A stretch of 64,000 nt of DNA from Paraburkholderia flagellata (lineage in GTDB: Bacteria; Pseudomonadota; Gammaproteobacteria; Burkholderiales; Burkholderiaceae): assembly GCF_021390645.1 (NCBI RefSeq), contig NZ_JAJEJT010000004.1, forward strand, positions 1,054,001 to 1,118,000, in the 5' to 3' direction. Below are positions 1-64,000 of this stretch, in pieces. A program made the translations under genes and the position numbers. The first letter of the stretch is position 1. Each line of letters opens with the position of its first letter. The notes under the pieces are model-generated. The model did no database searches. It was not told where the DNA came from and saw nothing but the letters and a program-made list of their open reading frames with translations.

Positions 1-2
1 TC

Positions 3-122
3 GCGAGGATCCTGAAGATATCTCCAGCGACCGTGCGCCATCATATTCAGACGATTCACGAACACATGGGCGTGCGCAACAACGTCGAACTTGCCGTGCT
101 GCTTGGCAAGGACGGCTTTTGA
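3..122 (+). CDS. LuxR-type HTH regulator, C-terminal fragment (cut by window edge)
   Basis: This is the last 39 codons of a gene that begins outside the window. The frame reads through a helix-turn-helix of the LuxR/GerE type, with the typical ISPATVRHHI recognition helix followed by MGVRNNVELA, and stops at TGA 120-122. Proteins of this family bind DNA through this C-terminal domain. The sensing domain is not in the window, so the signal cannot be stated. It converges on the hydrolase gene at 231-1010. Family is fairly sure; function of the whole protein is unknown. Confidence 0.75.
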   Translation, partial: ARILKISPATVRHHIQTIHEHMGVRNNVELAVLLGKDGF

Positions 123-230
123 CCTTGGCGCGGCGCCCCTGTGGCAGAACGCCGACGGTTACTCTCGTGGCTTCGCGCCGTATCCTCGCACATTACCCAG
201 GCGTGAATGGCCGTCCCGGCGCAGACGACG

Positions 231-1010
231 CTATGGAGCGTGCCACCAGTCCGAAGCAGGCGCTTCCAGATGGACGAAATGGCCGGCCGGAATCTCAATG
301 CATTGCGCGAACGGAAAGAGTTTTATCCACGCGGCGCGCTCCGTTTCGATATCAATCAACGGATCCTCTCTCCCGAATACGAGGCGCACGGGGTCGTGGC
401 CCGGGCCGACGGCGGGCGGTGGCTGAAATGCCGGCGTCTCCGTCCAGAGGTCCCGCAGGATGACTTCGAATACGCTCGTATCGACGATGCCATGTCGCGC
501 GAGCAAGTTCAGATACCAGATGCGGCGCGTGTTAGCCCTTGCACTCCAGTAAACATCGAAAAAATTGGCAAGGCTGGTGATTTGCGCCGCGAGCCGTGCG
601 AAGCGCGAATAGTCGCTGCGCGCCATGAAATCCTGCAGCGCGGCGAGCAGTTGCGCAAGCGATGGCGAGTGCTCGAGGAGCCTTGTCGCAAGCCGTACTA
701 ACGCCCCGCCAATGTCGTAGACCGGCGCAATCAGCCAGACTCTGCCGATGTTTTCCGGCACCCGACTGATGAGCCTGAGCACGACATGTGCGCCGAACGA
801 ATGCGCCACAAGATCGACCGGCCGCCCGGATGCGCTCGAGAGCGCCCTGAGCTCGTCTTCCGCGGCGTCCACCAGCGCGCTGAACGGATGCACGAACAGC
901 ACGACCGAGCGCGGCTGGTCCCACCAGTGGATCGGGAGCGTCTGCCCGTATAGCTCGCGTTCCGCGATCGATGAAAGTCCGGGTCCATGCAGGAATAACG
1001 TCGAAATCAT
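231..1010 (-). CDS. Alpha/beta hydrolase
   Basis: A 259-residue protein with the alpha/beta-hydrolase fold. Visible marks are an early FLHGPG oxyanion segment, the nucleophile elbow AHSFGAH (catalytic Ser about residue 70), an acidic residue in FGREDPLID near residue 215, and the catalytic His in GHFVHLE near residue 243. There is no signal peptide, so it is probably cytoplasmic. The substrate cannot be read from sequence; esterase, lactonase or thioesterase roles are all possible. It converges with the LuxR fragment on its left and has 411 bp of non-coding DNA upstream. Confident on the fold, not on the role. Confidence 0.8.
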   Translation of the reverse strand: MISTLFLHGPGLSSIAERELYGQTLPIHWWDQPRSVVLFVHPFSALVDAAEDELRALSSASGRPVDLVAHSFGAHVVLRLISRVPENIGRVWLIAPVYDIGGALVRLATRLLEHSPSLAQLLAALQDFMARSDYSRFARLAAQITSLANFFDVYWSARANTRRIWYLNLLARHGIVDTSVFEVILRDLWTETPAFQPPPAVGPGHDPVRLVFGREDPLIDIETERAAWIKLFPFAQCIEIPAGHFVHLEAPASDWWHAP

Positions 1011-1421
1011 GCCCGCTCCTGTTTCCAGTGGAAACGCCAGCCAATGAAAGACACGCGAAAGCTTTAGCGATCATTTAACTGCGTGCGGTTGCCGAATCCA
1101 ATGATGCAAATGCACTACGACATACACGGGGCAAAACCGGAACCCAGACCGGACAGCCGTGAAGGCTGACACACGCGCCGGATTCATGCCCGACCCCGAA
1201 GTTGAGTCAATCGTCTCGGGGGCACCCGCCAGGGTCAATGGTTCATTTGCACCATTGAATCGCGGCCGACGACGCTGCTAGGTTGATACCGTGTGTGGGC
1301 AAAGGGATATGCGCTATCGAATCGCCCAACATTGACGTTTCCACACCGCGCGGTGCTGCACGACCGTTCCAGCGGCAACGCCAGGTTTTGTATCCGTATC
1401 CAACCTGAATTCGAGGTCAAC
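1011..1421. other. Intergenic region, no gene seen
   Basis: 411 bases between the divergent hydrolase and the small secreted protein gene. No convincing reading frame, repeat or strong promoter was recognised. It must hold the promoters for both flanking genes. Confidence 0.5.
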
Positions 1422-1886
1422 ATGAACAACGATAGAACCCATATCGCGCCCGATTCGTTCGAGCAACTGGCGAAATTCACGCAATGTTGGAGGCGCATGG
1501 CGCAGCAACTGCGAACCGCCGCCTGCCTGATTTCGCTATTTTTCATCGCTACCTTTTCCTTCTCCGCACAGGGCAATCCGGGCGTAGATACCTCAAAAAT
1601 CGAATACTACGAGACCATGCCGAATATCGCTGTCTCACAATTATCAAGTACAACGAACGGAAACAATGTCGCCGTTACCGTTGTTTTCAAGAATTCATCG
1701 GACCGGAGCCAGAGCCTTTATTACAGGATCGTCTGGCTGGATCAGGGCGGCAACGCCGTCGCCAGCCGAGTGCCGTGGAATGTGCTTGCCATTGGCGGCA
1801 ATTCTGACCGGTCGATTTCTTTGACTACCGACGATCCCGCTGCTTCAAATTATCGAATTCAAATCAGTCTCGGAAAGAGCTTTTAA
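1422..1886 (+). CDS. Secreted protein resembling the YcfL/DUF1425 family
   Basis: ATG 1422 has GAGG five bases upstream and gives 154 residues. A second ATG at 1497, preceded by GGAGG three bases away, gives a 129-residue form that starts directly with a normal signal peptide (short charged start, hydrophobic stretch, FSA-Q cleavage-like site); that start may be the real one. The mature part is beta-rich, with MPNIAVSQL, a VFKNSS segment, YYRIVWLDQGG, and a closing RIQISLGK. This resembles the YcfL-like envelope proteins (DUF1425), whose precise role is unclear. It lies 52 bp upstream of a lipoprotein gene on the same strand and may be co-transcribed. Confidence 0.6.
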   Translation: MNNDRTHIAPDSFEQLAKFTQCWRRMAQQLRTAACLISLFFIATFSFSAQGNPGVDTSKIEYYETMPNIAVSQLSSTTNGNNVAVTVVFKNSSDRSQSLYYRIVWLDQGGNAVASRVPWNVLAIGGNSDRSISLTTDDPAASNYRIQISLGKSF

Positions 1887-1938
1887 GACTGTGTGTTCAC
1901 GATACATAGCACTCAACTAAATCGATAAGGTGACGAAA

Positions 1939-2739
1939 ATGGGAACGTGGCGGCTATATGTGCGTGCTGTTCTATTCGTTTTTGCTGCATTCCTCGCCTC
2001 GGCCTGTGGTGGAGGCGGCAGTGACAGCCCTGCAAGCGGACCTGTGGGGCCAACTTTCATTAACTGGACAGGCAGCAGCAATGGCTCTTTCGTGCTTGCG
2101 GCCAACAATGTCCAGATTCAATTTCTCACGAACGGCGATCTGTACTACAACAACACCGAATATACGAATGTCAAGTTGGCGTCGACAAGCAGCGCTACTG
2201 TCGATATGAACGGGACGCCATTTGCCACGGTCACGAACGCCCCCGGCTCGAACGGCTCAACCGTAGCAGTCCTGTATTGTCTTGGCACGACCACACTGGC
2301 CCAAATTGTCCCGACGGGCACGACGATCGCCATTGACTGCGGTAGCGGCTCGACATCGGGCGGCGGTACGAGCGGCGCAGGCAGCACCGCCAGTTCAGGC
2401 TCGAACGGCGGTGCGACGGGCAGCAGCGGCACTTACGGCGCAGTCGCGGCCTCCGGCAACCAGACGCATCTGCTGGGCGAAGGTATCTCACACGACTACC
2501 CCTCACAAGTTGATGCGGACAACGCAGCAATTTCCTTTTGCACATCCGAAGGCGTAGGGGGCTGCGGTGCCGTAGTGGTCTTCGGCCCAGGTCAGTGCGG
2601 CGCATTGGCGGTTGGCAGTAACCTCGCCTGGGGCGCGGCCAGTGGCAATTCTATGACCGATGCGCAAGGAGGCGCGATAAACGAGTGCACCAACGCCGGT
2701 GGCCAGGGATGCAATATTCGGCTGGCGGCCTGCAACTGA
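1939..2739 (+). CDS. Lipoprotein with C-terminal DUF4189-like domain
   Basis: A 266-residue predicted lipoprotein. ATG 1939 is preferred over GTG 1930 because AAGGTG sits six bases upstream. The N-terminus is a lipoprotein signal with lipobox LASAC followed by a Gly-rich run, so it should be lipid-anchored at the outer membrane. A beta-rich section of about 110 residues follows, then a Ser/Gly/Thr-rich linker near residues 135-165. The C-terminal domain of about 100 residues starts YGAVAAS and carries two repeats of the A-x-x-x-C type (ISFCTSEG, INECTNAGG) with paired cysteines, which resembles DUF4189. The function of that domain is not established. Confidence 0.7.
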   Translation: MGTWRLYVRAVLFVFAAFLASACGGGGSDSPASGPVGPTFINWTGSSNGSFVLAANNVQIQFLTNGDLYYNNTEYTNVKLASTSSATVDMNGTPFATVTNAPGSNGSTVAVLYCLGTTTLAQIVPTGTTIAIDCGSGSTSGGGTSGAGSTASSGSNGGATGSSGTYGAVAASGNQTHLLGEGISHDYPSQVDADNAAISFCTSEGVGGCGAVVVFGPGQCGALAVGSNLAWGAASGNSMTDAQGGAINECTNAGGQGCNIRLAACN

Positions 2740-3323
2740 TCCTGCAGCACGCCTGATGGCCGCGTTCGCACGTTGGAACGCGACCACGACGATTGCTGGC
2801 GCACTGCCGGGCGAGATGCCGTTACGTCATGAAAGGACCAGACGTGCAAGCGAGCAATCCGGTCGGTCCGGCGACCTTTTGCCGTTCGCGTCAGGGTTTG
2901 ACGGCCATTCACGCGGCCACTACCCTCACAAAACGGACCTTTGTGCCGTGATCGCGTCGGACCACTCATCTTGAGGTTTGTTCGACGCCTGCCCATGTCC
3001 ACGGGCTCGCGAGTGCATGACTACGCATGTGGGCAGGCGTTGGACAAACCTGAAGGGAGGAAACCGCGGAGTGCTCCGATGCGGTCGAGGTTGCGAAGGC
3101 TATGATGATTGATCGCCCGCAATGTCCAAGGGTGTTGCTCGATGAACGGTCGAACTGTTTGGCGGACGGACCGTGACGGGGTGACGAAGCGATGCTGTCG
3201 CGCAATCGCGCAGGCCAGGCAGACGAACGCGAGTCTGCGCCGGGAGACACGCGCAAACGTCCACCCGCGGGCCCCGTTGCCATTGGGCCGACGGTCGGGT
3301 CGCACGTTCAGAAACGGTTGTGC
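2740..3323. other. Non-coding stretch holding the presumed 3' end of the IS91-type element
   Basis: 584 bases between the lipoprotein stop and the transposase stop. No convincing gene is present; the open frames are short and overlap each other. It contains the long imperfect inverted repeat at 2974-3051. The end of the IS91-type element should lie here because its transposase is read towards it, but the exact border cannot be placed by eye. Confidence 0.5.
2974..3051. repeat. Long imperfect inverted repeat, 22-bp arms
   Basis: The left arm (2974-2995, starting AGGTTTGTTCGACGCC) matches the reverse complement of the right arm (3030-3051) at 20 of 22 positions, with a 34-bp spacer. No T-tract follows, so it is not a standard terminator. 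Its place about 270 bp beyond the transposase stop fits an origin or terminal structure of the IS91-type element, or a hairpin target used by it. Confidence 0.6.
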
Positions 3324-4493
3324 TCATGTCTTTCCCCGGCGCGTGGGTGGCGCGCGAATCGGCGCAGTCCGCGCGAGGATATCGATGATGATCATCGGTG
3401 CGCCGCAGTGCCGGCAGATGAAGGCCGGCCGGGTTTCAACGAGCGTTTCTTCGGATGATGTGTTGACCTCTGCCGCGACGCGCAGCAGTTCACGCACCTT
3501 CGCGAGATTGGCGCGGCGCACCGGGTTTGCAAGCAGTCCATAGTGACGGAGGCGATGGAAGCCGACGGGAAGCACATGCAGCAGGAAGCGGCGCATGAAC
3601 TCGCCGGCCTCCAGCGTCATGGTCTTGTAGCGGGTGCGCCCCTTCTCACGATAGTCCTTCCAGCGGAACGTCACGCCGCGCTCATCGAACGCGAGCAGGC
3701 GCTGGCTGGAGATCGCCACACGGTGTGTATAGCGGGAGAGATACGCGAGTACCGCTTCGGGGCCTGCAAAGGGACGCTTGGCATACACGACCCATTCGCA
3801 GGCACGCAATGGCGCAAGCCACCGGGCAAAGACAGCCGCGTCGGCGAGTTCAGCATACTCACCAAAGAACTGCAGCCGGCCACACCGGTGTGCCTGCGCA
3901 AGTGCCTCGAGGAAGCGCCTGCGGAACAGGCGTGAGAGCACGCGCACCGGCAGGAAGAAGCCAGGCCGGCAGGCAATCCACCGCTCGCCATCGTGCGACA
4001 GGCCACCACCGGGGACGATACCGTGTACGTGTGGATGATGCGTGAGCGCCGAGCCCCAGGTGTGCAGCACGAGTGTGGCGCCAATCTGCGCACCGAGGTG
4101 CCGGGGATCGGCGGCGATGGTGTGCAGTGTATTGGCGGCGATGTCGAACAGCAGTCCGTAGATGACCTGCTTGTTGTACCAGGCGATTGCGCCGATCGGC
4201 GCGGGTAGCGTAAAGACGACGTGGTAATACTCGACCGGCAGCAGGTCGGCCTGACGTGCCTCGAGCCAGCGGCGTGCGGCACTCCCCTGGCACCTGGGGC
4301 AATGGCGGTTGCGGCAGGAGTTGTACGCGATCTCGGTGCGCGCGCAGTCGGAACAGCGCAACACGTGTCCCCCCAGCGCCGCGGTGCGGCACTGTTCGAT
4401 GGCCGACATGACCTTCAGCTGCCCCAGGCTCAGCGACACCGTGCGTCGCCATGCCGTGCCCTGGGCGCGGAAGATGTCCGCGACCTCCAGCAT
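3324..4493 (-). CDS. IS91-family HUH (Y2) transposase
   Basis: A 389-residue rolling-circle-type transposase. The N-terminus carries a cysteine zinc-binding set (C47, C50, C60, C65, C68). The HUH metal motif is HPHVHG at residues 153-158, and the two catalytic tyrosines lie three residues apart in YLSRY (Y251 and Y255), as in IS91 TnpA. Length and motif order match the family, and the gene looks intact. Its start lies 15 bp after the stop of the tyrosine recombinase gene, so the two are probably one transcript. IS91 elements transpose by single-strand nicking without target duplication. Confidence 0.92.
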   Translation of the reverse strand: MLEVADIFRAQGTAWRRTVSLSLGQLKVMSAIEQCRTAALGGHVLRCSDCARTEIAYNSCRNRHCPRCQGSAARRWLEARQADLLPVEYYHVVFTLPAPIGAIAWYNKQVIYGLLFDIAANTLHTIAADPRHLGAQIGATLVLHTWGSALTHHPHVHGIVPGGGLSHDGERWIACRPGFFLPVRVLSRLFRRRFLEALAQAHRCGRLQFFGEYAELADAAVFARWLAPLRACEWVVYAKRPFAGPEAVLAYLSRYTHRVAISSQRLLAFDERGVTFRWKDYREKGRTRYKTMTLEAGEFMRRFLLHVLPVGFHRLRHYGLLANPVRRANLAKVRELLRVAAEVNTSSEETLVETRPAFICRHCGAPMIIIDILARTAPIRAPPTRRGKT

Positions 4494-4508
4494 GGGTACT
4501 GCGCCACG

Positions 4509-5384
4509 TTACTCGGAGGGCAGACGCTCCAGTGGACTGATGACCTCGCGCAGGAGATCGGTGGCGACCTGCACGTAAAGCGCAGTGGTCTCGAGCTGCT
4601 GGTGACCCAGCAGGACCTGGATCACACGGATGTCGACCTTCTGTTCGAGCAGGTGCGTCGCGAAACTGTGACGCAGGGTGTGCGGGGTGACGCGCTTGTC
4701 GATCTGCGCGGCCTCGGCGGCGGCGTGAACGGCGCGATTCAGCTGCCGCGTGCTGAGCGGGTCGACGGGATCCACCCCGGGAAACAGCCACCCGCCGTCG
4801 AGCATGCTGCCCTGGGTGCGGGCGACGCGCCACCAGAGCCGCAGGCGTTCGAGCAGGACCGGTGAGAGCATCGCGTAGCGGTCCTTGCGGCCCTTGCCCT
4901 GCTCGATGCGCAGCGTCATGCGCTGGCTGTCAATGTCGCTGACCTTCAGCGCGACCACCTCGCTCGCGCGCAATCCGGCGCCATAGGCGACCGACAGCGC
5001 GGTCTGGTGCTTCAGGTTACCGGCAGCTGCGATGAGCCGCCGCACCTCTTCGGGGCTGAGTACCACCGGGAGGTTGCGGGGCACACGAACCGGATGCATC
5101 CGGGCCATCAGCTCAGGCTGGCCGAGCGTAACGTCGAAGAAGAACTTCAGTGCGCTGATCGCCGCATTGAGCGACACCGGCGAGGTACCGTGATCGACAA
5201 GATGCAGCTGGTAGTCCCGCAGGTCCTCGACGGTGGCGGTATCGGGTGAGCGTCCGAGAAACCTGGCGAACTGGCGTACGGCGCGCAGATACCCGGACTG
5301 GGTCTTGGGTGCGAACTTGCGCATGCGCATGTCTTCAACCATGCGCCGGCGCAGCGGGCTGACGCCCGGATCGGAGGAGGTCAT
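4509..5384 (-). CDS. Tyrosine recombinase (XerC/D-like) of the IS91-type element
   Basis: A 291-residue integrase-type recombinase. An N-terminal SAM-like core-binding domain covers roughly residues 10-95. The catalytic domain shows GLRASE (first Arg), GKGRKDRY (Lys), HTLRHSF (His and second Arg), LLGH and the Tyr nucleophile in TTALYVQV. All six active-site positions appear present. AGGAG lies upstream of ATG 5384. Some IS91 members are known to carry such an upstream integrase gene, and the 15-bp gap to the transposase supports a single module. Whether it acts on the element or on other DNA is unknown. Confidence 0.9.
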   Translation of the reverse strand: MTSSDPGVSPLRRRMVEDMRMRKFAPKTQSGYLRAVRQFARFLGRSPDTATVEDLRDYQLHLVDHGTSPVSLNAAISALKFFFDVTLGQPELMARMHPVRVPRNLPVVLSPEEVRRLIAAAGNLKHQTALSVAYGAGLRASEVVALKVSDIDSQRMTLRIEQGKGRKDRYAMLSPVLLERLRLWWRVARTQGSMLDGGWLFPGVDPVDPLSTRQLNRAVHAAAEAAQIDKRVTPHTLRHSFATHLLEQKVDIRVIQVLLGHQQLETTALYVQVATDLLREVISPLERLPSE

Positions 5385-5751
5385 GATGGGGCTCCTGCTG
5401 GAGAACGAGGCGGATTGCCTCAGTCACCAACATAAGCACCGGCGCCACTGACCTCTCATTCGCCGCCAGAGGCGGGACGGAGCCCCATACCGCGCGAGCG
5501 GTTTAGTCCTGTCGGCTGGAGCCGTCATTCGAGCGTCCGCGTTGGTGAGGCAACTACATGTACCTGTCCTGACGTTCGCATAGCGGCGACCATGAGTGAC
5601 CGTCTCACTTAAGCTGAACGCACTTACGAACCGTTGCAGCCCGTCGAGCCAACTTGACCTGTAGGGCAGCTTCCGGGATGGAGTAACCGACCGAGCCCAG
5701 GCGTGGCCCAAGGTTGCTTCAAAAGCACTGCGAAGCGAGGGTTTGCTGGAA
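5385..5751. other. Presumed 5' flank of the IS91-type element, no gene seen
   Basis: 367 bases upstream of the recombinase gene with no supported reading frame. It should contain the element's promoter and 5' end. Short inverted repeats such as GAGGCGGATTGCCTC near 5408 are present, but none could be assigned a role. Confidence 0.4.
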
Positions 5752-6665
5752 TTACCTCGACACGTTTGACTTGCTATCAGGAAACTCCCTCAACAAGTCG
5801 ATAAACGCCCGCAACCCCGCAGGAATGTGCCGGTTGCCGGGAAAATAGAGGAAAAGACCGGGAATGACCGGACACCAGTCACTCAGCACCGCGACGAGCC
5901 GCTTGCGTGCCAGCGCGTCACGCGCATAAGGCTCCGGCACGTATGAATGCCGAGTCCGTCCAGCGCTGCTTCGAGCATCAGCGTATTGCTGTCGAGGGTG
6001 AGTATGCCGGGCGGATCGATCGTGAACTCCTGCCCGTGACGCGCAAACTCCCAGCGATAGCGTTTGCCGCTCGGTAGACGTTGCCGGATGCAGCGATGCG
6101 TCTGCAACTCCTCCGGCACGGAAGGCCGCCCATGCTTGCGCAGGTAACGCGGCGACGCCACGGCAAGAAAGCGCAAATCTTCACTGACGCGCACCGCAAT
6201 CATGTCCTTGTGTACAGCCTCGCCGAGCCTCACACCCGCATCGAAGCCTCCGGCGACGATATCGACGAACCGCCCTTCCGAGACAAGGTCCAGTTCCATC
6301 TGCGGATACCTCGCCAGAAAGCGCGGAACGACGGTCTGCAGCAATTGCCGGATCGCTCCGTCGCTGCCATTGATCCGAAGCGTGCCGCGAAGCGCCTTGT
6401 CGTCGCGCGCGACGTCGTCGAGCGCATGATCGAGATCGCTTAGCACAGGGCGCAGACGCGCGAGCAGTCGCTCGCCCGCCTCCGTCAGCGACACGCTGCG
6501 GGTGGTCCGGTTCAGCAGGCGCGCATCCAGATCGCTTTCGAGCCCGCGCATCGCATGGCTCAGCGCCGAGCGCGACACGCCCAGTTCGCCCGCGGCCTGC
6601 ACGAAGCTACGCCGCGCGGCGACGATCATGAAAGCGCGCAGATCAGCGAGAGTCGCTTTGCTCAT
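5752..6665 (-). pseudogene. LysR-family regulator broken by a one-base frameshift
   Basis: The first frame (5883-6665) encodes a LysR winged-helix N-terminus (FVQAAGELGVSRSALSHAM) and most of the effector domain, ending in an abnormal tail after LDGLGI. The second frame (5752-5940) continues exactly where the family should, with VPEPYARDAL and then WCPVIPGLFLYFPGNR. Restoring one base near 5944 would rejoin GLGI to a normal continuation, giving a protein of about 303 residues. The DNA-binding domain is intact, so a shortened product could still bind. It is divergent from the SDR gene at 6766, the usual layout for a LysR and its target. Confidence 0.82.
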
Positions 6666-6765
6666 TGGTGAATTCCCTTCAACATATGATGCGGATTAGC
6701 GGTACTTCTCCAACGAATCATACCGTTCTAGCATGAACTCTCAATCCTTCCAACGGAGAGTGGGC

Positions 6766-7593
6766 ATGACGAAGAACTGGCTGATAACGGGCGCTTCAAG
6801 CGGCCTGGGTCGTGGACTAACGGAACAACTGCTTGCCCGCGGTGACGGCGTCGTCGCGACGCTGCGCAAGCCTCGTGCACTGGACGATCTGCTGGCGCAA
6901 TACGGCGGCCGTCTGCATGTCGTCGAATGCGACCTGACGAGCGTCGATGCCATCAGAGCTGCCGTCGCGCAGGCATTTGCGGCGCTTTCGCGCATCGATA
7001 TCGTTGTCAGCAATGCGGGCTATGGCCTCTTTGGTGCGGCCGAAGAACTGAGCGACGCGCAGATCGCACGGCAAATCGCGACGAACCTGACGGGGTCAAT
7101 CCAGTTGATCTGCGCGATCATTCCACGTCTGCGAGAGCAAGGCGGTGGGCGCATCGTGCAGGTGTCGTCGGAAGGCGGACGAATTGGCTATCCTGCCTTT
7201 AGCGTCTATCACGCGAGCAAGTGGGGTATCGAGGGCTTCGTCGAGGCGGTCGCGAAGGAAGTCGGTCCGTTCGGCATTGACTTCGTGATCATGGAACCCG
7301 GTCCGACGCGCACGAACTTCGGCACTGGCCTCGATCGCGCGGAGCCGATGAGCGCGTATGACGCCACGCCCGTCGGTGAAATCCGGCGCGCGCTCGACGC
7401 TGGCTACTTCGAATTTGCGGATGCAGCGAAGACCGTCAACGCGATGATCGCCACGATCGACAGTCCGGCCCCACCGTTGCGCCTTGCGCTGGGCAAGTCC
7501 GCGTACGAATCGATACACGCGTCGCTGACGAGGCAGCTTGAGATCCTGGAGGCTCAGAAGAAGATCGCGTTGTCGGTGATGGAAGATGTGTAG
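6766..7593 (+). CDS. SDR-family NAD(P)-dependent oxidoreductase
   Basis: A 275-residue classical short-chain dehydrogenase. ATG 6766 is chosen over 6733 because GGAGAG lies five bases upstream and the protein then begins MTKNWLITG. The cofactor motif TGASSGLG, the NAG motif (SNAGYG), the catalytic Ser in QVSSEGG and the YHASK Tyr/Lys pair are all present. The PGPTRTNF segment and length fit the group of oxidoreductases similar to YbbO or 17-beta-hydroxysteroid dehydrogenase. It is divergent from the broken lysR, which probably once controlled it. Substrate unknown. Confidence 0.88.
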   Translation: MTKNWLITGASSGLGRGLTEQLLARGDGVVATLRKPRALDDLLAQYGGRLHVVECDLTSVDAIRAAVAQAFAALSRIDIVVSNAGYGLFGAAEELSDAQIARQIATNLTGSIQLICAIIPRLREQGGGRIVQVSSEGGRIGYPAFSVYHASKWGIEGFVEAVAKEVGPFGIDFVIMEPGPTRTNFGTGLDRAEPMSAYDATPVGEIRRALDAGYFEFADAAKTVNAMIATIDSPAPPLRLALGKSAYESIHASLTRQLEILEAQKKIALSVMEDV

Positions 7594-8138
7594 TCGAATA
7601 GTGAGCGATTCAATTCGCCTCGAACGTGATTCATGCACTACGTTTCCAACGACGACTTCCTGAACGAACACGACACGCGAGTGACCGGAATTCCGAACAG
7701 CCAAATGACCCGACGTGGCCGACTGTACTCGCTCGGCCAGTTCGACCGTAACTTGCTAATCGGAAGAACTCGCAGAGGCCAGCGGCAGTTTTGTGGCGTC
7801 GGATCTCAGCAGGTGCTGTCGGCCACAAACTGCCGTTCACATGCGTTGTCGATGGACCGTTCAGGTGTCGGTTCCACCCCGCAATCGGCCATCAGTTTAT
7901 CGACGGCGAACACTCCTTCATCGGCTTTATACTTACTTCCGTGTAGGACTGTTTCTTGGCCCAGGGAATGTTTCCACGAGGTGCTTCCCTAGTAAACTAC
8001 TGCTCTGATGAAACGGATTGGCTCAGACAGTTGCTCATCGCCGCGCCCGCGCTGTTGATGGAGAAACTATTTACGCGGTTTTTAATAAGATTTTTATGCT
8101 CGCGTCGTGCAATGCTTTGTTCTGGTTCAGTCGACGCA
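7594..8138. other. Intergenic region, no supported gene
   Basis: 545 bases between the SDR gene and the island protein. Short open frames occur but show no family likeness or good ribosome site. Base composition falls towards AT from about 7900 on, marking the edge of the island that follows. Confidence 0.45.
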
Positions 8139-9359
8139 CTACGATCTCGCCCGTGATCTAACTAGGCATCCTACTGCCAATCCGATTCCTAGGAGCGCGA
8201 TTGTCCCGATGAGCCGTTTGCCGCAGCCGCAGCCGCCTGCTCTCCATGGACCATTATTGATATCTGAAACTGTTTTAAATTTAATCGATGTAAATCGGGC
8301 GATATCGGGAACGTTTATTTGGTTACTCAGCAAAATTGAAGCTTCCGTAAAGATCTGGGGATCACGTTGAAATGTGCCCGTCATGATCGCCAAGAGTGAG
8401 TTCACTATCTCAGTTCTCGCCGTCGGTACAACTTTCCAAAGGTCATCATTAATCAAAAACTGCGGTTCAGGTGATGGTATCCCGAGGTTCGGTTTTTCTA
8501 CATATCGGTTGCTATATGCTTTAAGACAGCGCGCCAAGTCCGCCTCGTGAGCTGCATCGAAGTCGCACGATTCACCGCAGAAATCGACTGATGCCAGACG
8601 TGATGCATATACGGTATTCGTGTCAGTGTCTGTCGCGATAATTTCGATCGGAATCGAATAAGCACCATCAGCTGGGTCGTTATACAGCACCAGAGTACTC
8701 CTGTCAGTTGCCGTCTGGATGTCGTACTTGATATTTATCACGCGATTTTCGCTACGCCCATTTGGGAGCGGGAAAGGCCAAGTACAGTATGCACTAAGCG
8801 CGACCGTACCAGAATTCGAAGACAAAGCGATTCCGCTGACGTACCACTGGACATTACCGAATCTGGTTATAACAGTTGCTGTGACTGACTGTTCGTGAAG
8901 GGTTCTTTGCCACGGCCAAAGCCCTTCTTGGCAAAGGCGTTTGTTGTTCCCAGTGAAGTCGAAAGTACCACTTTCGACAACTTCAGGCCTCATTTCGGTC
9001 ACGGTCTCGTGAATGGGAGAAGCATATGGCGCGCTTAAAGATAAGACAGAGGCTTCCATTCCAGTTGGACTTCCATCACAACGCCCCTCATTGCTGCCAA
9101 GCGAACTGTCAAAACACATTTCGCCGGCATTAGGATAATAGGTGGTGCCAATCCCGCCGAAAGGCTTAGTCCATGTATATAACAGGCCATTTTCGCATCC
9201 TTCGTAATGTGTCACGGCCAAATAGCCGGTCGCAACTACCCAAGAGAATTTGTAGCACCACTTATGCTGAGTTCTTATCCCTGAGCAGACAGCAAACGGC
9301 CAGTACCATTTCGGACACCACCAATATTGCCGCTCCTGAACGTCCTTTTCATATGGCAT
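8139..9359 (-). CDS. Unrecognised Cys/Trp-rich protein with C-terminal membrane anchor
   Basis: A 406-residue protein that I do not recognise. The start is well supported: GGGGAGG lies five bases before ATG 9359. The N-terminal 85 residues are very rich in Trp, Tyr and Cys (WWCPKWYWPF, HKWCYKF). The middle is beta-rich with many Ser/Thr/Asn, and Cys pairs occur near FCGESCDF. The end has a GGCGCGKR segment, one hydrophobic helix (IGTIALLGIGLAVGCLV) and a short basic tail, suggesting tail anchoring. No signal peptide is visible. Composition is clearly AT-richer than neighbouring genes, a sign of transfer. Real gene likely; role unknown. Confidence 0.7.
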   Translation of the reverse strand: MPYEKDVQERQYWWCPKWYWPFAVCSGIRTQHKWCYKFSWVVATGYLAVTHYEGCENGLLYTWTKPFGGIGTTYYPNAGEMCFDSSLGSNEGRCDGSPTGMEASVLSLSAPYASPIHETVTEMRPEVVESGTFDFTGNNKRLCQEGLWPWQRTLHEQSVTATVITRFGNVQWYVSGIALSSNSGTVALSAYCTWPFPLPNGRSENRVINIKYDIQTATDRSTLVLYNDPADGAYSIPIEIIATDTDTNTVYASRLASVDFCGESCDFDAAHEADLARCLKAYSNRYVEKPNLGIPSPEPQFLINDDLWKVVPTARTEIVNSLLAIMTGTFQRDPQIFTEASILLSNQINVPDIARFTSIKFKTVSDINNGPWRAGGCGCGKRLIGTIALLGIGLAVGCLVRSRARS

Positions 9360-9893
9360 CTCAACCTCCCCAAATGCGTAAGCAAGGTCCAGTATGCGGC
9401 TCCGCCTACTGCTGGCCGTGTTTCACTGTGCTGTTTAAGGTGCTTGAATACGTTTGAATTCGTCATAAATGCGTACATTTCTAGTTCGCAACTATCGGAA
9501 CGCCATCGGTTAAGGTAACTCGACCGCATTCTCGATATTGTTTCCGTGCACAGAAATCCATTGGAGCGTCAACGATCCTAACGTCATTATTGCGTTACAC
9601 GGTATCTAGTCTAGCTAACTAAACTTGACGATGGCCATTTCCCATCCAAACCTACACCGATCGCGTCATATATTCCGATCTTAAAAAGGCATCCTATGCA
9701 CCACAGATACGAGTTAGGTGCCGAGAGACAACCCGCATCATGGGCGCATGCAGATACCGGACAGCACCTTTAAACTGTGAGTTGACACGTTAGAAAACAA
9801 TTTCTTACGGTTGAGTTGTAGCGGCGCAGTTTAGCGCCTGTTCCAACAGGATTCCGACGTCAGGCACTGGATGAGTTGTTTATAGTCGATTTT
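9360..9893. other. AT-rich intergenic region, no gene seen
   Basis: 534 bases of low-GC DNA upstream of the Cys/Trp-rich gene. No frame with family likeness was found. It presumably carries that gene's promoter. Confidence 0.4.
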
Positions 9894-10082
9894 TTAACTT
9901 TCTGTTAGTAGAAAGTTGCTGAGATGAAAGGTTGAACGAAATGGTCCAGAATAAAGCGGAACGTAGGGCTCCCCGTTGGAAATAGACTTCGAGTCAAATG
10001 GAGGATGGCCCAGTGATTGAGCACTTATCGTCAAAAGCAACACTGCACCGAAGCTGGTGCAGATGAAGGATTCCTTCTTCAT
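9894..10082 (-). CDS. Small secreted protein, 62 residues, unknown
   Basis: A short frame with a good signal peptide: MKKESF start, a hydrophobic LLLTISA core and a likely cleavage site before GHPPFDS. The mature part would be only about 38 residues and shows no known motif. GGGG lies about seven bases upstream of ATG 10082. It sits in the AT-rich island between two other unrecognised envelope proteins. It may be real because of the signal peptide and Shine-Dalgarno-like site, but chance cannot be excluded. Confidence 0.45.
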   Translation of the reverse strand: MKKESFICTSFGAVLLLTISAQSLGHPPFDSKSISNGEPYVPLYSGPFRSTFHLSNFLLTES

Positions 10083-10468
10083 CGTTAGCCCCTACCTGCA
10101 GCGACTAGAGTTCTCGCGGAAGCGGGCGGCAGTCTGCATTGAAAGCATAGTTCGACTTGCAATGCACATCACATAAGTTTGGCAACTATGGTTCGGAGCG
10201 GTTGGCAAAGTCAACGCCGCGTGCTGCTTACCCGGTCCAGCGGACTTGGAGTCGATACTTCGGGATGGTCGTTTGCCAGCATCTCAAAGGAGCATTCGGG
10301 CGACCACTTGGGCGTTAGTAAAGCGATCGACGGGCCCACAAAGCTTCGTGGGGTATCACACATTTCTATGTGAACAAGTTCTGCTTCCACCTGGCTGGGA
10401 TGTACTAGATTTCTAAGGCAACGCCTTCTAATTGCGCCAGCAATATTCGTGAACTTCCGAGGACGAAT
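10083..10468. other. Intergenic region, no supported gene
   Basis: 386 bases between the divergent small secreted protein and the lipoprotein-like gene. One short frame at 10179-10373 has no supporting feature and is not called. Confidence 0.4.
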
Positions 10469-11275
10469 ATGAGCACTCGTTCACTGAGCGTGCAACCGGT
10501 TGATGGGTTCCGCACGACGATCCACCAAATCCGCAGGCTTCTCTTTTCGATTGCGCGCATGGGTCCATCTGCCAAATTCGCGCGCGCTACAGTACTTCTC
10601 TCGACTGTTGTTGGCCTCGCATCGTGCAATACCTCAGGACCGACACGTGATTCCTCTGTCGTAATTCATTATCGCCAGTTACTTAATGCGCGCCAAATTC
10701 CCAATGAAGACAACACGAATTTCACGACTACCGGTGGTGGATTCGCGATATACCAGATTACCGGAATTGACAACATGGCGAGGGACGCTCAGCCTTTCTA
10801 TTTCAGATTGAGCAAATTGCAAGTTTCCGGAATTGGCGGATCGGATTCGCCACAAAATGCGGACCCACGTCTGAACGCCTACTTCAACGCCCAGTCTGGG
10901 GCATTTGTGGCACCTCACACGAAGGGAGTTTTCACTGGAGATTTCATTATTGCTCTCACGTCGTTTCCTCAATTTATAGGCGATGGTTTTGAGCCGCTTA
11001 GCTATCAAATCGATCCGGGTGAGGTAGTTCTCTTTGCAAGAGAGCCCCAGCTTTACCCTGTCGAGTCGTGGGACGGCCCTAGCCATCAATCGGCTTTTGA
11101 CGGACGGGTAGCAGCGCTTCCAGCCGGCGCTGTATTAGGGTATTCAGATGACATTCCGGACTTTGCTTTGGGTGACACCCTCCAATGCAACCGGCAGGGA
11201 TATGTTAGTGCTCTTACCGGGGCCGCGGCAGCTAATCATCCCCAACTTCCATGCATCGCCCATCCGACAAAATGA
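10469..11275 (+). CDS. Putative lipoprotein of unknown function
   Basis: A 268-residue protein, not recognised. ATG 10469 has GAGG six bases upstream. A lipobox-like LASC follows a hydrophobic stretch at about residues 41-53, so the signal has an unusually long N-terminal region; ATG 10559 would give a more normal lipoprotein signal but has no ribosome site. The mature part is rich in Phe, Pro and Gly with beta-type segments and no catalytic motif that I can name. It belongs to the AT-richer island. Lipoprotein status is inference from the lipobox. Confidence 0.6.
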   Translation: MSTRSLSVQPVDGFRTTIHQIRRLLFSIARMGPSAKFARATVLLSTVVGLASCNTSGPTRDSSVVIHYRQLLNARQIPNEDNTNFTTTGGGFAIYQITGIDNMARDAQPFYFRLSKLQVSGIGGSDSPQNADPRLNAYFNAQSGAFVAPHTKGVFTGDFIIALTSFPQFIGDGFEPLSYQIDPGEVVLFAREPQLYPVESWDGPSHQSAFDGRVAALPAGAVLGYSDDIPDFALGDTLQCNRQGYVSALTGAAAANHPQLPCIAHPTK

Positions 11276-11925
11276 CCGGGATCAGAAAGACAATCGGGCG
11301 GCCGGGCGCGCCGGAGTTTGGCACCAGATCCTTGTTCGCCTGGAGGTACTATGTCCACGCCTTGGTGAGATTTTCTCCTCTGCGCGCTCAGCAAAGCGCT
11401 CGGCGCTATCGACCCGTAAAGCTTTCGATTGGAACTGAGCTATCTGGCTCCGTTGCAACAGGTCGCGCAGCGGATAACTCAGAAGCCTTAGCTTGCTCGG
11501 CGGCCGCCATGCACTGTTAACGGTCATCGACTTTCGCTAACCGCCACCGTCCGTAAAGGGTCGTCTACGGAAGGCCAAGGTCACGGCGCCCCCGATACTC
11601 AGATCATCGATCACCTACTTCCGGGCTCGGCCACAAGCGGCCAGTGGCCGCTCCCAGCGTGCGGACGTTGAAGTGTCAGCTTCGCATTCAATTCCGGCCG
11701 CTCAGGTTATCGCAATGCGTACGAGGCGTCGCATTGACCAAACCAAGTCATGCTTCCATAGCCTGCCTTTTGACTGTCGGCCAATTAATTGAGGATGTGG
11801 CAGTGAATAAGGCTTCAGGCGCGGCGCGGATCTCCCCCTGACCGTGCAGCATTAAGTGCCGTGCCGCTGATACGGCCTGGGGCACGGCCGCGGTTCGCAA
11901 ACGATCATGCGCCGCACGCATGCCT
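11276..11925. other. Intergenic region, no supported gene
   Basis: 650 bases with several short frames on both strands, none with a family signature or ribosome site. GC content returns to the level of the rest of the window here, marking the right edge of the island. Confidence 0.4.
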
Positions 11926-12495
11926 TTATTCACTGAAGGTCCTGATGTAGATGTCCATTTCGTCGCGTGCACGTCCGAGCTGCTCGATCAGGATATCGTA
12001 GCGATCCGCCGCCTCCTGAACGAGTTCCAACTCTAGGGGAGTGCGGGGCCTGCCCGAGGAGACGAGGCTCAGCGTGAGCTTTTGCCGCTTTGTCAGCAGC
12101 TCGTAAAGTTTGTCATGCGACGGTTCCCGGTCGAAGTCGCCCCGCGCGCCCTCAATTCGCTCTAACAGGTAATTCACCTGCGTGAGCAGTTGCGCTACCT
12201 CGCTGGTCACCCTCTCCCACGACCTCTCGAGATCGCTGTCGGGCGGCTCTTCGAAGTACCTCAAATAGCGCAGATAATCGCGAAAACTCCCCATCGCGGC
12301 TGACTTGGAAAATCTTAGCGAGCTGACTCCGACGCTCATTTCGACCAGCTTGGCGTAAATCACCTTGGCCTGTGCTACATCGTAGCCCTCGGCGCCAGTT
12401 GCCACGAGATGCTTGATGCCATCAGCAATCTCGAACACCTCCTCGCCGGCCCCGCCGATCGCGTTGACCAGATCTTTGAACAGCTGGATGTCCAT
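11926..12495 (-). CDS. Hypothetical helical protein
   Basis: A 189-residue protein with no signal peptide or membrane segment. It is strongly alpha-helical with charged heptad-like stretches (residues about 40-125 and 150-185), suggesting a helical bundle or coiled coil. GAGGAGA five bases before ATG 12495 supports the start. I do not recognise the family and see no catalytic motif. It stands alone, with debris upstream. Confidence 0.6.
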   Translation of the reverse strand: MDIQLFKDLVNAIGGAGEEVFEIADGIKHLVATGAEGYDVAQAKVIYAKLVEMSVGVSSLRFSKSAAMGSFRDYLRYLRYFEEPPDSDLERSWERVTSEVAQLLTQVNYLLERIEGARGDFDREPSHDKLYELLTKRQKLTLSLVSSGRPRTPLELELVQEAADRYDILIEQLGRARDEMDIYIRTFSE

Positions 12496-12904
12496 TACGG
12501 TCTCCTCGTCGTGGGTCTCCCTAGCCGCCCTGGCGCGGTCTCTCCATGGACAATATGACGCGCACGGATGCAGTCAAGGAAAAGAGGTTCTCCAACATGT
12601 AAATCACGAAAGGGCGACATGCGTTGACCGGCCACCCTGAATCGCGGCCTGCGCAACCTTTTCACGCTGACTCGCCACGTTGAGCGTACGAGAACTCCCA
12701 GCTCCTGTGCAATGCGACCATCGGAAGCCCCGTTATTTAATGGCTGGCCGTGCCTCGGAACTAGCGTTTGCAGTTGCGATGTGCCCGTAGGCCACCGTGG
12801 ATCGCCTTAGGCATCCTGCATAAATTCGCACAGGCGCTATCGAGCAGGATCCAACGATTGGTCTGCTTCGGCCAGTTTTAGCCGGTCGACCGCCCACTCG
12901 CACG
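12496..12904. other. Intergenic region with no intact gene
   Basis: 409 bases between the helical protein gene and the SDR remnant. Overlapping minus-strand frames extending into 13375 have no family likeness and are treated as shadows. Confidence 0.4.
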
Positions 12905-13020
12905 GACATTCGAGCGTCGGCTCCCCTCGGATATCGGCCAGATGGTTGCGTTCCTGCTGTCGGACGCGAACCATTGGGTCCATGCCCGACCGATCGAGGT
13001 CTCGGGCGGCATGTGTCTCT
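12905..13020 (+). pseudogene. C-terminal remnant of an SDR gene
   Basis: The plus frame through 12942 reads MVAFLLSDANHWV and then IEVSGGMCL. This is the closing part of a short-chain dehydrogenase (the loop and final strand next to the cofactor site). Nothing upstream continues the gene, and no start or Rossmann motif is present. Only about 37 residues survive, so it is non-functional debris. Confidence 0.65.
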
Positions 13021-13103
13021 GCTTCCGCCGCAACCGCACGATGCATCGCTTCGCGCTCCGCTGGAATAGGCGGAGCGCGAACAAGACAGAAGAGGATCGA
13101 ACC

Positions 13104-13306
13104 GTGACGAATCTGACAGGGGAAAAAGATTTCCGCCGGCCGACACGAACGATTTCGACAATCTCGCGCGCTTCCTCGAGGGCATCGATCCGAAGCGCTA
13201 TTTCGACCGCCATGCGGAGGATGCGTGGCGCGGCGCTGACCGATGTTTGCCGAAGTGTTACATCTCGATGAGCAGACTGCTGGACGCACCTGATATTGAC
13301 TGTTCG
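13104..13306 (+). pseudogene. Decayed small gene following the SDR remnant
   Basis: A GTG at 13104 with GAGG upstream starts MTNLTGEKDF. After a frame change the sequence reads DFDNLARFLEGIDPKRYFDRHAEDA, which is gene-like, and after another change MFAEVLHLDEQTAG before a stop. Two frameshifts make it non-coding as it stands. The family is not recognised. It probably followed the SDR gene in one operon before decay. Confidence 0.45.
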
Positions 13307-13552
13307 ATTGGAAGGTGGCGCACCAGCCCAATAGCTGCCGCACCTCAAGGTACGCGGATTGATAGTATTGACCACCCGGAAGGATCGGCCGCTATAGGTA
13401 TCGCGTCACAGGGGCACTGCGTGGGGCGAAGGAGCCGATGGACGTGTAGAGTTCACACGTTGATTGTCGGGATAGCTCATCCATTGAGGGCCGCGTGACG
13501 TGTCTGGTCGGCTCTTCGACCGCAGGCCGCTAATACGAGATCAGGTTTATCC

Positions 13553-15733
13553 ATGGTCACGCACGCACCACGCCAGTTTAGCCAAGAACGAAGCGCCCTG
13601 CTGGGCGGGGCGGCGGCGCTGTTCGTGGTGATCCTCGCCTCGGACGCAATCTCGCTGTTGCTGGCGCAGCATGGGGGCTCGATGCTCTCGCTGTGGTCGG
13701 CCAACGGCATCGCGGTCGGCGTGTTGCTGTCGGTGCCGCGCCGTTACTGGACCACCTTGATCACCGCCACTGCCGCCGCCTTGCTGGCCGGGCAATACAT
13801 CGCTTTCGGCACGTTGCAGAACAGCCACCTGCTGCTGGTGCCGGTGCACCTGGTGGAGATCCTCATCGTAACTTGCATCATCCACCAACACTTTTCGACC
13901 GGCACCGGGCAGGCGAGCAGCTATCTGCGATTCGGCCGCGTGGCCATCGGTGCGGCACTGGCTGGCTGTCTCGTGTCCACGCTGCTGGCCAGCGTCGCTC
14001 AGAAACTGGCTACCGGCGGCGCTTTCTTCGGCACGGCGGAGGAGTGGTTCGGCGCCCACCTGCTCGGCATGGTGATCGTGGGCATGCTCACGCTGGTGGC
14101 GTTTCGCGAGCGCGGCCGCATGCTCGGCGCGTCGGGAACGCGCATCCGCATGCTGCGCGACGTACTGCTGCTCGCCGCCATCACCGCCGGCGTGTTCGCG
14201 CAGACGCGCTATCCGCTGGCGTTCGCGGTCTTCGCGCCGCTGATGTACCTGGTGTTCCACTACCGCTTCCCGGGCCTGGTGCTGGGCGTGACCATGGTGA
14301 CCCTGGTGACCAACGTGGCCACGACCATCGGCAAGGGGACTTTCACACTGATCGCCTCGGCCGATCCCGCGGAGCGCGCCCTGATCGCACAGATCTTCCT
14401 GGGCGTGGTATGTCTGGTCACTGTGCCCCTGGCATTGGCACTTGCCGACAGGCAACGGCTCGCTGGAAAGGTGGCCGAGAGCGAAAGCCTTTACCGCCTG
14501 CTGGCGGACTACGCGGGCGACCTGATCGTACGCATCGCCAACGATGGCACGCGGCGCTACGTCTCGCCCTCGGTCAAGGAGATGCTGGGTTGGACACCTG
14601 AAGAGTTCGCCGCCCAACGGGGCGAAGAACTGATCCAACCGGACGATCGGGAGCGTGTGCTGGCAGCCCTCACGCGATTGCGGGCAACCGGCAGGCCAGA
14701 GCTCATACGCTACCGGGTCCGGAATCGAGCGGGTGGGTACCAGTGGCTCGAAGCCCTGGGCAAGCTCGCACCCAGTCCGGATCATCCCGGCGAAATGGAG
14801 ATCGTCTACTCCGGCCGCGATATCTCCGAGCGCGTGCTGGCTGAAGAGGCGCTGGCTGACAGCCAGAAGCGCCTGCGCACGATCACTGACAACGTCCCGG
14901 CAGTGATTGCGCACGTCGACACCGAGCAGCGCTACACCTTCATCAACGCCTTTGCGTCCGAAGTGATCGGCGTCGAGGCGTCATCGAACATCGGCCATAC
15001 CGTCGAGGAGATGCGCGGGCCGGTCGTGTACGCCTTGCTCAAGCCCCACATCGAGCTGGCCCTGCGCGGCACGGCCACGACCTTCGAGTATGCAGTACGC
15101 GTGGGCAAGCAGACTCGCTACTTCCAGGCCACTTACCTGCCGGCGATCACCGCCGACGGAACCTCCAGCGGCTTCTATACGCTGACCACCGAGATCACGC
15201 GGATCAAACTGGCCGAGCAGCAACTGGACTTCCTTGCCCACCATGATGCGCTCACCGGCATCGCCAACCGGCTGTCGTTCCGGAAAAAGGTCAGCCTTGC
15301 GGTGGAGCATGCCGCTGCCACGCATGGGCCGTTGCTGCTGATGATGATCGACGTCGATCACTTCAAGCAAATCAACGACACCTATGGCCATGCCGCCGGC
15401 GACATGGCCTTGATCGAAGTGGCGGCCCGGCTCAAGGCGAGTATCCGCAAGACCGATCTGCTTGCCCGCCTTGGCGGCGATGAGTTCGTGGTCCTTTGCC
15501 ATGACATCGAAGACACCGACACGGCCCGCCAGGTGGCGCAGAAGATCGCCGACGCGATGCGCCCACCGGTGTCGGTCGGCACGACGGAACTGGAGGTCAC
15601 GCTGAGCATCGGCCTCGCGCTATGCCACCATGCCACCTCCGCGGAAGCGCTGGAGCAGCGCGCTGACGAAGCGCTCTATCAGGCGAAGGAGGCCGGGCGC
15701 GCCTGCTATCGCATCGCCACCGATGGTATCTGA
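13553..15733 (+). CDS. Diguanylate cyclase, MASE1-PAS-PAS-GGDEF
   Basis: A 726-residue inner-membrane signalling protein. Residues 1-300 form a MASE1-type sensor with about eight membrane helices. Two PAS domains follow (near 315-440, with a YSGRDISERV PAC end, and 445-560). A C-terminal GGDEF domain spans about 565-726. The active-site loop is GGDEF at about 641-645, and an RxxD product-inhibition site lies exactly five residues before it (RKTD). It should therefore make cyclic di-GMP with feedback control. There is no EAL domain. The gene stands alone between debris regions. Signal unknown. Confidence 0.92.
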   Translation: MVTHAPRQFSQERSALLGGAAALFVVILASDAISLLLAQHGGSMLSLWSANGIAVGVLLSVPRRYWTTLITATAAALLAGQYIAFGTLQNSHLLLVPVHLVEILIVTCIIHQHFSTGTGQASSYLRFGRVAIGAALAGCLVSTLLASVAQKLATGGAFFGTAEEWFGAHLLGMVIVGMLTLVAFRERGRMLGASGTRIRMLRDVLLLAAITAGVFAQTRYPLAFAVFAPLMYLVFHYRFPGLVLGVTMVTLVTNVATTIGKGTFTLIASADPAERALIAQIFLGVVCLVTVPLALALADRQRLAGKVAESESLYRLLADYAGDLIVRIANDGTRRYVSPSVKEMLGWTPEEFAAQRGEELIQPDDRERVLAALTRLRATGRPELIRYRVRNRAGGYQWLEALGKLAPSPDHPGEMEIVYSGRDISERVLAEEALADSQKRLRTITDNVPAVIAHVDTEQRYTFINAFASEVIGVEASSNIGHTVEEMRGPVVYALLKPHIELALRGTATTFEYAVRVGKQTRYFQATYLPAITADGTSSGFYTLTTEITRIKLAEQQLDFLAHHDALTGIANRLSFRKKVSLAVEHAAATHGPLLLMMIDVDHFKQINDTYGHAAGDMALIEVAARLKASIRKTDLLARLGGDEFVVLCHDIEDTDTARQVAQKIADAMRPPVSVGTTELEVTLSIGLALCHHATSAEALEQRADEALYQAKEAGRACYRIATDGI

Positions 15734-16280
15734 GTCACGAGACGGGGTTCTCATGGGACGGATGAAATGCTCGTAAATGCCACGTGGGCAGCTCAAGGCT
15801 GACCGAGGCGTAGGCCGGGCAATCGCCAACCTAGACGAACTTGCGAACGGCCGTTGTACAACTTGGAAGCCGCCGCTAAGGTCCCACTGGGTCGAAGGAC
15901 CGAAGTGGGTGGCGGATTCAACCGGTCGATGCAACACAGGCTGCGCGAGCAGCGAGAGGTGTTGCAAATGAAGTAGAGGCGGCGGCTCACCGCCCGGCTT
16001 CATGTCTAGGACGAGTCAGACCAGTTTATTGATCGAGCGGCGCATGAGACTGCCGAGCGCGAACTTGAGCGCTGGCATGAATTGCAGGCAGAGGTTCTTC
16101 GTCGCCCGGGAAAGCCTAGCCGTGCTGTTTGCTGCATTGGGTGGCGCAACAGGGAATTCGTGGCCTGCTATCGTGGGCCGCGAGGCCCGTTCAAGTGTCA
16201 AGATCGTACTCGCGGCACCTGCGAGGATCATTGGACTGCCCTGCTGCGTTACAGGGAAACGAGTGGTGGTGCTCGCGGCT
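15734..16280. other. Intergenic region, no supported gene
   Basis: 547 bases with short frames on both strands and no recognisable family or strong ribosome site. Confidence 0.4.
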
Positions 16281-16598
16281 CTATCGCTTGGGCCCTTTCA
16301 TCCATTCCGACTCCATCGCCGCATTCCACTCTTCGTCCGCCTCGATGGGGTCCATCGCTTCGTCGACCGACGCCGTTGCGCGTTCGGCGGCTGATTTCAT
16401 TTCGTCTGCATCCGCGCCGACATCGCCGATTTCGTAACCGGGCGGCTGCAGCATATCCCTGAGCATCGCGCTCAGTTCTGGCGTGTCCCATGGCAGACCG
16501 TGCTGCGTGCGGACCTTGATATAGTGCCGCACTTCCGCGTCCTGCTCCGCCGTAAGCGGTAGCCCTCGAAACGTGCTTTGGGGGTCAGAGTTCGTCAT
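16281..16598 (-). CDS. Small acidic hypothetical protein
   Basis: A 105-residue acidic protein. ATG 16598 is chosen over an upstream start because AGGAG lies six bases before it. The N-terminal part (LPLTAEQDAEVRHYIKVRTQHG) is helical, followed by a segment of paired short helices and a strongly acidic C-terminus. It looks cytoplasmic, and no enzymatic motif is visible. Its role is unknown; it is read away from the IS1182 element. Confidence 0.6.
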   Translation of the reverse strand: MTNSDPQSTFRGLPLTAEQDAEVRHYIKVRTQHGLPWDTPELSAMLRDMLQPPGYEIGDVGADADEMKSAAERATASVDEAMDPIEADEEWNAAMESEWMKGPKR

Positions 16599-16968
16599 GG
16601 CCGTCTCCTGTTTCCATCGCATTTTGAGTGTAACCCCATTGCAACCAAGGACAGTTCTGGGGCGCGGTTGGTCTGACCAAGCGATCAACGCCTCGAAGCG
16701 CTGGTTTTCTCCACGTCGCAATTTGAACGGCGGTTTCGGCCGCGATAGCTGACGCCGGCATCACCAAGACGCGATTGGCCGTGATGGGTCCAGGTCGTGT
16801 AAAAACGCGGCGCGGACGCAATGACGATTTCACGCGATGATCCGCAGGCGTCAACGGCCCAATTTGGCCCGTGTGACGGTGATTGGCGCTTTGACCTCTT
16901 TGTGAGAGGAAGGGGTGCCCAGGCGCCGTAATGCGCGCCGGAGCGACCGCCGTGGTGCGAGCCTATCC
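16599..16968. other. Flank of the IS1182-family element, no gene seen
   Basis: 370 bases between the small acidic protein and the transposase stop. The left end of the IS should lie here. A GTGTGA at 16871 could pair with TCACAC at 18462-18467, but the match is too short to fix the ends. Confidence 0.4.
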
Positions 16969-16979
16969 TCAGGCTCGCA
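16956..16979 (+). terminator. Perfect hairpin overlapping the transposase stop codon
   Basis: Nine-base arms TGCGAGCCT (16956-16964) and AGGCTCGCA (16971-16979) are separated by a six-base loop and followed on the plus strand by TCTTTT. As an intrinsic terminator it would act on plus-strand transcripts entering the IS from outside. It covers the last codons and stop of the minus-strand transposase. Confidence 0.45.
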
Positions 16980-18408
16980 TCTTTTGCATCATCGCCTGCG
17001 TGCCGAGGATCGCCATGACGCGCCTGAGGTTGTATGCGAGGACATGAAGGCTCATCTCGGTGCTGACATGCTCGCGTGTTTTCATAAGGAAGTGCGCCGC
17101 GCCCATCCAGAATTTCAGCGTGCCAAACGGGTGCTCGACGGTCTGACGGCGTACGCGCATCATTTCCGGCTTATGGTCGAGCCGTTGCTGCATCGCTTCG
17201 ACGACGGCCTCATGTTCCCAGCGCTTTGTCCGGCGAGCCTGCTTGCCTGATGTGCATTGTTTTCTGATGGCGCAGGTAGAACAGGCCGAGCTCGAATAGC
17301 AATGCAGCGTCATACCATGCTCGATGTTTGTGAAACGCCAGTTGAGCCGCTGCTGGGCCGGGCAAAGATACTCGTCATCTTTGGCAATGTAGATAAAATC
17401 CTGCTTGCCGAAATAGCCGTCGGCGTTCTTGCCCGAAGTCAACGGTTTAGGAACGAAGGTCGTAATGCCCGCCTCATGACATTGCAGGACTTCTTCGCTC
17501 TTGAAGTAGCCCCTGTCGGCAACGACAGTCAGATCCTTGATGCCGGTAGCCGCCCGCGCCTGGCCGGCCATATTCGTCAGCTGGCTACGATCGTTGCCAA
17601 CGTTGGTGACCTCGTGTGCGACGATCAGATGATGCGTGTCATCAACGGCCGTCTGAACGTTATAGCCAACCATTCCCGTTCCCCGACCGCTGGTAGCCAT
17701 TGAGCGCGCGTCTGGATCGGTCAGGGAAACCTGTCCATCTGGCGACTCGCGCAATCGCTGCTCCATCGCCTTGAGGTCCTGCATCTGCTGCCTAAGCTTG
17801 CTGATCTTGTCGCTGATCCGACTCGTCTTCGCCTCGACAACATCGGATTGAGTCCGGTCTGCAGTCTCCATCGCGGAAAGATATCGGGCGATGCTTTCAT
17901 CGATCTGCTGCACGCGCGCCTTGACCTTCGCGCTCGTAAAGTTGCGATCGCGATTGTTGACGGCTTTGAACTTGCTGCCGTCGATGGCCACTATCGACTT
18001 TGAGAAGAGATCCAGGTTACGGCATAGCACGATGAACTGGCTGCAGACATTGCGAATTGCCTTGCCGTTGCTGCGGCGGAAGTCGGCGATGGTCTTGAAG
18101 TCCGGCGAAAGGCGGCCCGTTAGCCACATAAGCTCAATATTGCGTTGAGTCTCACGCTCCAGACGCCGACTGGACTGAATGCGATTCAGATAGCCGTAGA
18201 TATAAATCTTCAGCAGTACAGATGGATGATACGAGGGCCGCCCCGTTGCTGCGGGCGCGGTTCCGTCGAAGCCGAGATCACGGAGATCAAGCTCATCGAC
18301 AAAGACGTCGACTACGCGCACCGGATTGTCCTCGGAGACATAGTCTTCGAGATACTCGGGCAGCAGGACAGCCTGTTTACGGTCTTCGCCTTCAACGAAT
18401 CGCTTCAT
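16969..18408 (-). CDS. IS1182-family DDE transposase
   Basis: A 479-residue transposase of the IS1182 group. It begins MKRFVEGEDRKQ with a helical DNA-binding N-terminus. The DDE catalytic residues are visible in IVAIDGSKFKAVN, VVADRGYFKSEE and EHPFGTLKFW. A zinc-like Cys cluster (CSTCAIRKQC) precedes the last motif. The frame is full length and uninterrupted, so the element may be active. Terminal inverted repeats could not be defined with confidence; a candidate outer border on the right is near 18467. Confidence 0.93.
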   Translation of the reverse strand: MKRFVEGEDRKQAVLLPEYLEDYVSEDNPVRVVDVFVDELDLRDLGFDGTAPAATGRPSYHPSVLLKIYIYGYLNRIQSSRRLERETQRNIELMWLTGRLSPDFKTIADFRRSNGKAIRNVCSQFIVLCRNLDLFSKSIVAIDGSKFKAVNNRDRNFTSAKVKARVQQIDESIARYLSAMETADRTQSDVVEAKTSRISDKISKLRQQMQDLKAMEQRLRESPDGQVSLTDPDARSMATSGRGTGMVGYNVQTAVDDTHHLIVAHEVTNVGNDRSQLTNMAGQARAATGIKDLTVVADRGYFKSEEVLQCHEAGITTFVPKPLTSGKNADGYFGKQDFIYIAKDDEYLCPAQQRLNWRFTNIEHGMTLHCYSSSACSTCAIRKQCTSGKQARRTKRWEHEAVVEAMQQRLDHKPEMMRVRRQTVEHPFGTLKFWMGAAHFLMKTREHVSTEMSLHVLAYNLRRVMAILGTQAMMQKMRA

Positions 18409-18647
18409 GTGGCCGCCCGATCTGAATGCGTTGCTTCAGTTTAGGCGATCAGCATGCGTTTTCACACAAGCTGGGTCGTTTACTGCCGACCGCGTGAGAC
18501 AGGGATCGGCCAACAAGAGGCATTGACGGCACGCAAACCGACGGCCGCTTGCGGGCTGGAAGCTGACGCACGTTCATGCCGCAAATCGCTATCGGCCAGG
18601 TGCTTGATGCTTGCCTCCATTGCCACCCATTCCGTTGCTCCGCGAGA

Positions 18648-19085
18648 TTACCTACTCGTTTTGCGCGACTTTGACGACGTCACGTCGTGCGCGATCTCGG
18701 AGAGTCGCTTGTCACCAAGCAATTGAAGCAACGTATTTTCCGCTGAACCCAACGCCTCATTGATGTGGCGATTTACCGCCGCCTCCACGGGACATGTGTG
18801 ATTGTCGTCGGCTAGGCCGATCACAAACGGCGCGGTATGTCCAATGGCCTGGTAGACATCTCTCACCGTAAGATCGTTGAGGTCACAGGCGAGCGCCCAG
18901 CCTCCGCCTGGACCACCAGTCGACTTTACATACCCCGATTCGCGTAGCGCAGCCATCGTTCGGCGGACAAAGACGGGGTTCGTATGCAGCATCAGCGCAA
19001 TCGTCTCTGAGGTGGTCGCGCCTCCTCGAAGATGCATGTGGATGAGGATGTGCAGAAGTCGAGCCAGTCTGGTATCGCGTTGCAT
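18648..19085 (-). CDS. Rrf2-family transcriptional regulator
   Basis: A 145-residue regulator starting at ATG 19085 (MQRDTRLARLLHILIHM), the family's usual start; the frame also extends to a TTG at 19109. The winged helix shows TSETIALMLHTNPVFVRRTM and the GGPGGGWAL wing. Only one cysteine (NHTCPVEA) is present in the effector loop, so it lacks the three-cysteine iron-sulphur site of IscR/NsrR and resembles the YwnA-type redox-responsive branch. It is divergent from the epoxide-hydrolase-like gene 82 bp away, the likely target. Confidence 0.85.
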   Translation of the reverse strand: MQRDTRLARLLHILIHMHLRGGATTSETIALMLHTNPVFVRRTMAALRESGYVKSTGGPGGGWALACDLNDLTVRDVYQAIGHTAPFVIGLADDNHTCPVEAAVNRHINEALGSAENTLLQLLGDKRLSEIAHDVTSSKSRKTSR

Positions 19086-19167
19086 ATTCGGAAGCTTGGT
19101 AATGCGCAACTTTTGATGTTACGCTATCTCGGGATCCTTGTGTGCATACCTCTCTGCCAGAGCAACC

Positions 19168-20142
19168 ATGACCGCATACCGTCAAACCTTTATTGAAGCA
19201 AACGGAATTCGCCTGCATGTCGCTGAACAGGGCGACGGCCCGTTGGTGCTCCTTTGTCACGGCTTTCCTGAGACCTCGCATGCTTGGCGCCATCAACTGG
19301 CGGCACTTGCGCGCGCCGGCTTCCGCGCAATAGCACCGGATCTGCGTGGCTACGGATCAAGCGAATGCCCAACGGCAATCGGACAGTACACGACGTTAGA
19401 CGTTGTCGGGGACCTGGTGGCGCTCGTTGACATTCTCGGAGAACGCGACGCAGTTGTTGTAGGAAACGATTGGGGTGCAACCATTGCCTGGCAGGCCGCG
19501 TTGCTTCGGCCTGACCGCTTTCGCGCTGTCGTTGCGCTCGGGGTGCCAATGATGGGCCGCGCGCCGATGACGCCGAGCCGGCTTTTTCCGCAGACCGACC
19601 AAACGAGGTTCTATACGCATTACTTTTCCGAACCTGGGTTGGCCGAAACCGAACTTGAGCGTGACGTTGCCACGACATTGCGCAAGATCTATTTTTCCGC
19701 ATCAGGCGACGTCGGAGCCCGCGACGCAAATACGCCCAATCCATTCGGACTCGTGCCGCGGAGTGGTGGACTCCTTGACTCTCTGATTGATCCACCTGTG
19801 TTGCCCGCGTGGCTCGAACCCACCGACCTCGACAAGTTTGTGCAAGCATTCAGCATTTCTGGCTTTCGCGGTGGATTGAATTACTACCGCAACCTCGATC
19901 GCAATTGGGAAGTGCAATCGGCTTTGGAGGGCCTGCTCGTCGAGGTTCCCGCCCTGTACCTTGTCGGCGAGCGAGACACAGGTCTGGCAATGCCAGGCAT
20001 GCACGAAATTATCGACGGCATGCCCCAGATCGTGCCCAGGCTGTCGGCTTCTCGGGTCGTTCCGCGTGCAGGACATTGGCTGCAACAGGAGGCGCCGGAT
20101 TTCGTCAACGCGGCATTGATTGAGTTTCTCCGCGGTCTTTGA
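19168..20142 (+). CDS. Epoxide-hydrolase-like alpha/beta hydrolase
   Basis: A 324-residue enzyme; ATG 19168 is preferred over TTG 19138. Motifs match soluble epoxide hydrolases: HGFPETSHAW (oxyanion loop), the Asp nucleophile in GNDWGA rather than Ser, a lid Tyr in GGLNYYRNL, the acid in GERDTGLA and the final His in GHWLQQEAP. It should open epoxides to diols by an alkyl-enzyme ester. No signal peptide is seen. The divergent Rrf2 regulator suggests oxidative or electrophile control. Haloacetate dehalogenase is a less likely alternative. Confidence 0.85.
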   Translation: MTAYRQTFIEANGIRLHVAEQGDGPLVLLCHGFPETSHAWRHQLAALARAGFRAIAPDLRGYGSSECPTAIGQYTTLDVVGDLVALVDILGERDAVVVGNDWGATIAWQAALLRPDRFRAVVALGVPMMGRAPMTPSRLFPQTDQTRFYTHYFSEPGLAETELERDVATTLRKIYFSASGDVGARDANTPNPFGLVPRSGGLLDSLIDPPVLPAWLEPTDLDKFVQAFSISGFRGGLNYYRNLDRNWEVQSALEGLLVEVPALYLVGERDTGLAMPGMHEIIDGMPQIVPRLSASRVVPRAGHWLQQEAPDFVNAALIEFLRGL

Positions 20143-20325
20143 TGTACACGGGCGCGATCTGACGGTTCAACTACGGTTAGCGGCCATTCCGCCCGCAGAA
20201 CGGTATGTCGGAGAAGGGTCGATTGCGGGCGTCCGCGTTGGGCAGCAGCCGGCAATTCCCGGCCGTTCGACAAGCGACGCAGCCTGACGATTGACTGGCC
20301 CTTCACGCAGTTAAGGGGAAGTCCA

Positions 20326-21210
20326 TCAACAACTCTGTGCAGTGCGTGTGATCCACTCATGCACGGCATCGACCGCGGCGGAGCGTGCGGGCTGCGCAGA
20401 ACGCATCAGCCAGAGTTGCGGGAGCTCGAACTTCGGCACCTGCGCCAATACTTCCACGCGGCCGGCGCGCAGCGCGTCGTGCGCAAACAGCTCCGACACC
20501 ATCGCAATGCCTGCCTCTTGCTCCGCAGCCGCGACGAGAAAGCGCGGATCGTCGATCGTCATCGCGCGGCGCGTGCGCAAACCTGCACGCCGCAGATCGG
20601 GCAGCCAGGGGGCCCAGTCTGGGAACGCTTCGTGAACCAGCAATGGCGCTTGCGTGAGCACGTCCGGAAACGGCGCTTTCGACAGCCGCCGCGCGGTCAG
20701 CGGGCCGCAGATCGCCAACGACTGCTCGCAAATCAACGGCTCGCAGATCACCTCTGGCGAGCGAAGCTGTTTGGTCGACACGACCAGGTCCACATCCACG
20801 CGATCGATTTCCGTGACCTCTTCTGCGGTCAGGAGCCATAGCTCGATGTCCGGCAGCGCCGCCGAGAACGCCTTCATACGCGGCATCAACCAGCCCGCAA
20901 CGAACTGCGGCGGACAGAACACGATGGCCGAATCGGGATTGCCATATGGCTCGATGCGGTCGCGACCGTCCGCAAGCGTCGTGAGCGCCACCGTAACCGT
21001 CTGCGCGTAGAGCGTGCCAGCCGCCGTCAATGCGACGCCGCGCCCGATACGGCGAAAGAGCGCCTGGCCTGTCCATTCTTCGAGTTGCTGGATCTGATGG
21101 CTGATCGCGGACTGCGTCAACGCCAGTTCCTGCGCGGCGCGCGTGAAGCTGCCGAGCCGCGCCGCGGCGTCGAAAGCGAGCAGCGCCTGTAACGGGGGAA
21201 GTCTACGCAT
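20326..21210 (-). CDS. LysR-family regulator (GcvA-like)
   Basis: A 294-residue LysR protein. The N-terminal winged helix has the GcvA-type start (MRRLPPLQALLAFDAAARLGS with FTRAAQELALTQSAISHQI). The effector domain follows in the usual length, with WLMPRMKAF and MVSELFAHD segments. It is divergent from the agmatinase-like gene, so it probably controls that gene and potF. The 165-bp gap between them should hold its operator. Ligand unknown; a polyamine or guanidino compound is a reasonable inference. Confidence 0.85.
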   Translation of the reverse strand: MRRLPPLQALLAFDAAARLGSFTRAAQELALTQSAISHQIQQLEEWTGQALFRRIGRGVALTAAGTLYAQTVTVALTTLADGRDRIEPYGNPDSAIVFCPPQFVAGWLMPRMKAFSAALPDIELWLLTAEEVTEIDRVDVDLVVSTKQLRSPEVICEPLICEQSLAICGPLTARRLSKAPFPDVLTQAPLLVHEAFPDWAPWLPDLRRAGLRTRRAMTIDDPRFLVAAAEQEAGIAMVSELFAHDALRAGRVEVLAQVPKFELPQLWLMRSAQPARSAAVDAVHEWITRTAQSC

Positions 21211-21375
21211 CGTTCAGTGCATGCAAGGTATTAGAAATTTCGATACTTCCAGCAAGATTCTTCGCTTTTCACCGGTTCATTTGCCCGCAATCATAGCCCC
21301 ATCGTCCTGCCTGACCATGGACGCATGAAGAATATTTGTACTGCGCCCCCCCCTCAATCAACCGGAACGCCTCTG

Positions 21376-22344
21376 ATGACCTCGATCGAATCACCCTTCC
21401 CGACCTCCAGCGCGATGGCCGAAGGCGAACGCGCGGCCCCGACCTATGCTGGCGTGCTGTCGTTCATGCGCCGGCCTTACACGCGCGATCTCACCGGCGT
21501 CGATGTTGCCGTTTCCGGCGTGCCGCTCGATCTCGCCACCACGTTCCGCTCAGGCGCACGCTTTGGTCCGGCTGGAATGCGTGCCGCCTCCGTGCAATTG
21601 GCCGAACTCGGCGCCTACCCGTGGGGCGTCAATCCGTTCGATCACCTGAATGTGGTCGATTACGGCGACTGCTGGTTCGACGCACACAATCCACTCGGCA
21701 TACGCGACGCTATCGTCGCGCATGCGCGCAAAATCCTCGCGACGAACGCCCAGATGCTGACGTTCGGAGGCGACCACTACATCACCTGGCCGCTCTTGAT
21801 CGCGCACGCGGAAAAATACGGCAAGCCGTTGAGCCTGATTCATTTCGACGCGCATTGCGACACGTGGCCGGACGACAACCGCGACTCGCTGAACCACGGC
21901 TCGATGTTCTACAAGGCGATCCGCGAAGGATTGATCGACCCGGCGCGCTCGGTTCAGATCGGCATCCGCACCTGGAACGACGACTTCATGGGCGTGCGCA
22001 TTCTCGACGCGCCGTGGGTCCATCGACACGGCACGCAGGCGGTGGTCGACGAAGTGCTGTCGATCGTCGGCAACTCGCCCGCCTATCTGACCTTCGATAT
22101 CGACTGCCTGGATCCAGCCTTCGCGCCGGGTACCGGCACGCCTGTGGCAGGGGGGCTGAGTTCGGCGCAGGCACTCGCGATCGTGCGTGCGCTGGGCGAC
22201 GTCAATCTGATCGGCGCCGACGTGGTCGAAGTCGCACCGGCCTATGACCACAGTGACGTGACCGCACTCGCCGCGGCGCACATCGCTGCCGACATTCTGT
22301 GCCTGATGCGCCACAGAAAACTCGTGCGCCACCGCTACGCCTGA
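21376..22344 (+). CDS. speB: Agmatinase / ureohydrolase
   Basis: A 322-residue ureohydrolase. ATG 21376 (MTSIESPFP) is preferred over 21325. The two-manganese centre is visible in GGDHYITWP, HFDAHCDTW and DIDCLDPAFAPGTGTP, the usual order for SpeB-type enzymes. It should split a guanidino substrate, most likely agmatine, to an amine and urea. Close relatives act on guanidinobutyrate or guanidinopropionate, so the exact substrate is open. potF follows after 41 bp in the same direction, linking uptake and breakdown. The divergent LysR is the likely regulator. Confidence 0.88.
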   Translation: MTSIESPFPTSSAMAEGERAAPTYAGVLSFMRRPYTRDLTGVDVAVSGVPLDLATTFRSGARFGPAGMRAASVQLAELGAYPWGVNPFDHLNVVDYGDCWFDAHNPLGIRDAIVAHARKILATNAQMLTFGGDHYITWPLLIAHAEKYGKPLSLIHFDAHCDTWPDDNRDSLNHGSMFYKAIREGLIDPARSVQIGIRTWNDDFMGVRILDAPWVHRHGTQAVVDEVLSIVGNSPAYLTFDIDCLDPAFAPGTGTPVAGGLSSAQALAIVRALGDVNLIGADVVEVAPAYDHSDVTALAAAHIAADILCLMRHRKLVRHRYA

Positions 22345-22385
22345 TTTCCTGACCGACGACCCGACACGACTCTGCGGACACCACC

Positions 22386-23486
22386 ATGTTGAAACCTGTG
22401 ACGAGACAGCTTTTTGCCGCGACGCTCTTCTGCGCGCTGGGCGCTGCGAAGGCCGCCGACGACCGGCAGCTCAATCTGTACAACTGGGCCGATTACATAG
22501 CTAAGGATACCGTACCGAATTTTGAAAAGGAATTTGACATCCACGTCCGATATGACGTCTACGACGGCGACGAGACGTTGCAGGCCAAGCTGCTGACCGG
22601 ATCGACGGGTTACGACGTCGTCGTGCCCACATCCAACTTCCTTGCACGGCAGATCGCCGCGGGCATTTACCAGAAGCTGGACAAGTCGAAGCTGCCGAAC
22701 CTCGCGAATCTCGACAAGGACTTGTTGAAGCTCGTTGCGGACGCCGACCCCGGTAATCAGTACGCAGTGCCATGGGCATGGGGCACAACCGGACTCGGCT
22801 ACAACGTGACACGCGTGCAGAAGATTTTGGGCAACGATGTGCCACTCGACAGCTGGGACGTGCTATTCAAGCCGGAGTACGTGAGCAAGCTCAAGACTTG
22901 CGGGGTATCGGTGCTCGATGCGCCGGCAGATGTATTCGCCGTAACGCTGCACTATCTCGGCAAGGACCCAAATAGTACTGTGCCGGCTGACTACCAAGCC
23001 GCTTACGAAACACTGAAGAAAATTCGCCCCTTCATCACGCAATTCAACGCGACGAGCTACATCAACGATCTGGCGGGCGACGACATCTGCTTTGCGCTCA
23101 GCTGGTCGGGCGACGTGTCGATGGCAAGTCATCGCGCAGAGGAAGCGAACAAGCACTTCGAGATCAAGTACTTCATACCGAAAGGCGGTGCGCCGGTGTG
23201 GTTCGACATGATGGCGATTCCGAAGGACGCACCGCACACGCAGGCAGCGCTCGAGTGGATCAATTACATCGAGCGCCCGGAAGTGCACGCGGCGATTACG
23301 AATGAGGTGTTCTATCCGAATGCCGATGCCGCGGCGCGTAAATTCGTCCGCCCGGATATTTTGAACAACCCTACCGTTTACCCACCGCCCGACGTGCTGA
23401 AGACGCTATTCCTCATGAAGCCGTTGCCGGCTGAGATCAAGCGGCTTGAGAGCCGGCTTTGGGCACAGTTGAAGTCGGGCGGATAA
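22386..23486 (+). CDS. potF: Putrescine/polyamine-binding periplasmic protein
   Basis: A 366-residue substrate-binding protein with a signal peptide (FCALGAAKA-A). The mature start LNLYNWADYIA and the segments YDGDETLQAKLLTG and WAWGTTGLGYN are typical of PotF/PotD proteins. SYINDLAGDDICFALSWSGD and PKGGAPVWFDMMAIP include residues that line the polyamine site in the family. It should capture putrescine or a related guanidino amine in the periplasm. No permease or ATPase genes are adjacent, so it must use transporter parts encoded elsewhere. Confidence 0.9.
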   Translation: MLKPVTRQLFAATLFCALGAAKAADDRQLNLYNWADYIAKDTVPNFEKEFDIHVRYDVYDGDETLQAKLLTGSTGYDVVVPTSNFLARQIAAGIYQKLDKSKLPNLANLDKDLLKLVADADPGNQYAVPWAWGTTGLGYNVTRVQKILGNDVPLDSWDVLFKPEYVSKLKTCGVSVLDAPADVFAVTLHYLGKDPNSTVPADYQAAYETLKKIRPFITQFNATSYINDLAGDDICFALSWSGDVSMASHRAEEANKHFEIKYFIPKGGAPVWFDMMAIPKDAPHTQAALEWINYIERPEVHAAITNEVFYPNADAAARKFVRPDILNNPTVYPPPDVLKTLFLMKPLPAEIKRLESRLWAQLKSGG

Positions 23487-23534
23487 GCCAACGCAGGCTG
23501 CCCAAAGCCCGGCTACATTGGCACCAGACGCTGT

Positions 23535-23741
23535 TTAGGTCATGTGGACGACCGTTTGGTATCTCGAGGATTCGCCCGCCAGCGCGAGCTGACATTCGTG
23601 GTCGCGCAGGTTGCGCAACTGGTTCACACGGATTCCAAGCTCGCGAGCAATCTGCGCCTTTGGTTTCTCGCCCAGCGCCGCCAGCCGAACCGCTTCCAGC
23701 TTGAATTCCCGGCTATACCGCTTGTATTCCTTGCGTTCCAT
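23535..23741 (-). pseudogene. IS3-family OrfA fragment
   Basis: The N-terminal 45 residues (RYSREFKLEAVRLA, AQIARELGIRVNQLRN) are the helix-turn-helix of an IS3/IS911 OrfA protein. The rest is a foreign tail, and no OrfB or inverted repeats are nearby. It is a short remnant of a lost insertion sequence at the border between the polyamine genes and the next locus. Confidence 0.75.
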
Positions 23742-23840
23742 GAGACACCTCGCAGAGCTAGTATGCCCCTTTCAAGGTGTCCACCGAACGTGGGTAAGAT
23801 CAGAGCGACCAAGCGCCTCTTGCCGGAACCTCCGGCGCGG

Positions 23841-24575
23841 CTAGATCGATCGCAGCAGGCCTCCATCGCACGCTATTGCCTGCCCGGTAACGTATGCGGC
23901 AGGTTCAGACGCGAGAAAAGCCGCCAGCGCCGCGAATTCCTCCGGCCGCCCCATGCGCCCCGCCGGCACCTGGTTCGCCACCTGATCGTCGTCCACGCCG
24001 ATTTCCTGCAAACGCTCCGTGGCCGTGAAGCCCGGCAGCAGCGCGTTCACCGTGATGCCGTCCGCGGCGACCTCACGACTCAGCGCATTCACGAGCCCGT
24101 GCAGCGCGGGACGAATCACGTTGGAGAGGATGAGCCCCGGATGCGGCTCGAGCGCCGCGACCGACGTGACGATCAGGATGCGCCCCCAGCGCCGCGCCCG
24201 CATGTCGGGCAGGCAGGCGCGAATGAGACCGACCGCGCTCAGGAAGAGACTATCGACGGCGCCTTCCCACGCGAGATCGTCGACCGCTTCGAACGTGCCG
24301 ACCGGCGGCCCGCCCGTGTTCACAACCAGCACGTCGACGCCGCCCAGCCGCGCGATCACGTCCTGGGCGAGGCGCGCCGATGCGCCCTTCGGCGTGAGAT
24401 CGGCGGCAAAGGCCGTGGCTCCGATTTCCGCGGCGACCTTGGCGAGCCGCGCTTCGTCGCGCGCACACACTGCGACGCTGGCGCCTTCGGCGCGTAATGC
24501 GCCGGCGACAGCGCGACCCAGACCGCGCGACGCCCCCGTCACGAGCGCGCGCTTCGATTCCAGTCCAAGCTGCAT
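23841..24575 (-). CDS. Atypical SDR-family protein lacking the YxxxK motif
   Basis: A 244-residue SDR with TGASRGLG cofactor loop and NTGGPPVG in place of the usual NNAG. The position of the catalytic Tyr-x3-Lys is occupied by ILSNVIRPAL, so neither Tyr nor Lys is present; VTSVA retains the Ser region. This is a known divergent SDR branch with unclear chemistry. It is last in a minus-strand row with RidA, hydratase and PhzF-like genes and is probably part of that pathway. It may reduce a substrate by a different acid, or may not be a dehydrogenase. Confidence 0.82.
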   Translation of the reverse strand: MQLGLESKRALVTGASRGLGRAVAGALRAEGASVAVCARDEARLAKVAAEIGATAFAADLTPKGASARLAQDVIARLGGVDVLVVNTGGPPVGTFEAVDDLAWEGAVDSLFLSAVGLIRACLPDMRARRWGRILIVTSVAALEPHPGLILSNVIRPALHGLVNALSREVAADGITVNALLPGFTATERLQEIGVDDDQVANQVPAGRMGRPEEFAALAAFLASEPAAYVTGQAIACDGGLLRSI

Positions 24576-24632
24576 GTTGCTGCTCCTTGATAGCCCAGAG
24601 ATAACCGGTCGGCGCCGAACGTGGCGCCGTCG

Positions 24633-25118
24633 TCAGCGTCCGCCGACGTCCGGCTCAATTTCAAACACCGCATCGACGACGATCACGCCGTTGAGCGGCA
24701 ACGCCGCAACGCCCACACAGGTGCGCACGTGCCGCCCGCGCTCCCCGAAGATGTCAACAATCAGGCCCGAACAGCCGTCCATCGCGGCGGGCTGGTCCGT
24801 GCAGTCCGGCGTCGAGTTCACGTAGCCCGTCATGCGCAGGCAATGCGTCACACGGTTCAAGGTGCCACCGCACGCGTTGCGGACGTGCGCGAGGATGTTG
24901 AGGCCGCAAAGCCGCGCCGCGTCACGCGCGTCGTCGAGCGTCGCGTCGTCGCCGAGCTTGCCGCGATGCCGCAGCGCGCCGTTCTCGAAGCTCAGTTGCC
25001 CGGACACGTGGACCTGGTTGCCCGATACGAGCGCCGGGACGTAGTTGTACAGCGGCTTCGGCGCCTGCGGCAGCTGCACGCCGAGCCGCGCGAGGCGTCC
25101 ATCGAAATCCTCGATCAT
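24633..25118 (-). CDS. RidA-family deaminase
   Basis: A 161-residue RidA/YjgF protein. ATG 25118 (MIEDFDGRL) has GGAGGAGA just upstream; the longer frame to 25172 is rejected. The family core is clear, with VSGQLSFENG and the Arg of HVRTCVGVAALPL, which in RidA holds the substrate carboxylate. RidA proteins hydrolyse enamine/imine intermediates to oxo acids and ammonia; a branch also includes 2-aminomuconate deaminase. Its place directly after a 2-keto-4-pentenoate hydratase gene makes such a catabolic role plausible. A second RidA gene lies at 29475. Confidence 0.85.
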   Translation of the reverse strand: MIEDFDGRLARLGVQLPQAPKPLYNYVPALVSGNQVHVSGQLSFENGALRHRGKLGDDATLDDARDAARLCGLNILAHVRNACGGTLNRVTHCLRMTGYVNSTPDCTDQPAAMDGCSGLIVDIFGERGRHVRTCVGVAALPLNGVIVVDAVFEIEPDVGGR

Positions 25119-25153
25119 CGATCTCCTCCCTGACCTGCGCCCGTCCTGCGCCA

Positions 25154-25948
25154 TCACGGCTCGAAACGGCACGTCATGCTTCCGAACGCACCATAGTCGA
25201 CCGTCACTTCGTCGCCTGGCTCAATGCTGAGCGGCGTCATGCATGTGCCGGTGGTGACGAACTGATCCGGTGTCAACGCGAGCTGCAAACGGGAAAGCTC
25301 GTTGACGAGCCACGTCAGCGCGATGTACGGATCGCCGAGCACGTTCGCGCCCTCGCCTTCGCGCTCGTACTGCCGCGCGCGGCCGGCCACCGTCGCACGA
25401 ACGCGATGCGCCGCGAGGTCGATGCCCTGCCACGTCCCCGATGCACGTGGGCCGAGCACGAAGACGTGCGCGCACGCGTTATCCGCGATCAGCTGGGCTT
25501 CGCCCGCCGTCACGAAATCGGCAAAGCGTGAATCGGGAAACTCGATGCCGAGATACAGGGCGGCCACCGCCTCCCTGACCTCGTCGATCACGTAAGGCTG
25601 CGCGCGCGGCGTCAGCGGACGGCCCACGCGAAACACGAACTCGGGCTCCGCGACCTTCATGCGGTTGCCCGCCATCGACAGGTGCGCGCCGTTAGCATGG
25701 ACGCGCTCGACCAGAATGCGCCCCGCGAGCGGACCGTCGACGTTGATGTGCCGCTGGCCCGCCACGCTCGTCGCCGCGATCTTCCATCCCGCCGGCGGCG
25801 CCGGGGAATGTGCCGCGAGACGGGCCTGAACGGCGTAGCCCTCCGCGCGGTCGCGTGGGCGCAGCCCATCGGGCAAGGCGTCGATAACGCGCCCTTCGTG
25901 CCAGGCGCGCCACAGCAGGTCGGAAGCGGCCTCGATATCAATGGTCAT
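25154..25948 (-). CDS. 2-keto-4-pentenoate hydratase / fumarylacetoacetase-like protein
   Basis: A 264-residue enzyme of the hydratase/decarboxylase group. ATG 25948 (MTIDIEAAS) has GGGAG eight bases upstream. The sequence shows AGWKIAATS, EPEFVFRVGR (metal-binding Glu pair), GIEFPDSRF, and the late TTGTCMTPL with GDEVTVDYGAFG. Members hydrate 2-oxopent-4-enoate or decarboxylate 4-oxalocrotonate in meta-cleavage pathways. No ring-cleavage dioxygenase or aldolase occurs in this window, so the precise substrate is uncertain. The RidA start is 35 bp downstream, consistent with one operon. Confidence 0.85.
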   Translation of the reverse strand: MTIDIEAASDLLWRAWHEGRVIDALPDGLRPRDRAEGYAVQARLAAHSPAPPAGWKIAATSVAGQRHINVDGPLAGRILVERVHANGAHLSMAGNRMKVAEPEFVFRVGRPLTPRAQPYVIDEVREAVAALYLGIEFPDSRFADFVTAGEAQLIADNACAHVFVLGPRASGTWQGIDLAAHRVRATVAGRARQYEREGEGANVLGDPYIALTWLVNELSRLQLALTPDQFVTTGTCMTPLSIEPGDEVTVDYGAFGSMTCRFEP

Positions 25949-26041
25949 ACAACGATCTCCCAACGTGGACCGAATCCACATGATTCGTCATCCGAAATGA
26001 TCAGGACGATGGCTTGCCTCGACGCGCATGCGGCGCGTGAT

Positions 26042-26821
26042 CTACACGTAGATCTCCCCCGCCATGTAAGTGGCGGCATGGCCGCTGATGATGACGCGAT
26101 CGCCCACCACCTCGCAACCCACCTGCCCCTTGCGCACCCCGCCCTGCTGCGCCGTCAGGATCGGCTTGCCGAGGCGCGACGCCCAGTACGGCGCGAGCCA
26201 CGCGTGGGCCGCGCCAGTGACGATGTCCTCATCGACGCCGACCTTCGGCCCGAACCAGCGCGAGACGAAGTCGAACGCCTCGCCACGCGCGGTCACGCTG
26301 ACGCCGAACTTCGTGCACTCGCGCAGCGCCGCGAAGTCCGGGGCGAGCCGCGCGATTTCCGCTTCCGAATCGACGACGACCACGTAATCGCGCGCCTCGA
26401 GCACTTCGGCCCGCTCGATCCCGAGCGCGGGCAGCAACGCCGGCGGCGGCGTGCAGGGTCGTGGCATCGTGCCGGGGAAATCCATCGCGAGTTGGTCGAC
26501 TGCGCGGCGCACGCGAAGCTCACCGCCGCGCGTGCTGAACTGCAACAGGTCCTCGGGGACGGACAACTCATTGAACAGCACCCACGACGTGGCCAGCGTC
26601 GCGTGCCCGCACAGATCGACTTCCACCTGCGGCGTGAACCAGCGCAACTGGTAACGGCCGCCGTGCCCCACGAAATAGGCGGTTTCGGCGAGATTGTTCT
26701 CGGCGGCGATGGCCTTGAGCATCTCGTCGGGCAGCCAGCTTTCCAGCGGGCAGACCGCGGCGGGATTGCCCTCCAGTGTCCTCGAGGAGAATGCGTCGAC
26801 CTGAAAGATCCTGAGCTTCAT
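26042..26821 (-). CDS. PhzF-family isomerase-like protein
   Basis: A 259-residue protein of the PhzF/diaminopimelate-epimerase fold. ATG 26821 (MKLRIFQVDAF) is the family start, with an AAGGA site upstream; the longer frame is rejected. The catalytic Glu is in ENNLAETA (about residue 45), and the second half has the family mark VTGAAHAW. CGHATLATSW is also typical. Biochemical roles vary (isomerisation of dihydro-hydroxyanthranilate in phenazine synthesis; unknown in most). No phenazine genes are present. A perfect palindrome lies 69 bp upstream (26890-26906) and may control the operon. Confidence 0.85.
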   Translation of the reverse strand: MKLRIFQVDAFSSRTLEGNPAAVCPLESWLPDEMLKAIAAENNLAETAYFVGHGGRYQLRWFTPQVEVDLCGHATLATSWVLFNELSVPEDLLQFSTRGGELRVRRAVDQLAMDFPGTMPRPCTPPPALLPALGIERAEVLEARDYVVVVDSEAEIARLAPDFAALRECTKFGVSVTARGEAFDFVSRWFGPKVGVDEDIVTGAAHAWLAPYWASRLGKPILTAQQGGVRKGQVGCEVVGDRVIISGHAATYMAGEIYV

Positions 26822-26889
26822 TCCGGGTTCCTTGTGAGCGGGCACAGTGCGCCTCGCGGCGGCATCGTGAATCGTCGGGTGCAAATGAA

Positions 26890-26906
26890 TTCTACAAATT
26901 GTAGAA
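26890..26906. promoter_or_regulatory. Perfect 17-bp palindrome TTCTACAA-A-TTGTAGAA
   Basis: Eight-base arms around one central base, 69 bp upstream of the PhzF-like start. The half-site closely matches TTTC(T/G)ACAA copies at 28215-28263. It is very likely a transcription factor site. A TTGTCG half follows at 26908. Confidence 0.65.
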
Positions 26907-26975
26907 CTTGTCGTCAAATTGGATAAAAGTGACGTATACCCTTAGCGTTGCCATGCGGGCGACGTCATGCGCAAG

Positions 26976-28046
<1,071 letters not shown>

Positions 28047-28214
28047 CTAGGTCTCGCACCGCAGGAATACCGACCAAATTAACGACTCCTTCGAGCCTCC
28101 GCTAGCACGTTTGAACCACGAATCCGTGCCTAGCCGCTCCGAAGCGCGCCGCGATGCGCCCTGTCCTACGCGGCCTCGCCTGTGCGCGCCGTTTGCCCTA
28201 GGGTTAATCCCGAA

Positions 28215-28263
28215 TTTCTACAATTTGACTAATATTTCGACAATTCATAGACTTTTGTCGAAA
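28215..28263. promoter_or_regulatory. Three TTTC(T/G)ACAA half-sites at exact 20-bp steps
   Basis: TTTCTACAA at 28215-28223 and TTTCGACAA at 28235-28243 point right; TTGTCGAAA at 28255-28263 points left and forms a perfect 9-11-9 inverted repeat with the second copy. The starts are 28215, 28235 and 28255, two helical turns apart. The array lies 59 bp before the binding-protein ATG and 247 bp before the divergent aldo-keto reductase. Confidence 0.65.
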
Positions 28264-28321
28264 GAGGAGGTGTCACCTTTGCCGCACACGGTTTGCCAAC
28301 GTTCGTAACTGGAGATGGGAA

Positions 28322-29461
28322 ATGAAGATGCACAAAAGTTTGCGGCTCGTCATGGGTACGTCCCTGCTCGGACTCTGTCTCGGCACGGCACGGGCGCAGG
28401 AGGTCGTGACGGTCGGTGCAGCGAATCCGCTTACCGGCAGTCTCGCCGCGATGGGCAAGGACGCCGAGAACGGCGCGCGGCTCGCGGTCGAGGAGATCAA
28501 CGCGTCGGGGCTCACCATCGGCGGACGCCCGGTGACGCTCAAGCTCGAGGGCAAGGACGACGCCGCCGACCCGCGAACCGCCACGACGGTCGCGCAATCG
28601 CTCGTGGACGACAACATCGTCGCGATCATCGGCCACCTGAATTCGGGCGCGTCGATTCCCGCTTCGAAGATCTACAGCGGCTCGGGCATCGTGCAGATCT
28701 CGACGGCCACGAATCCCGCGTACACACAGCAGGGCTTCAAAACGACGTTCCGCGCAATGGCGACGGACGCACAGCAAGGCCCGGCACTCGCTTCCTACGC
28801 CGTCGACACGCTGCACGCGAAACGCGTGGCTGTCGTCGACGATGCGACCACCTACGGACAAGGCCTCGCCGACCAGTTCAGCCAGGCCGTCAAGGCGAAG
28901 GGCGTCGAGGTCGTGTCGCGCGATGCGACCAACGATCACACCATCGACTACCGGGCGATCCTCACGCGCATCAAGGGCGAGAAGCCCGACGTCATCATGT
29001 TCGGCGGCGCGGACGCCGGCGCGGGTCCCTTCGTCAAACAGGCACAGCAGCTCGGCATCGTGGCGCAGATCGTCGGCGGCGATGGCATCTGCACCGAGAA
29101 GCTCGCCGAGCTCGCAGGCCCGGCATCGCGCAACGTTGTGTGCTCCGAGGCCGGCGCAGCGCTCGACAAGATGCCGGGCGGCCCCGCATTCAAGGTGCGT
29201 TACGAGAAGCGCTACGGCCAGCCGATCCAGGCGTATGCGCCGTACAACTACGACGCCGTCTATGTCGTCGTTGATGCGATGAAGCGCGCCAACTCAATCG
29301 ACAAGGCCAAAATCCTCGCGGCCATGCCGTCGACCGACTACAAGGGCGTGACGGGTGAAATTGCCTACGAGCCGAACGGCGATCTCAAGCACGGCGTCAT
29401 TTCGATCTTTACCTACGTAAACGGCAAGCAGAAGCTGCTCATCGAAATGCAGCCGCAATGA
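28322..29461 (+). CDS. LivK-like ABC substrate-binding protein
   Basis: A 379-residue periplasmic binding protein of the branched-chain amino-acid type. The signal peptide ends at TARA-QEVVTVG. The mature start has GAANPLTGSLAAMG and GARLAVEEIN, followed by the GKDDAADP and VVDDATTYGQG segments typical of LivJ/LivK. GGAGATGGG precedes ATG 28322. A RidA gene starts 13 bp after the stop. No Liv permeases or ATPases follow, so the binding protein is an orphan here. Ligand could be an amino acid, amide or aromatic acid. Confidence 0.9.
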   Translation: MKMHKSLRLVMGTSLLGLCLGTARAQEVVTVGAANPLTGSLAAMGKDAENGARLAVEEINASGLTIGGRPVTLKLEGKDDAADPRTATTVAQSLVDDNIVAIIGHLNSGASIPASKIYSGSGIVQISTATNPAYTQQGFKTTFRAMATDAQQGPALASYAVDTLHAKRVAVVDDATTYGQGLADQFSQAVKAKGVEVVSRDATNDHTIDYRAILTRIKGEKPDVIMFGGADAGAGPFVKQAQQLGIVAQIVGGDGICTEKLAELAGPASRNVVCSEAGAALDKMPGGPAFKVRYEKRYGQPIQAYAPYNYDAVYVVVDAMKRANSIDKAKILAAMPSTDYKGVTGEIAYEPNGDLKHGVISIFTYVNGKQKLLIEMQPQ

Positions 29462-29474
29462 CGGGGAAACCGAC

Positions 29475-29840
29475 ATGAGCATCGAGCGCTATGCACACGC
29501 TCTCCCGCTGCCGCTCTCGAAAGCCGTTCGCGCGGGTGGCTTCCTGTTCCTGTCCGGCGTCGTCGCGCTCGACGCCGACGGCAAGCTCGTCGACGGCGAC
29601 ATCCGCACGCAGACGCTCGTCGTGCTTCAGACGATCGAGCAGACGCTGAAGGCGCTCGGGCTCGCCATGGACGACATCGTGAAGACGACCGTCTGGCTCG
29701 CCGATCTCGGCGAATCGGCGCCGTTCAATGACGAGTATGCGAAGTTCGTCGGCGCCGCGCCGCCGGCGCGCTCGGCCTTGGAAGCGCGGCTCTATGGCGG
29801 CGCGCGTGTCGAGATCGAGGTGCAGGCCTGGGCCGGGTGA
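29475..29840 (+). CDS. RidA-family deaminase (second copy)
   Basis: A compact 121-residue RidA protein, the usual length for the family. Motifs include FLSGVVALDADGK, TLKALGLAMDDIVKTTVWLAD and the Arg-containing PARSALEARL before the last strand. It is expected to form a trimer and hydrolyse imine intermediates. It begins 13 bp after the LivK-like gene, so uptake and imine clearance are coupled. It is distinct from the longer RidA at 24633. Confidence 0.88.
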   Translation: MSIERYAHALPLPLSKAVRAGGFLFLSGVVALDADGKLVDGDIRTQTLVVLQTIEQTLKALGLAMDDIVKTTVWLADLGESAPFNDEYAKFVGAAPPARSALEARLYGGARVEIEVQAWAG

Positions 29841-29872
29841 ATGAACGACAGGCGCAGGCCGCGCCGGCTGTA

Positions 29873-30625
29873 TCAGCTGGCCGCGTCGCTGCGCTGGCGC
29901 AGCGCCTCGAGATAGTTGTAGATCGTATGGCGCGATACGTTCAGCGCGAGCGCCGCGCGCTCGACGCCGCCCTTGACGATGAAGAGGCCACGGCGCGTCA
30001 TCACCTGCACCGCGTAGATCTTCTCCTCCTTGTTCATCATGGACACCGGCTTGCCGAGCTTGTGAACGGCGTCGTCGATGATCTCCTTCATCAGCACGTC
30101 GAGCTGCGGCTCGGTGGTCGCCACCGGCTCCTCGGCCGGCTTGCGATTGAGCAGTCGTTCGAGCCAGTTGTGCGCCATCTCGAACATCGTCATGTCGGCG
30201 TTCAGGCAGAGCGCGGAGAACGGATAGCCCTCGGCGTCGCGGAAGATCACCGTGGACGAGCGCAGCGGCTGGCCCGACGCATTCTCGGTCGGATAGTCGC
30301 CGATGATCGCGTGGCCGGGCTCGCCACGCGCCGAGCGCGCATCCATGACCGCCGCGTACGAGACGTCGCCCTTCGGTCCGCGCAGTGCCGAGCTGCCGAC
30401 CGAGCGTCCCGTCACGTGCCCGTTGACGATGCTGACGACCGAGTCTTCCGGATGCGTCAGATCATGCAGCGCCACTTCAACGTTCGAGCCGAGCACGCTG
30501 CCGAGCAGTTGCACGACCGGATGCAGCGCGTTCATCACGGCCGTGCGCTCGGCCTGGATCTCGGGCGACAACGCGCGGCGGCGCCGGCTCGCGGACGCCG
30601 AGGAAGAAGAGGATCTCGTGGCCAT
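29873..30625 (-). CDS. YheO/DauR-like PAS-HTH transcriptional regulator
   Basis: A 250-residue regulator. ATG 30625 (MATRSSSSS) follows a long unsupported upstream extension of the frame; the ribosome site is weak. After a Ser/Arg-rich leader, a YheO-type PAS-like domain starts near residue 30 (LHPVVQLLGSVLGSNVEVALHD) and contains FRDAEGYPFSALCLNAD. The C-terminus is an HTH_22-type helix-turn-helix (VERAALALNVSRHTIYNYL). The family includes DauR, which controls D-arginine catabolism in Pseudomonas. It is the best candidate for the TTTC(T/G)ACAA sites, though Lrp beside it is an alternative. Confidence 0.85.
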   Translation of the reverse strand: MATRSSSSSASASRRRRALSPEIQAERTAVMNALHPVVQLLGSVLGSNVEVALHDLTHPEDSVVSIVNGHVTGRSVGSSALRGPKGDVSYAAVMDARSARGEPGHAIIGDYPTENASGQPLRSSTVIFRDAEGYPFSALCLNADMTMFEMAHNWLERLLNRKPAEEPVATTEPQLDVLMKEIIDDAVHKLGKPVSMMNKEEKIYAVQVMTRRGLFIVKGGVERAALALNVSRHTIYNYLEALRQRSDAAS

Positions 30626-30789
30626 CGCTGCTGTATGGAAAAGGACCTGCCGATGTACGGGTTGGGGTGTCGGCGTCATGACCCTCACGAGGAACATCGG
30701 GGGCCTTGTCGGTGCGCCTATTGTAGCGCCGACCCGTCGCCGTCCGGCGATGGGCGTCCGTTTCGCCGGCACGTTCTGGAGAACCTGAC

Positions 30790-31260
30790 ATGCAAGACAA
30801 CGAGCAACTGGACCGCATCGATCTGCGCATCCTGCGTGAGCTGAGCGTCGACGGCCGCATGAGCTGGCGCGATCTCGCCGAGAAGATCCATCTCTCGCTG
30901 ACCCCGACGCTGCGCCGAGTGCGCCATCTCGAAGAGCGTGGCTATATCCACGGCTACGTGGCCCGGCTCGACGAAGCGCGGCTCGTCGGCAAGATGACGG
31001 TCTTCGTCTGCGTCACGCTCGACAACCAGTCAGAGGCCACGATCGCGCGCTTCGAGGAGCAGGTCGGCCTCGCGCCCGAAATCATGGACTGCTTCCTCGT
31101 GACAGGCGATGCCGACTACACGCTGCGCGTCGTCGTCCGCGATCTCGATGCCTATCATGCGTTCCTCACGCGCTCGCTCACGCGCATTCCAGGCGTCGCG
31201 CACATCAAGTCGAGCTTCGCGCTCAAGACCGTGCTGATGCGCGCCGTGCCGCTGATCTGA
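30790..31260 (+). CDS. Lrp/AsnC-family regulator
   Basis: A 156-residue feast/famine regulator. The N-terminal HTH starts LDRIDLRILRELSVDGRMSW and continues LSLTPTLRRVRHLEERGYI. The C-terminal RAM domain contains EIMDCFLVTGDADYTLRVV and a closing IKSSFALK. Length is normal. It converges on the decayed indolepyruvate oxidoreductase 23 bp away; this family often controls such amino-acid or 2-oxo-acid oxidation genes. It could also act on the catabolic locus to its left. Confidence 0.9.
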   Translation: MQDNEQLDRIDLRILRELSVDGRMSWRDLAEKIHLSLTPTLRRVRHLEERGYIHGYVARLDEARLVGKMTVFVCVTLDNQSEATIARFEEQVGLAPEIMDCFLVTGDADYTLRVVVRDLDAYHAFLTRSLTRIPGVAHIKSSFALKTVLMRAVPLI

Positions 31261-31283
31261 GGCGGCCACGCACCCGGACGACC

Positions 31284-31985
31284 TTAAACGCGCTCGGCGA
31301 GCCTCGCGCGATGGCGCTCGCGCACTGGCCGCGCGGCTTCGTACTGGCGCGCCTTGACCACGCCGAAGCCACGTGTCGAGGCTGGTACGTTTAGCAGCGC
31401 AACGGCGGCGTCGAGCGTCGCGGGCGTCAGCCGCTCGATCGCGAGGCGGACATCCTCTTCGAACTCGCGGATCAGCGCGCGTCCGATCACGCGGTCCCGC
31501 TGACGGCCGAACGGATCGAGCAGTGTGCGGCGCAGCGCTTTGCCGTGCCTGAGCACACGCAGCAGCGGCTCGACCCAGAAGCCGCGCAGCGCAATCTTGT
31601 TGCGGCGTCCCGTGCGGGCGTCACGGCGCGTGAGCAACGGCGGCGCCATATGGAAGACCTTCTGGCCGGTTCTGTCGAAGAGCCCGGCAAGCCAGGCGCT
31701 AAAGCTGCCGTCGATATGCAGTCGCGCCACTTCGTACTCGTCCTTGTAGGCGAGCACCTTGAAGTAGTGACGCGCCGCGGACTCGGCAAGCAGGCCGACG
31801 GCTCCGACGCTCCGGCGCTCCGGCGCTCGACATCACGAACACGTTCCACGAACGCGAGATAGCGGCGCCCGTAGGCCGCGTTCTGATAACGCTCGAGATC
31901 GCCAACGCGATCGGCCACGAAGCGTTCAAGGTCGAATGGATCGTCCGCGGCCTTTTCGGGTCCGCTCACACGCCCGAGCACAGCG
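31284..31985 (-). pseudogene. Indolepyruvate:ferredoxin oxidoreductase, truncated and frameshifted
   Basis: Only about 230 C-terminal residues of a roughly 1,150-residue enzyme remain. One frame carries DPFDLERFVADRVGDLERYQNAAYGRRYLAF; the next, from about 31800 down, carries AESAARHYFKVLAYKDEYEVARL and continues to the normal C-terminus. The switch of frame falls in a three-copy 8-bp repeat (31801-31824). The 5' part is replaced near 31985 by unrelated plus-strand coding debris. The intact enzyme oxidises aryl-pyruvates from aromatic amino acids; this copy cannot. Confidence 0.8.
31801..31824. repeat. Three tandem 8-bp units (GCTCCGRC)
   Basis: GCTCCGAC, GCTCCGGC and GCTCCGGC follow each other inside the oxidoreductase remnant. 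The unit is not a multiple of three, so a change in copy number shifts the frame. The frame change of the pseudogene falls here. Confidence 0.65.
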
Positions 31986-32297
31986 GGATCGTTCCAGACC
32001 GAACGGCAACGCATCGAGGCGGAACTCGCGCGGGCCGCCGAACACCTGGCCGCGCTCGAGTCGCTGCGCGAGCGCCTGCTCACGGACTTGTCACAGGAAC
32101 GCGAAGCCCGGCAGCACGCTGCTGCGGAAGCCGCGGCGCTCATCACTTTGATAGAGCAGCAGCGGCAGATGCTCGCGCGGGTCGGCGCGGAGTCAGTCAA
32201 TGGAAGGGGCAAGGCGACCGCTGCGCGGCCAGCCCCCCACCGCACGGCCAGAGCAATTAAGACAGCCCCCAGCACGCCCACGAGGAAGGCACGATGA
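31983..32297 (+). pseudogene. C-terminal coiled-coil remnant, KfrA/TnpC-like
   Basis: An open frame enters from the junction at about 31983 without a start codon and runs to TGA-type stop at 32297. It encodes a long charged coiled coil (RIEAELARAAEHLAALESL, LSQEREARQHAAAEA) and a basic tail rich in Arg, Pro and Ala. Such tails occur in KfrA-like DNA-binding proteins and in small coiled-coil proteins of recombinase-based transposons. The DNA-binding start is missing. It abuts the oxidoreductase remnant, so a deletion or insertion fused the two. Confidence 0.45.
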
Positions 32298-32883
32298 ACC
32301 CCTCCAGTGCGCCCGGTCCGTCCTGCTGGCCGATACCGGCTGCCGGCCGCCGCAACGTCTGCCGGACGCGATCGACGCGGCGCTCCTGTACGTCGCGCAC
32401 GTCCTTGGCCACCCGGTCTATGTGCGCTGGTCGCTCGCCGTTTTGAAACGCGGCTGCCCGTCGCTGGCCGACGCCAAACGCGAGCACCCTGCCGTGTTCG
32501 CGCTGCTGCATGAACACGATGCGGCCATCGAGTACCGGAAGCGCAAGCGCCTGCGCGCCATGCCTGAGGCCTCAGCGCCCTCCGCCGTCACCGTGCTCGA
32601 ACGGACCCTGCGGCAGTACGGTGGCGCTTCCGCCTGGCGGTGCGGGGCGACGATCACCGCAACGCCGCGGCAAGCACCAGTGTGGCGATCCCGCGTATTT
32701 CACCAGCCGCGGCGAGTAATATACCTTTCAGCAAGACTACGGACTTATCTGGTGACGGCCCATCGAAGGCAGCTCCAATACTCGGCGCAAAAGAGGATGA
32801 ATCGGCACTTAACTCCTTCCCAAGTTAAAGATTTATGGTTCCCCGACCACCAAGCATGGCGCGGGTCGCGGCTGTTCAGCCGA
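32298..32883 (+). other. Gene debris between the coiled-coil remnant and lacI
   Basis: 586 bases without an intact gene. A plus frame reads AIDAALLYVAHVLGHPVYVRW, then LADAKREHPAVFALLHEHDAA, which is gene-like but has no proper start or recognised family. The 61-bp coding-like repeat lies at 32789-32849. It is best read as remnants of an accessory element. Confidence 0.45.
32789..32849 (+). repeat. 61-bp coding-like repeat, copy 1
   Basis: About 84% identical (51 of 61) to 54348-54408. In the plus frame it reads KRMNRHLTPSQVKDLWFPD. Many differences are silent or conservative, so the sequence seems to have been under protein-level selection before it became debris. Confidence 0.7.
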
Positions 32884-33927
32884 TCACGCGTCAGAAGGCG
32901 CCGACGTCGACCCTCGAACAATGAGCCTCGGTGCCGAAGTGCGAATGACCGTCGTCTGAGAGGCTCGTCCGTTCATGAGATCGACAAGCAGCCCAATCCC
33001 TTTTTCCGCCAACTCAGTGGTCGGGATAGCCACAGTCGTCAAACCGGGCCGCGATTGCCTGGCCGGAACGATGTCCGTGATGCTGACAACCGAGAGGTCT
33101 CCTGGCACTGAGTACCCTAGATCTGATGCCGCATTCAACACGCCAAGCGCGGGAAGGTCGTTGGATACGAATATCGCGGTCAAATCCGGGCGAGAGGTTA
33201 GCAAGTCCGTCGCCGCCTGATAGCCGTCATCAAACGAGTCTTCCGTGAATCGCTCGTCAGCCGCGACCCGTCGAATTTTGGCTTCCCGCATGACCTCCTG
33301 GTAGCCTGCATAGCGAGCTCGATGTATGCCATTCTTCGGGCTGCCAATGATCGCCCCGATGCGACGATGTCCCAACTCGACCAGGTGTTCCACGGCAAGT
33401 CTCGCGGCGCCTTTCGAATCGAAGGTCACGCACGGAATTCCCGGCGGTTCGTCAGCAAGCTCCCAGACCGATATGACAACGGGGACTCCGCGCGCCTGAA
33501 GCGCCTTCAGTTCCTCGACCGGCAACTCTCCGTAGTTCGCGACCAGAACGCCGTCCGATAGCGAACCGGCAACCTGTTGCAGAAAGCTCGTGCCGCGATC
33601 CGGCTCGTGATCGGTGTTGCACACAAGAAGATGGCGTTCATGCTTGAGCGCGGCCAGGTTCGCCGCAAGCGTGAACTCCGGATAGAAGGGGTTCGTGATA
33701 CAGCTAAGCATCAATGCGAGCGTTGGCGCCTTTCGCTCGACGAGCGCCCGTGCAGTCAGATTCGGGCGATAGCCTTGTCTCTCTACTGCCTCGAGCACGC
33801 GCAGCCGCGTCTCCTCTCCTACTCGCCCCCGGCCACGCAGCACATTCGAGACTGTCATGACCGAGACGCCGGCGTCTTCTGCCACGTCTCTGATCGTGAC
33901 TGCCGGAGTGAAATGCTTACTGCTCAT
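32884..33927 (-). CDS. LacI-family regulator of the galactosidase operon
   Basis: A 347-residue LacI/GalR protein. ATG 33927 (MSSKHFTPAVTIRDVA) is preferred over the longer frame. The HTH and hinge are clear: TIRDVAEDAGVSVMTVSNVL and YRPNLTARAL. The periplasmic-binding-like ligand domain follows at normal length, with NTDHEPDRG and FVSNDLPALGVL. It is divergent from the sugar ABC/GH42 operon and probably represses it in the absence of a galactoside. A TAACGTTA palindrome (34115-34122), typical of LacI-family operators, lies just before the first operon gene. Confidence 0.9.
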   Translation of the reverse strand: MSSKHFTPAVTIRDVAEDAGVSVMTVSNVLRGRGRVGEETRLRVLEAVERQGYRPNLTARALVERKAPTLALMLSCITNPFYPEFTLAANLAALKHERHLLVCNTDHEPDRGTSFLQQVAGSLSDGVLVANYGELPVEELKALQARGVPVVISVWELADEPPGIPCVTFDSKGAARLAVEHLVELGHRRIGAIIGSPKNGIHRARYAGYQEVMREAKIRRVAADERFTEDSFDDGYQAATDLLTSRPDLTAIFVSNDLPALGVLNAASDLGYSVPGDLSVVSITDIVPARQSRPGLTTVAIPTTELAEKGIGLLVDLMNGRASQTTVIRTSAPRLIVRGSTSAPSDA

Positions 33928-34080
33928 GGTGTGTTCGTATCGGGTGGAAATGGACGCCGTCGCAACATTCAATCGATGCAGCGAGCACTTGTCAACTCGT
34001 CCCCGGGTGGAAGACCTATTGCGCGCGGCAAAAAACCGGCGTAGAGTCCGTTCAAACCATAGATACGGTTACCTCCGGAC

Positions 34081-34100
34081 AGGCCTCACGGCCTTTTTTT
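34081..34100 (+). terminator. Intrinsic terminator in the leader of the galactosidase operon
   Basis: Perfect stem AGGCC/GGCCT with a TCAC loop followed by a run of seven T on the plus strand. No plus-strand gene ends here; it lies between lacI and the ABC ATPase start. It may block read-through or act as an attenuator. Confidence 0.6.
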
Positions 34101-34114
34101 GAAATCGGGTGATG

Positions 34115-34122
34115 TAACGTTA
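34115..34122. promoter_or_regulatory. TAACGTTA palindrome, candidate LacI operator
   Basis: A perfect eight-base palindrome within TGTAACGTTAAAC, 20 bp before the ATPase ATG. The AACGTT core is common in LacI-family operators. A regulator bound here would block transcription just upstream of the first gene. Confidence 0.5.
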
Positions 34123-34141
34123 AACCAAGCGGAATGGAGAC

Positions 34142-35293
34142 ATGGCGGCCATCACACTGAAAGGCGTGACCAAGGCGTATGGAGATCACGCGCCCGTACT
34201 ACGCGGAATCGACCTGGACATCGGGGAGAACGAGTTCTGTGTCTTCCTTGGCCCTTCGGGATGCGGCAAGTCAACACTGCTTCGCATCATCGCGGGCCTT
34301 GAAGACGCTTCGTCGGGCGATGTCGAGATTGGTGGCCGCCTTGTGAATGCAGTCCCCCCCGCCAAACGGGGGGTCGCGATGGTCTTCCAGAGCTACGCCC
34401 TGTTTCCCCATATGACGGTTGAGGAAAATATGGGGTTTGGATTGAAGCTATCGGGCCTACCCGCCGACCAGGTGGCGGCCAAAGTTCAAACAGCGGCGAA
34501 GACGCTGCAACTCGACGCGTTGCTCAAGCGCAAGCCCGCAGCGCTGTCTGGAGGGCAACGCCAGCGCGTTGCCATCGGTCGGGCCATTGTGCGCGAGCCC
34601 GGTGTGTTCTTGTTCGATGAACCGCTTTCGAACCTCGATGCCATGCTTCGCAGCCAGACGAGAATCGAGATTGCAAAGCTTCATCGCAATTTCGCGCAGT
34701 CCAGCACCGTCTATGTGACTCACGATCAGGTCGAGGCGATGACGCTTGGCGACAAGATCGTCTTGTTGCGCGCGGGCGCCGATGCCGAGCGGTTCGGGAG
34801 CATTGCGCAAGTCGGCTCGCCGCTCGACCTGTATCACCGCCCGAACAGCCGGTTCGTTGCCGAGTTCATTGGCAGTCCAAAGATGAACTTCCTCGGCGCG
34901 ACGATCAAATCGTCGGGCCACGACGGCGTCATCGTAAGTCTGGACAAGACCAACGAGGACGTCCTGGTCAAAGTCGATGGATCGTCGCTGCAAACTGGAC
35001 AGGCTGTGCAACTGGGCATTCGCCCCGAACACTTCGACGATGTCATCGAAGGCAAGGTGACTGCGCACGATGGCGACGGTGCAAGACAGGCGCTCCAACG
35101 CGAAGTCACCCTCGTCGAGCGACTCGGCGAGCACAGCTATCTTCACCTCGACGATCTCGCCGGATCGCCCGTCGTCGTCAAGCAGCCTGGTGACGTGGCA
35201 TATCAACCAGGCACGCACGTCACGATCCGGTTCAATTCCAACGCTTGTCATCTATTCACCGCCGAAGGCAGCGCAGTACCGAAGCTTCACTAG
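34142..35293 (+). CDS. ugpC: Sugar ABC transporter ATPase (UgpC/MsmK/MalK type)
   Basis: A 383-residue ATPase. The Walker A GPSGCGKST is at about residues 37-45, the Q-loop in VFQSYALFPHM, the signature LSGGQRQRVAIGRA, Walker B FLFDEPLSNLDA and the switch His in VTHDQ. The C-terminal 150 residues form the regulatory OB-fold domain of carbohydrate importers. It powers import of a sugar through the two permeases at 36566 and 37528. It is the first gene of the galactosidase operon, read divergently from lacI; the binding protein follows after 20 bp. Confidence 0.93.
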   Translation: MAAITLKGVTKAYGDHAPVLRGIDLDIGENEFCVFLGPSGCGKSTLLRIIAGLEDASSGDVEIGGRLVNAVPPAKRGVAMVFQSYALFPHMTVEENMGFGLKLSGLPADQVAAKVQTAAKTLQLDALLKRKPAALSGGQRQRVAIGRAIVREPGVFLFDEPLSNLDAMLRSQTRIEIAKLHRNFAQSSTVYVTHDQVEAMTLGDKIVLLRAGADAERFGSIAQVGSPLDLYHRPNSRFVAEFIGSPKMNFLGATIKSSGHDGVIVSLDKTNEDVLVKVDGSSLQTGQAVQLGIRPEHFDDVIEGKVTAHDGDGARQALQREVTLVERLGEHSYLHLDDLAGSPVVVKQPGDVAYQPGTHVTIRFNSNACHLFTAEGSAVPKLH

Positions 35294-35313
35294 AAAAATC
35301 TACGGAGACATCT

Positions 35314-36549
35314 ATGAAACGAACCATTGCGCTCTCGGTTCTGAGCGCCGCTCTTTCTGTTGCGACGGTCGCCAGCGCCGGTACGCTCCAGTTGAATATT
35401 GCGTTCAAGGGAGCGGAGACTCGCGCCGTCTGGGAAAACTTGATCAAGGAGTTTGAGCACGCCAACCCGGGCGTGACCACCAAAGTCGCCTTCGTCGAAG
35501 AAGAGACGTACAAGGTCCAACTACCTGCCTGGCTTACGTCGGTCGCACCGGATGGGATCAACTGGCACGAGGGCGAGCGCATGGCGTACTACGCGAAGCG
35601 CGGCCTGCTCGAAGACCTTTCGGCGGACTGGCAAAAGAACGACTGGAACACGCAGTTCGCCTCCCTGAAGACGGCTTCATCCTATAACGGCAAGCAATAC
35701 GCAATGCCGACGCAGTACTTTGCCTGGGGCCTCTACTATCGAAAGGACCTGTTCGAAAAGGCAGGCGTCAAAGGCGAACCCAAAAACTGGCAAGAATTTC
35801 TCGACGATTGCAAAAAGTTGAAAGCCGCCGGCATCGCACCGATTGCAGTCGGCGGTCGCGATTCGTGGACGCTCGCAGCGTGGTTCGACTATCTCGATCT
35901 GCGCATGAACGGCTACGACTTCCATATGAAACTGATGAACGGTGATATTCCCTATACGGACACGCGTGTGAAGAATGTGTATCTCGCGTGGAAGACACTC
36001 ATCGACAACAAGTATTTCATCGACAATCCGCTTTCATACAGCCTCGATTCCGTGCAGCCGCTGTACATCCAGGGACAAGCGGCGATGATGCTGATGGGTA
36101 CTTTCCTGTCGCCTGGCTTGCCCCCGGCGACGAAGGTTCAAACAGGCTTCTTCAAATTCCCGATCGTGGATCCAAAGGTGACGCCTGCTGAAGATGGCTC
36201 TGCGGAATGTCTGAATATCCCCATGCGAGCGGCGAACAAGGCTGATGCGCGGAAGTTCCTTGCGTTTATCGGCCAACCGGAGAACGACGCCACGCTAGCA
36301 AAAGGCGTGGGAACGCTGCCTGCCAACAACAAGGCAGCGATGCCCGACGATCCGATTGCCAAAATCGGCTTCCAGATCCTGTCGGAGACCAAAGGCGGCG
36401 TGGCCCAGTTTTACGACCGCGACATGACCAAGGAAATGGCCGACGAGGGCATGAAGGGCATGCAACGCTTCATCAGCGATCCTTCGAAGCTCGACGACAT
36501 CCTTGCCGACCTCGAAAAGACGCGCAAGCGCGTCTACAGCAAGTCCTGA
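35314..36549 (+). CDS. Sugar ABC transporter substrate-binding protein
   Basis: A 411-residue periplasmic binding protein of the carbohydrate (MalE/UgpB-like) class. ATG 35314 has GGAGA five bases upstream. The signal peptide ends at ATVASA-GTLQL. The lobe segments FEHANPGVTTKV, MPTQYFAWGLYYRKDLF and the DSVQPLYIQGQAAMMLMGTFL region are family-typical. In this operon with a GH42 enzyme and LacI regulator, the ligand is probably a beta-galactoside or galacto-oligosaccharide, which is inference. The permease gene follows after 16 bp. Confidence 0.92.
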   Translation: MKRTIALSVLSAALSVATVASAGTLQLNIAFKGAETRAVWENLIKEFEHANPGVTTKVAFVEEETYKVQLPAWLTSVAPDGINWHEGERMAYYAKRGLLEDLSADWQKNDWNTQFASLKTASSYNGKQYAMPTQYFAWGLYYRKDLFEKAGVKGEPKNWQEFLDDCKKLKAAGIAPIAVGGRDSWTLAAWFDYLDLRMNGYDFHMKLMNGDIPYTDTRVKNVYLAWKTLIDNKYFIDNPLSYSLDSVQPLYIQGQAAMMLMGTFLSPGLPPATKVQTGFFKFPIVDPKVTPAEDGSAECLNIPMRAANKADARKFLAFIGQPENDATLAKGVGTLPANNKAAMPDDPIAKIGFQILSETKGGVAQFYDRDMTKEMADEGMKGMQRFISDPSKLDDILADLEKTRKRVYSKS

Positions 36550-36565
36550 TCACGCGAGAGTTCAG

Positions 36566-37513
36566 ATGGCCACAGCCGAAACGAGAGAGTCGGTAAGTCA
36601 CGGCTCACCCGCAGATCAGCGCCGCCACACCCGCCGCTCGTCAGCGGCCCGGCAGTCGGCGCCTCTTGCCAGAAAGCGCAAGCGAGCGGCTTTGCTGTTC
36701 TTGCTGCCAGCGTGCACGATGTTCTGCATCTACGTGATCTATCCGATCCTCAGCAGCATCGTGCTCAGTCTTTATAGCTGGGACGGCATGAGTGAAAAAG
36801 TGTTTGTCGGACTCGCGAACTACAACGAGTTGCTTCATACCGATACGTTCTATGTCGCGCTGAAGAACAATGTCTTGTGGCTCGTGTTGTTCCTGCTGGC
36901 TCCGCCAATCGGGTTGGCGTTTGCGCTCTATCTCAACCAGAGCGTAACTGGCATGCGGCTGATCAAGTCGCTGTTCTTTTCGCCGTTCGTGCTGTCAGGC
37001 GTCGTTGTCGGACTTGTCTTTAGCTGGTTTTACGATCCCGCATTCGGACTCTTACGGCTGATCGTCGGGCACGGCATTCCTGTGTTGGGAGATGAGCACT
37101 ACGCCACATTCGGCGTGATTGCCGCCGCGCTCTGGCCGCAGATTCCGTTTTGCATGCTGCTCTACCTCACCAACCTCACGAGCATCAATCCAGAAATCAT
37201 CGAAGCCGGACGGATGGAGGGAGCAACGGGCTGGGCATTGCTCTGGCACGTTGTGCTGCCTCAACTGCGGCCGGCAACCTTCCTCTCAGTCGTGCTGACC
37301 ATCATCGGCGCGCTCCGCAGCTTCGATTTGATCGCGGTGATGACAGGGGGAGGCCCGTTCGATAGCTCAACGGTGCTGGCCTATTTCATGTACGACCAGG
37401 CCATCAAGTACTTCAGATACGGCTATTCGGCGGCGATTGCGGTCGTGCTGTTTTTGATCATGCTGGTCTTCATCGTGTACCAACTTCGCCGGCTCCTTCA
37501 CACTGATCGATAA
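36566..37513 (+). CDS. Sugar ABC transporter permease (MalF/UgpA type)
   Basis: A 315-residue inner-membrane permease with six predicted helices. ATG 36566 has GAGAG five bases upstream; the first 50 residues are a charged cytoplasmic leader. The EAA loop that docks the ATPase is visible as EIIEAGRMEGATGWALLWHVVLP. It pairs with the MalG-type permease 14 bp downstream to form the channel. Its membership of the galactoside operon is clear from spacing and direction. Confidence 0.92.
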   Translation: MATAETRESVSHGSPADQRRHTRRSSAARQSAPLARKRKRAALLFLLPACTMFCIYVIYPILSSIVLSLYSWDGMSEKVFVGLANYNELLHTDTFYVALKNNVLWLVLFLLAPPIGLAFALYLNQSVTGMRLIKSLFFSPFVLSGVVVGLVFSWFYDPAFGLLRLIVGHGIPVLGDEHYATFGVIAAALWPQIPFCMLLYLTNLTSINPEIIEAGRMEGATGWALLWHVVLPQLRPATFLSVVLTIIGALRSFDLIAVMTGGGPFDSSTVLAYFMYDQAIKYFRYGYSAAIAVVLFLIMLVFIVYQLRRLLHTDR

Positions 37514-37527
37514 CAGGGAAATCGCCT

Positions 37528-38379
37528 ATGTACCCTACCCCCGTAAGCCGCTGGAGCCCGATGGGACGCAAGGTCTACAAGACCTCGCTGCCCATCGCCC
37601 TGCTGATCTGGCTACTTCCACTGATTGCTGTGTTCGTGACGTCAGTTCGTTCTACGGATGATCTGACCAATGGCAACTATTGGGGCTGGCCCGAGAGGTT
37701 CGCGCTGGTGGAGAACTATCGCACGGTGCTGTTCAGCTCGCCGATGCTTCACTACTTCATGAACAGTTGTCTGATCACGGTGCCCTCAGTCATTGGATCT
37801 ATCGCGCTGGCTTCAATGGCAGGATTTGCGCTGGCGACGTATCCATTCAAGGGCAACAACAGCATTCTGGGTATCTTTGTGGCCGGTAACTTTGTTCCGA
37901 TCCAGGTGCTGATGATCCCCGTGCGTCAACTGACACTTCAGCTAGGCCTGTTCAACACACTCGAAGGACTCATCCTTTTCCACATCGCGTTCCAGACCGG
38001 CTTCTGCACATTGTTCTTGCGGAACTTCATTAAAGAACTTCCGTACGAGCTTGTCGAAGCGGCGCGGATCGAAGGTGCCACTGAATGGCAGTTGTTTTAT
38101 CGAATCATCCTGCCGCTGATCGCGCCGGCCCTGGCAGCGCTTGCCATTCTCGTGTTCACGTTTGTCTGGAATGACTATTTCTGGGCGCTCTGCTTGACGC
38201 AGGGCGACGACGCCGCGCCCATCACAGTCGGCGTCGCTGCGCTCAAAGGCCAGTGGACGACTGCCTGGAATCTCGTGTCGGCGGGTTCACTCCTCGCCGC
38301 TCTGCCGTCCGTCGTCATTTTCTTCGCGATGCAAAAGCACTTCATTGCCGGATTGACGTTCGGCGCGACGAAGGGCTGA
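37528..38379 (+). CDS. Sugar ABC transporter permease (MalG/UgpE type)
   Basis: A 283-residue permease with six predicted helices. The EAA loop reads ELVEAARIEGATEWQLFYRIILP. GGGAAA lies upstream of ATG 37528. It completes the importer with the MalF-type partner. After an 84-bp gap with its own ribosome site, the GH42 gene follows in the same direction. Confidence 0.92.
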   Translation: MYPTPVSRWSPMGRKVYKTSLPIALLIWLLPLIAVFVTSVRSTDDLTNGNYWGWPERFALVENYRTVLFSSPMLHYFMNSCLITVPSVIGSIALASMAGFALATYPFKGNNSILGIFVAGNFVPIQVLMIPVRQLTLQLGLFNTLEGLILFHIAFQTGFCTLFLRNFIKELPYELVEAARIEGATEWQLFYRIILPLIAPALAALAILVFTFVWNDYFWALCLTQGDDAAPITVGVAALKGQWTTAWNLVSAGSLLAALPSVVIFFAMQKHFIAGLTFGATKG

Positions 38380-38463
38380 GCCAATACACATCGTTCATCG
38401 AATGCGAGCTTCGGTCTCGCGGGGCGCCGTGCGTCCCTGACAATTAAAAAGAGGAATCTCTCC

Positions 38464-40473
38464 ATGAAAGTGGGTGTCGACTACTATCCCGAGCATTGGG
38501 ACGTTTCGCTGTGGGAACAAGACGCGTGGCAGATGCGGGAAGCCGGTATCACCATTGTTCGCCTGGCTGAGTTCGCATGGTCGCGACTTGAGCCGGCCGA
38601 AGGCAAGTTCGAGTTCGCATGGCTCGACCAGGCGATTGGCGTTTTGGCCCGGCACGGAATCAATGTGGTGATTGGAACGCCGACAGCAACACCACCCGTA
38701 TGGCTCACTCACGATTACCCGGACGTTCTTCCCGTCGATAACAAAGGCAATGCGATATTCGCAGGCGTACGACTGCACCGCTGCTACAACAGTCCGTCGC
38801 TACGCAAGTTCGGCGAGCGCATCATCGAGCAGATCACGCAGCGTTATGCGCCAAACCCAGCGGTTATCGGCTGGCAAACCGACAATGAACTTGCGGCGAA
38901 CGATTGCCACTGCGAGAGTTGCACACGGTCTTTCCGTGGATGGCTTCAGCGAAAATACGGATCATTGGAAACACTCAATCGCGAATGGGGCACGGTCGTA
39001 TGGAGCGGGGAATACAGCGACTGGGACCAGGTGACCACACCCCGTGGCGGTTCACCGTACCTCAACCCTTCCTTCCTGCTCGACTTTCGGCGATTCTCGT
39101 CAGATGCGGTCGCGGACTTTAATCGCTTCCAGGCCGCGCTGATCCGAAAGAACAGCCCCGGCAAGTTCGTGACCCACAATCTGTGGGGATATCCTGTGAC
39201 GGCCGACTACTACGACATGTTCGACAGCATGGACTTTGCATCTGTCGACTATTACCCGGCAACCGACCTCCTCGATGACTCAAAGTCCAGGATGTACCAC
39301 GGAGCGCTGACGCTCGACCTGACGCGTGGGGTAAAGCGCAAGAACTTCTGGGTGATGGAACAGTTGAGCGGAACGCCGGGTTGTTGGTACCCGATGTCGC
39401 GCACGCCTTTCCCGGGAATGATTCGCGCCTACGCCTGGCAAAGCGTTTCACGCGGTGCCGACGCGATTGTGCAATTTCGTTGGCGCTCAGCGCGTATCGG
39501 TGCGGAGCAATTCTGGCACGGGCTGTTGGACCATCATGGAGTGCCCGGCCGTCGCTTCGAAGAGTTCGTTCAATTTAGCCAGGAAGCGCAAAAGCTTGCG
39601 CCGCTGCTTGAGGGCACGACGCTCAAGCACGATGTGGCCATGCTCTTCTCGCACGAACAGATGAACGCTTTCCAGATCCAGCCGCAAGCTGACGGATTCG
39701 ATTATCTGGGCAACTTCAAACGTGTCCATTCTGCTTTGCTGAAAATGGGCGTCGGCGCAGACGTCATCAACTGGCGAGATGATTTTCAGGGCTACAAGCT
39801 CGTCATTGCGCCGATGCTGTACCTGATTGACGGGACGATTGCCGCGACGCTAAAGCAGTACGTCGACAACGGCGGAACGCTGGTACTGACCACACGCTCC
39901 GGCGTCAAGAACTTGAACAATGTCTGTCTGCCGGATCGGCTTCCGAATTTGCTAACAGACCTTGCCGGCGTGTATGTCGATGAATACGATCCGGTGGGCA
40001 AGGACATCCAGACGCTGAATCTCGACAGCGGCGAGGAACTGTCTAGCGGTCAATGGTGTGACATTCTGACCCCTGTCACGGCGGAAACCATCGCGACGTA
40101 TGCGAGCGAGTATTTTGCAAACGAGTCAGCAATCACCCGAAATGCGCATGGAAAGGGCGTGGTGTACTACGTCGGCACAGTCCTCCACGAGACGGCAAGT
40201 CAGATACTGATGCGTCGCATCGCGAGCGATGCCGGCGTCGAGTGCGAATTCGAGCTTCCCGACGGGGTGGAAGTCGCGGTAAGAAGCTCAGAGGAAAGAC
40301 GGATACTTTTTGTGCTGAATCTCACCAGGGAGCCCAAAGAGATATTGCTACCCGTTCGCGACTACGTGAGCGCCCTATCAGATCGGCGCTTGCCTGCCAG
40401 CAGCATCATACTCGGGCCCGGCTCTGTGGAAATTCTTGTCGAGGAAAACGCCACTGCCGCGTCTGTCGCCTAG
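38464..40473 (+). CDS. GH42 beta-galactosidase
   Basis: A 669-residue cytoplasmic glycoside hydrolase of family 42. It has no signal peptide and starts MKVGVDYYPEHW. The acid/base Glu is E142 in QTDNELA and the nucleophile is E299 in FWVMEQLSG. The family zinc site is intact: C107, C148, C150 and C153 (CHCESC). A trimerisation domain and a small beta domain follow, as usual. GAGGAA lies upstream of the ATG. It should hydrolyse imported beta-galactosides to galactose, ending the operon. Activity on galactans or arabinosides is possible. Confidence 0.94.
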   Translation: MKVGVDYYPEHWDVSLWEQDAWQMREAGITIVRLAEFAWSRLEPAEGKFEFAWLDQAIGVLARHGINVVIGTPTATPPVWLTHDYPDVLPVDNKGNAIFAGVRLHRCYNSPSLRKFGERIIEQITQRYAPNPAVIGWQTDNELAANDCHCESCTRSFRGWLQRKYGSLETLNREWGTVVWSGEYSDWDQVTTPRGGSPYLNPSFLLDFRRFSSDAVADFNRFQAALIRKNSPGKFVTHNLWGYPVTADYYDMFDSMDFASVDYYPATDLLDDSKSRMYHGALTLDLTRGVKRKNFWVMEQLSGTPGCWYPMSRTPFPGMIRAYAWQSVSRGADAIVQFRWRSARIGAEQFWHGLLDHHGVPGRRFEEFVQFSQEAQKLAPLLEGTTLKHDVAMLFSHEQMNAFQIQPQADGFDYLGNFKRVHSALLKMGVGADVINWRDDFQGYKLVIAPMLYLIDGTIAATLKQYVDNGGTLVLTTRSGVKNLNNVCLPDRLPNLLTDLAGVYVDEYDPVGKDIQTLNLDSGEELSSGQWCDILTPVTAETIATYASEYFANESAITRNAHGKGVVYYVGTVLHETASQILMRRIASDAGVECEFELPDGVEVAVRSSEERRILFVLNLTREPKEILLPVRDYVSALSDRRLPASSIILGPGSVEILVEENATAASVA

Positions 40474-40479
40474 CATGAT

Positions 40480-40514
40480 GCGAACATCGGCATTCACCAC
40501 CCGCTGATGTTCGC
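40480..40514. terminator. Hairpin between convergent GH42 and lysR genes
   Basis: Perfect nine-base arms GCGAACATC (40480-40488) and GATGTTCGC (40506-40514) with a 17-base loop, placed between the two convergent stops. There is no T-tract, so bidirectional termination is likely but not certain. Confidence 0.45.
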
Positions 40515-40516
40515 TG

Positions 40517-41431
40517 CTAACTCGTACGCGTCAAAGCGACGATAAAGTCGAGAAATACTCGCGTCTTGGCCGGTGTGTGGTACCGCGATGGATGGTACGC
40601 ATAGAGCGGGAAGCGCTCATCAGGCCAGTCCGGGAACAGATTGACAAGGCGCCCCTCCCGAATGAGAGGTTCCGCTCCGAGCAGCAGCATCTGCGCGACG
40701 CCGGAGCCAGCCAGACACGCGTTGAGGAGTGCGCTCGGATCATTCACCGTCAGCCTGCCATTCGTCTCGACAACCAGCTTTTTGCGCTTGCGATGAAACT
40801 CCCACGGATATGGCTTTCCGGTTTCCGGGTTCCGGAATTCGAGACACCTGTGGACGCCGCGCCCCAGTTCTTGAGGCTCCGCTGGCCGCCCCCGGCGAGC
40901 GACGTAAGAGGGTGCTGCGACGGTGACCACTGCGGTGTCCAGAAGCTTTCGCGCAATCAGACTGGATGAGCGGGGTTCGCCAAATCGCAAGGCCAGATCG
41001 AAACCGTCCATGATGAGGTCCCCGAGTTGATCTCTCGCGATGAACTCGATATCAAGTTCAGGATGCGCGTCCATGAATTCGTCGAGCTTCGGGCCCAGAG
41101 CGACGCGCAAAAAAGCCGGATCAAGATTGATTCGCAGCTTCCCCCGTACTGTCACCCCGCCTCCTGCCGCGGCTGCGGCCGCCTCCTCCATTCCCCTTAA
41201 GTGCGGCATGACCTGCTCGTAGAACCGTCGGCCTTCTTCGGTCAGGGAAACGGCGCGCGTCGTCCGATTGAAGAGGCGAATTTTCAGCCGCGTTTCGAGT
41301 CGAGCGATGGCCCGACTCACCCCAGGTGGCGACATACCCATCAATTCGGACGCCGCTGCAAATGTCCCCGCATCGACGACGGCCGCAAATACGCTGATAC
41401 CGCTGGAGAGATTCACGCTGGACGATCCCAT
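40517..41431 (-). CDS. LysR-family regulator
   Basis: A 304-residue LysR protein. ATG 41431 (MGSSSVNLSSGI) has GGGAG five bases upstream, so the slightly longer frame is rejected. The HTH shows FAAASELMGMSPPGVSRAIARLE and RTTRAVSLTEEG. The effector domain is complete, with FIARDQLGDLIMDGFDLALRFG. It is divergent from the DUF4148, NmrA-like and aldo-keto reductase genes to its right and likely controls some of them. Ligand unknown. Confidence 0.87.
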   Translation of the reverse strand: MGSSSVNLSSGISVFAAVVDAGTFAAASELMGMSPPGVSRAIARLETRLKIRLFNRTTRAVSLTEEGRRFYEQVMPHLRGMEEAAAAAAGGGVTVRGKLRINLDPAFLRVALGPKLDEFMDAHPELDIEFIARDQLGDLIMDGFDLALRFGEPRSSSLIARKLLDTAVVTVAAPSYVARRGRPAEPQELGRGVHRCLEFRNPETGKPYPWEFHRKRKKLVVETNGRLTVNDPSALLNACLAGSGVAQMLLLGAEPLIREGRLVNLFPDWPDERFPLYAYHPSRYHTPAKTRVFLDFIVALTRTS

Positions 41432-41590
41432 GGGCGCTCCCTGCACCGCGCGTCAAAAATCGCACTATGACGGATTAGTAACCGTCTGTCATCTCTCAAG
41501 TGTCATTCGTGTCATTTAGTTTCCCGTCGCGTTTACCCACAATGCATCCCAACAGGACGTTTCAACTCCACAACCCCAAGGAGCATTGCC

Positions 41591-41932
41591 ATGAATACCC
41601 GTCATCTCGCTTTGGCCCTCGCAGCCGCCATCGCCTTTCCCGCCGCTGGATACACTCAGGAATCCAGCTCGACCGTCACCCGTGCACAGGTGCGCGCGGA
41701 ACTCGTCCAACTGGAAGGCGCGGGCTACCGGCCCGGCCGCGCCAATGATCCCCATTACCCCACCGACATTCAGGCCGCCGAAGCGGCTGTGGCATCGCGC
41801 AACGTTGCCGGGTCGAACGTCGACAGCGGCGTGGGCGGTGCGCCGATCGGCTCGTCCGCTTCAGGTATTCGCGTCAGCGCTCAAGCGGCTCCCGCGAATC
41901 CACAGTTCGCCTCGCTTTACGCACATCACTGA
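41591..41932 (+). CDS. DUF4148 small secreted protein
   Basis: A 113-residue exported protein. A signal peptide ends near AAGYTQ. The family hallmark RAQVRAELVQLEGAGYRP is followed by NDPHYPTDIQAAEAA, as in the DUF4148 proteins that are abundant in Burkholderia and Paraburkholderia. Function is unknown; many copies occur per genome, often near stress or catabolic genes. AAGGAG precedes the ATG. It is divergent from the LysR gene. Confidence 0.88.
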   Translation: MNTRHLALALAAAIAFPAAGYTQESSSTVTRAQVRAELVQLEGAGYRPGRANDPHYPTDIQAAEAAVASRNVAGSNVDSGVGGAPIGSSASGIRVSAQAAPANPQFASLYAHH

Positions 41933-41967
41933 TCGGGTCACATCTATCCATGCAAGGAGAAACTGCA

Positions 41968-42834
41968 ATGTATGCAATCACAGGGATAACAGGAAAGGTC
42001 GGCGGTGCGGTGGCGCGCACGTTGCTCGCAGCGGGCCAGCCGGTACGCGCGGTAGTACGCGATGCCGCGCGGGCACGTACGTGGGCTGAGCGCGGGTGTG
42101 AAGTGGTGACAGCCGGCATGGACGACGCGGCGTCACTGGCGGCCGCTTTCGAGGGCACGCAAGGTGTCTTCATTCTGCCGCCGTCCGACTTCGATCCGTC
42201 GCCTGGCTTTCCCGAGGCACGCGTTGTCATCGACGCCGTGCGCGCCGCGCTTGAGTCAGCGGCACCAGAGAAGGTGGTTTGCCTCTCGACGATCGGCGCG
42301 CAGGCCACCGAGACCAATCTGCTCACGCAACGCACGCTGATGGAACAGGCTCTGAGCACACTGCCCATGCCGGTTACGTTCCTGCGGCCAGGCTGGTTCA
42401 TGGAAAACGCCGCGTGGGATGTGGCTCCAGCCCGCGATACGGGGACGATTCCCAGCTTCCTGCAACCGCTCGACAAGCCCGTACCGATGGTCGCCACGGC
42501 GGACGTCGGCCGCGTCGCCGCACAACTGCTCCTGGAGCGCTGGCGTGGTGTGCGTGTCGTCGAACTGGAAGGGCCGCGGCGCGTCACTCCGATCGACATC
42601 GCGGAGACGTTTGCCGGAATTCTTGGCCATGCAGTACGCGCGGAGGTCGTTCAGCGTGACACGTGGGAAGCACTGTTCCGGTCCCAGGGAATGAAGGAGC
42701 CGTCGCCGCGCATGCGCATGCTCGACGGGTTCAATGAAGGCTGGATCACCTTCGAAGGCGAGGACGCCGACATCGTCAAGGGCGAAGTGGAGCTGGAAAC
42801 CGTTCTGCGAGACCTCGTCTCACAAGCGGTCTAA
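41968..42834 (+). CDS. NmrA-like NAD(P)-binding protein
   Basis: A 288-residue atypical SDR of the NmrA/QorB type. ATG 41968 (MYAITGITGKVGG) places the Rossmann loop at the N-terminus, with AGGAGA upstream; ATG 41950 is less likely. It lacks a clear YxxxK active site in the first half, as in NmrA-like redox sensors, and shows VVCLSTIGAQ and RPGWFMENAAWD. It may be a quinone reductase or a redox-sensing regulator protein. It is followed by an aldo-keto reductase gene in the same direction. Confidence 0.85.
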   Translation: MYAITGITGKVGGAVARTLLAAGQPVRAVVRDAARARTWAERGCEVVTAGMDDAASLAAAFEGTQGVFILPPSDFDPSPGFPEARVVIDAVRAALESAAPEKVVCLSTIGAQATETNLLTQRTLMEQALSTLPMPVTFLRPGWFMENAAWDVAPARDTGTIPSFLQPLDKPVPMVATADVGRVAAQLLLERWRGVRVVELEGPRRVTPIDIAETFAGILGHAVRAEVVQRDTWEALFRSQGMKEPSPRMRMLDGFNEGWITFEGEDADIVKGEVELETVLRDLVSQAV

Positions 42835-42910
42835 CGCGGGCGCACCCGGTGACGCGTACACGATGTCGCGTTGCCGCGTGCCAATCGCTCAACATTCATC
42901 AGGATTCTCC

Positions 42911-43936
42911 ATGGAATACCGCACACTCGGCAGCTCAGGGCTGCGCATTGCCCGTCTTTCTCTTGGCGCCATGACCTTTGGCGCCGGTACCGGAATCTGG
43001 GGCGAGATTGCCGGCCTCGACCGTGCCCAGGCCACACGTCTTGTCGCGATGGCCGCAGAGCGCGGCATCAACCTGATCGACACGGCTGACGCCTATTCGC
43101 AAGGGCAATCTGAAGCGGTCGTCGGCCAGGTACTGGCTGATCTTGGACTCGATGAGTCGCGCATGCTGGTCGCGACCAAAGTCCGGCTGCGCACCGGCGC
43201 CGGGCATAACGACGTGGGCCTCGGCCGCTCGCACATCATGCGGTCGGTGGAAACGAGCCTTCGGCGTATCGGCCGGGATCATATCGACCTGTTTCAGTTG
43301 CATGACCGCGATGCACTCGTTCCGCTTGAAGAAACGCTGCGCGCGCTCGACGATCTCGTCACGCAGGGCAAGGTGCGGCACATTGGCGTCTGTAATTTCA
43401 GCGCGGGCGACCTGGAGCGTGCGCAGGGTATTACCACCCGCACCCACTGGGCTCGCGTCGTTAGCAATCAGGTTCACTATGCGTTGACGAGCCGGGACGT
43501 CGAGCACGAAATCGCGCCTGTGGGACTGGCCAATGATGTCGCGCTTCTGGTGTGGAGTCCGCTCGCGGGCGGATACCTGAGCGGCAAATATACCGCGGGA
43601 GGCGACAGCGCGGAAATGGGGCGTCGCGCGATGCTGAACTTCCCGCCGATTGATCCGGTGAAAGCCGACCCCATTGTGCTCGAATTGCGAGAGATCGCGA
43701 CGGAACTCGATGCTACGCCGGCACAGGTTGCCCTGTCGTGGGTGTTGGGACGCAGCGAAGCGACCTCGGTGATCATCGGCGCACGCACCGAGGCCCATCT
43801 CGAAGATAACTTGAACGCACAAAAGGTGGTGCTTTCGGACACGCAGAGAGACCGTCTCGATCGCGTGTCGCAACCGGAGGTACCATATCCACACTGGATG
43901 CAGCAGTTCCACGACAAGGATCGCATCTTGACTTGA
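42911..43936 (+). CDS. Aldo-keto reductase (second)
   Basis: A 341-residue aldo-keto reductase. ATG 42911 (MEYRTLGSSGLRIARL) is the family start; the long upstream frame overlaps the previous gene and is rejected. The active-site set is seen as DTADAYSQGQ (Asp, Tyr), VATKVRL (Lys) and FQLHDRD (His). It fits the AKR11/12-like group that reduces aldehydes with NADPH. It ends 16 bp before the flavoprotein fusion gene, so the three enzymes are probably one operon under the divergent LysR. Confidence 0.9.
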   Translation: MEYRTLGSSGLRIARLSLGAMTFGAGTGIWGEIAGLDRAQATRLVAMAAERGINLIDTADAYSQGQSEAVVGQVLADLGLDESRMLVATKVRLRTGAGHNDVGLGRSHIMRSVETSLRRIGRDHIDLFQLHDRDALVPLEETLRALDDLVTQGKVRHIGVCNFSAGDLERAQGITTRTHWARVVSNQVHYALTSRDVEHEIAPVGLANDVALLVWSPLAGGYLSGKYTAGGDSAEMGRRAMLNFPPIDPVKADPIVLELREIATELDATPAQVALSWVLGRSEATSVIIGARTEAHLEDNLNAQKVVLSDTQRDRLDRVSQPEVPYPHWMQQFHDKDRILT

Positions 43937-43952
43937 CTTGATGGAGCCCGCG

Positions 43953-45626
43953 ATGACCAACGACGCTTCAGGCAACCTCGACGACCTTTCGTCAGGCGGC
44001 AGCCGCTACCATCAGGTCTATCCCAGGCTGACCGAAACGGAGCTGGCGATACTGGAGCGATACGGCGAGCGGCGCAAGCTGAAAGCCAACGACATCCTCT
44101 ATTCCGAAGGCGACCGGCACACGGGCATGTTCGCCATTCTTTCCGGAACGATCGAGGCGACGAGAGCTTCCGTGCAGGGCCCTCGACTCCTTGGCACACA
44201 CGGTCCCGGCAGTTTCACCGGCGAGGTTGGCACGCTCGCCGGCCGCGCTGCGGTGGCCACGACACGCGCCGTGTCCGATTGCGAGGTCATCGTCATCGAT
44301 GAGGAATCCTTGCATGTTCTCGTGATTGCCGAAGCAGAATTAAGCGAAACGATCATGCGCGCCTATATCCTGCGCCGGGTCGCCTTCATCAAAGGTCAAC
44401 AGGTAGGCTTGATGGTGATTGGGAGTACGTCTTCGGCACCCACGCTGCACCTGCGCCACTTCCTGAGCCGCAACGGTCAACCCTCGGCCTACTTCGATAT
44501 TGTCGCGCATGCCGAGGCGAGAGAATTCCTGACGCGTTATGGTGCAACGGAAGCCGACATCCCGATTGTGGTCACGATGCAAGGCAAGGTGCTGATGCAA
44601 CCCAGCCACAGGGCCGTCGCAGATGCAATCGGCCTGAGTCCCGACCGGCTCGATGGAGAGCACTTCGACCTCGTCGTAGTGGGCGCGGGACCCGCAGGGC
44701 TCGCAGCCGCGGTGTACGCCTCATCGGAGGGTTTGAAGGTTGCGGTTCTGGATGCCAAGGCACCGGGAGGTCAGGCCGGCACCAGTTCGAAGATCGAAAA
44801 TTACTTTGGATTTCCAACGGGCATATCCGGGCAGGCGCTAGCCGGTCGCGGCCTGTCTCAATGCCGCAAGTTCGGCGCCGAGGTCGGCGTGCCCATCGAG
44901 GCACTGACGATCGACTGCACAGACACGCAATCGTTTCGGATTGGCCTCGATCATGACGAGCGTGTTTACGCTCGCGCAGTCGTCATTGCCACCGGCGCGC
45001 GCTATCGGAAGCCGGAGCTTCCCCGCCTTGAAGATTTTGAAGGTCGCGGCGTCTACTACAGTGCGACATTCATGGAGGGCGGGTTCTGCAACAACGAAGA
45101 ATTGATCGTCGTGGGCGGCGGAAATTCGGCGGGACAAGCTGCGGTGTACCTCGCGACGTTCGCGCGTCATGTCCACGTCGTTGTTCGCGGCGAAGGGCTC
45201 AGCGCAAGCATGTCGGCGTATCTGATCAGACGGATCAATGCGGCGGACAACATCACGGTTCACACGAGGACACAGATCGTCGAGTTATTGGGCGAGTCGA
45301 GATTAGAGGCAATAGGCTGGGACCGGCAGGGAAAGATCGAACACAAGCCCATTCGGCACGTCTTCCTTTTTCTTGGCGCTCAGCCCAATACGCGGTGGCT
45401 TGGCAATTGTGTTGCCCTGGACGCGAACGGCTTTGTGCTGACCGGCGCCGCTACCGGCGACACGTGGAAAGCCGATCGGCCGCCGCACGATCTCGAGACG
45501 AGCCGGCCGGGTATCTTTGCCGCCGGCGACGTGCGGAGCAACTCCGTCAAGAGAGTAGCGGCTGCCGTCGGAGAAGGAGCAGGCGCCATTCAGGCCATTC
45601 ACCAATATCTTGCAAGCTTCGGGTGA
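43953..45626 (+). CDS. cNMP-binding domain fused to a TrxB-like flavoprotein
   Basis: A 557-residue fusion. ATG 43953 has GGAG six bases upstream. Residues about 15-140 form a cyclic-nucleotide-binding fold (TGMFAILSGTIEATR, GPGSFTGEVGTLAG). Residues about 150-225 look like a thioredoxin or glutaredoxin fold without its CxxC (SSAPTLHLRHFL, DIPIVVTMQG). The rest is a TrxB-like FAD/NAD oxidoreductase, with GAGPAGLAAAVYAS and VVGGGNSAGQAAVYLA. The usual redox CxxC before the NAD motif is missing (MEGGFCNNEE). It cannot act as a standard thioredoxin reductase and may be a regulated NAD(P)H oxidoreductase. Confidence 0.88.
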   Translation: MTNDASGNLDDLSSGGSRYHQVYPRLTETELAILERYGERRKLKANDILYSEGDRHTGMFAILSGTIEATRASVQGPRLLGTHGPGSFTGEVGTLAGRAAVATTRAVSDCEVIVIDEESLHVLVIAEAELSETIMRAYILRRVAFIKGQQVGLMVIGSTSSAPTLHLRHFLSRNGQPSAYFDIVAHAEAREFLTRYGATEADIPIVVTMQGKVLMQPSHRAVADAIGLSPDRLDGEHFDLVVVGAGPAGLAAAVYASSEGLKVAVLDAKAPGGQAGTSSKIENYFGFPTGISGQALAGRGLSQCRKFGAEVGVPIEALTIDCTDTQSFRIGLDHDERVYARAVVIATGARYRKPELPRLEDFEGRGVYYSATFMEGGFCNNEELIVVGGGNSAGQAAVYLATFARHVHVVVRGEGLSASMSAYLIRRINAADNITVHTRTQIVELLGESRLEAIGWDRQGKIEHKPIRHVFLFLGAQPNTRWLGNCVALDANGFVLTGAATGDTWKADRPPHDLETSRPGIFAAGDVRSNSVKRVAAAVGEGAGAIQAIHQYLASFG

Positions 45627-45913
45627 CGCGTGTCGAGCGTTGCACGATTCGTGCGCGATGGATCGAGTTGAGTGTCTCCCCTCTATCGAATCGGGAGGCC
45701 GTCGACAGACAACTCCACGCCGTTCACGAAGCTCGAATCGACTGAAGCAAGAAACAGCGCGACTGTCGCAATTTTGCAGACCAGGTCATAAGCGCGTTAC
45801 CGACCGTTACAGATGAGCGCGGACGGTTTCATTTGCCGATGGGTCGAGAGACTATCCTTCAAATGGCCGTCTCACAGTCGGTGCGAATTGGCAAACCGAC
45901 GCGGAGTCACATC

Positions 45914-46198
45914 ATGAAGCACGCAATTCCGCTGCTGGCGATCGCTGCGGCGCTCTGCACACCCGTGCCCGCTCTGGCTCAAGCTAACGTGGGTGGCTAT
46001 TACACACCGATTCCGCCGCCACCACCGCCGGTGTCCTATCAATCCCGCTTCGCACCACCGGGTGCCTATGGGGCGCCGGGTACCTACGTCTACCAGACCA
46101 GTCCACCGCCAGACGTATATCGGGGACCGCCGGCCGGCGGCTATGGCAATGGGCAGGGTGGTGGTTGGCACAGGGGGTGGGAACACCACCACTGGTGA
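45914..46198 (+). CDS. Small secreted Pro/Gly/Tyr-rich protein
   Basis: A 94-residue exported protein. ATG 45914 has GGAG seven bases upstream, and a clear signal peptide ends at PALA-QANVGG. The mature chain is low-complexity: a polyproline run (IPPPPPPVSY), Gly/Tyr/Pro repeats and a His/Trp-rich end (HRGWEHHHW) that could bind metal. Such small proteins are common in Burkholderiaceae, and their role is unknown. It stands alone. Confidence 0.7.
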   Translation: MKHAIPLLAIAAALCTPVPALAQANVGGYYTPIPPPPPPVSYQSRFAPPGAYGAPGTYVYQTSPPPDVYRGPPAGGYGNGQGGGWHRGWEHHHW

Positions 46199-46879
46199 TG
46201 GGCGACGGTTTGCGTTGAGGACTGCGCGCTGCGTGGCTGCGCTTGGCTCCGCTTGGCGTCGAGTCGCGTCCAGCAACCAATGACATCACTCGCACACAGT
46301 CCGAGCAGCGACTGCTGTTCACGCGTGCAAATGACTCCTCGTCGCACCTGCAGAACAGCTTGTCGACACACCGATCTCCGCGCCGTCGCCACACTGGAAA
46401 GCATGTACTTCTCCGGGTGCGCTTGATACATCAAACCCCTTCAGTACGCTCGTAGGGCTTAAGCTCATCGAGCGGGCCGACAACCCATGCGTCTGTTCGG
46501 CCATTTCACATCTCCAGTCGCGATTCAGGGGTGACTCACGGCCGCAAACCCGTGAGGCCGAGCACTGCGTTCGCATTGCTGGGTGGATCGTCCACCGCAC
46601 ATTCAGTCGGAGATCTGGGTCCGTGCCTTGCTCGTCAGGTGACGAGATCCGGTCGCGCATCAGGAAGGAAAAACGGATAATGCATCTCTGTTTCCAGCGC
46701 AATTGTGCAGCGCATCAAAATATAATGCCGGTGATGTGGAAGCTTCCGGCCTGCCATATTGGGTTCGTCGCCATATTTTCTTCGTGCGGCCTGTACGGGT
46801 TGTCGACAGGATGGCAGCGCAGACGACGCGCGGACACGGCGGTTTCGTTCAACTGCAACTGAACCTGAATAAATTCACG
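46199..46879. other. Intergenic region, no supported gene
   Basis: 681 bases between the small secreted protein and the next lysR. Short frames exist on both strands, none with a family likeness. It includes the promoter region of the LysR gene. Confidence 0.45.
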
Positions 46880-47764
46880 ATGCGTATTCCACCGCTTAAG
46901 TCCATCATCGCGTTCGAAAGCGTCGCCAGAACCAAAAGCGTCAACCGTGCGGCGGAAGAACTGGGCCTGACGGCTTCGGCCGTGAGCCATCAGCTCAGCA
47001 ATCTCGAGTCGATCATCGGCCAGCCGTTGTTTCAACGATCAGGGCGCGGCCTTGTGTTGACGCCAGCTGGCGAGCGCTACCTTTCCGACGTGACCGGTTC
47101 ACTCGCCGATCTGAGCCGCGCGACGGAGCGCGCGTCGAGCCGTACAGAGGTCGACATCTTGCGGGTCCATTCGAGCCCGAGCTTTGGACTCATGTGGCTG
47201 CTTCCGAGGCTCACTTCGTTTCAGGAAGCAAACGGCGATCTTCAACTCAATCTCGCTTGTTCCTATGAAAACGTCTCGTTTTCAAACGGCTATTACGATA
47301 TCGACATCCGGCATGGTTACGGCAACTGGGACAATCTGGAAGTGAAGACAGTGCGTGGCGAGTTCATTGCGCCGCTGGCTTCCCCCGCCTATCTGGAGCG
47401 ACATCCCGTCACGACACCGGAAGATCTGCTGGCGCATCGTCTGATCTATTCGGAGACGCCGCTCGTCCAGTGGAAACAGTGGTTTGGCCGAACGGGCGTA
47501 TCCGCCGGGCAGAAGACGTTCGACTTTGCGTTCGACCGCTCGTACATGTCGATCGAAACAGCGGCGCTCGGCCTGGGCATCGCGCTTGAAAGCCTCACGC
47601 TGGCTTCGGTGAAAATCCGGGATGGTTTGCTGGCGCCTGTTTTCGACGAGACTTATTCCGTTGAAGTCGGCGCGCATCATCTGGTTTACCCGATGCAAAA
47701 CGCCGAATTGCCTCGTGTGCAACGGTTCCTCGCGTGGATCGAGCGGGAGGCGGCGTCCACCTGA
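46880..47764 (+). CDS. LysR-family regulator (GcvA-like)
   Basis: A 294-residue LysR protein. ATG 46880 (MRIPPLKSIIAFESVART) is the GcvA-type start; the longer frame upstream has no support. The HTH reads VNRAAEELGLTASAVSHQLSNLE. The effector domain is of normal length, with SFGLMWLLPRLTSFQ and YDIDIRHGYGNW. It precedes the SDR/MFS/transketolase genes on the same strand, 93 bp away. It is the probable activator or repressor of that operon, although the second LysR at 51962 is also a candidate. Confidence 0.86.
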   Translation: MRIPPLKSIIAFESVARTKSVNRAAEELGLTASAVSHQLSNLESIIGQPLFQRSGRGLVLTPAGERYLSDVTGSLADLSRATERASSRTEVDILRVHSSPSFGLMWLLPRLTSFQEANGDLQLNLACSYENVSFSNGYYDIDIRHGYGNWDNLEVKTVRGEFIAPLASPAYLERHPVTTPEDLLAHRLIYSETPLVQWKQWFGRTGVSAGQKTFDFAFDRSYMSIETAALGLGIALESLTLASVKIRDGLLAPVFDETYSVEVGAHHLVYPMQNAELPRVQRFLAWIEREAAST

Positions 47765-47857
47765 ATTTTTCTCAGCCATTGTTGAACGTTTCTGCGTTGA
47801 TGCCGTTGCCCTGTCCGCCGACACTACAGGCACCAATCAACACTCAGGAGACAAGCA

Positions 47858-48607
47858 ATGCTGCTCGAGAACAAGGTTATCGTGGTGACGGGCGCGGCAT
47901 CGCCCCGTGGTATCGGCAAGGCGACCGCAAAGGCGCTGGCCGCACAGGGCGCGCGCGTCGTGATCCTCGACCTGCGCAAGGCAGACGCGCAAGCTGCCGC
48001 CGCCGATCTCGGCCCTGACCATCTCGGCCTCGCCTGCGATGTCACCGACAAGGACGCTTGTGTAGCCGCTGCGCGTGCGACGCTCGAACGCTACGGCCGC
48101 ATCGATGGCCTCATCAATAATGCAGGTATCACGCAGCCGGTTCGCACGCTCGAAATCGGCGGCAAGGATTTCGACGCGATCATCGACGTCAATCTGCGTG
48201 GCACCCTCTATATGTCGCAGGCGGTGATTCCCGCAATGAAGGAGCAAAACGGCGGCAGCATCGTCTGCATGTCGTCCGTTTCCGCGCAACGCGGCGGCGG
48301 CATCTTCGGCGGACCGCACTACAGCGCCGCCAAAGCGGGCGTGCTCGGGCTCGCCAAAGCCATGGCGCGCGAGTTTGGCGCGGATCGCATCCGTATCAAT
48401 TCCATCACGCCAGGTCTTATCCAGACGGACATCACGGGCGACAAACTGACGCCCGACATGCGCGCAGAAATCATCAAGGGCATCCCCCTCGGGCGGCTCG
48501 GCGATGCAGTTGATGTCGCGAACGCCTGCCTCTTTCTGGTCAGTGACCTCTCGACCTACCTGACGGGCATCACACTCGACGTGAACGGCGGCATGCTGAT
48601 TCACTGA
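47858..48607 (+). CDS. SDR-family oxidoreductase
   Basis: A 249-residue classical SDR. The cofactor loop is TGAASPRGIG, then NNAG, the catalytic Ser in MSSVSAQ and the Tyr/Lys pair in HYSAAKAG. AGGAGA precedes the ATG. It probably oxidises a polyol or sugar (or reduces the matching ketose), since it lies directly before an MFS importer and a transketolase pair. The sugar is not identified. Confidence 0.9.
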   Translation: MLLENKVIVVTGAASPRGIGKATAKALAAQGARVVILDLRKADAQAAAADLGPDHLGLACDVTDKDACVAAARATLERYGRIDGLINNAGITQPVRTLEIGGKDFDAIIDVNLRGTLYMSQAVIPAMKEQNGGSIVCMSSVSAQRGGGIFGGPHYSAAKAGVLGLAKAMAREFGADRIRINSITPGLIQTDITGDKLTPDMRAEIIKGIPLGRLGDAVDVANACLFLVSDLSTYLTGITLDVNGGMLIH

Positions 48608-48678
48608 CGACAACGCCGCGCTTGCGCAGCATTCCTAAGCACCTGGGACAAACCGGGGCCGTGGCAGGAGACAGACAC

Positions 48679-50007
48679 ATGAAATCCAGATACACCGCAC
48701 CGCCCGTTGCGGGCGATGCGATCCCGCGCGGCGACTCGCCGACATTCGAGGCCAAAACCTACGCAAAGGTCAGCCGCCGTTTGATTCCCTTTCTGATGCT
48801 GTGCTATCTGGGCGCATATCTCGATCGCGTCAACGTGGGCTTTGCGAAACTGCAGATGCTGAGCGATTTGCGCTTCAGCGAGACCGTCTACGGTGTAGGC
48901 GCGGGCATCTTCTTTCTCGGCTACTTTCTGTTCGAAGTACCAAGCAACCTCATTCTTCACAGGGTCGGTGCGCGCAAGTGGCTTGCGCGGATCATGCTCA
49001 CGTGGGCGGTTATATCCGCGAGCTTCGTGTTCGTCAAATCGCCAACTGCCTTCTACATGCTGCGCTTTTTGCTCGGCGTGGCCGAAGCGGGATTTGCTCC
49101 GGGCGTGATCTTGTACCTGACCTATTGGTTTCCCTCCGCGCGCCGTGCGAAAGCATTGTCGCTGTTCTTCATGGCGATTCCGCTGGCAGGCATCATCGGC
49201 GGCCCGCTGTCGGGTTCGATCATGCATTCGCTCCAGGGCGCAATGTCGATGGCGGGATGGAAGTGGCTGTTCCTGCTCGAAGCCGTGCCATCGCTGGTGC
49301 TCGGCATCGCAATCCTGCTGTACCTCGATGACAGCATCGCGAAGGCAAAGTGGCTCACCGACTCCGAAAAGGCACTGCTCGCCCGCAATGTCGCCGGAGA
49401 CAATGCGCACAAGACGGCTCACCTCTCGATCAGGGCGTTCATCGGCGACCGCCGCCTGTGGCTGATGGCTGCGATCTACTTCTGCGTCGTGCTCGGCCAG
49501 TACGGTCTGACTTTCTGGCTGCCCACCATCGTGCGCAAAGCGGGTGTATCGGACCCACTGTGGGTCGGCATTTTCACCGCGATTCCCTACCTGTGCGCGC
49601 TCATCGCGCTGCCGCTGATCGGCATGAGCGCAGACCGCCGACGCGAACGCCGCTTCCACCTCGCGATTCCGATGCTGATTGCAGCAGCGGGTTTCGCAGC
49701 CTTGCCTGCGCTGGGCAGCGTCGCGGCATCGATTATCTGCCTGAGTGTTGCTGCCGCCGGCATCCTCGCATCGTCTTCGCAATTCTGGTCGTTGCCGACT
49801 TCACTGCTTGGCGGAGTATCGGCCGCTGCGGGCATCGCCGCCGTGAACTGTTTCGCCAATCTGGCGGGATTCTTCTCACCGGCCATCGTCGGCTGGCTCA
49901 ATGATCTGACCGGCAAATCGACCGCGGGTCTCATCTTTATCTCCGTGGCGGTGACGCTGGGTGCCGCGCTCGTGTTCCTCGTCCCGGCCAGGTCCGTCAA
50001 CCGCTGA
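48679..50007 (+). CDS. MFS transporter, ACS (anion:cation symporter) type
   Basis: A 442-residue transporter with about 12 membrane helices. ATG 48679 has AGGAG eight bases upstream. The start of helix 1 (YLDRVNVGFAKLQM) and the DUF-free length match the ACS family of organic-acid importers (phthalate, glucarate, tartrate). It likely imports the substrate of the SDR/transketolase operon. Paired with a transketolase, a sugar acid or branched sugar is possible, which is inference. Confidence 0.9.
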   Translation: MKSRYTAPPVAGDAIPRGDSPTFEAKTYAKVSRRLIPFLMLCYLGAYLDRVNVGFAKLQMLSDLRFSETVYGVGAGIFFLGYFLFEVPSNLILHRVGARKWLARIMLTWAVISASFVFVKSPTAFYMLRFLLGVAEAGFAPGVILYLTYWFPSARRAKALSLFFMAIPLAGIIGGPLSGSIMHSLQGAMSMAGWKWLFLLEAVPSLVLGIAILLYLDDSIAKAKWLTDSEKALLARNVAGDNAHKTAHLSIRAFIGDRRLWLMAAIYFCVVLGQYGLTFWLPTIVRKAGVSDPLWVGIFTAIPYLCALIALPLIGMSADRRRERRFHLAIPMLIAAAGFAALPALGSVAASIICLSVAAAGILASSSQFWSLPTSLLGGVSAAAGIAAVNCFANLAGFFSPAIVGWLNDLTGKSTAGLIFISVAVTLGAALVFLVPARSVNR

Positions 50008-50043
50008 CGCATCACGATTCCTTCGATATCAAAGGAGCAATAC

Positions 50044-50898
50044 ATGGACACCGAAATCATTACCGAGGACGTCTCGCTCGCTGAGCGCGCGTACCGGATC
50101 AGGAGAAACGCGCTGCTGATGGGCGAAGTACAAGGCCAGGGCTATATCGGCCAGGCGCTCGACATCGCAGATGTACTGGCCGTGGCGTACTTCGACGCCA
50201 TGCGCTACCGCGCGCAGGACCCCGAATGGGAAGATCGCGACCGCTTCCTGTTGTCCAATGGTCACTACGCGATTGCGCTGTACGCCGCGCTCTTCGAAGC
50301 CGGCATCCTGCCAGCAGAAGAACTCGAAACCTATGGCAGCGATGACAGCCGACTGCCCATGTCCGGCATGGTGAGCTATACGCCGGGAATGGAAATGTCG
50401 GGGGGCTCGCTTGGCCACGGCCTGACGATTGCCGTGGGCCGCTGCCTCGGGCTCAAGCGCAAAGGGTCGAACGCGTTCGTCTACACCCTCTTCTCCGATG
50501 GCGAACTCGACGAAGGCGCGATCTGGGAAGGCCTGATGTCCGCCGCGCACTGGAAGCTCGACAACCTGATCGCGATGGTCGATGTGAACAATCAGCAGGC
50601 CGACGGCCCCTCGACGCAAATCATGGCGTTCGAGCCTCTCGTCGAGAAACTCGAGGCATTCGGCTGGCACACGCAGCGCGTGAACGGCAACGACATTGAA
50701 GCCGTGAAGCTGGCTTTCGATAACGCGCGCAATCACGACAAGCCGCAACCGCGCATCATCGTGTGCGACACGAAGATGGGCTGCGGCGTACCGTTCCTCG
50801 AACAACGCGAAAAGAACCACTTTATCCGCGTCGACGCGCACGAGTGGCAACTCGCGCTCGAAGCACTCGAAGCACTCGAAGCAGGGAGAAAAGCATGA
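50044..50898 (+). CDS. Transketolase-like protein, N-terminal (TPP-binding) subunit
   Basis: A 284-residue subunit matching the N-terminal half of transketolase. The thiamine-diphosphate motif is visible from SDGELDEGAIWEG to MVDVNNQQADG, and GSLGHGLTIAVG is conserved. Catalysis needs the partner encoded next, whose ATG overlaps this stop codon by four bases. The C-terminus contains three in-frame copies of a 9-bp unit (ALEALEALEA). Split transketolases occur in several sugar pathways, such as apulose phosphate or sulfosugar breakdown; neither set of partner genes is present here. Confidence 0.93.
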   Translation: MDTEIITEDVSLAERAYRIRRNALLMGEVQGQGYIGQALDIADVLAVAYFDAMRYRAQDPEWEDRDRFLLSNGHYAIALYAALFEAGILPAEELETYGSDDSRLPMSGMVSYTPGMEMSGGSLGHGLTIAVGRCLGLKRKGSNAFVYTLFSDGELDEGAIWEGLMSAAHWKLDNLIAMVDVNNQQADGPSTQIMAFEPLVEKLEAFGWHTQRVNGNDIEAVKLAFDNARNHDKPQPRIIVCDTKMGCGVPFLEQREKNHFIRVDAHEWQLALEALEALEAGRKA

Positions 50899-51893
50899 GC
50901 ACCGTTGAGAAAAAGCCGCGCCTGAAAACATCGGCGATGATCGCGTCGATTGCGGGAGAAGGCCAGACGACCCGTTCCGCGCCGTTCGGCCACGCACTTG
51001 CCGAACTCGCACGCACGAAGACCGACGTGATCGGCATGACGGCAGACCTCGGCAAATACACCGACCTGCATATCTTCGCGAAAGCATTCCCTGAGCGCTA
51101 TTACCAGATGGGCATGGCCGAACAGTTGCTGATGGGTGCCGCGGCAGGCTTCGCGCATGAAGGCGCACAGCCGTTCGTGACAACCTATGCGGTGTTCGCC
51201 ACGCGCCGCGCCTATGACTTTATCCATCAGGCAATCGCTGAGGACAACCTCGACGTGAAGATTGTGGCAGCACTGCCTGGTCTCACGACAGGCTATGGCC
51301 CGAGTCACCAGGCAGCTGAAGATCTCGCGCTGATGCGCGCGATGCCGAACATGACAGTGATCGATCCGTGCGACGCGCTCGATATCGAGCAGATGGTGCC
51401 GGCCATCGCCGCGCACAAAGGCCCCGTCTACGCGCGCCTGTTGCGCGGCAACGTGCCCGCCGTCCTCGACGAATACGACTACAAGTTCGAACTCGGCAAG
51501 GCGAAGCTGCTGCGCGACGGCAACGACGTGCTACTGATCTCATCCGGGATCATGACGATGCGCTCGCTCGAAGTCGCGAAGGCGCTGGAAGCGGACAACA
51601 TCGGCGTCGCCGTGCTGCACGTGCCGACCATCAAGCCGCTCGATACCGCCACGATCCTGCGCGAAGCGAAGCGTACGGGCCGCATGGTGATCGTCGCAGA
51701 AAATCATACGGTGATCGGCGGACTCGGCGAAGCCGTGGCCCGCGCGCTGCTCTGCGCGGGCGTGACGCCGCCGTTCCGGCAAATCGCGCTGCCTGACGAG
51801 TTTCTCGATGCGGGCGCCCTGCCAACGCTGCACGACCGCTACGGCATTTCGACTGGGTCGATGGCCGCGTCTATCAAAACGTGGCTCGCGTGA
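50895..51893 (+). CDS. Transketolase-like protein, C-terminal subunit
   Basis: A 332-residue subunit with the pyrimidine-binding and C-terminal domains. ATG 50895 lies within ATGA shared with the previous stop, and GGGAGAA precedes it, so translation is coupled. Conserved segments include MTADLGKYTD, the Glu region FPERYYQMGMAEQ and VIAENHTVIGGLGEAV. With the N-terminal partner it forms the active enzyme that moves two-carbon units between sugars. It ends the operon; a hairpin follows at 51908. Confidence 0.93.
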   Translation: MSTVEKKPRLKTSAMIASIAGEGQTTRSAPFGHALAELARTKTDVIGMTADLGKYTDLHIFAKAFPERYYQMGMAEQLLMGAAAGFAHEGAQPFVTTYAVFATRRAYDFIHQAIAEDNLDVKIVAALPGLTTGYGPSHQAAEDLALMRAMPNMTVIDPCDALDIEQMVPAIAAHKGPVYARLLRGNVPAVLDEYDYKFELGKAKLLRDGNDVLLISSGIMTMRSLEVAKALEADNIGVAVLHVPTIKPLDTATILREAKRTGRMVIVAENHTVIGGLGEAVARALLCAGVTPPFRQIALPDEFLDAGALPTLHDRYGISTGSMAASIKTWLA

Positions 51894-51907
51894 AAGTGTG
51901 TCACGAC

Positions 51908-51936
51908 CGATCAGGAACGCTGATCGCTTTCTGCTT
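51908..51936 (+). terminator. Candidate intrinsic terminator after the transketolase operon
   Basis: Perfect seven-base arms CGATCAG and CTGATCG with a GAACG loop, followed by CTTTCTGCTT. The T-tract is interrupted, so strength is uncertain. It lies 15 bp after the stop. Confidence 0.5.
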
Positions 51937-51961
51937 ACATTTAGCCCGGCGGTGGTGCCAC

Positions 51962-52888
51962 TCAACTCGTTCGGACCACCTGCCCGATCAACTCGATGAG
52001 CCAGCCAAGGCCAGCGTCGCCTTGTTGAGCGGTATTCCACAAAGCGCTGACCTGATGAATAGGGGTGCTGAACGGCAGTGGGCTGACGTGCAGTCCCAGA
52101 CTGCGACTCCATGTGCCGGCGATGTAATCGGGGACCGTAGCCAGGACGGGGTTGTCGCGCGCAATGAAAGGTTGCGCGGCGAAGTGCGGGTTGGAGAACA
52201 CCACACGCCGTGGCTTGCCCTGTGCCTCCAGCCACTCGTCGATGAATCCTCGCGGCTCTCCGTTGAACGACGCGAGCAAATGCGGATACGCCAGAAACTC
52301 GCGCATGTTGAGTGCCTTGCCACGCGTTCGTATCAGCTCCGGGTTGTAGATGCAGACCATGCGCCAGTCCAACAGAGTGCGCTGTTGTTGCCACGGAGCA
52401 CGATGGTTGAATACGCCTAGCGCGACCTCGATTTCGTTGCGCTCAAGCATGCCGGAGACACGGTGGCAGTCCGTATCGAGAGTGATGAGCTTGACGCCCG
52501 GTGCCTCAGCGGCAAGCGCCTTCAACAAAGATGGAAATAGCGTTATCGAAATCGACTCAGAAACACCTACCCGGAACGTCCGCGTCGCGTGTAGCGGTTC
52601 AAACGGTTGTTGAGTTCGCATAGCCTGATGCAGGCCAAGAAGCAGCATTTCTATCTGCTGCGACAACTCCAGAGCACGCGGCGTCGGCTCCATGCCCACG
52701 CGGCTACGCACGAATAGTTCGTCACCGAAAGCTGCGCGCAGTCGCTTCAGCGCGCCGCTCACTGCGGGCTGACCAAGAAACAAACGTTCCGCAGCACGTG
52801 TGACGTGGCGTTCCTGCATGAGCGCACGGAAAACCAGCAGCAGATTGAGATCGAAGCGGCGAAGATCATGCTCGATGATGGAGGCCAT
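51962..52888 (-). CDS. LysR-family regulator (NodD/SyrM-like branch)
   Basis: A 308-residue LysR protein. ATG 52888 (MASIIEHDLRRFDLNLL) is the branch-typical start; about 64 upstream codons are rejected. The HTH reads HVTRAAERLFLGQPAVSGALKRLR, followed by DELFVRSRVGMEPTPRA. The effector domain is complete. It converges with the transketolase operon and is divergent from the VOC gene 307 bp away. Either could be its target. Confidence 0.87.
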   Translation of the reverse strand: MASIIEHDLRRFDLNLLLVFRALMQERHVTRAAERLFLGQPAVSGALKRLRAAFGDELFVRSRVGMEPTPRALELSQQIEMLLLGLHQAMRTQQPFEPLHATRTFRVGVSESISITLFPSLLKALAAEAPGVKLITLDTDCHRVSGMLERNEIEVALGVFNHRAPWQQQRTLLDWRMVCIYNPELIRTRGKALNMREFLAYPHLLASFNGEPRGFIDEWLEAQGKPRRVVFSNPHFAAQPFIARDNPVLATVPDYIAGTWSRSLGLHVSPLPFSTPIHQVSALWNTAQQGDAGLGWLIELIGQVVRTS

Positions 52889-53195
52889 TACGATAAACGA
52901 TTGGAGTGATAGTTGAGCTGGCATGCACGATAGCACCGTTGACCGCATCGACGGCGTGAATCTGCCAAAACTCAATGAGCGGCGTGAGCGCGGAACGTGA
53001 TACCTGGCCGCTCGTCCGGCGTTGCGTGTTAGACGTCGGGCGCCTGGCCGGGCCTGCTCCGAGTGCGGAAGTGTGGTCAATGTCCGGCTGCGCAGACAGT
53101 ACGATGACGCCTCATTGAGGCGCCGTACTTACTGCATTCACTCGTCAATCAAGTGCCGCGGCAATCTCGCGGCGGCATCCATCGAAAGGTAAATA
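52889..53195. other. Control region between lysR and the VOC gene
   Basis: 307 bases between divergent genes. It should carry both promoters, but no clear palindrome or T-N11-A site was picked out by eye. Confidence 0.35.
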
Positions 53196-53609
53196 ATGAG
53201 CAAGCAGATCTTCATCAACCTGCCCGTGACGGACCTGCAGCGATCAATCGCGTTCTATGAGGCTGTTGGCGCGGCCAGGAATCCCGCGTTCAGTGATGAT
53301 ACCGCCGCGTGCATGGTGTTTTCCGACACGATTTACGCCATGCTTCTCACACACGACAAGTGGCGCCAATTCACGAACAAGCGGATCATCGATGCGCACG
53401 TCGACGCGCAGGTGCTGCTGTGTCTTTCCGCGAGTGGCCGCGAAGAGGTGTCCAGCCTGGTCGACAAGGCGGCTGACGCCGGCGGTCAGGCGGACCCGAC
53501 GCCGGTGCAGGACCTCGGCTTCATGTATGGCCGCAGTTTCGAAGATCCGGACGGTCATATTTGGGAAGTGATGTGGATGGACATGAGCGCCGCCCCTCCG
53601 CACGGCTAA
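53196..53609 (+). CDS. VOC-family (glyoxalase-like) protein
   Basis: A 137-residue protein of the vicinal-oxygen-chelate fold. It starts IFINLPVTDLQRSIAFYEAVG and ends with SFEDPDGHIWEVMWMD, where the Glu is a likely metal ligand. The two beta-alpha-beta units are visible. Family members include glyoxalases, fosfomycin-type resistance proteins and dioxygenases; this subgroup (extradiol-type lactoylglutathione lyase-like) has no fixed substrate. It stands divergent from LysR. Confidence 0.87.
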   Translation: MSKQIFINLPVTDLQRSIAFYEAVGAARNPAFSDDTAACMVFSDTIYAMLLTHDKWRQFTNKRIIDAHVDAQVLLCLSASGREEVSSLVDKAADAGGQADPTPVQDLGFMYGRSFEDPDGHIWEVMWMDMSAAPPHG

Positions 53610-53873
53610 ATGTTCCTTCGCATGCAACGGGAACGGAGACGCCCTCTCCAGAACGAAGGCTGTTTCGGTAGATCTCCAGGCGGAAGCAAACGGCCATGAC
53701 GCATTCAATCCGCTTTTTCCGTGGGCGGCCGCACATTCCTGTGCGCTCGGCTGCAGACAGTATGTTTGCAGTATCGAGTCAGCCGTCTGCGTCAGGCGCG
53801 ATTGCCTGGCACCCCAGATTTGTTGCCCCCGGCGCCTCCGCTGATGCCCCCTTTCCCGTTCGGAGTATTCGCG

Positions 53874-54314
53874 ATGACCAAAGACGCATCCACGATTGAG
53901 CCAATCACGATTGGTGGCCTGACAGTGCGCTATCTCATAGACGGATCCGCCACAAATGGCATGGGCGTCTTCGAGTTGACGATCACCCCGGGAGCAAACG
54001 TTCCGCCACCACATAGTCACACTCACAATGAAGAATTCGTATATGCCTTGGAGGGGCTCATCCGATATTCCGTTGATGGTGTTGTCAGGGATCTGGCACC
54101 GGGTCAGTGGATGCATACGCCCAAGGGCTCAGTCCACGCGTTCAGCAACCCTCATCCGGCCACTGCCAAGGCACTAATCGTCCTTACCCCTGACCTGGGT
54201 GCACAATACTTTCTCGATGTACAGGGAGTTGTGAATGCCGGCGGACCGCCTGACCGCCAGAAGTTGTTGGCAGTGATGTCGGGCTACGGGCTCGTTCCTG
54301 GCACCCCGAAGTGA
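53874..54314 (+). CDS. Cupin-domain protein
   Basis: A 146-residue single-domain cupin. ATG 53874 has GGAG eight bases upstream; the longer frame from 53721 is not supported. Metal ligands are visible in PPPHSHTHNEEFVYALEG (His, His, Glu) and TPKGSVHAFSN (His). It could be a small dioxygenase, isomerase or sugar-binding protein. The gene lies just before the second copy of the 61-bp repeat. Substrate unknown. Confidence 0.83.
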   Translation: MTKDASTIEPITIGGLTVRYLIDGSATNGMGVFELTITPGANVPPPHSHTHNEEFVYALEGLIRYSVDGVVRDLAPGQWMHTPKGSVHAFSNPHPATAKALIVLTPDLGAQYFLDVQGVVNAGGPPDRQKLLAVMSGYGLVPGTPK

Positions 54315-54347
54315 CTCCTCATTCAAGCCAGCGCAAAAACCTGGCAC

Positions 54348-54408
54348 GAAAGAGGCAGAATCGACACTTATCTGCTGCCCAAGTTAATGCTTTATGGTTC
54401 CCGGACCA
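54348..54408 (+). repeat. 61-bp coding-like repeat, copy 2
   Basis: Matches 32789-32849 at 51 of 61 positions. In the plus frame it reads KRQNRHLSAAQVNALWFPD. It lies directly after the cupin gene and runs up to the aldolase fragment on the other strand. Confidence 0.7.
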
Positions 54409-54577
54409 GGATGCCTCGAGGCGCCAGTATCCCGCTGGCGACATCGAGGAATTCGAGCCAGTGATGCATGTCGATGCACATCCAATCGAAGCCCGCTCGC
54501 GTCATGGCCTGCGCGCTCAGTGCGCCCGGTATGCGGCACCATCCGCCGACGGCGGCACTCCCATACGCCCAGATAGA
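54392..54577 (-). pseudogene. HpcH/HpaI aldolase, N-terminal fragment
   Basis: The minus frame reads IWAYGSAAVGGWCRIP, then AQAMTRAGFDWMCIDMHH, which is the start of an HpcH/HpaI-type 2-oxo-diacid aldolase. After about 60 residues the likeness stops, close to the 61-bp repeat, and the metal-site residues are missing. It is a remnant of a gene that probably belonged to the dehydrogenase operon upstream. Confidence 0.65.
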
Positions 54578-54705
54578 TCGCCGGGATGACCGCGCTTCGG
54601 GGGCGCACTTCGTCTGCCCAACGCCGACACGCCAGTACGACATCATGGTCGCCATCTGTATTCAATCGACTTAAAAAATCGTCCACGCGAGGCGCGCTGC
54701 CCCAG

Positions 54706-55695
54706 TCACGAGCGCGCCTTGCCAAGCACTTCGGGATTGACCGGATTCGGCGGACGCCCGGCCCGCGGCCCCTCGCCAAGACCAGCGATCAGATTGTCGG
54801 CAGCCAGGTTCGCCATTGCGCGGCGCGTCGCTTCAGTCGCGCTCGCGATATGCGGCGTCAGCACGACGTTCGGCAACGTAAGAAGATCCGGATGCACGCG
54901 CGGTTCATCTTCGAACACGTCAAGAGCGGCAGCGCCGATACGCCTCGCGCGCAGCGCATCAGCAAGCGCCGCGTCGTCGACGATACCGCCACGCGCGATG
55001 TTGGTGAGTGTCGCGGCCGGCTTCATCTGCGCGAGTTCAGCGACGCCGATCGTATGACGGTTATCGGGCGTGTACGGCAGGACGAGAACGACATGATCCG
55101 CGCAGCGCAGCAGTTGTTCCTTCGACACATACTCCGCGTTCAACTCCGCTTCGATCTGCGGCGCCACACGCGCACGGTTGTGGTAGACGACGCGCATGTT
55201 GAAGCCGCGCGCGCGGCGGGCGAGCGCCTGTCCGATGCGGCCCATGCCGACAATGCCGAGGGTCGAGCCGTGAATATCGGTACCGAGAAAGGCGTCGTAT
55301 TGAAACTTCTGCCACTTGCCGGCGCGCAGCCAGTGCTCTGACTCGGTCACGCGGCGCGCCGCCGCCATCATCAGCGCCCAGCCGAAGTCGGCCACTGATT
55401 CGTTCAGCACCTCAGGCGTGTTGGTCGCGAGGACATTGACCGCATTGAACGCGGCGATGTCGAAGTTGTTGAAACCAACGGCCATGTTCGACACGACGCG
55501 CAAGCGCGGCGCTGCCGCGAGCACCGCAGCCGTGATGGGTTCGCCCGCGGTCAGTGCGCCGTCCTTGTCCGCCAGGCGCTGAAGCAGTTCGTCGGCGGTG
55601 AGTACGTTGCCCTGGTTCCAGTCGACTGCGAAATAGTGTTTGAGTCGGTCGATCACGTCCGGAAAGGTCGGACCGGCTACCAGAATCTTCTGCAC
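54706..55695 (-). CDS. D-isomer-specific 2-hydroxyacid dehydrogenase
   Basis: A 329-residue NAD(P)-dependent enzyme. The cofactor loop is GMGRIGQALARRA. The catalytic triad is seen as the Arg in NIARGGIVDD, the Glu in VFEDEPRV and the His in TPHIASAT. It resembles GhrB-type glyoxylate/hydroxypyruvate/2-ketogluconate reductases. It should reduce a 2-oxo acid to the D-2-hydroxy acid, or the reverse. A homologous promoter block shared with the MFS gene lies upstream (55784-55846), which ties it to the 58.2-kb transporter. Confidence 0.92.
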   Translation of the reverse strand: MQKILVAGPTFPDVIDRLKHYFAVDWNQGNVLTADELLQRLADKDGALTAGEPITAAVLAAAPRLRVVSNMAVGFNNFDIAAFNAVNVLATNTPEVLNESVADFGWALMMAAARRVTESEHWLRAGKWQKFQYDAFLGTDIHGSTLGIVGMGRIGQALARRARGFNMRVVYHNRARVAPQIEAELNAEYVSKEQLLRCADHVVLVLPYTPDNRHTIGVAELAQMKPAATLTNIARGGIVDDAALADALRARRIGAAALDVFEDEPRVHPDLLTLPNVVLTPHIASATEATRRAMANLAADNLIAGLGEGPRAGRPPNPVNPEVLGKARS

Positions 55696-55783
55696 GCTCT
55701 ATCTCCACACTGTGCACAGCGCCGAATGGCGCGGCGCACAATTAAACAAAACGACGAGCCAGTCAGTGATGGGCTCTGCGCTA

Positions 55784-55846
55784 CTTTTCAATGCGTACGT
55801 CAAGCGTAACGGCTGCCCTGAATCGCAACTGCAAGGAAACTTGCAA
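55784..55846. promoter_or_regulatory. Shared promoter/operator block, copy A (TGCAA-N6-TTGCA)
   Basis: Contains CTTTTCA, AAGCGTA, TGCC and CGCAACTGCAAG in the same order and spacing as copy B at 59690-59753, with one single-base gap. The palindrome TGCAAGGAAACTTGCA is at 55830-55845. It lies upstream of the D-2-hydroxyacid dehydrogenase. Confidence 0.7.
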
Positions 55847-55947
55847 ACGTGGGTTCTTTAGGTATCGCTGACGTTGACCTGGGAGCCGGGCGCGCCGAAA
55901 CGACCTACGTCACTGGAATCGTGCTGGCTGCGGTGGTCGGCGCCGAT

Positions 55948-56835
55948 TCACGAACACACAGTTGCCAACCGGTCGCGGAACTCGAAGTAACTGGTGGTCA
56001 CAGCGCTCGGCGCCTGAACTTGCGGGTAGTGTCCGACACCGGGTAATTGCGTGACGTCGGAACGGGGCACCAGTTCGCGATAGCGATCGACCATGTGGCT
56101 CCCGGAGATGGGATCTACAGGGCCAACGATCAGCTTGAGCGGAATCTCCGCTGCCTGGAGCGCGCCCACCCATCTTTCGCGATGCTCGATGCGATCCGGG
56201 ATGTAATTGATGAGTTTGTGCATGATTCGCTCGCCGTGCCGTTCACGCAACAAATCCCACATGGAGTCGAGCGTTTCGGCGTCTGGCGGATATTGTTTCC
56301 CGAAAACCGCACTCATGTTTTCAGACAGTTTTCTTTTGGTCGTCAGCAAAGACACGAGCGGCCCAATCGGCGAGAGCAGCAGCGACTGAAAGCGCACGCG
56401 CCTGTGCGTTTCAGGGAAAAGGCCGCCGTTGAGGAAGCAGGCACTTCGGAGTTTCGGTCGATCTGATCGTTCAATATCCCGGGCTACCATTTCCTGTGCC
56501 ACCGAGTCGCCGTAGTCGTGAGCCAGAATGTGGAATTCGCCGACACCACGCATCGCAAGGAATTGATCGTAAAGATTGGCCTGATCGAGGATCGAGTATG
56601 TGTAATCTCGCGGCTTGTCCGAATAGCCGAACCCGATCATGTCGAGCGTGAGCAATCTGTAACGCCCGAGCAGATTCGGCCAGACGTGTAGCCAGTCCCA
56701 CGAAGCCGTCGGAAAGCCATGGATCAAAAGTAAAACGGGGGCATCCGCTCGCCCTTCATCGCGCCAGAAGATATTGTGCCCACGGTAGGTAAAGTAGTTT
56801 CCCCGGGCTTTCCATGCGTCTGTGCTTTGTGTCAT
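55948..56835 (-). CDS. Alpha/beta hydrolase, haloalkane-dehalogenase/epoxide-hydrolase-like
   Basis: A 295-residue hydrolase. It shows HGFPTASWDW (oxyanion loop), an Asp nucleophile in LAHDYGDSVAQ, GFGYSDKP, an acidic residue in VGPVDPISG and the His in GHYPQVQAP. The Asp nucleophile points to an epoxide hydrolase or dehalogenase rather than an esterase. GGAG-type sites lie upstream of ATG 56835. It is in the same direction as the neighbouring dehydrogenase and aldolase genes but has 200-bp gaps on both sides. Confidence 0.87.
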   Translation of the reverse strand: MTQSTDAWKARGNYFTYRGHNIFWRDEGRADAPVLLLIHGFPTASWDWLHVWPNLLGRYRLLTLDMIGFGYSDKPRDYTYSILDQANLYDQFLAMRGVGEFHILAHDYGDSVAQEMVARDIERSDRPKLRSACFLNGGLFPETHRRVRFQSLLLSPIGPLVSLLTTKRKLSENMSAVFGKQYPPDAETLDSMWDLLRERHGERIMHKLINYIPDRIEHRERWVGALQAAEIPLKLIVGPVDPISGSHMVDRYRELVPRSDVTQLPGVGHYPQVQAPSAVTTSYFEFRDRLATVCS

Positions 56836-57052
56836 GTCTCGCTCCTCCTACGGGCAAGCTCGATTGGTCTGCCTGGATAATTTGGAATACACATCATTAT
56901 CGTGACAATCCACAAAACGATGCGCGGTCACGAATATCGGGTGCATAGTTTCAACGCGCCCTTCGCGTTACATTCAGGGCGCGTATTCATCGACGGCGAG
57001 AAAGGGAGAGTTCCCTCTCCCGAAAGTTTCGTGCTTGCCCCAGAGCACTTCC

Positions 57053-57808
57053 CTACGAACGATAACTGTCGTCAATACGGTCCAGTTTGCGAATCATCGC
57101 CGGCCACACAAAGGAGCCTCCTACCCCGTCTGTCTGAACGTTCTTCGCCGACGCCGCTGTGGCCAGAATAGCCGGGTCGACAAGCGTCAGTTCTCCTCCC
57201 GCTTGCGCTGATAGCTGGATCTGGCACGCAGTCTCGAAGATGTACATCTGCAGGAATGCGTCGGCAATGGTCTTTCCGACGGTCAGCAGGCCATGGTTCC
57301 TGAGCATCAGATAGTTGGCGTGCCCAAGGTCGTCCTGCAAGCGCGGTTTTTCGTCATCTCGAAGCGCCACGCCCTCGTAATCGTGATACCCGAGCGAGTC
57401 GAGCACGAAGGTCGATTGCTGGGAAATCGGCAACAGGCCGTTCTTCTGTGCGCTCACGGCGACGCCCGCGCGCGTATGTGTGTGCAATACGCACTGCACG
57501 TCCTCGCGCGCAGCATGAATCGCGCTATGGATCACAAAGCCAGCGCGATTTACGTCGAACTCCGAATTCGAGAGTCGCTGGCCTTCGGTGTTGACCATGA
57601 TGAGCGACGATGCGGTGACCTCTTCGAACAGGAGCCCGTACGGGTTGATCAGGAACCGATGGTCAGGACCAGGCATTCGCGCGCTGATGTGAGTAAAGAT
57701 CAGATCGGTCCAGCCATGAAGCGCCACGAGGCGATAACATGCAGCGAGGTCGCAGCGGAGCTGCCACTCATCAGCACTGACGGTATTTTTCAGCGAGGGG
57801 ATTCGCAT
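57053..57808 (-). CDS. Class II aldolase/adducin-family protein
   Basis: A 251-residue protein of the class II aldolase fold. Zinc ligands are visible in HTHTRAGVAV and in the late LRNHGLLTVGKT; IFTHISARMPG is also conserved. Close families include fuculose-phosphate aldolase, 3-oxo-tetronate-phosphate decarboxylase and carboxylases without aldolase action. GGAGA precedes ATG 57808. Together with the D-2-hydroxyacid dehydrogenase and the ACS transporter, a sugar-acid pathway is suggested, but no kinase gene is present. Confidence 0.87.
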   Translation of the reverse strand: MRIPSLKNTVSADEWQLRCDLAACYRLVALHGWTDLIFTHISARMPGPDHRFLINPYGLLFEEVTASSLIMVNTEGQRLSNSEFDVNRAGFVIHSAIHAAREDVQCVLHTHTRAGVAVSAQKNGLLPISQQSTFVLDSLGYHDYEGVALRDDEKPRLQDDLGHANYLMLRNHGLLTVGKTIADAFLQMYIFETACQIQLSAQAGGELTLVDPAILATAASAKNVQTDGVGGSFVWPAMIRKLDRIDDSYRS

Positions 57809-57969
57809 GATGTCTCCTTGAAGTTGTTGAGGTTGGATCAGGAAACGCTGACGGGTTCAACATGGTTGCTTTGGCCGTCAACTTGACCATAGAGTACAGA
57901 AGCGCCTATCTTCAGACCGCAAGATATCTTCCATTTTTTGCGCCTCTCACCGCCCAATCGAGTTTTCAA

Positions 57970-58167
57970 ATGACTTTCATCGAACAGGCATCTGACCAGA
58001 TGCGCGCGAATCCGTGGTATGGCTCACTGGCTCGGGACACGCAGCAGGCGCTTCTGCGAGTGATATCGAGCATCATCGCCAGAATTTGCGCGATTTCCCT
58101 TCACTACGGCCGCATACAAATACTTTCAAGAGAGGCGTTGCTGAAGCTCCAGGAAGACGACTGCTAA
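57970..58167 (+). pseudogene. Crp/Fnr-family regulator remnant
   Basis: The plus frame begins MTFIEQASDQMRANPWYGSLARDTQQALLR, the usual start of a Crp/Fnr protein. After a short unrelated stretch it reads YGRIQILSREALLKLQEDD, like the middle of the cNMP-binding barrel, and then stops. The rest of the barrel and the HTH are absent. It appears to be an internally deleted, truncated regulator gene lying between the aldolase and transporter genes. Confidence 0.5.
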
Positions 58168-58202
58168 ACGTCTCAAGCGCGATCAGCCGTGCATCCCTTA
58201 CC

Positions 58203-59510
58203 TTATTTTTCCAGGTCTGCTTTCATGCGAAGCATGACAACGCTGGCCACCAAAAGAAGAACCGAGCAGGAATAGAGCCCAGCATCGAGGCTTCCCGTCG
58301 ATGTCTTTATCAGGCCAATTGCGTACGGACAGATGATTCCCGAAACGGCACCCAGGCTCGTAACGATAGCGATACCGACAGCCATGGATTCCTTGCGAAG
58401 CACCGACGTCGCCACGGCCCAGAAGACTGGGAACGACGATATCACTGCGGCCAACGCGACGGAAATCAGTGCGATAGAGGTCCACAGCAACCCTTCCGTC
58501 CAGTTGCAAAGGGAGAGCGTCACGGCGCAAAGCAGCACGGCAAACGCGAAGTGCCATCGCCGCTCCCGTGTCCTGTCAGAGTGGCGGCTGTACCAGATCA
58601 TCGCCACAATTCCGCACGCGTAGGGAATGAGGGAGAGCAAACCGATTCGTTGCAGGCCCGCTGCTCCGGCCCGTTCGATCATAGATGGCATCCAGAAGCT
58701 CAGCGCATAAGCGGCGCAGCTCATGGCGAAATAGAGCGCTGCGAGTCTGTAGACCGACATATCACGAAACACCTTACGAACACGTGCAGTCTCCGCCGGT
58801 ATGTCGCGTGATTTTTCTGCGAGATCTCGCGCGATGGCATCTTTCTCCGCGACAGAAAGCCATCTGGCAGCGGACGGCTGATCGACGAGCAAAAGATAAG
58901 TTGCAATGCCTAAGAGGACCGTCGGCAATCCCTCGAGCAGAAACATCCATTGCCACCCTCGCAAGCCGTGAACGCCGTTCATGTTTTGCAGTAAGTAGCC
59001 CGAAACGGGACCGGAAATCAAGCCCGCTGCGACCGTGGCGGCCATAAAGAAAGCAACGATGCGAGCCCGCCGATCAGCCGGAAACCATAGAGTCAGGTAA
59101 AAGAGGATACCCGGAAAGAAGCCAGCTTCGAACACGCCAAGGAAGAACCTCGCCACATAGAATTCAAGCGGATTCGCTACGAACATGGTGCCCATTGAAA
59201 CGACACCCCAGCAAAGCATGATGCGAAGCATTGTTTTACGCGCTCCGACTTTCTTCAAAAGCACGTTACTGGGTACCTCAAAGAGCACGTACCCCACAAA
59301 GAACATGCTGGCGCCCAACCCATATACGGCGTCCGAAAAATGTAGGTCGAACCGCATCTGCAATTGGGCATAGCCAATGTTGATTCGATCGAGGTAGGCA
59401 AGCAGATAACAGAAGAAAAGTAACGGAACGACTTTTCTCGTTACCTTTAGATAAGTCCTTTCGAGATCCGTCGAGGAACTCGTGTACTGAAATGCGGTAA
59501 TGTCTGACAT
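58203..59510 (-). CDS. MFS transporter, ACS type
   Basis: A 435-residue transporter with about 12 membrane helices. ATG 59510 (MSDITAFQY) has AAGGA about eight bases upstream. The first helix region (YLDRINIGYAQLQM) and the FEVPSNVLLKKVGARK loop mark the ACS family of organic-acid importers. It shares a promoter-type block with the D-2-hydroxyacid dehydrogenase gene, so the two are probably induced together. Likely substrate is a hydroxy or sugar acid. Confidence 0.92.
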   Translation of the reverse strand: MSDITAFQYTSSSTDLERTYLKVTRKVVPLLFFCYLLAYLDRINIGYAQLQMRFDLHFSDAVYGLGASMFFVGYVLFEVPSNVLLKKVGARKTMLRIMLCWGVVSMGTMFVANPLEFYVARFFLGVFEAGFFPGILFYLTLWFPADRRARIVAFFMAATVAAGLISGPVSGYLLQNMNGVHGLRGWQWMFLLEGLPTVLLGIATYLLLVDQPSAARWLSVAEKDAIARDLAEKSRDIPAETARVRKVFRDMSVYRLAALYFAMSCAAYALSFWMPSMIERAGAAGLQRIGLLSLIPYACGIVAMIWYSRHSDRTRERRWHFAFAVLLCAVTLSLCNWTEGLLWTSIALISVALAAVISSFPVFWAVATSVLRKESMAVGIAIVTSLGAVSGIICPYAIGLIKTSTGSLDAGLYSCSVLLLVASVVMLRMKADLEK

Positions 59511-59908
59511 TCTGGAGTCCTTTGTTAAAGGTGGGGACGCGCACAAAGAGCCTGCTGTATCGCATTCACACGGCGCGCCCGCTCCGTCTGGCCGAGAAGC
59601 GGATTCGATCGCATATCGCCCCGCTTACAGGAACGCCTTGATACGCACTGCGCAAATGGCCATTGGGCTTCGTGGCCCTGACATCACTCCTTTTCAGTTT
59701 CGTAAGGCAAGGGTAGTGGGTGCCTTGCCGCGCAACTGCAAGATAAGTTGCAATTTCGGGTTTATCCGGTCGAGGTTTCCGCTGGGCTGCGCGCTTAACC
59801 CAGCGACAAGAAAGTAGTCAGGCCGCGCCCCATCCCAGCGCAGCCGCTTGCGCGACCATCGCGCTTCTTCTACGCTCTGTTCGTCGTCTTTCCCCCTTTG
59901 AGCCTGCG
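59511..59908. other. Control region of the MFS and EamA genes
   Basis: 398 bases between divergent genes with no supported frame. It contains copy B of the shared promoter block at 59690-59753. Confidence 0.5.
59690..59753. promoter_or_regulatory. Shared promoter/operator block, copy B (TGCAA-N6-TTGCA)
   Basis: CTTTTCA, AAGGGTA, TGCC and CGCAACTGCAAG follow the same order as in copy A. The palindrome TGCAAGATAAGTTGCA lies at 59737-59752. The block is about 180-240 bp upstream of the MFS start. Confidence 0.7.
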
Positions 59909-61009
59909 ATGAACTCCCATCGGCACACCATCTTCACGGCGCTGCTCGCCGCCGCCCTGTTCGGCATCACCACGCCGCTCGCCAAGGCGCTGCTCGGCAG
60001 CGTGTCGCCATTCATGCTCGCGGGGCTCTTCTATCTCGGCAGCGGTTCGGGGCTCGCGGTCGTACTGCTGTTACGCCGACTCTCGGCGCACCGCGGCGAT
60101 CCAGCCGTCGCGCATGAGCCCGCACACGACCCGCTGCGCCTGGCCGAATTGCCATGGCTCGCCGGCGCGATCGCCGCGGGCGGCGTGGCGGCTCCCGCCC
60201 TGCTCATGCTCGGCCTGAACACCACACCCGCCGCCACAAGTGCGCTGCTGTTGAACCTGGAAGGCGTGCTAACGGCGCTCATCGCATGGGTCTGTTTTCG
60301 CGAAAACTTCGATGCGCAGATCGCGGCGGGCATGCTGGCGATCGTGGCGGGCGGCGTGCTGCTCTCCTGGCCCGGCACGCATGCCGGCACGGTGTCTGGC
60401 GTTGCGTCAGGCATCGCGCCCGGCGCGCTGCTCGTCGCGCTCGCGTGCCTGTGCTGGGCCATCGACAACAACCTCACCCGCAAGGTCTCGACCAATGACG
60501 CGATGGTCGTGGCCTGCACCAAGGGGCTCGTGGCTGGGCCCGTGAATATCGGCATTGCGCTCGCCGCAGGCGCGCACTGGCCCGCCTGGCAGGCAACCGG
60601 CGGCGCCATGGCCGTGGGGTTCGCGGGCTATGGCGTGAGCCTCGTGCTCTTCGTCGTCTCGCTGCGCCATCTCGGCACGGCGCGCACCGGCGCTTACTTC
60701 TCCGTGGCGCCGCTCTTCGGCGTGGCGCTTTCATTGTTGCTGTGGCCTGAGCGCCCTCCACTCGCTTTCTGGCTCGCGCTCGCGCTGATGGCGTTTGGTG
60801 TGTGGCTGCACGTGCGCGAGCGGCATGACCACACGCACACGCACGAGCCGCTCGAACACACCCACGCTCACCGGCATGACGAACATCATCGGCACGAGCA
60901 CGATTTCGCCTGGGACGGCACCGAGCCGCACACGCATGCGCACCGTCACGCGCCAATTACGCATAGCCACGCGCACTACCCTGACGTGCACCATCGGCAC
61001 GCCCATTGA
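59909..61009 (+). CDS. EamA/DMT-family transporter with His-rich C-terminal tail
   Basis: A 366-residue membrane protein with about ten helices in two EamA repeats (ALFGITTPLAKALLG, LVALACLCWAIDNNLTRKV). The last 60 or so residues are cytoplasmic or periplasmic and very rich in His and Asp/Glu (HDHTHTHEP, THAHRHDEHHRHEHD). EamA members usually export metabolites, but such a tail suggests metal binding and perhaps export or sensing of nickel, cobalt or zinc. That role is inference. It stands in a different block from the MFS gene. Confidence 0.9.
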   Translation: MNSHRHTIFTALLAAALFGITTPLAKALLGSVSPFMLAGLFYLGSGSGLAVVLLLRRLSAHRGDPAVAHEPAHDPLRLAELPWLAGAIAAGGVAAPALLMLGLNTTPAATSALLLNLEGVLTALIAWVCFRENFDAQIAAGMLAIVAGGVLLSWPGTHAGTVSGVASGIAPGALLVALACLCWAIDNNLTRKVSTNDAMVVACTKGLVAGPVNIGIALAAGAHWPAWQATGGAMAVGFAGYGVSLVLFVVSLRHLGTARTGAYFSVAPLFGVALSLLLWPERPPLAFWLALALMAFGVWLHVRERHDHTHTHEPLEHTHAHRHDEHHRHEHDFAWDGTEPHTHAHRHAPITHSHAHYPDVHHRHAH

Positions 61010-61126
61010 CGGTGGGACGAGCAGCAGCCACTTCCGCCGAAAACGACGTCAAGATTTCCCAGGACCGCCGCGCTTTGCGCGCGCACGATGCACGACTCGT
61101 CACACAAAACGAAGGAGGCATATGCG

Positions 61127-61519
61127 ATGGCTACCGTGTTCCGGGACATCCCCGTTGAAGCCGCGGCGCAAGACGTATGGACCGCGCTGCGCGATCCCGC
61201 CAACGTCGCGCACGTATTCGCCGGCGTGCTGACCGAGGCGCGCATGGAAAACGACGTGCGATGGGTCACGTTCGCCGACGGCACCGTCATCGAGGAACGC
61301 GTGATCGTCGTCGACGACGCGCACATGCGCCTCGCCTACACCGTGGGCGGCGGGCGATTCGAGCATCATCATGCGACGCTCCAGGTGATGCAGGATTCAC
61401 CCGAACGTTGCCGCGTGGTCTGGATAAGCGACTTCAAGCCTGACGATCGGATCCAGATGGTCGAACTGCTCACGGATGCGGGCTGCGCGGCGCTCAAGCG
61501 CAATCTCGCCCGGCGATAA
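61127..61519 (+). CDS. SRPBCC-family (START-like) protein
   Basis: A 130-residue protein of the helix-grip fold. ATG 61127 (MATVFRDIPV) has GGAGG eight bases upstream; the longer frame from 61088 is rejected. The family pattern is visible: an initial strand, AAAQDVWTALRDP helix, RVIVVDDAHMRLAYTV and a long C-terminal helix (LTDAGCAALKRNL). Members bind hydrophobic ligands or act as cyclases; no specific ligand can be read here. Confidence 0.83.
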   Translation: MATVFRDIPVEAAAQDVWTALRDPANVAHVFAGVLTEARMENDVRWVTFADGTVIEERVIVVDDAHMRLAYTVGGGRFEHHHATLQVMQDSPERCRVVWISDFKPDDRIQMVELLTDAGCAALKRNLARR

Positions 61520-61795
61520 GCATGGTCACTGGGCAGTCGTCTTCGCGGCCACGGCGCGCGCACCTGTGCTTTTGCGCCGGGCGCCTTGAAGACGGGTGTC
61601 ATTCACGCCAATGGCTGTACTTCTTTTGCGAACGCGCGGGCCAAATTCGAGTGTTGTGGTCGGGCTAGGCAGTTAGTTGCACAAACGACGCTTCGCCAAT
61701 ATTCCCGGACGATCCAGGGACTGTGCGACGGCGCCCATACCGGCACGCCGTTTGCGCTCAGAATAGTGCCAGATGACTCGAAAATGGGAGCCGTA

Positions 61796-62227
61796 ATGGG
61801 GGCAGGAAAATTAACGTTGGCCGTGCAATGTATCGCCGTCTGTGCGGGCCTTGCGGCAACATCGGCTTCACACGCCGCAGGCACCTTCGACGGCAGCTGG
61901 AACGTGACGCTCACGTGCCCCAAGGGTGCCGTCGGTACAACCGGCTACCGATACCAATTTCCAGCAGAAATCCAGGAAAACGTCCTGCACGGTGAGCACG
62001 GTGAAAGAGACGCGGGTGGCTGGCTCACGCTGGACGGCAAGCTCGAACCCGACGGATCGGCCACGCTCGTCGCCCAAGGTCTGACCCCGCCATCGCCCCA
62101 CGCGATGGGGCATGCCAACGCCAAAGCGCCCTATTCGTACGAGGTCAGCGCACAGTTCGACGCGACTTCAGGCAGCGGTTCGCGCACGACAGCGCGTAAA
62201 TGCGACCTTGTGTTCGTAAAGGAATAA
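61796..62227 (+). CDS. Secreted protein of unknown function
   Basis: A 143-residue exported protein. ATG 61796 has GGGAG five bases upstream and starts a normal signal peptide ending at SHAA-GTFDG; upstream starts lack a site. The mature part begins FDGSWNVTLTCP and has beta-rich segments with Cys at two places and a closing CDLVFVKE. The pattern resembles small periplasmic proteins in which two cysteines pair. No enzymatic motif is visible. Confidence 0.72.
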   Translation: MGAGKLTLAVQCIAVCAGLAATSASHAAGTFDGSWNVTLTCPKGAVGTTGYRYQFPAEIQENVLHGEHGERDAGGWLTLDGKLEPDGSATLVAQGLTPPSPHAMGHANAKAPYSYEVSAQFDATSGSGSRTTARKCDLVFVKE

Positions 62228-62269
62228 TTGGCGAGGATGGCTGGCAGCCCGTGCAACCGGCCGCTGGAA

Positions 62270-62298
62270 AAGAAAAAGCCCGCTTGAGAGAGCGGGCT
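62270..62298 (-). terminator. Intrinsic terminator for the small membrane protein gene
   Basis: Perfect arms AGCCCGCT (62277-62284) and AGCGGGCT (62291-62298) with a TGAGAG loop. On the minus strand the stem is followed by TTTTTCTTTT. It sits about 140 bp after the 62439 stop. Confidence 0.8.
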
Positions 62299-62438
62299 GA
62301 ATCCATATCAGGAGGAGACATGGAGGAGACGGGTTAAGTATAGGGTTTTCCCCTAAGCTGCGCAACAGTTTTTTCACAATTTTGCGGCAGCCTGCTTCAG
62401 CCTCGTTCCCGGCCTCGTTCCCGGCCACAATTTCGGTC

Positions 62439-62750
62439 TCAATTGGCGTGCTTTTCCCTCTGAACCGCGCCGAAATGAAACGCAAGAAAAAGCCCCATGA
62501 CGAGCGCGCCCGCCAGCACCGCGACGACGTCTTCGCTCGTTGCAGGCTCCTGAAGCCGGTGCACGCCAAGCGCCAACGCGATCACGATATTCACGAAGCC
62601 CCAAATCACATTCACGACGGGCGACGAGTCGCCCCGCCCTCGCGGACGTGCAAAGGGTGTGGGAAAAGGCAGCCCCTGCAGGCCGGAGGCCAGATGCGGG
62701 ATCGCATTGCAAAAGAACGCACCAGCGAAAAAGAGCCACAAATACGGCAT
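62439..62750 (-). CDS. Small integral membrane protein
   Basis: A 103-residue protein. ATG 62750 (MPYLWLFFAGAFF) has GAGG seven bases upstream; the longer frame to 62867 is rejected because it runs through the TetR operator array. Three hydrophobic helices are predicted: residues 2-20, about 47-62 (VNVIWGFVNIVIALALG) and 74-92. Between them is a Pro/Arg-rich loop (FARPRGRGDSSP). It is divergent from the tetR gene and likely its target. Function unknown. Confidence 0.75.
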   Translation of the reverse strand: MPYLWLFFAGAFFCNAIPHLASGLQGLPFPTPFARPRGRGDSSPVVNVIWGFVNIVIALALGVHRLQEPATSEDVVAVLAGALVMGLFLAFHFGAVQREKHAN

Positions 62751-62823
62751 GTCGTAACCTCGAACGTACAAACAGGAAGGGGCAGCACAATGGCATGCAG
62801 CGACGGCGAGCGCCGCGCCGAAA

Positions 62824-62976
62824 TGCGAGGGCATCCTCGCAAATAATAGTAGAGAGTGGCCTCGCATAAGTCAATTCATTCGGGATCGGCTGGCGTGTGC
62901 CTGTGCTTCTTTATGGCCCTTCATCGGCAAGAATCCCATATGCTAATATGCGAGGAATTTCCATCATATCCTCGCA
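62824..62976. promoter_or_regulatory. TetR operator array (TGCGAGG / CCTCGCA)
   Basis: Five half-sites occur between the divergent genes: TGCGAGG at 62824 and CCTCGCA at 62835 (a palindrome with 4-bp centre), CCTCGCA at 62860, and TGCGAGG at 62949 with CCTCGCA at 62970 (14-bp centre). Such an array fits a TetR protein controlling itself and its neighbour. Confidence 0.75.
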
Positions 62977-62991
62977 TTAGAAGATATCGTC

Positions 62992-63624
62992 ATGACGCCC
63001 ACCACGCCTGTGGCGCAACCCGCGCGCCCCACCGAACCCAAACGCGAAAGGGGCCGCCAGCGTGTGGCCGCGATCATGGACGCCGCTGTCGCCGTTTTCA
63101 CCGAAAAGGGTTACGACGCGGCCACCATGACCGAAATCGCGGCGCGCTCGTCGACGGCGATCGGCTCGCTGTACCGCTTCTTCCCGACCAAAGAGGCGCT
63201 GGCCGAGGCGCTGTTGCTGCGTTACGCACAGCAGGCAAAGAACGGACTCGCCGACCTCGAGCAACAGGTTCCGGAGATGACCCTCGAGGCCGTAGCCGAT
63301 GCGCTCATCGACTTCGTGCTGCTGTTGCAGTCGCAACGCAGCTTCGCCGTTGCGCTCGTCGACGCCCGCAGCGGTAGCGACGACCACCGCAAGCGCTTTC
63401 GCGAAGCGATGCGCAGCGGCGTGGCCGGCATCCTGATCCGCGCGATCGCGCATCTCAAGCCGGCCAGGGCAAAAGTCATGGCGATCGTGCTGATTCACAT
63501 GCTCAAGGGCGTCGCTAGCATCGCCAACGAAGAACCCTCGGCGCGGGCCGTCCTGATGGCCGAACTTCGTGATCTCGTGCGCCTGTATCTCGTTTCGGCT
63601 GCGCAGCGCGCTGGCGGCAAATAG
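62992..63624 (+). CDS. TetR-family regulator
   Basis: A 210-residue TetR protein. After a short Pro-rich leader the HTH is clear: RVAAIMDAAVAVFTEKGY, then MTEIAARSSTAIGSLYRFFPTKEAL. The C-terminal helical ligand domain is of normal size. It is divergent from the small membrane protein, with its likely operators between them. It probably represses both genes and is released by a small hydrophobic ligand, which is not identified. Confidence 0.92.
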   Translation: MTPTTPVAQPARPTEPKRERGRQRVAAIMDAAVAVFTEKGYDAATMTEIAARSSTAIGSLYRFFPTKEALAEALLLRYAQQAKNGLADLEQQVPEMTLEAVADALIDFVLLLQSQRSFAVALVDARSGSDDHRKRFREAMRSGVAGILIRAIAHLKPARAKVMAIVLIHMLKGVASIANEEPSARAVLMAELRDLVRLYLVSAAQRAGGK

Positions 63625-63684
63625 CCTGCTAAAGAAGGAAAGCGGCGTCACGCGCGCATGATCTTTGTGCGCTACCATCGCTCC

Positions 63685-64000
63685 ATGCCCGAACAACCGC
63701 AACCCGCGGCTGCCGTGCCGCTGTCCGCGGCGGCGCAGCCCCAAAGCCCCTACGCCACCGCATTGGCGGGTGCGATCGCGCTGCTCGCGTGGGGCGCGCT
63801 CGCCGCGCAAGCCGACATTACGATTCAGCGCATGGTGCTGCGCGGCTTCGATGTGTTCGAAGCCATCGGCCGGCTTTCGGCCTATCTGACCAATCTCACG
63901 GTGTTGCTCGTCGCGCTCACCTTCACCTGCATTGCGCTGCGCCTGCGCGCGTGGCCGGCGCGCTTCTTCCGTGCTCCGGGCACAGTGAGCGCAGTGACGG
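63685..64000 (+). CDS. Pr6Pr-type membrane protein, N-terminal part (cut by window edge)
   Basis: The frame starts MPEQPQPAAAVP at 63685 (an in-frame ATG also lies at 63658) and runs off the end of the window after 105 codons. A first hydrophobic helix (ALAGAIALLAWGALAAQ) is followed by a segment of the AIGRLSAYLTNLTVLLVAL type, which is characteristic of Pr6Pr/FAR-17a-like six-helix membrane proteins. Function of the family is unknown. The reading frame agrees with high GC at third positions. Confidence 0.7.
   Translation, partial: MPEQPQPAAAVPLSAAAQPQSPYATALAGAIALLAWGALAAQADITIQRMVLRGFDVFEAIGRLSAYLTNLTVLLVALTFTCIALRLRAWPARFFRAPGTVSAVT

What the first reader, a model, noticed from the sequence alone, without database searches (positions are those of the whole stretch)
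55784..59753. Homologous promoter block with TGCAA-N6-TTGCA before two genes 4 kb apart
Seen: 55784-55846 and 59690-59753 share CTTTTCA, AAG(C/G)GTA, TGCC, CGCAACTGCAAG and TTGCAA in the same order, with one single-base gap; the AAG-to-TTGCAA part matches at 34 of 45. Each lies upstream of a minus-strand gene (D-2-hydroxyacid dehydrogenase, ACS transporter). Inference: duplicated promoter and operator giving joint control; the palindrome is the regulator site. The local Crp/Fnr gene is decayed, so the regulator may be elsewhere.
Basis: partly seen in the sequence, partly recalled or inferred. Interest (0 to 1): 0.7.

Follow-up and report, generated by a model that had tools for sequence, protein, structure and literature searches.

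The report
Crp/Fnr-type operators at three promoters
Neighbouring genes in this soil-type bacterium carry the same kind of DNA switch site, which matches a little-studied group of Crp-like activator proteins; the cluster's own activator gene is broken, so a sister protein encoded elsewhere in the genome may now work the switch.

Summary
In detail: the 55784-55846 core scores 30 against the 59690 block, 2000 shuffles reach at most 14. Best reading: Crp/Fnr-type operators. A matrix built from 24 porin promoters beside relatives of the decayed local Crp/Fnr gene (no window sequence in it) ranks the two blocks 1st and 2nd of 127,952 window positions, and a third site at the class II aldolase promoter 3rd. 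In all three, TACNCT lies exactly 21 nt after the operator, the geometry of class II CRP promoters; over 15 sites, 14 have TANNNT at 21 or 22 nt. Two relatives hold the cluster with an intact local regulator and all three sites. Here that gene lost about 520 bp, with a 32-nt inverted piece at the junction. One intact paralog with a near-identical recognition helix remains elsewhere in the genome. Against: some relatives with the right helix have no convincing site (L121-L123), porin promoters lack the 21-nt spacing, and the exact palindrome is not conserved at the dehydrogenase. Control by the paralog is inferred; nothing was tested at the bench. A new regulon of a known kind.

The parts
55830..55845 (-). 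operator of the D-2-hydroxyacid dehydrogenase promoter (TGCAA-N6-TTGCA)
   Evidence: rank 2 of 127,952 by the porin-site matrix
55803..55808 (-). -10-like hexamer TACGCT, 21 nt after the operator; start expected near 55796
   Evidence: start inferred
55851..55855 (-). upstream AACCC box
   Evidence: role unknown
54706..55695 (-). D-2-hydroxyacid dehydrogenase gene
55948..56835 (-). alpha/beta hydrolase gene behind the aldolase
57053..57808 (-). class II aldolase-family gene
57918..57933 (-). third operator (TGGAA-N6-TTGCG), aldolase promoter, also just upstream of the regulator remnant
   Evidence: rank 3 by the 25-column matrix, rank 2 by the 20-column one
57891..57896 (-). -10-like hexamer TACTCT, 21 nt after the third operator; start expected near 57884
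   Evidence: start inferred
57970..58167 (+). remnant of the local Crp/Fnr regulator gene (ends kept, about 520 bp of the middle lost, 32 nt inverted at 58056-58087); the start codon is inferred
   Evidence: no Pfam match
58203..59510 (-). MFS transporter gene of the ACS type (type name recalled)
59737..59752 (-). operator of the transporter promoter (TGCAA-N6-TTGCA)
   Evidence: rank 1 of 127,952
59710..59715 (-). -10-like hexamer TACCCT, 21 nt after the operator; start expected near 59703
   Evidence: start inferred
59758..59762 (-). upstream AACCC box
   Evidence: role unknown

Best explanation
The blocks are activator-dependent promoters for a Crp/Fnr-family regulator with its own DNA specificity: TGNAA-N6-TKRCA in place of CRP's TGTGA-N6-TCACA. 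Bound there, the dimer would be centred about 41.5 bp before the start (class II position) and help RNA polymerase use a poor -10 (TACNCT) that has no well-placed -35. Transporter, aldolase (perhaps with the hydrolase behind it) and dehydrogenase are thus switched on together. Shown: the sites, their spacing, their conservation, their association with this regulator subfamily, the loss of the local regulator. Inferred: binding, activation, and that the intact paralog at G000:C2:1608814-1609491 may now serve these sites. The signal sensed is unknown; its FG-Q and R-A-R where a solved Crp-family protein has FG-E and R-S-A (best alignments) suggest that it is not a usual cAMP receptor (inference; the roles of these residues are recalled).
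For: Matrix from 24 porin promoters beside relatives of the regulator, none from the window, ranks the window sites 1, 2 and 3 of 127,952. TANNNT exactly 21 nt after the operator in 8 of 9 sites and 22 nt in the ninth, no other offset above one; 14 of 15 at 21 or 22 with six more sites. Intact regulator and all three sites in the two relatives that hold the cluster. Recognition helix RQTLx[LIV]EL in the paralog and the intact local type: in CRP, Arg180 contacts the first G and Glu181 with Arg185 the G:C pair of TGTGA (PMC11253593, passages); here Arg is kept, the other two are changed, and so is the base. 14 of 14 relatives of another genus with RQTLSKEL have no site above background. 17 of 17 held loci of dehydrogenase homologs outside the cluster lack the site.
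Against: No binding or expression data. The bare palindrome is near background in the genome. L121-L123 have the right helix but no site above background; L189, L191 and L192 score within the range of background chunks. L120 has Pro in place of Gln and still a site. Porin promoters, the source of the matrix, do not have TANNNT at 21/22. An exact short form of the motif also occurs in 16 of 111 genomes without a detected regulator, against 22 of 33 with one. The profile search of the own genome did not list the transporter site, though only 150 of 1453 first-look candidates were scored.
Confidence: 0.8

Rival explanations
1. Orphan operators: the local activator is broken, the sites are leftovers that have not yet decayed, and the three genes are silent or run at a basal level.
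For: The local regulator is destroyed. The paralog is only 57% identical to the intact local type and its own porin site reads TGTAA...TGACG.
Against: By the porin-site matrix the window's sites score higher than the relatives' in 5 of 6 comparisons. G002, which has the paralog but no local type, carries an exact TGCAA-N6-TTGCA in its porin promoter, so the paralog plausibly accepts such sites.
Confidence: 0.35
2. A LacI-type regulator like CytR, whose half-sites are also TGCAA/TTGCA, binds here.
For: CytR sites have been described as TGCAA-N2-3-TTGCA or with longer spacers (PMC3454398, passages).
Against: The sites keep N6 and a fixed distance to a -10-like hexamer and lie beside Crp/Fnr genes of one subfamily; but the matrices had fixed spacing, and LacI-family genes were not searched.
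Confidence: 0.05
3. Another Crp/Fnr protein of the genome uses the sites.
For: The own genome has nine clear Crp-type helix-turn-helix matches; two others share Arg-Gln in the helix (L146, L150).
Against: Apart from the paralog, none of those read has the RQTLx[LIV]EL helix; L148 was not read in its right frame.
Confidence: 0.1
4. Chance resemblance of two promoters.
For: The bare palindrome occurs at 11 places in the genome, against 7 for the control.
Against: Block similarity far above shuffles, prediction from outside sequences, fixed -10 distance.
Confidence: 0.02

Closest known systems
E. coli CRP (CAP) at class II promoters
   Same: Two-domain regulator; 16-base operator of two half-sites with N6 between; distance to the -10 fits a site centred at -41.5, the class II position (PMC7192510, passages)
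   Different: Half-site TGNAA instead of TGTGA; Glu181 to Gln and Arg185 to Leu/Ile/Val in the recognition helix; residues of the ligand pocket differ, ligand unknown; in 10 of 15 sites an extra CCC box upstream
DNR of Pseudomonas aeruginosa (PDB 3dkw; species recalled), best sequence match among solved structures
   Same: Same family over the whole length (E 3.9e-14)
   Different: Remote; different recognition helix; target and signal of DNR are recalled to be FNR-like sites and NO
CytR (LacI family)
   Same: TGCAA/TTGCA half-sites (PMC3454398, passages)
   Different: Other protein family, variable spacing

Membership tests
Crp/Fnr family (the regulators) | N-terminal cyclic-nucleotide-binding-like domain and C-terminal Crp-type helix-turn-helix | tested here: met
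   PF00027 and PF13545 above cut-off in the intact local type (L023) and in the paralog (L020)
Crp/Fnr family (the window's own gene) | Both domains present | tested here: not met
   Remnant without either domain
CRP-type operators | Two inverted half-sites of the TGNNA kind with N6 between | tested here: met
   G2, A5, T12, C15 invariant in 15 sites; two of the 15 deviate at position 1 or 16
CRP-type operators | CRP's own half-site TGTGA | tested here: not met
   Position 4 is A in 13 and C in 2 of 15 sites
Class II activator promoter | Operator at such a distance that it is centred near -41.5 (about 21 nt between operator and -10) | tested here: met
   21 nt in all three window promoters; 14 of 15 sites at 21 or 22; porin promoters do not meet it
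Class II activator promoter | Activation by the bound protein | not testable with these tools
   Needs transcription assays
cAMP receptor protein (CRP) | cAMP-binding residues and cAMP response | tested here: inconclusive
   Pocket letters differ from a Crp-family protein in the alignment; NCBIfam CRP model far below its cut-off; ligand binding not testable
CytR / LacI family operator | LacI-type regulator and variable half-site spacing | not tested
   LacI genes were not searched; spacing was fixed in the matrices used

The most novel reading that the evidence does not exclude
A Crp/Fnr subfamily of the family Burkholderiaceae with its own operator code (TGNAA half-sites read by an RQTLx[LIV]EL helix) and a promoter with an added AACCCG box just upstream of the operator. 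In this strain the cluster's own activator was destroyed and its three operators were kept because a paralog on another replicon took them over: a regulon rewired by loss of its regulator.
Probability: 0.4. Interest if true: 0.55.

Novelty: new member of a known kind. Interest (0 to 1): 0.42.

Why it matters
It gives an apparently undescribed group of Crp/Fnr regulators a predicted operator, promoter layout and targets (porin, acyl-CoA ligase, the aldolase cluster), and a natural case in which recognition-helix residues and operator bases change together. It also makes directly testable whether a paralog takes over operators after the cognate regulator is lost.

Tried and rejected
Sigma-54 promoter: rejected by eye, the reverse strand reads TTGCAA-N6-TTGC without the GG and with one base too many between the boxes (consensus recalled). 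Sigma-70 promoter without activator: TTGCAG to TACNCT has a 20-nt spacer, too long (recalled optimum 17). The bare palindrome as evidence: near background in the genome. The short motif GYAANNTTTCTKRCAGT gave 16 of 111 genomes without a detected regulator; in the ten loci read (nine from eight of those sixteen genomes, one from G058, which has the regulator), six are one orthologous place with GGCAA or AGCAA followed by TGACAGTT[TC]GTCAACGT, three of them with an OtsA-like start (name recalled) within the listed frames; the other four lie inside open frames. None of the ten has a Crp-like gene or TANNNT at 21/22. The match in G058 that counts among the 22 of 33 is of this other kind. Literature on this regulator or operator: searches showed none (zero hits or listings only); some searches were for CRP background. 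Papers: passages seen of PMC11253593, PMC7192510 and PMC3454398; all others as listings. The AACCCG box is unexplained; contact with the polymerase alpha subunit or a second protein is a guess.

Full report
OBSERVATION. With flanks they align over 76 columns with one gap, score 32. The 55784-55846 core scores 30 against the other block; 2000 dinucleotide shuffles of the core reach at most 14 and the best unrelated piece of the window 16. TGCAA-N6-TTGCA is exact only at 55830-55845 and 59737-59752 in the window. In the genome (9,002,095 bases, 6 contigs) it occurs at 11 places, against 7 for the reversed control, so the palindrome alone says little. TTGCAA-N6-TTGCAGTTGCG occurs without mismatch only at these two places; the other four hits have two mismatches.

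THE LOCAL REGULATOR. Two genomes of the genus have the same cluster with an intact Crp/Fnr-type gene between aldolase and transporter: G045 and G061. Their contig lengths equal those of P. hiiakae LMG 27952 and P. oxyphila NBRC 105797, so the genus is Paraburkholderia (inferred). In the window only the two ends of that gene remain: about 520 bp between the matching arms are gone and a 32-nt piece of the gene is inverted at the junction; the remaining frame matches no Pfam family. Of 144 genomes of the genus, these two alone hold a match above 90% identity; 33 of 144 hold some relative at E 1e-30 or better. The own genome keeps one such relative, 57% identical and intact, at C2:1608814-1609491, near a porin gene and two acyl-CoA ligase genes.

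AN INDEPENDENT PREDICTION OF THE OPERATOR. I took 40 loci with relatives of that paralog. In 24 of 24 that have a porin match of at least 71% identity beside the regulator, the porin promoter holds a conserved GTAA..TTTCTG core; 7 loci with a porin match of 42% or less do not, and 9 have no porin match. Many of these rows are close orthologs, so they are not independent. The third site lies between the aldolase start and the regulator remnant. Cut to 20 columns, transporter, aldolase and dehydrogenase sites rank 1, 2 and 3. The same three sites are the best three in both relatives' loci (25 columns). Six loci without a porin (L096, L097, L099, L120, L124, L125) have their best hit within about 350 nt of the regulator gene. 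A profile built from 24 distinct sites without any window site gave two hits in the own genome at E up to 10: the porin promoter (9.4e-4) and the dehydrogenase site (0.063). The transporter site was not listed; only 150 of 1453 first-look candidates were scored. A relaxed pattern gave the dehydrogenase and transporter sites as the only one-mismatch hits, then two sites of the porin promoter and three other places at two mismatches; the control gave 4 hits; the aldolase site was not among them.

PROMOTER GEOMETRY. In the window TACCCT, TACGCT and TACTCT stand exactly 21 nt after the 16-base operators of transporter, dehydrogenase and aldolase. Over nine sites (three from the window, six others) TANNNT is at 21 nt in 8 and at 22 nt in the ninth; no other offset has more than one. 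With six sites from other genera, 14 of 15 have it at 21 or 22 nt. Cautions: the six were taken, where the bases after the site were in view; L191 was counted on its lower-scoring strand; L187, the miss, would fit at 22 nt on its lower-scoring strand; L192, near-identical to L191, was left out; and several promoters are orthologs. A dimer centred at -41.5 gives this distance (class II position: PMC7192510, passages). The 24 porin promoters have no TANNNT at 21 or 22 nt, so they are built otherwise. In 10 of 15 sites CCC starts 8 or 9 nt before the operator, often as AACCCG, with about 0.7 expected (layout). This was noticed after the fact and is unexplained.

REGULATOR AND SITE CHANGE TOGETHER. 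Over the 15 sites the operator reads TGNAA-N6-TKRCA, with G2, A5, T12 and C15 invariant; position 4 is A in 13 and C in 2. In CRP, Arg180 contacts the first G, and Arg185 with Glu181 the G:C pair of TGTGA (PMC11253593, passages). Here the helix reads RQTLx[LIV]EL: Arg kept, Glu to Gln, Arg to a hydrophobic residue (numbering by my own alignment). L120 has Pro at the Gln place and still a site. In another genus 14 of 14 relatives read RQTLSKEL and have no hit above 11.6, where 51 background chunks average 9.7 with a maximum of 19.6. In this genus four relatives with TTLNKEL or PTLNKEL and three with QTTNQLL or QTINQVL have no hit above 5.9 with 25 columns, though L126 reaches 12.3 with 20. Against a simple rule: L121-L123 have the right helix but no site above background, and L189 (14.0), L191 and L192 (11.4) score within the background range. 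The own genome has nine clear Crp-type helix matches; two besides the paralog share Arg-Gln, none of those read shares the rest, and L148 was not read in frame.

SPECIFICITY. All 144 genomes match some part of the 5-kb query; the listed matches outside the own genome, G045 and G061 are to the dehydrogenase part, at 76-81% identity. Of these homologs 17 were held as loci, and 17 of 17 lack the site (best 5.5, against 12.1 to 21.5 in the clusters). So the promoter goes with the cluster copy. The exact palindrome itself is kept at the transporter in both relatives, but the dehydrogenase site reads TGGAA in its left half there. An exact short motif occurs in 22 of 33 genomes with a relative of the regulator and in 16 of 111 without (counted); what the others are is told under Tried and rejected.

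DUPLICATION. Outside operator and -10, transporter and dehydrogenase promoters agree at 22 of 46 columns (12.0 expected; 12 of 10,000 shuffles reach it); in P. hiiakae at 18 and in P. oxyphila at 19 (324 and 218 of 10,000). Transporter against aldolase gives 10, no excess. So copying of one promoter from the other is likely but not certain, and the aldolase promoter shows no sign of it.

MECHANISM. Most likely a Crp/Fnr-type class II activator binds the three sites and turns on uptake and breakdown of some organic acid or like compound; the substrate is unknown and the enzyme classes are the only clue. In this strain the cognate activator is gone. By the porin-site matrix the window's sites score higher than the relatives' in 5 of 6 comparisons, and G002, which has the paralog but no local type, carries an exact TGCAA-N6-TTGCA in its porin promoter. 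I put the paralog as present regulator at about 0.5 and orphan operators at about 0.35.

PRINT. No paper on this regulator or operator came up; the library holds open-licence PMC papers only.

Noticed in passing
window 58056-58087: The break in the Crp/Fnr remnant is a deletion of about 520 bp with a 32-nt piece of the same gene inserted in inverted orientation.
   Followed up: partly
L020 porin promoter (porin start 5743, minus strand); same in L021 and L022: Tandem sites: an exact TGCAA-N6-TTGCA about 35 bp upstream of the conserved TGTAA...TGACG site.
   Followed up: partly
L207-L210, L215, L216, near 5040-5090: A different conserved sequence, [GA]GCAA..TTTCTGACAGTT[TC]GTCAACGT, at one orthologous place, with an OtsA-like start nearby in three (gene name recalled). 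Perhaps another regulator's site.
   Followed up: no
L122, L123, L124: More distant relatives of the regulator also lie near a class II aldolase gene like the window's, so the pairing seems older than this cluster.
   Followed up: no
window 18915-19070 and G000:C6:9483-9638: Two weak helix-turn-helix matches on different contigs have the same score and the same printed translation, so the stretch may be a repeated or mobile element.
   Followed up: no
G000:C1:2188058-2189056: A second dehydrogenase copy in the own genome, 79% identical to that of the window.
   Followed up: no
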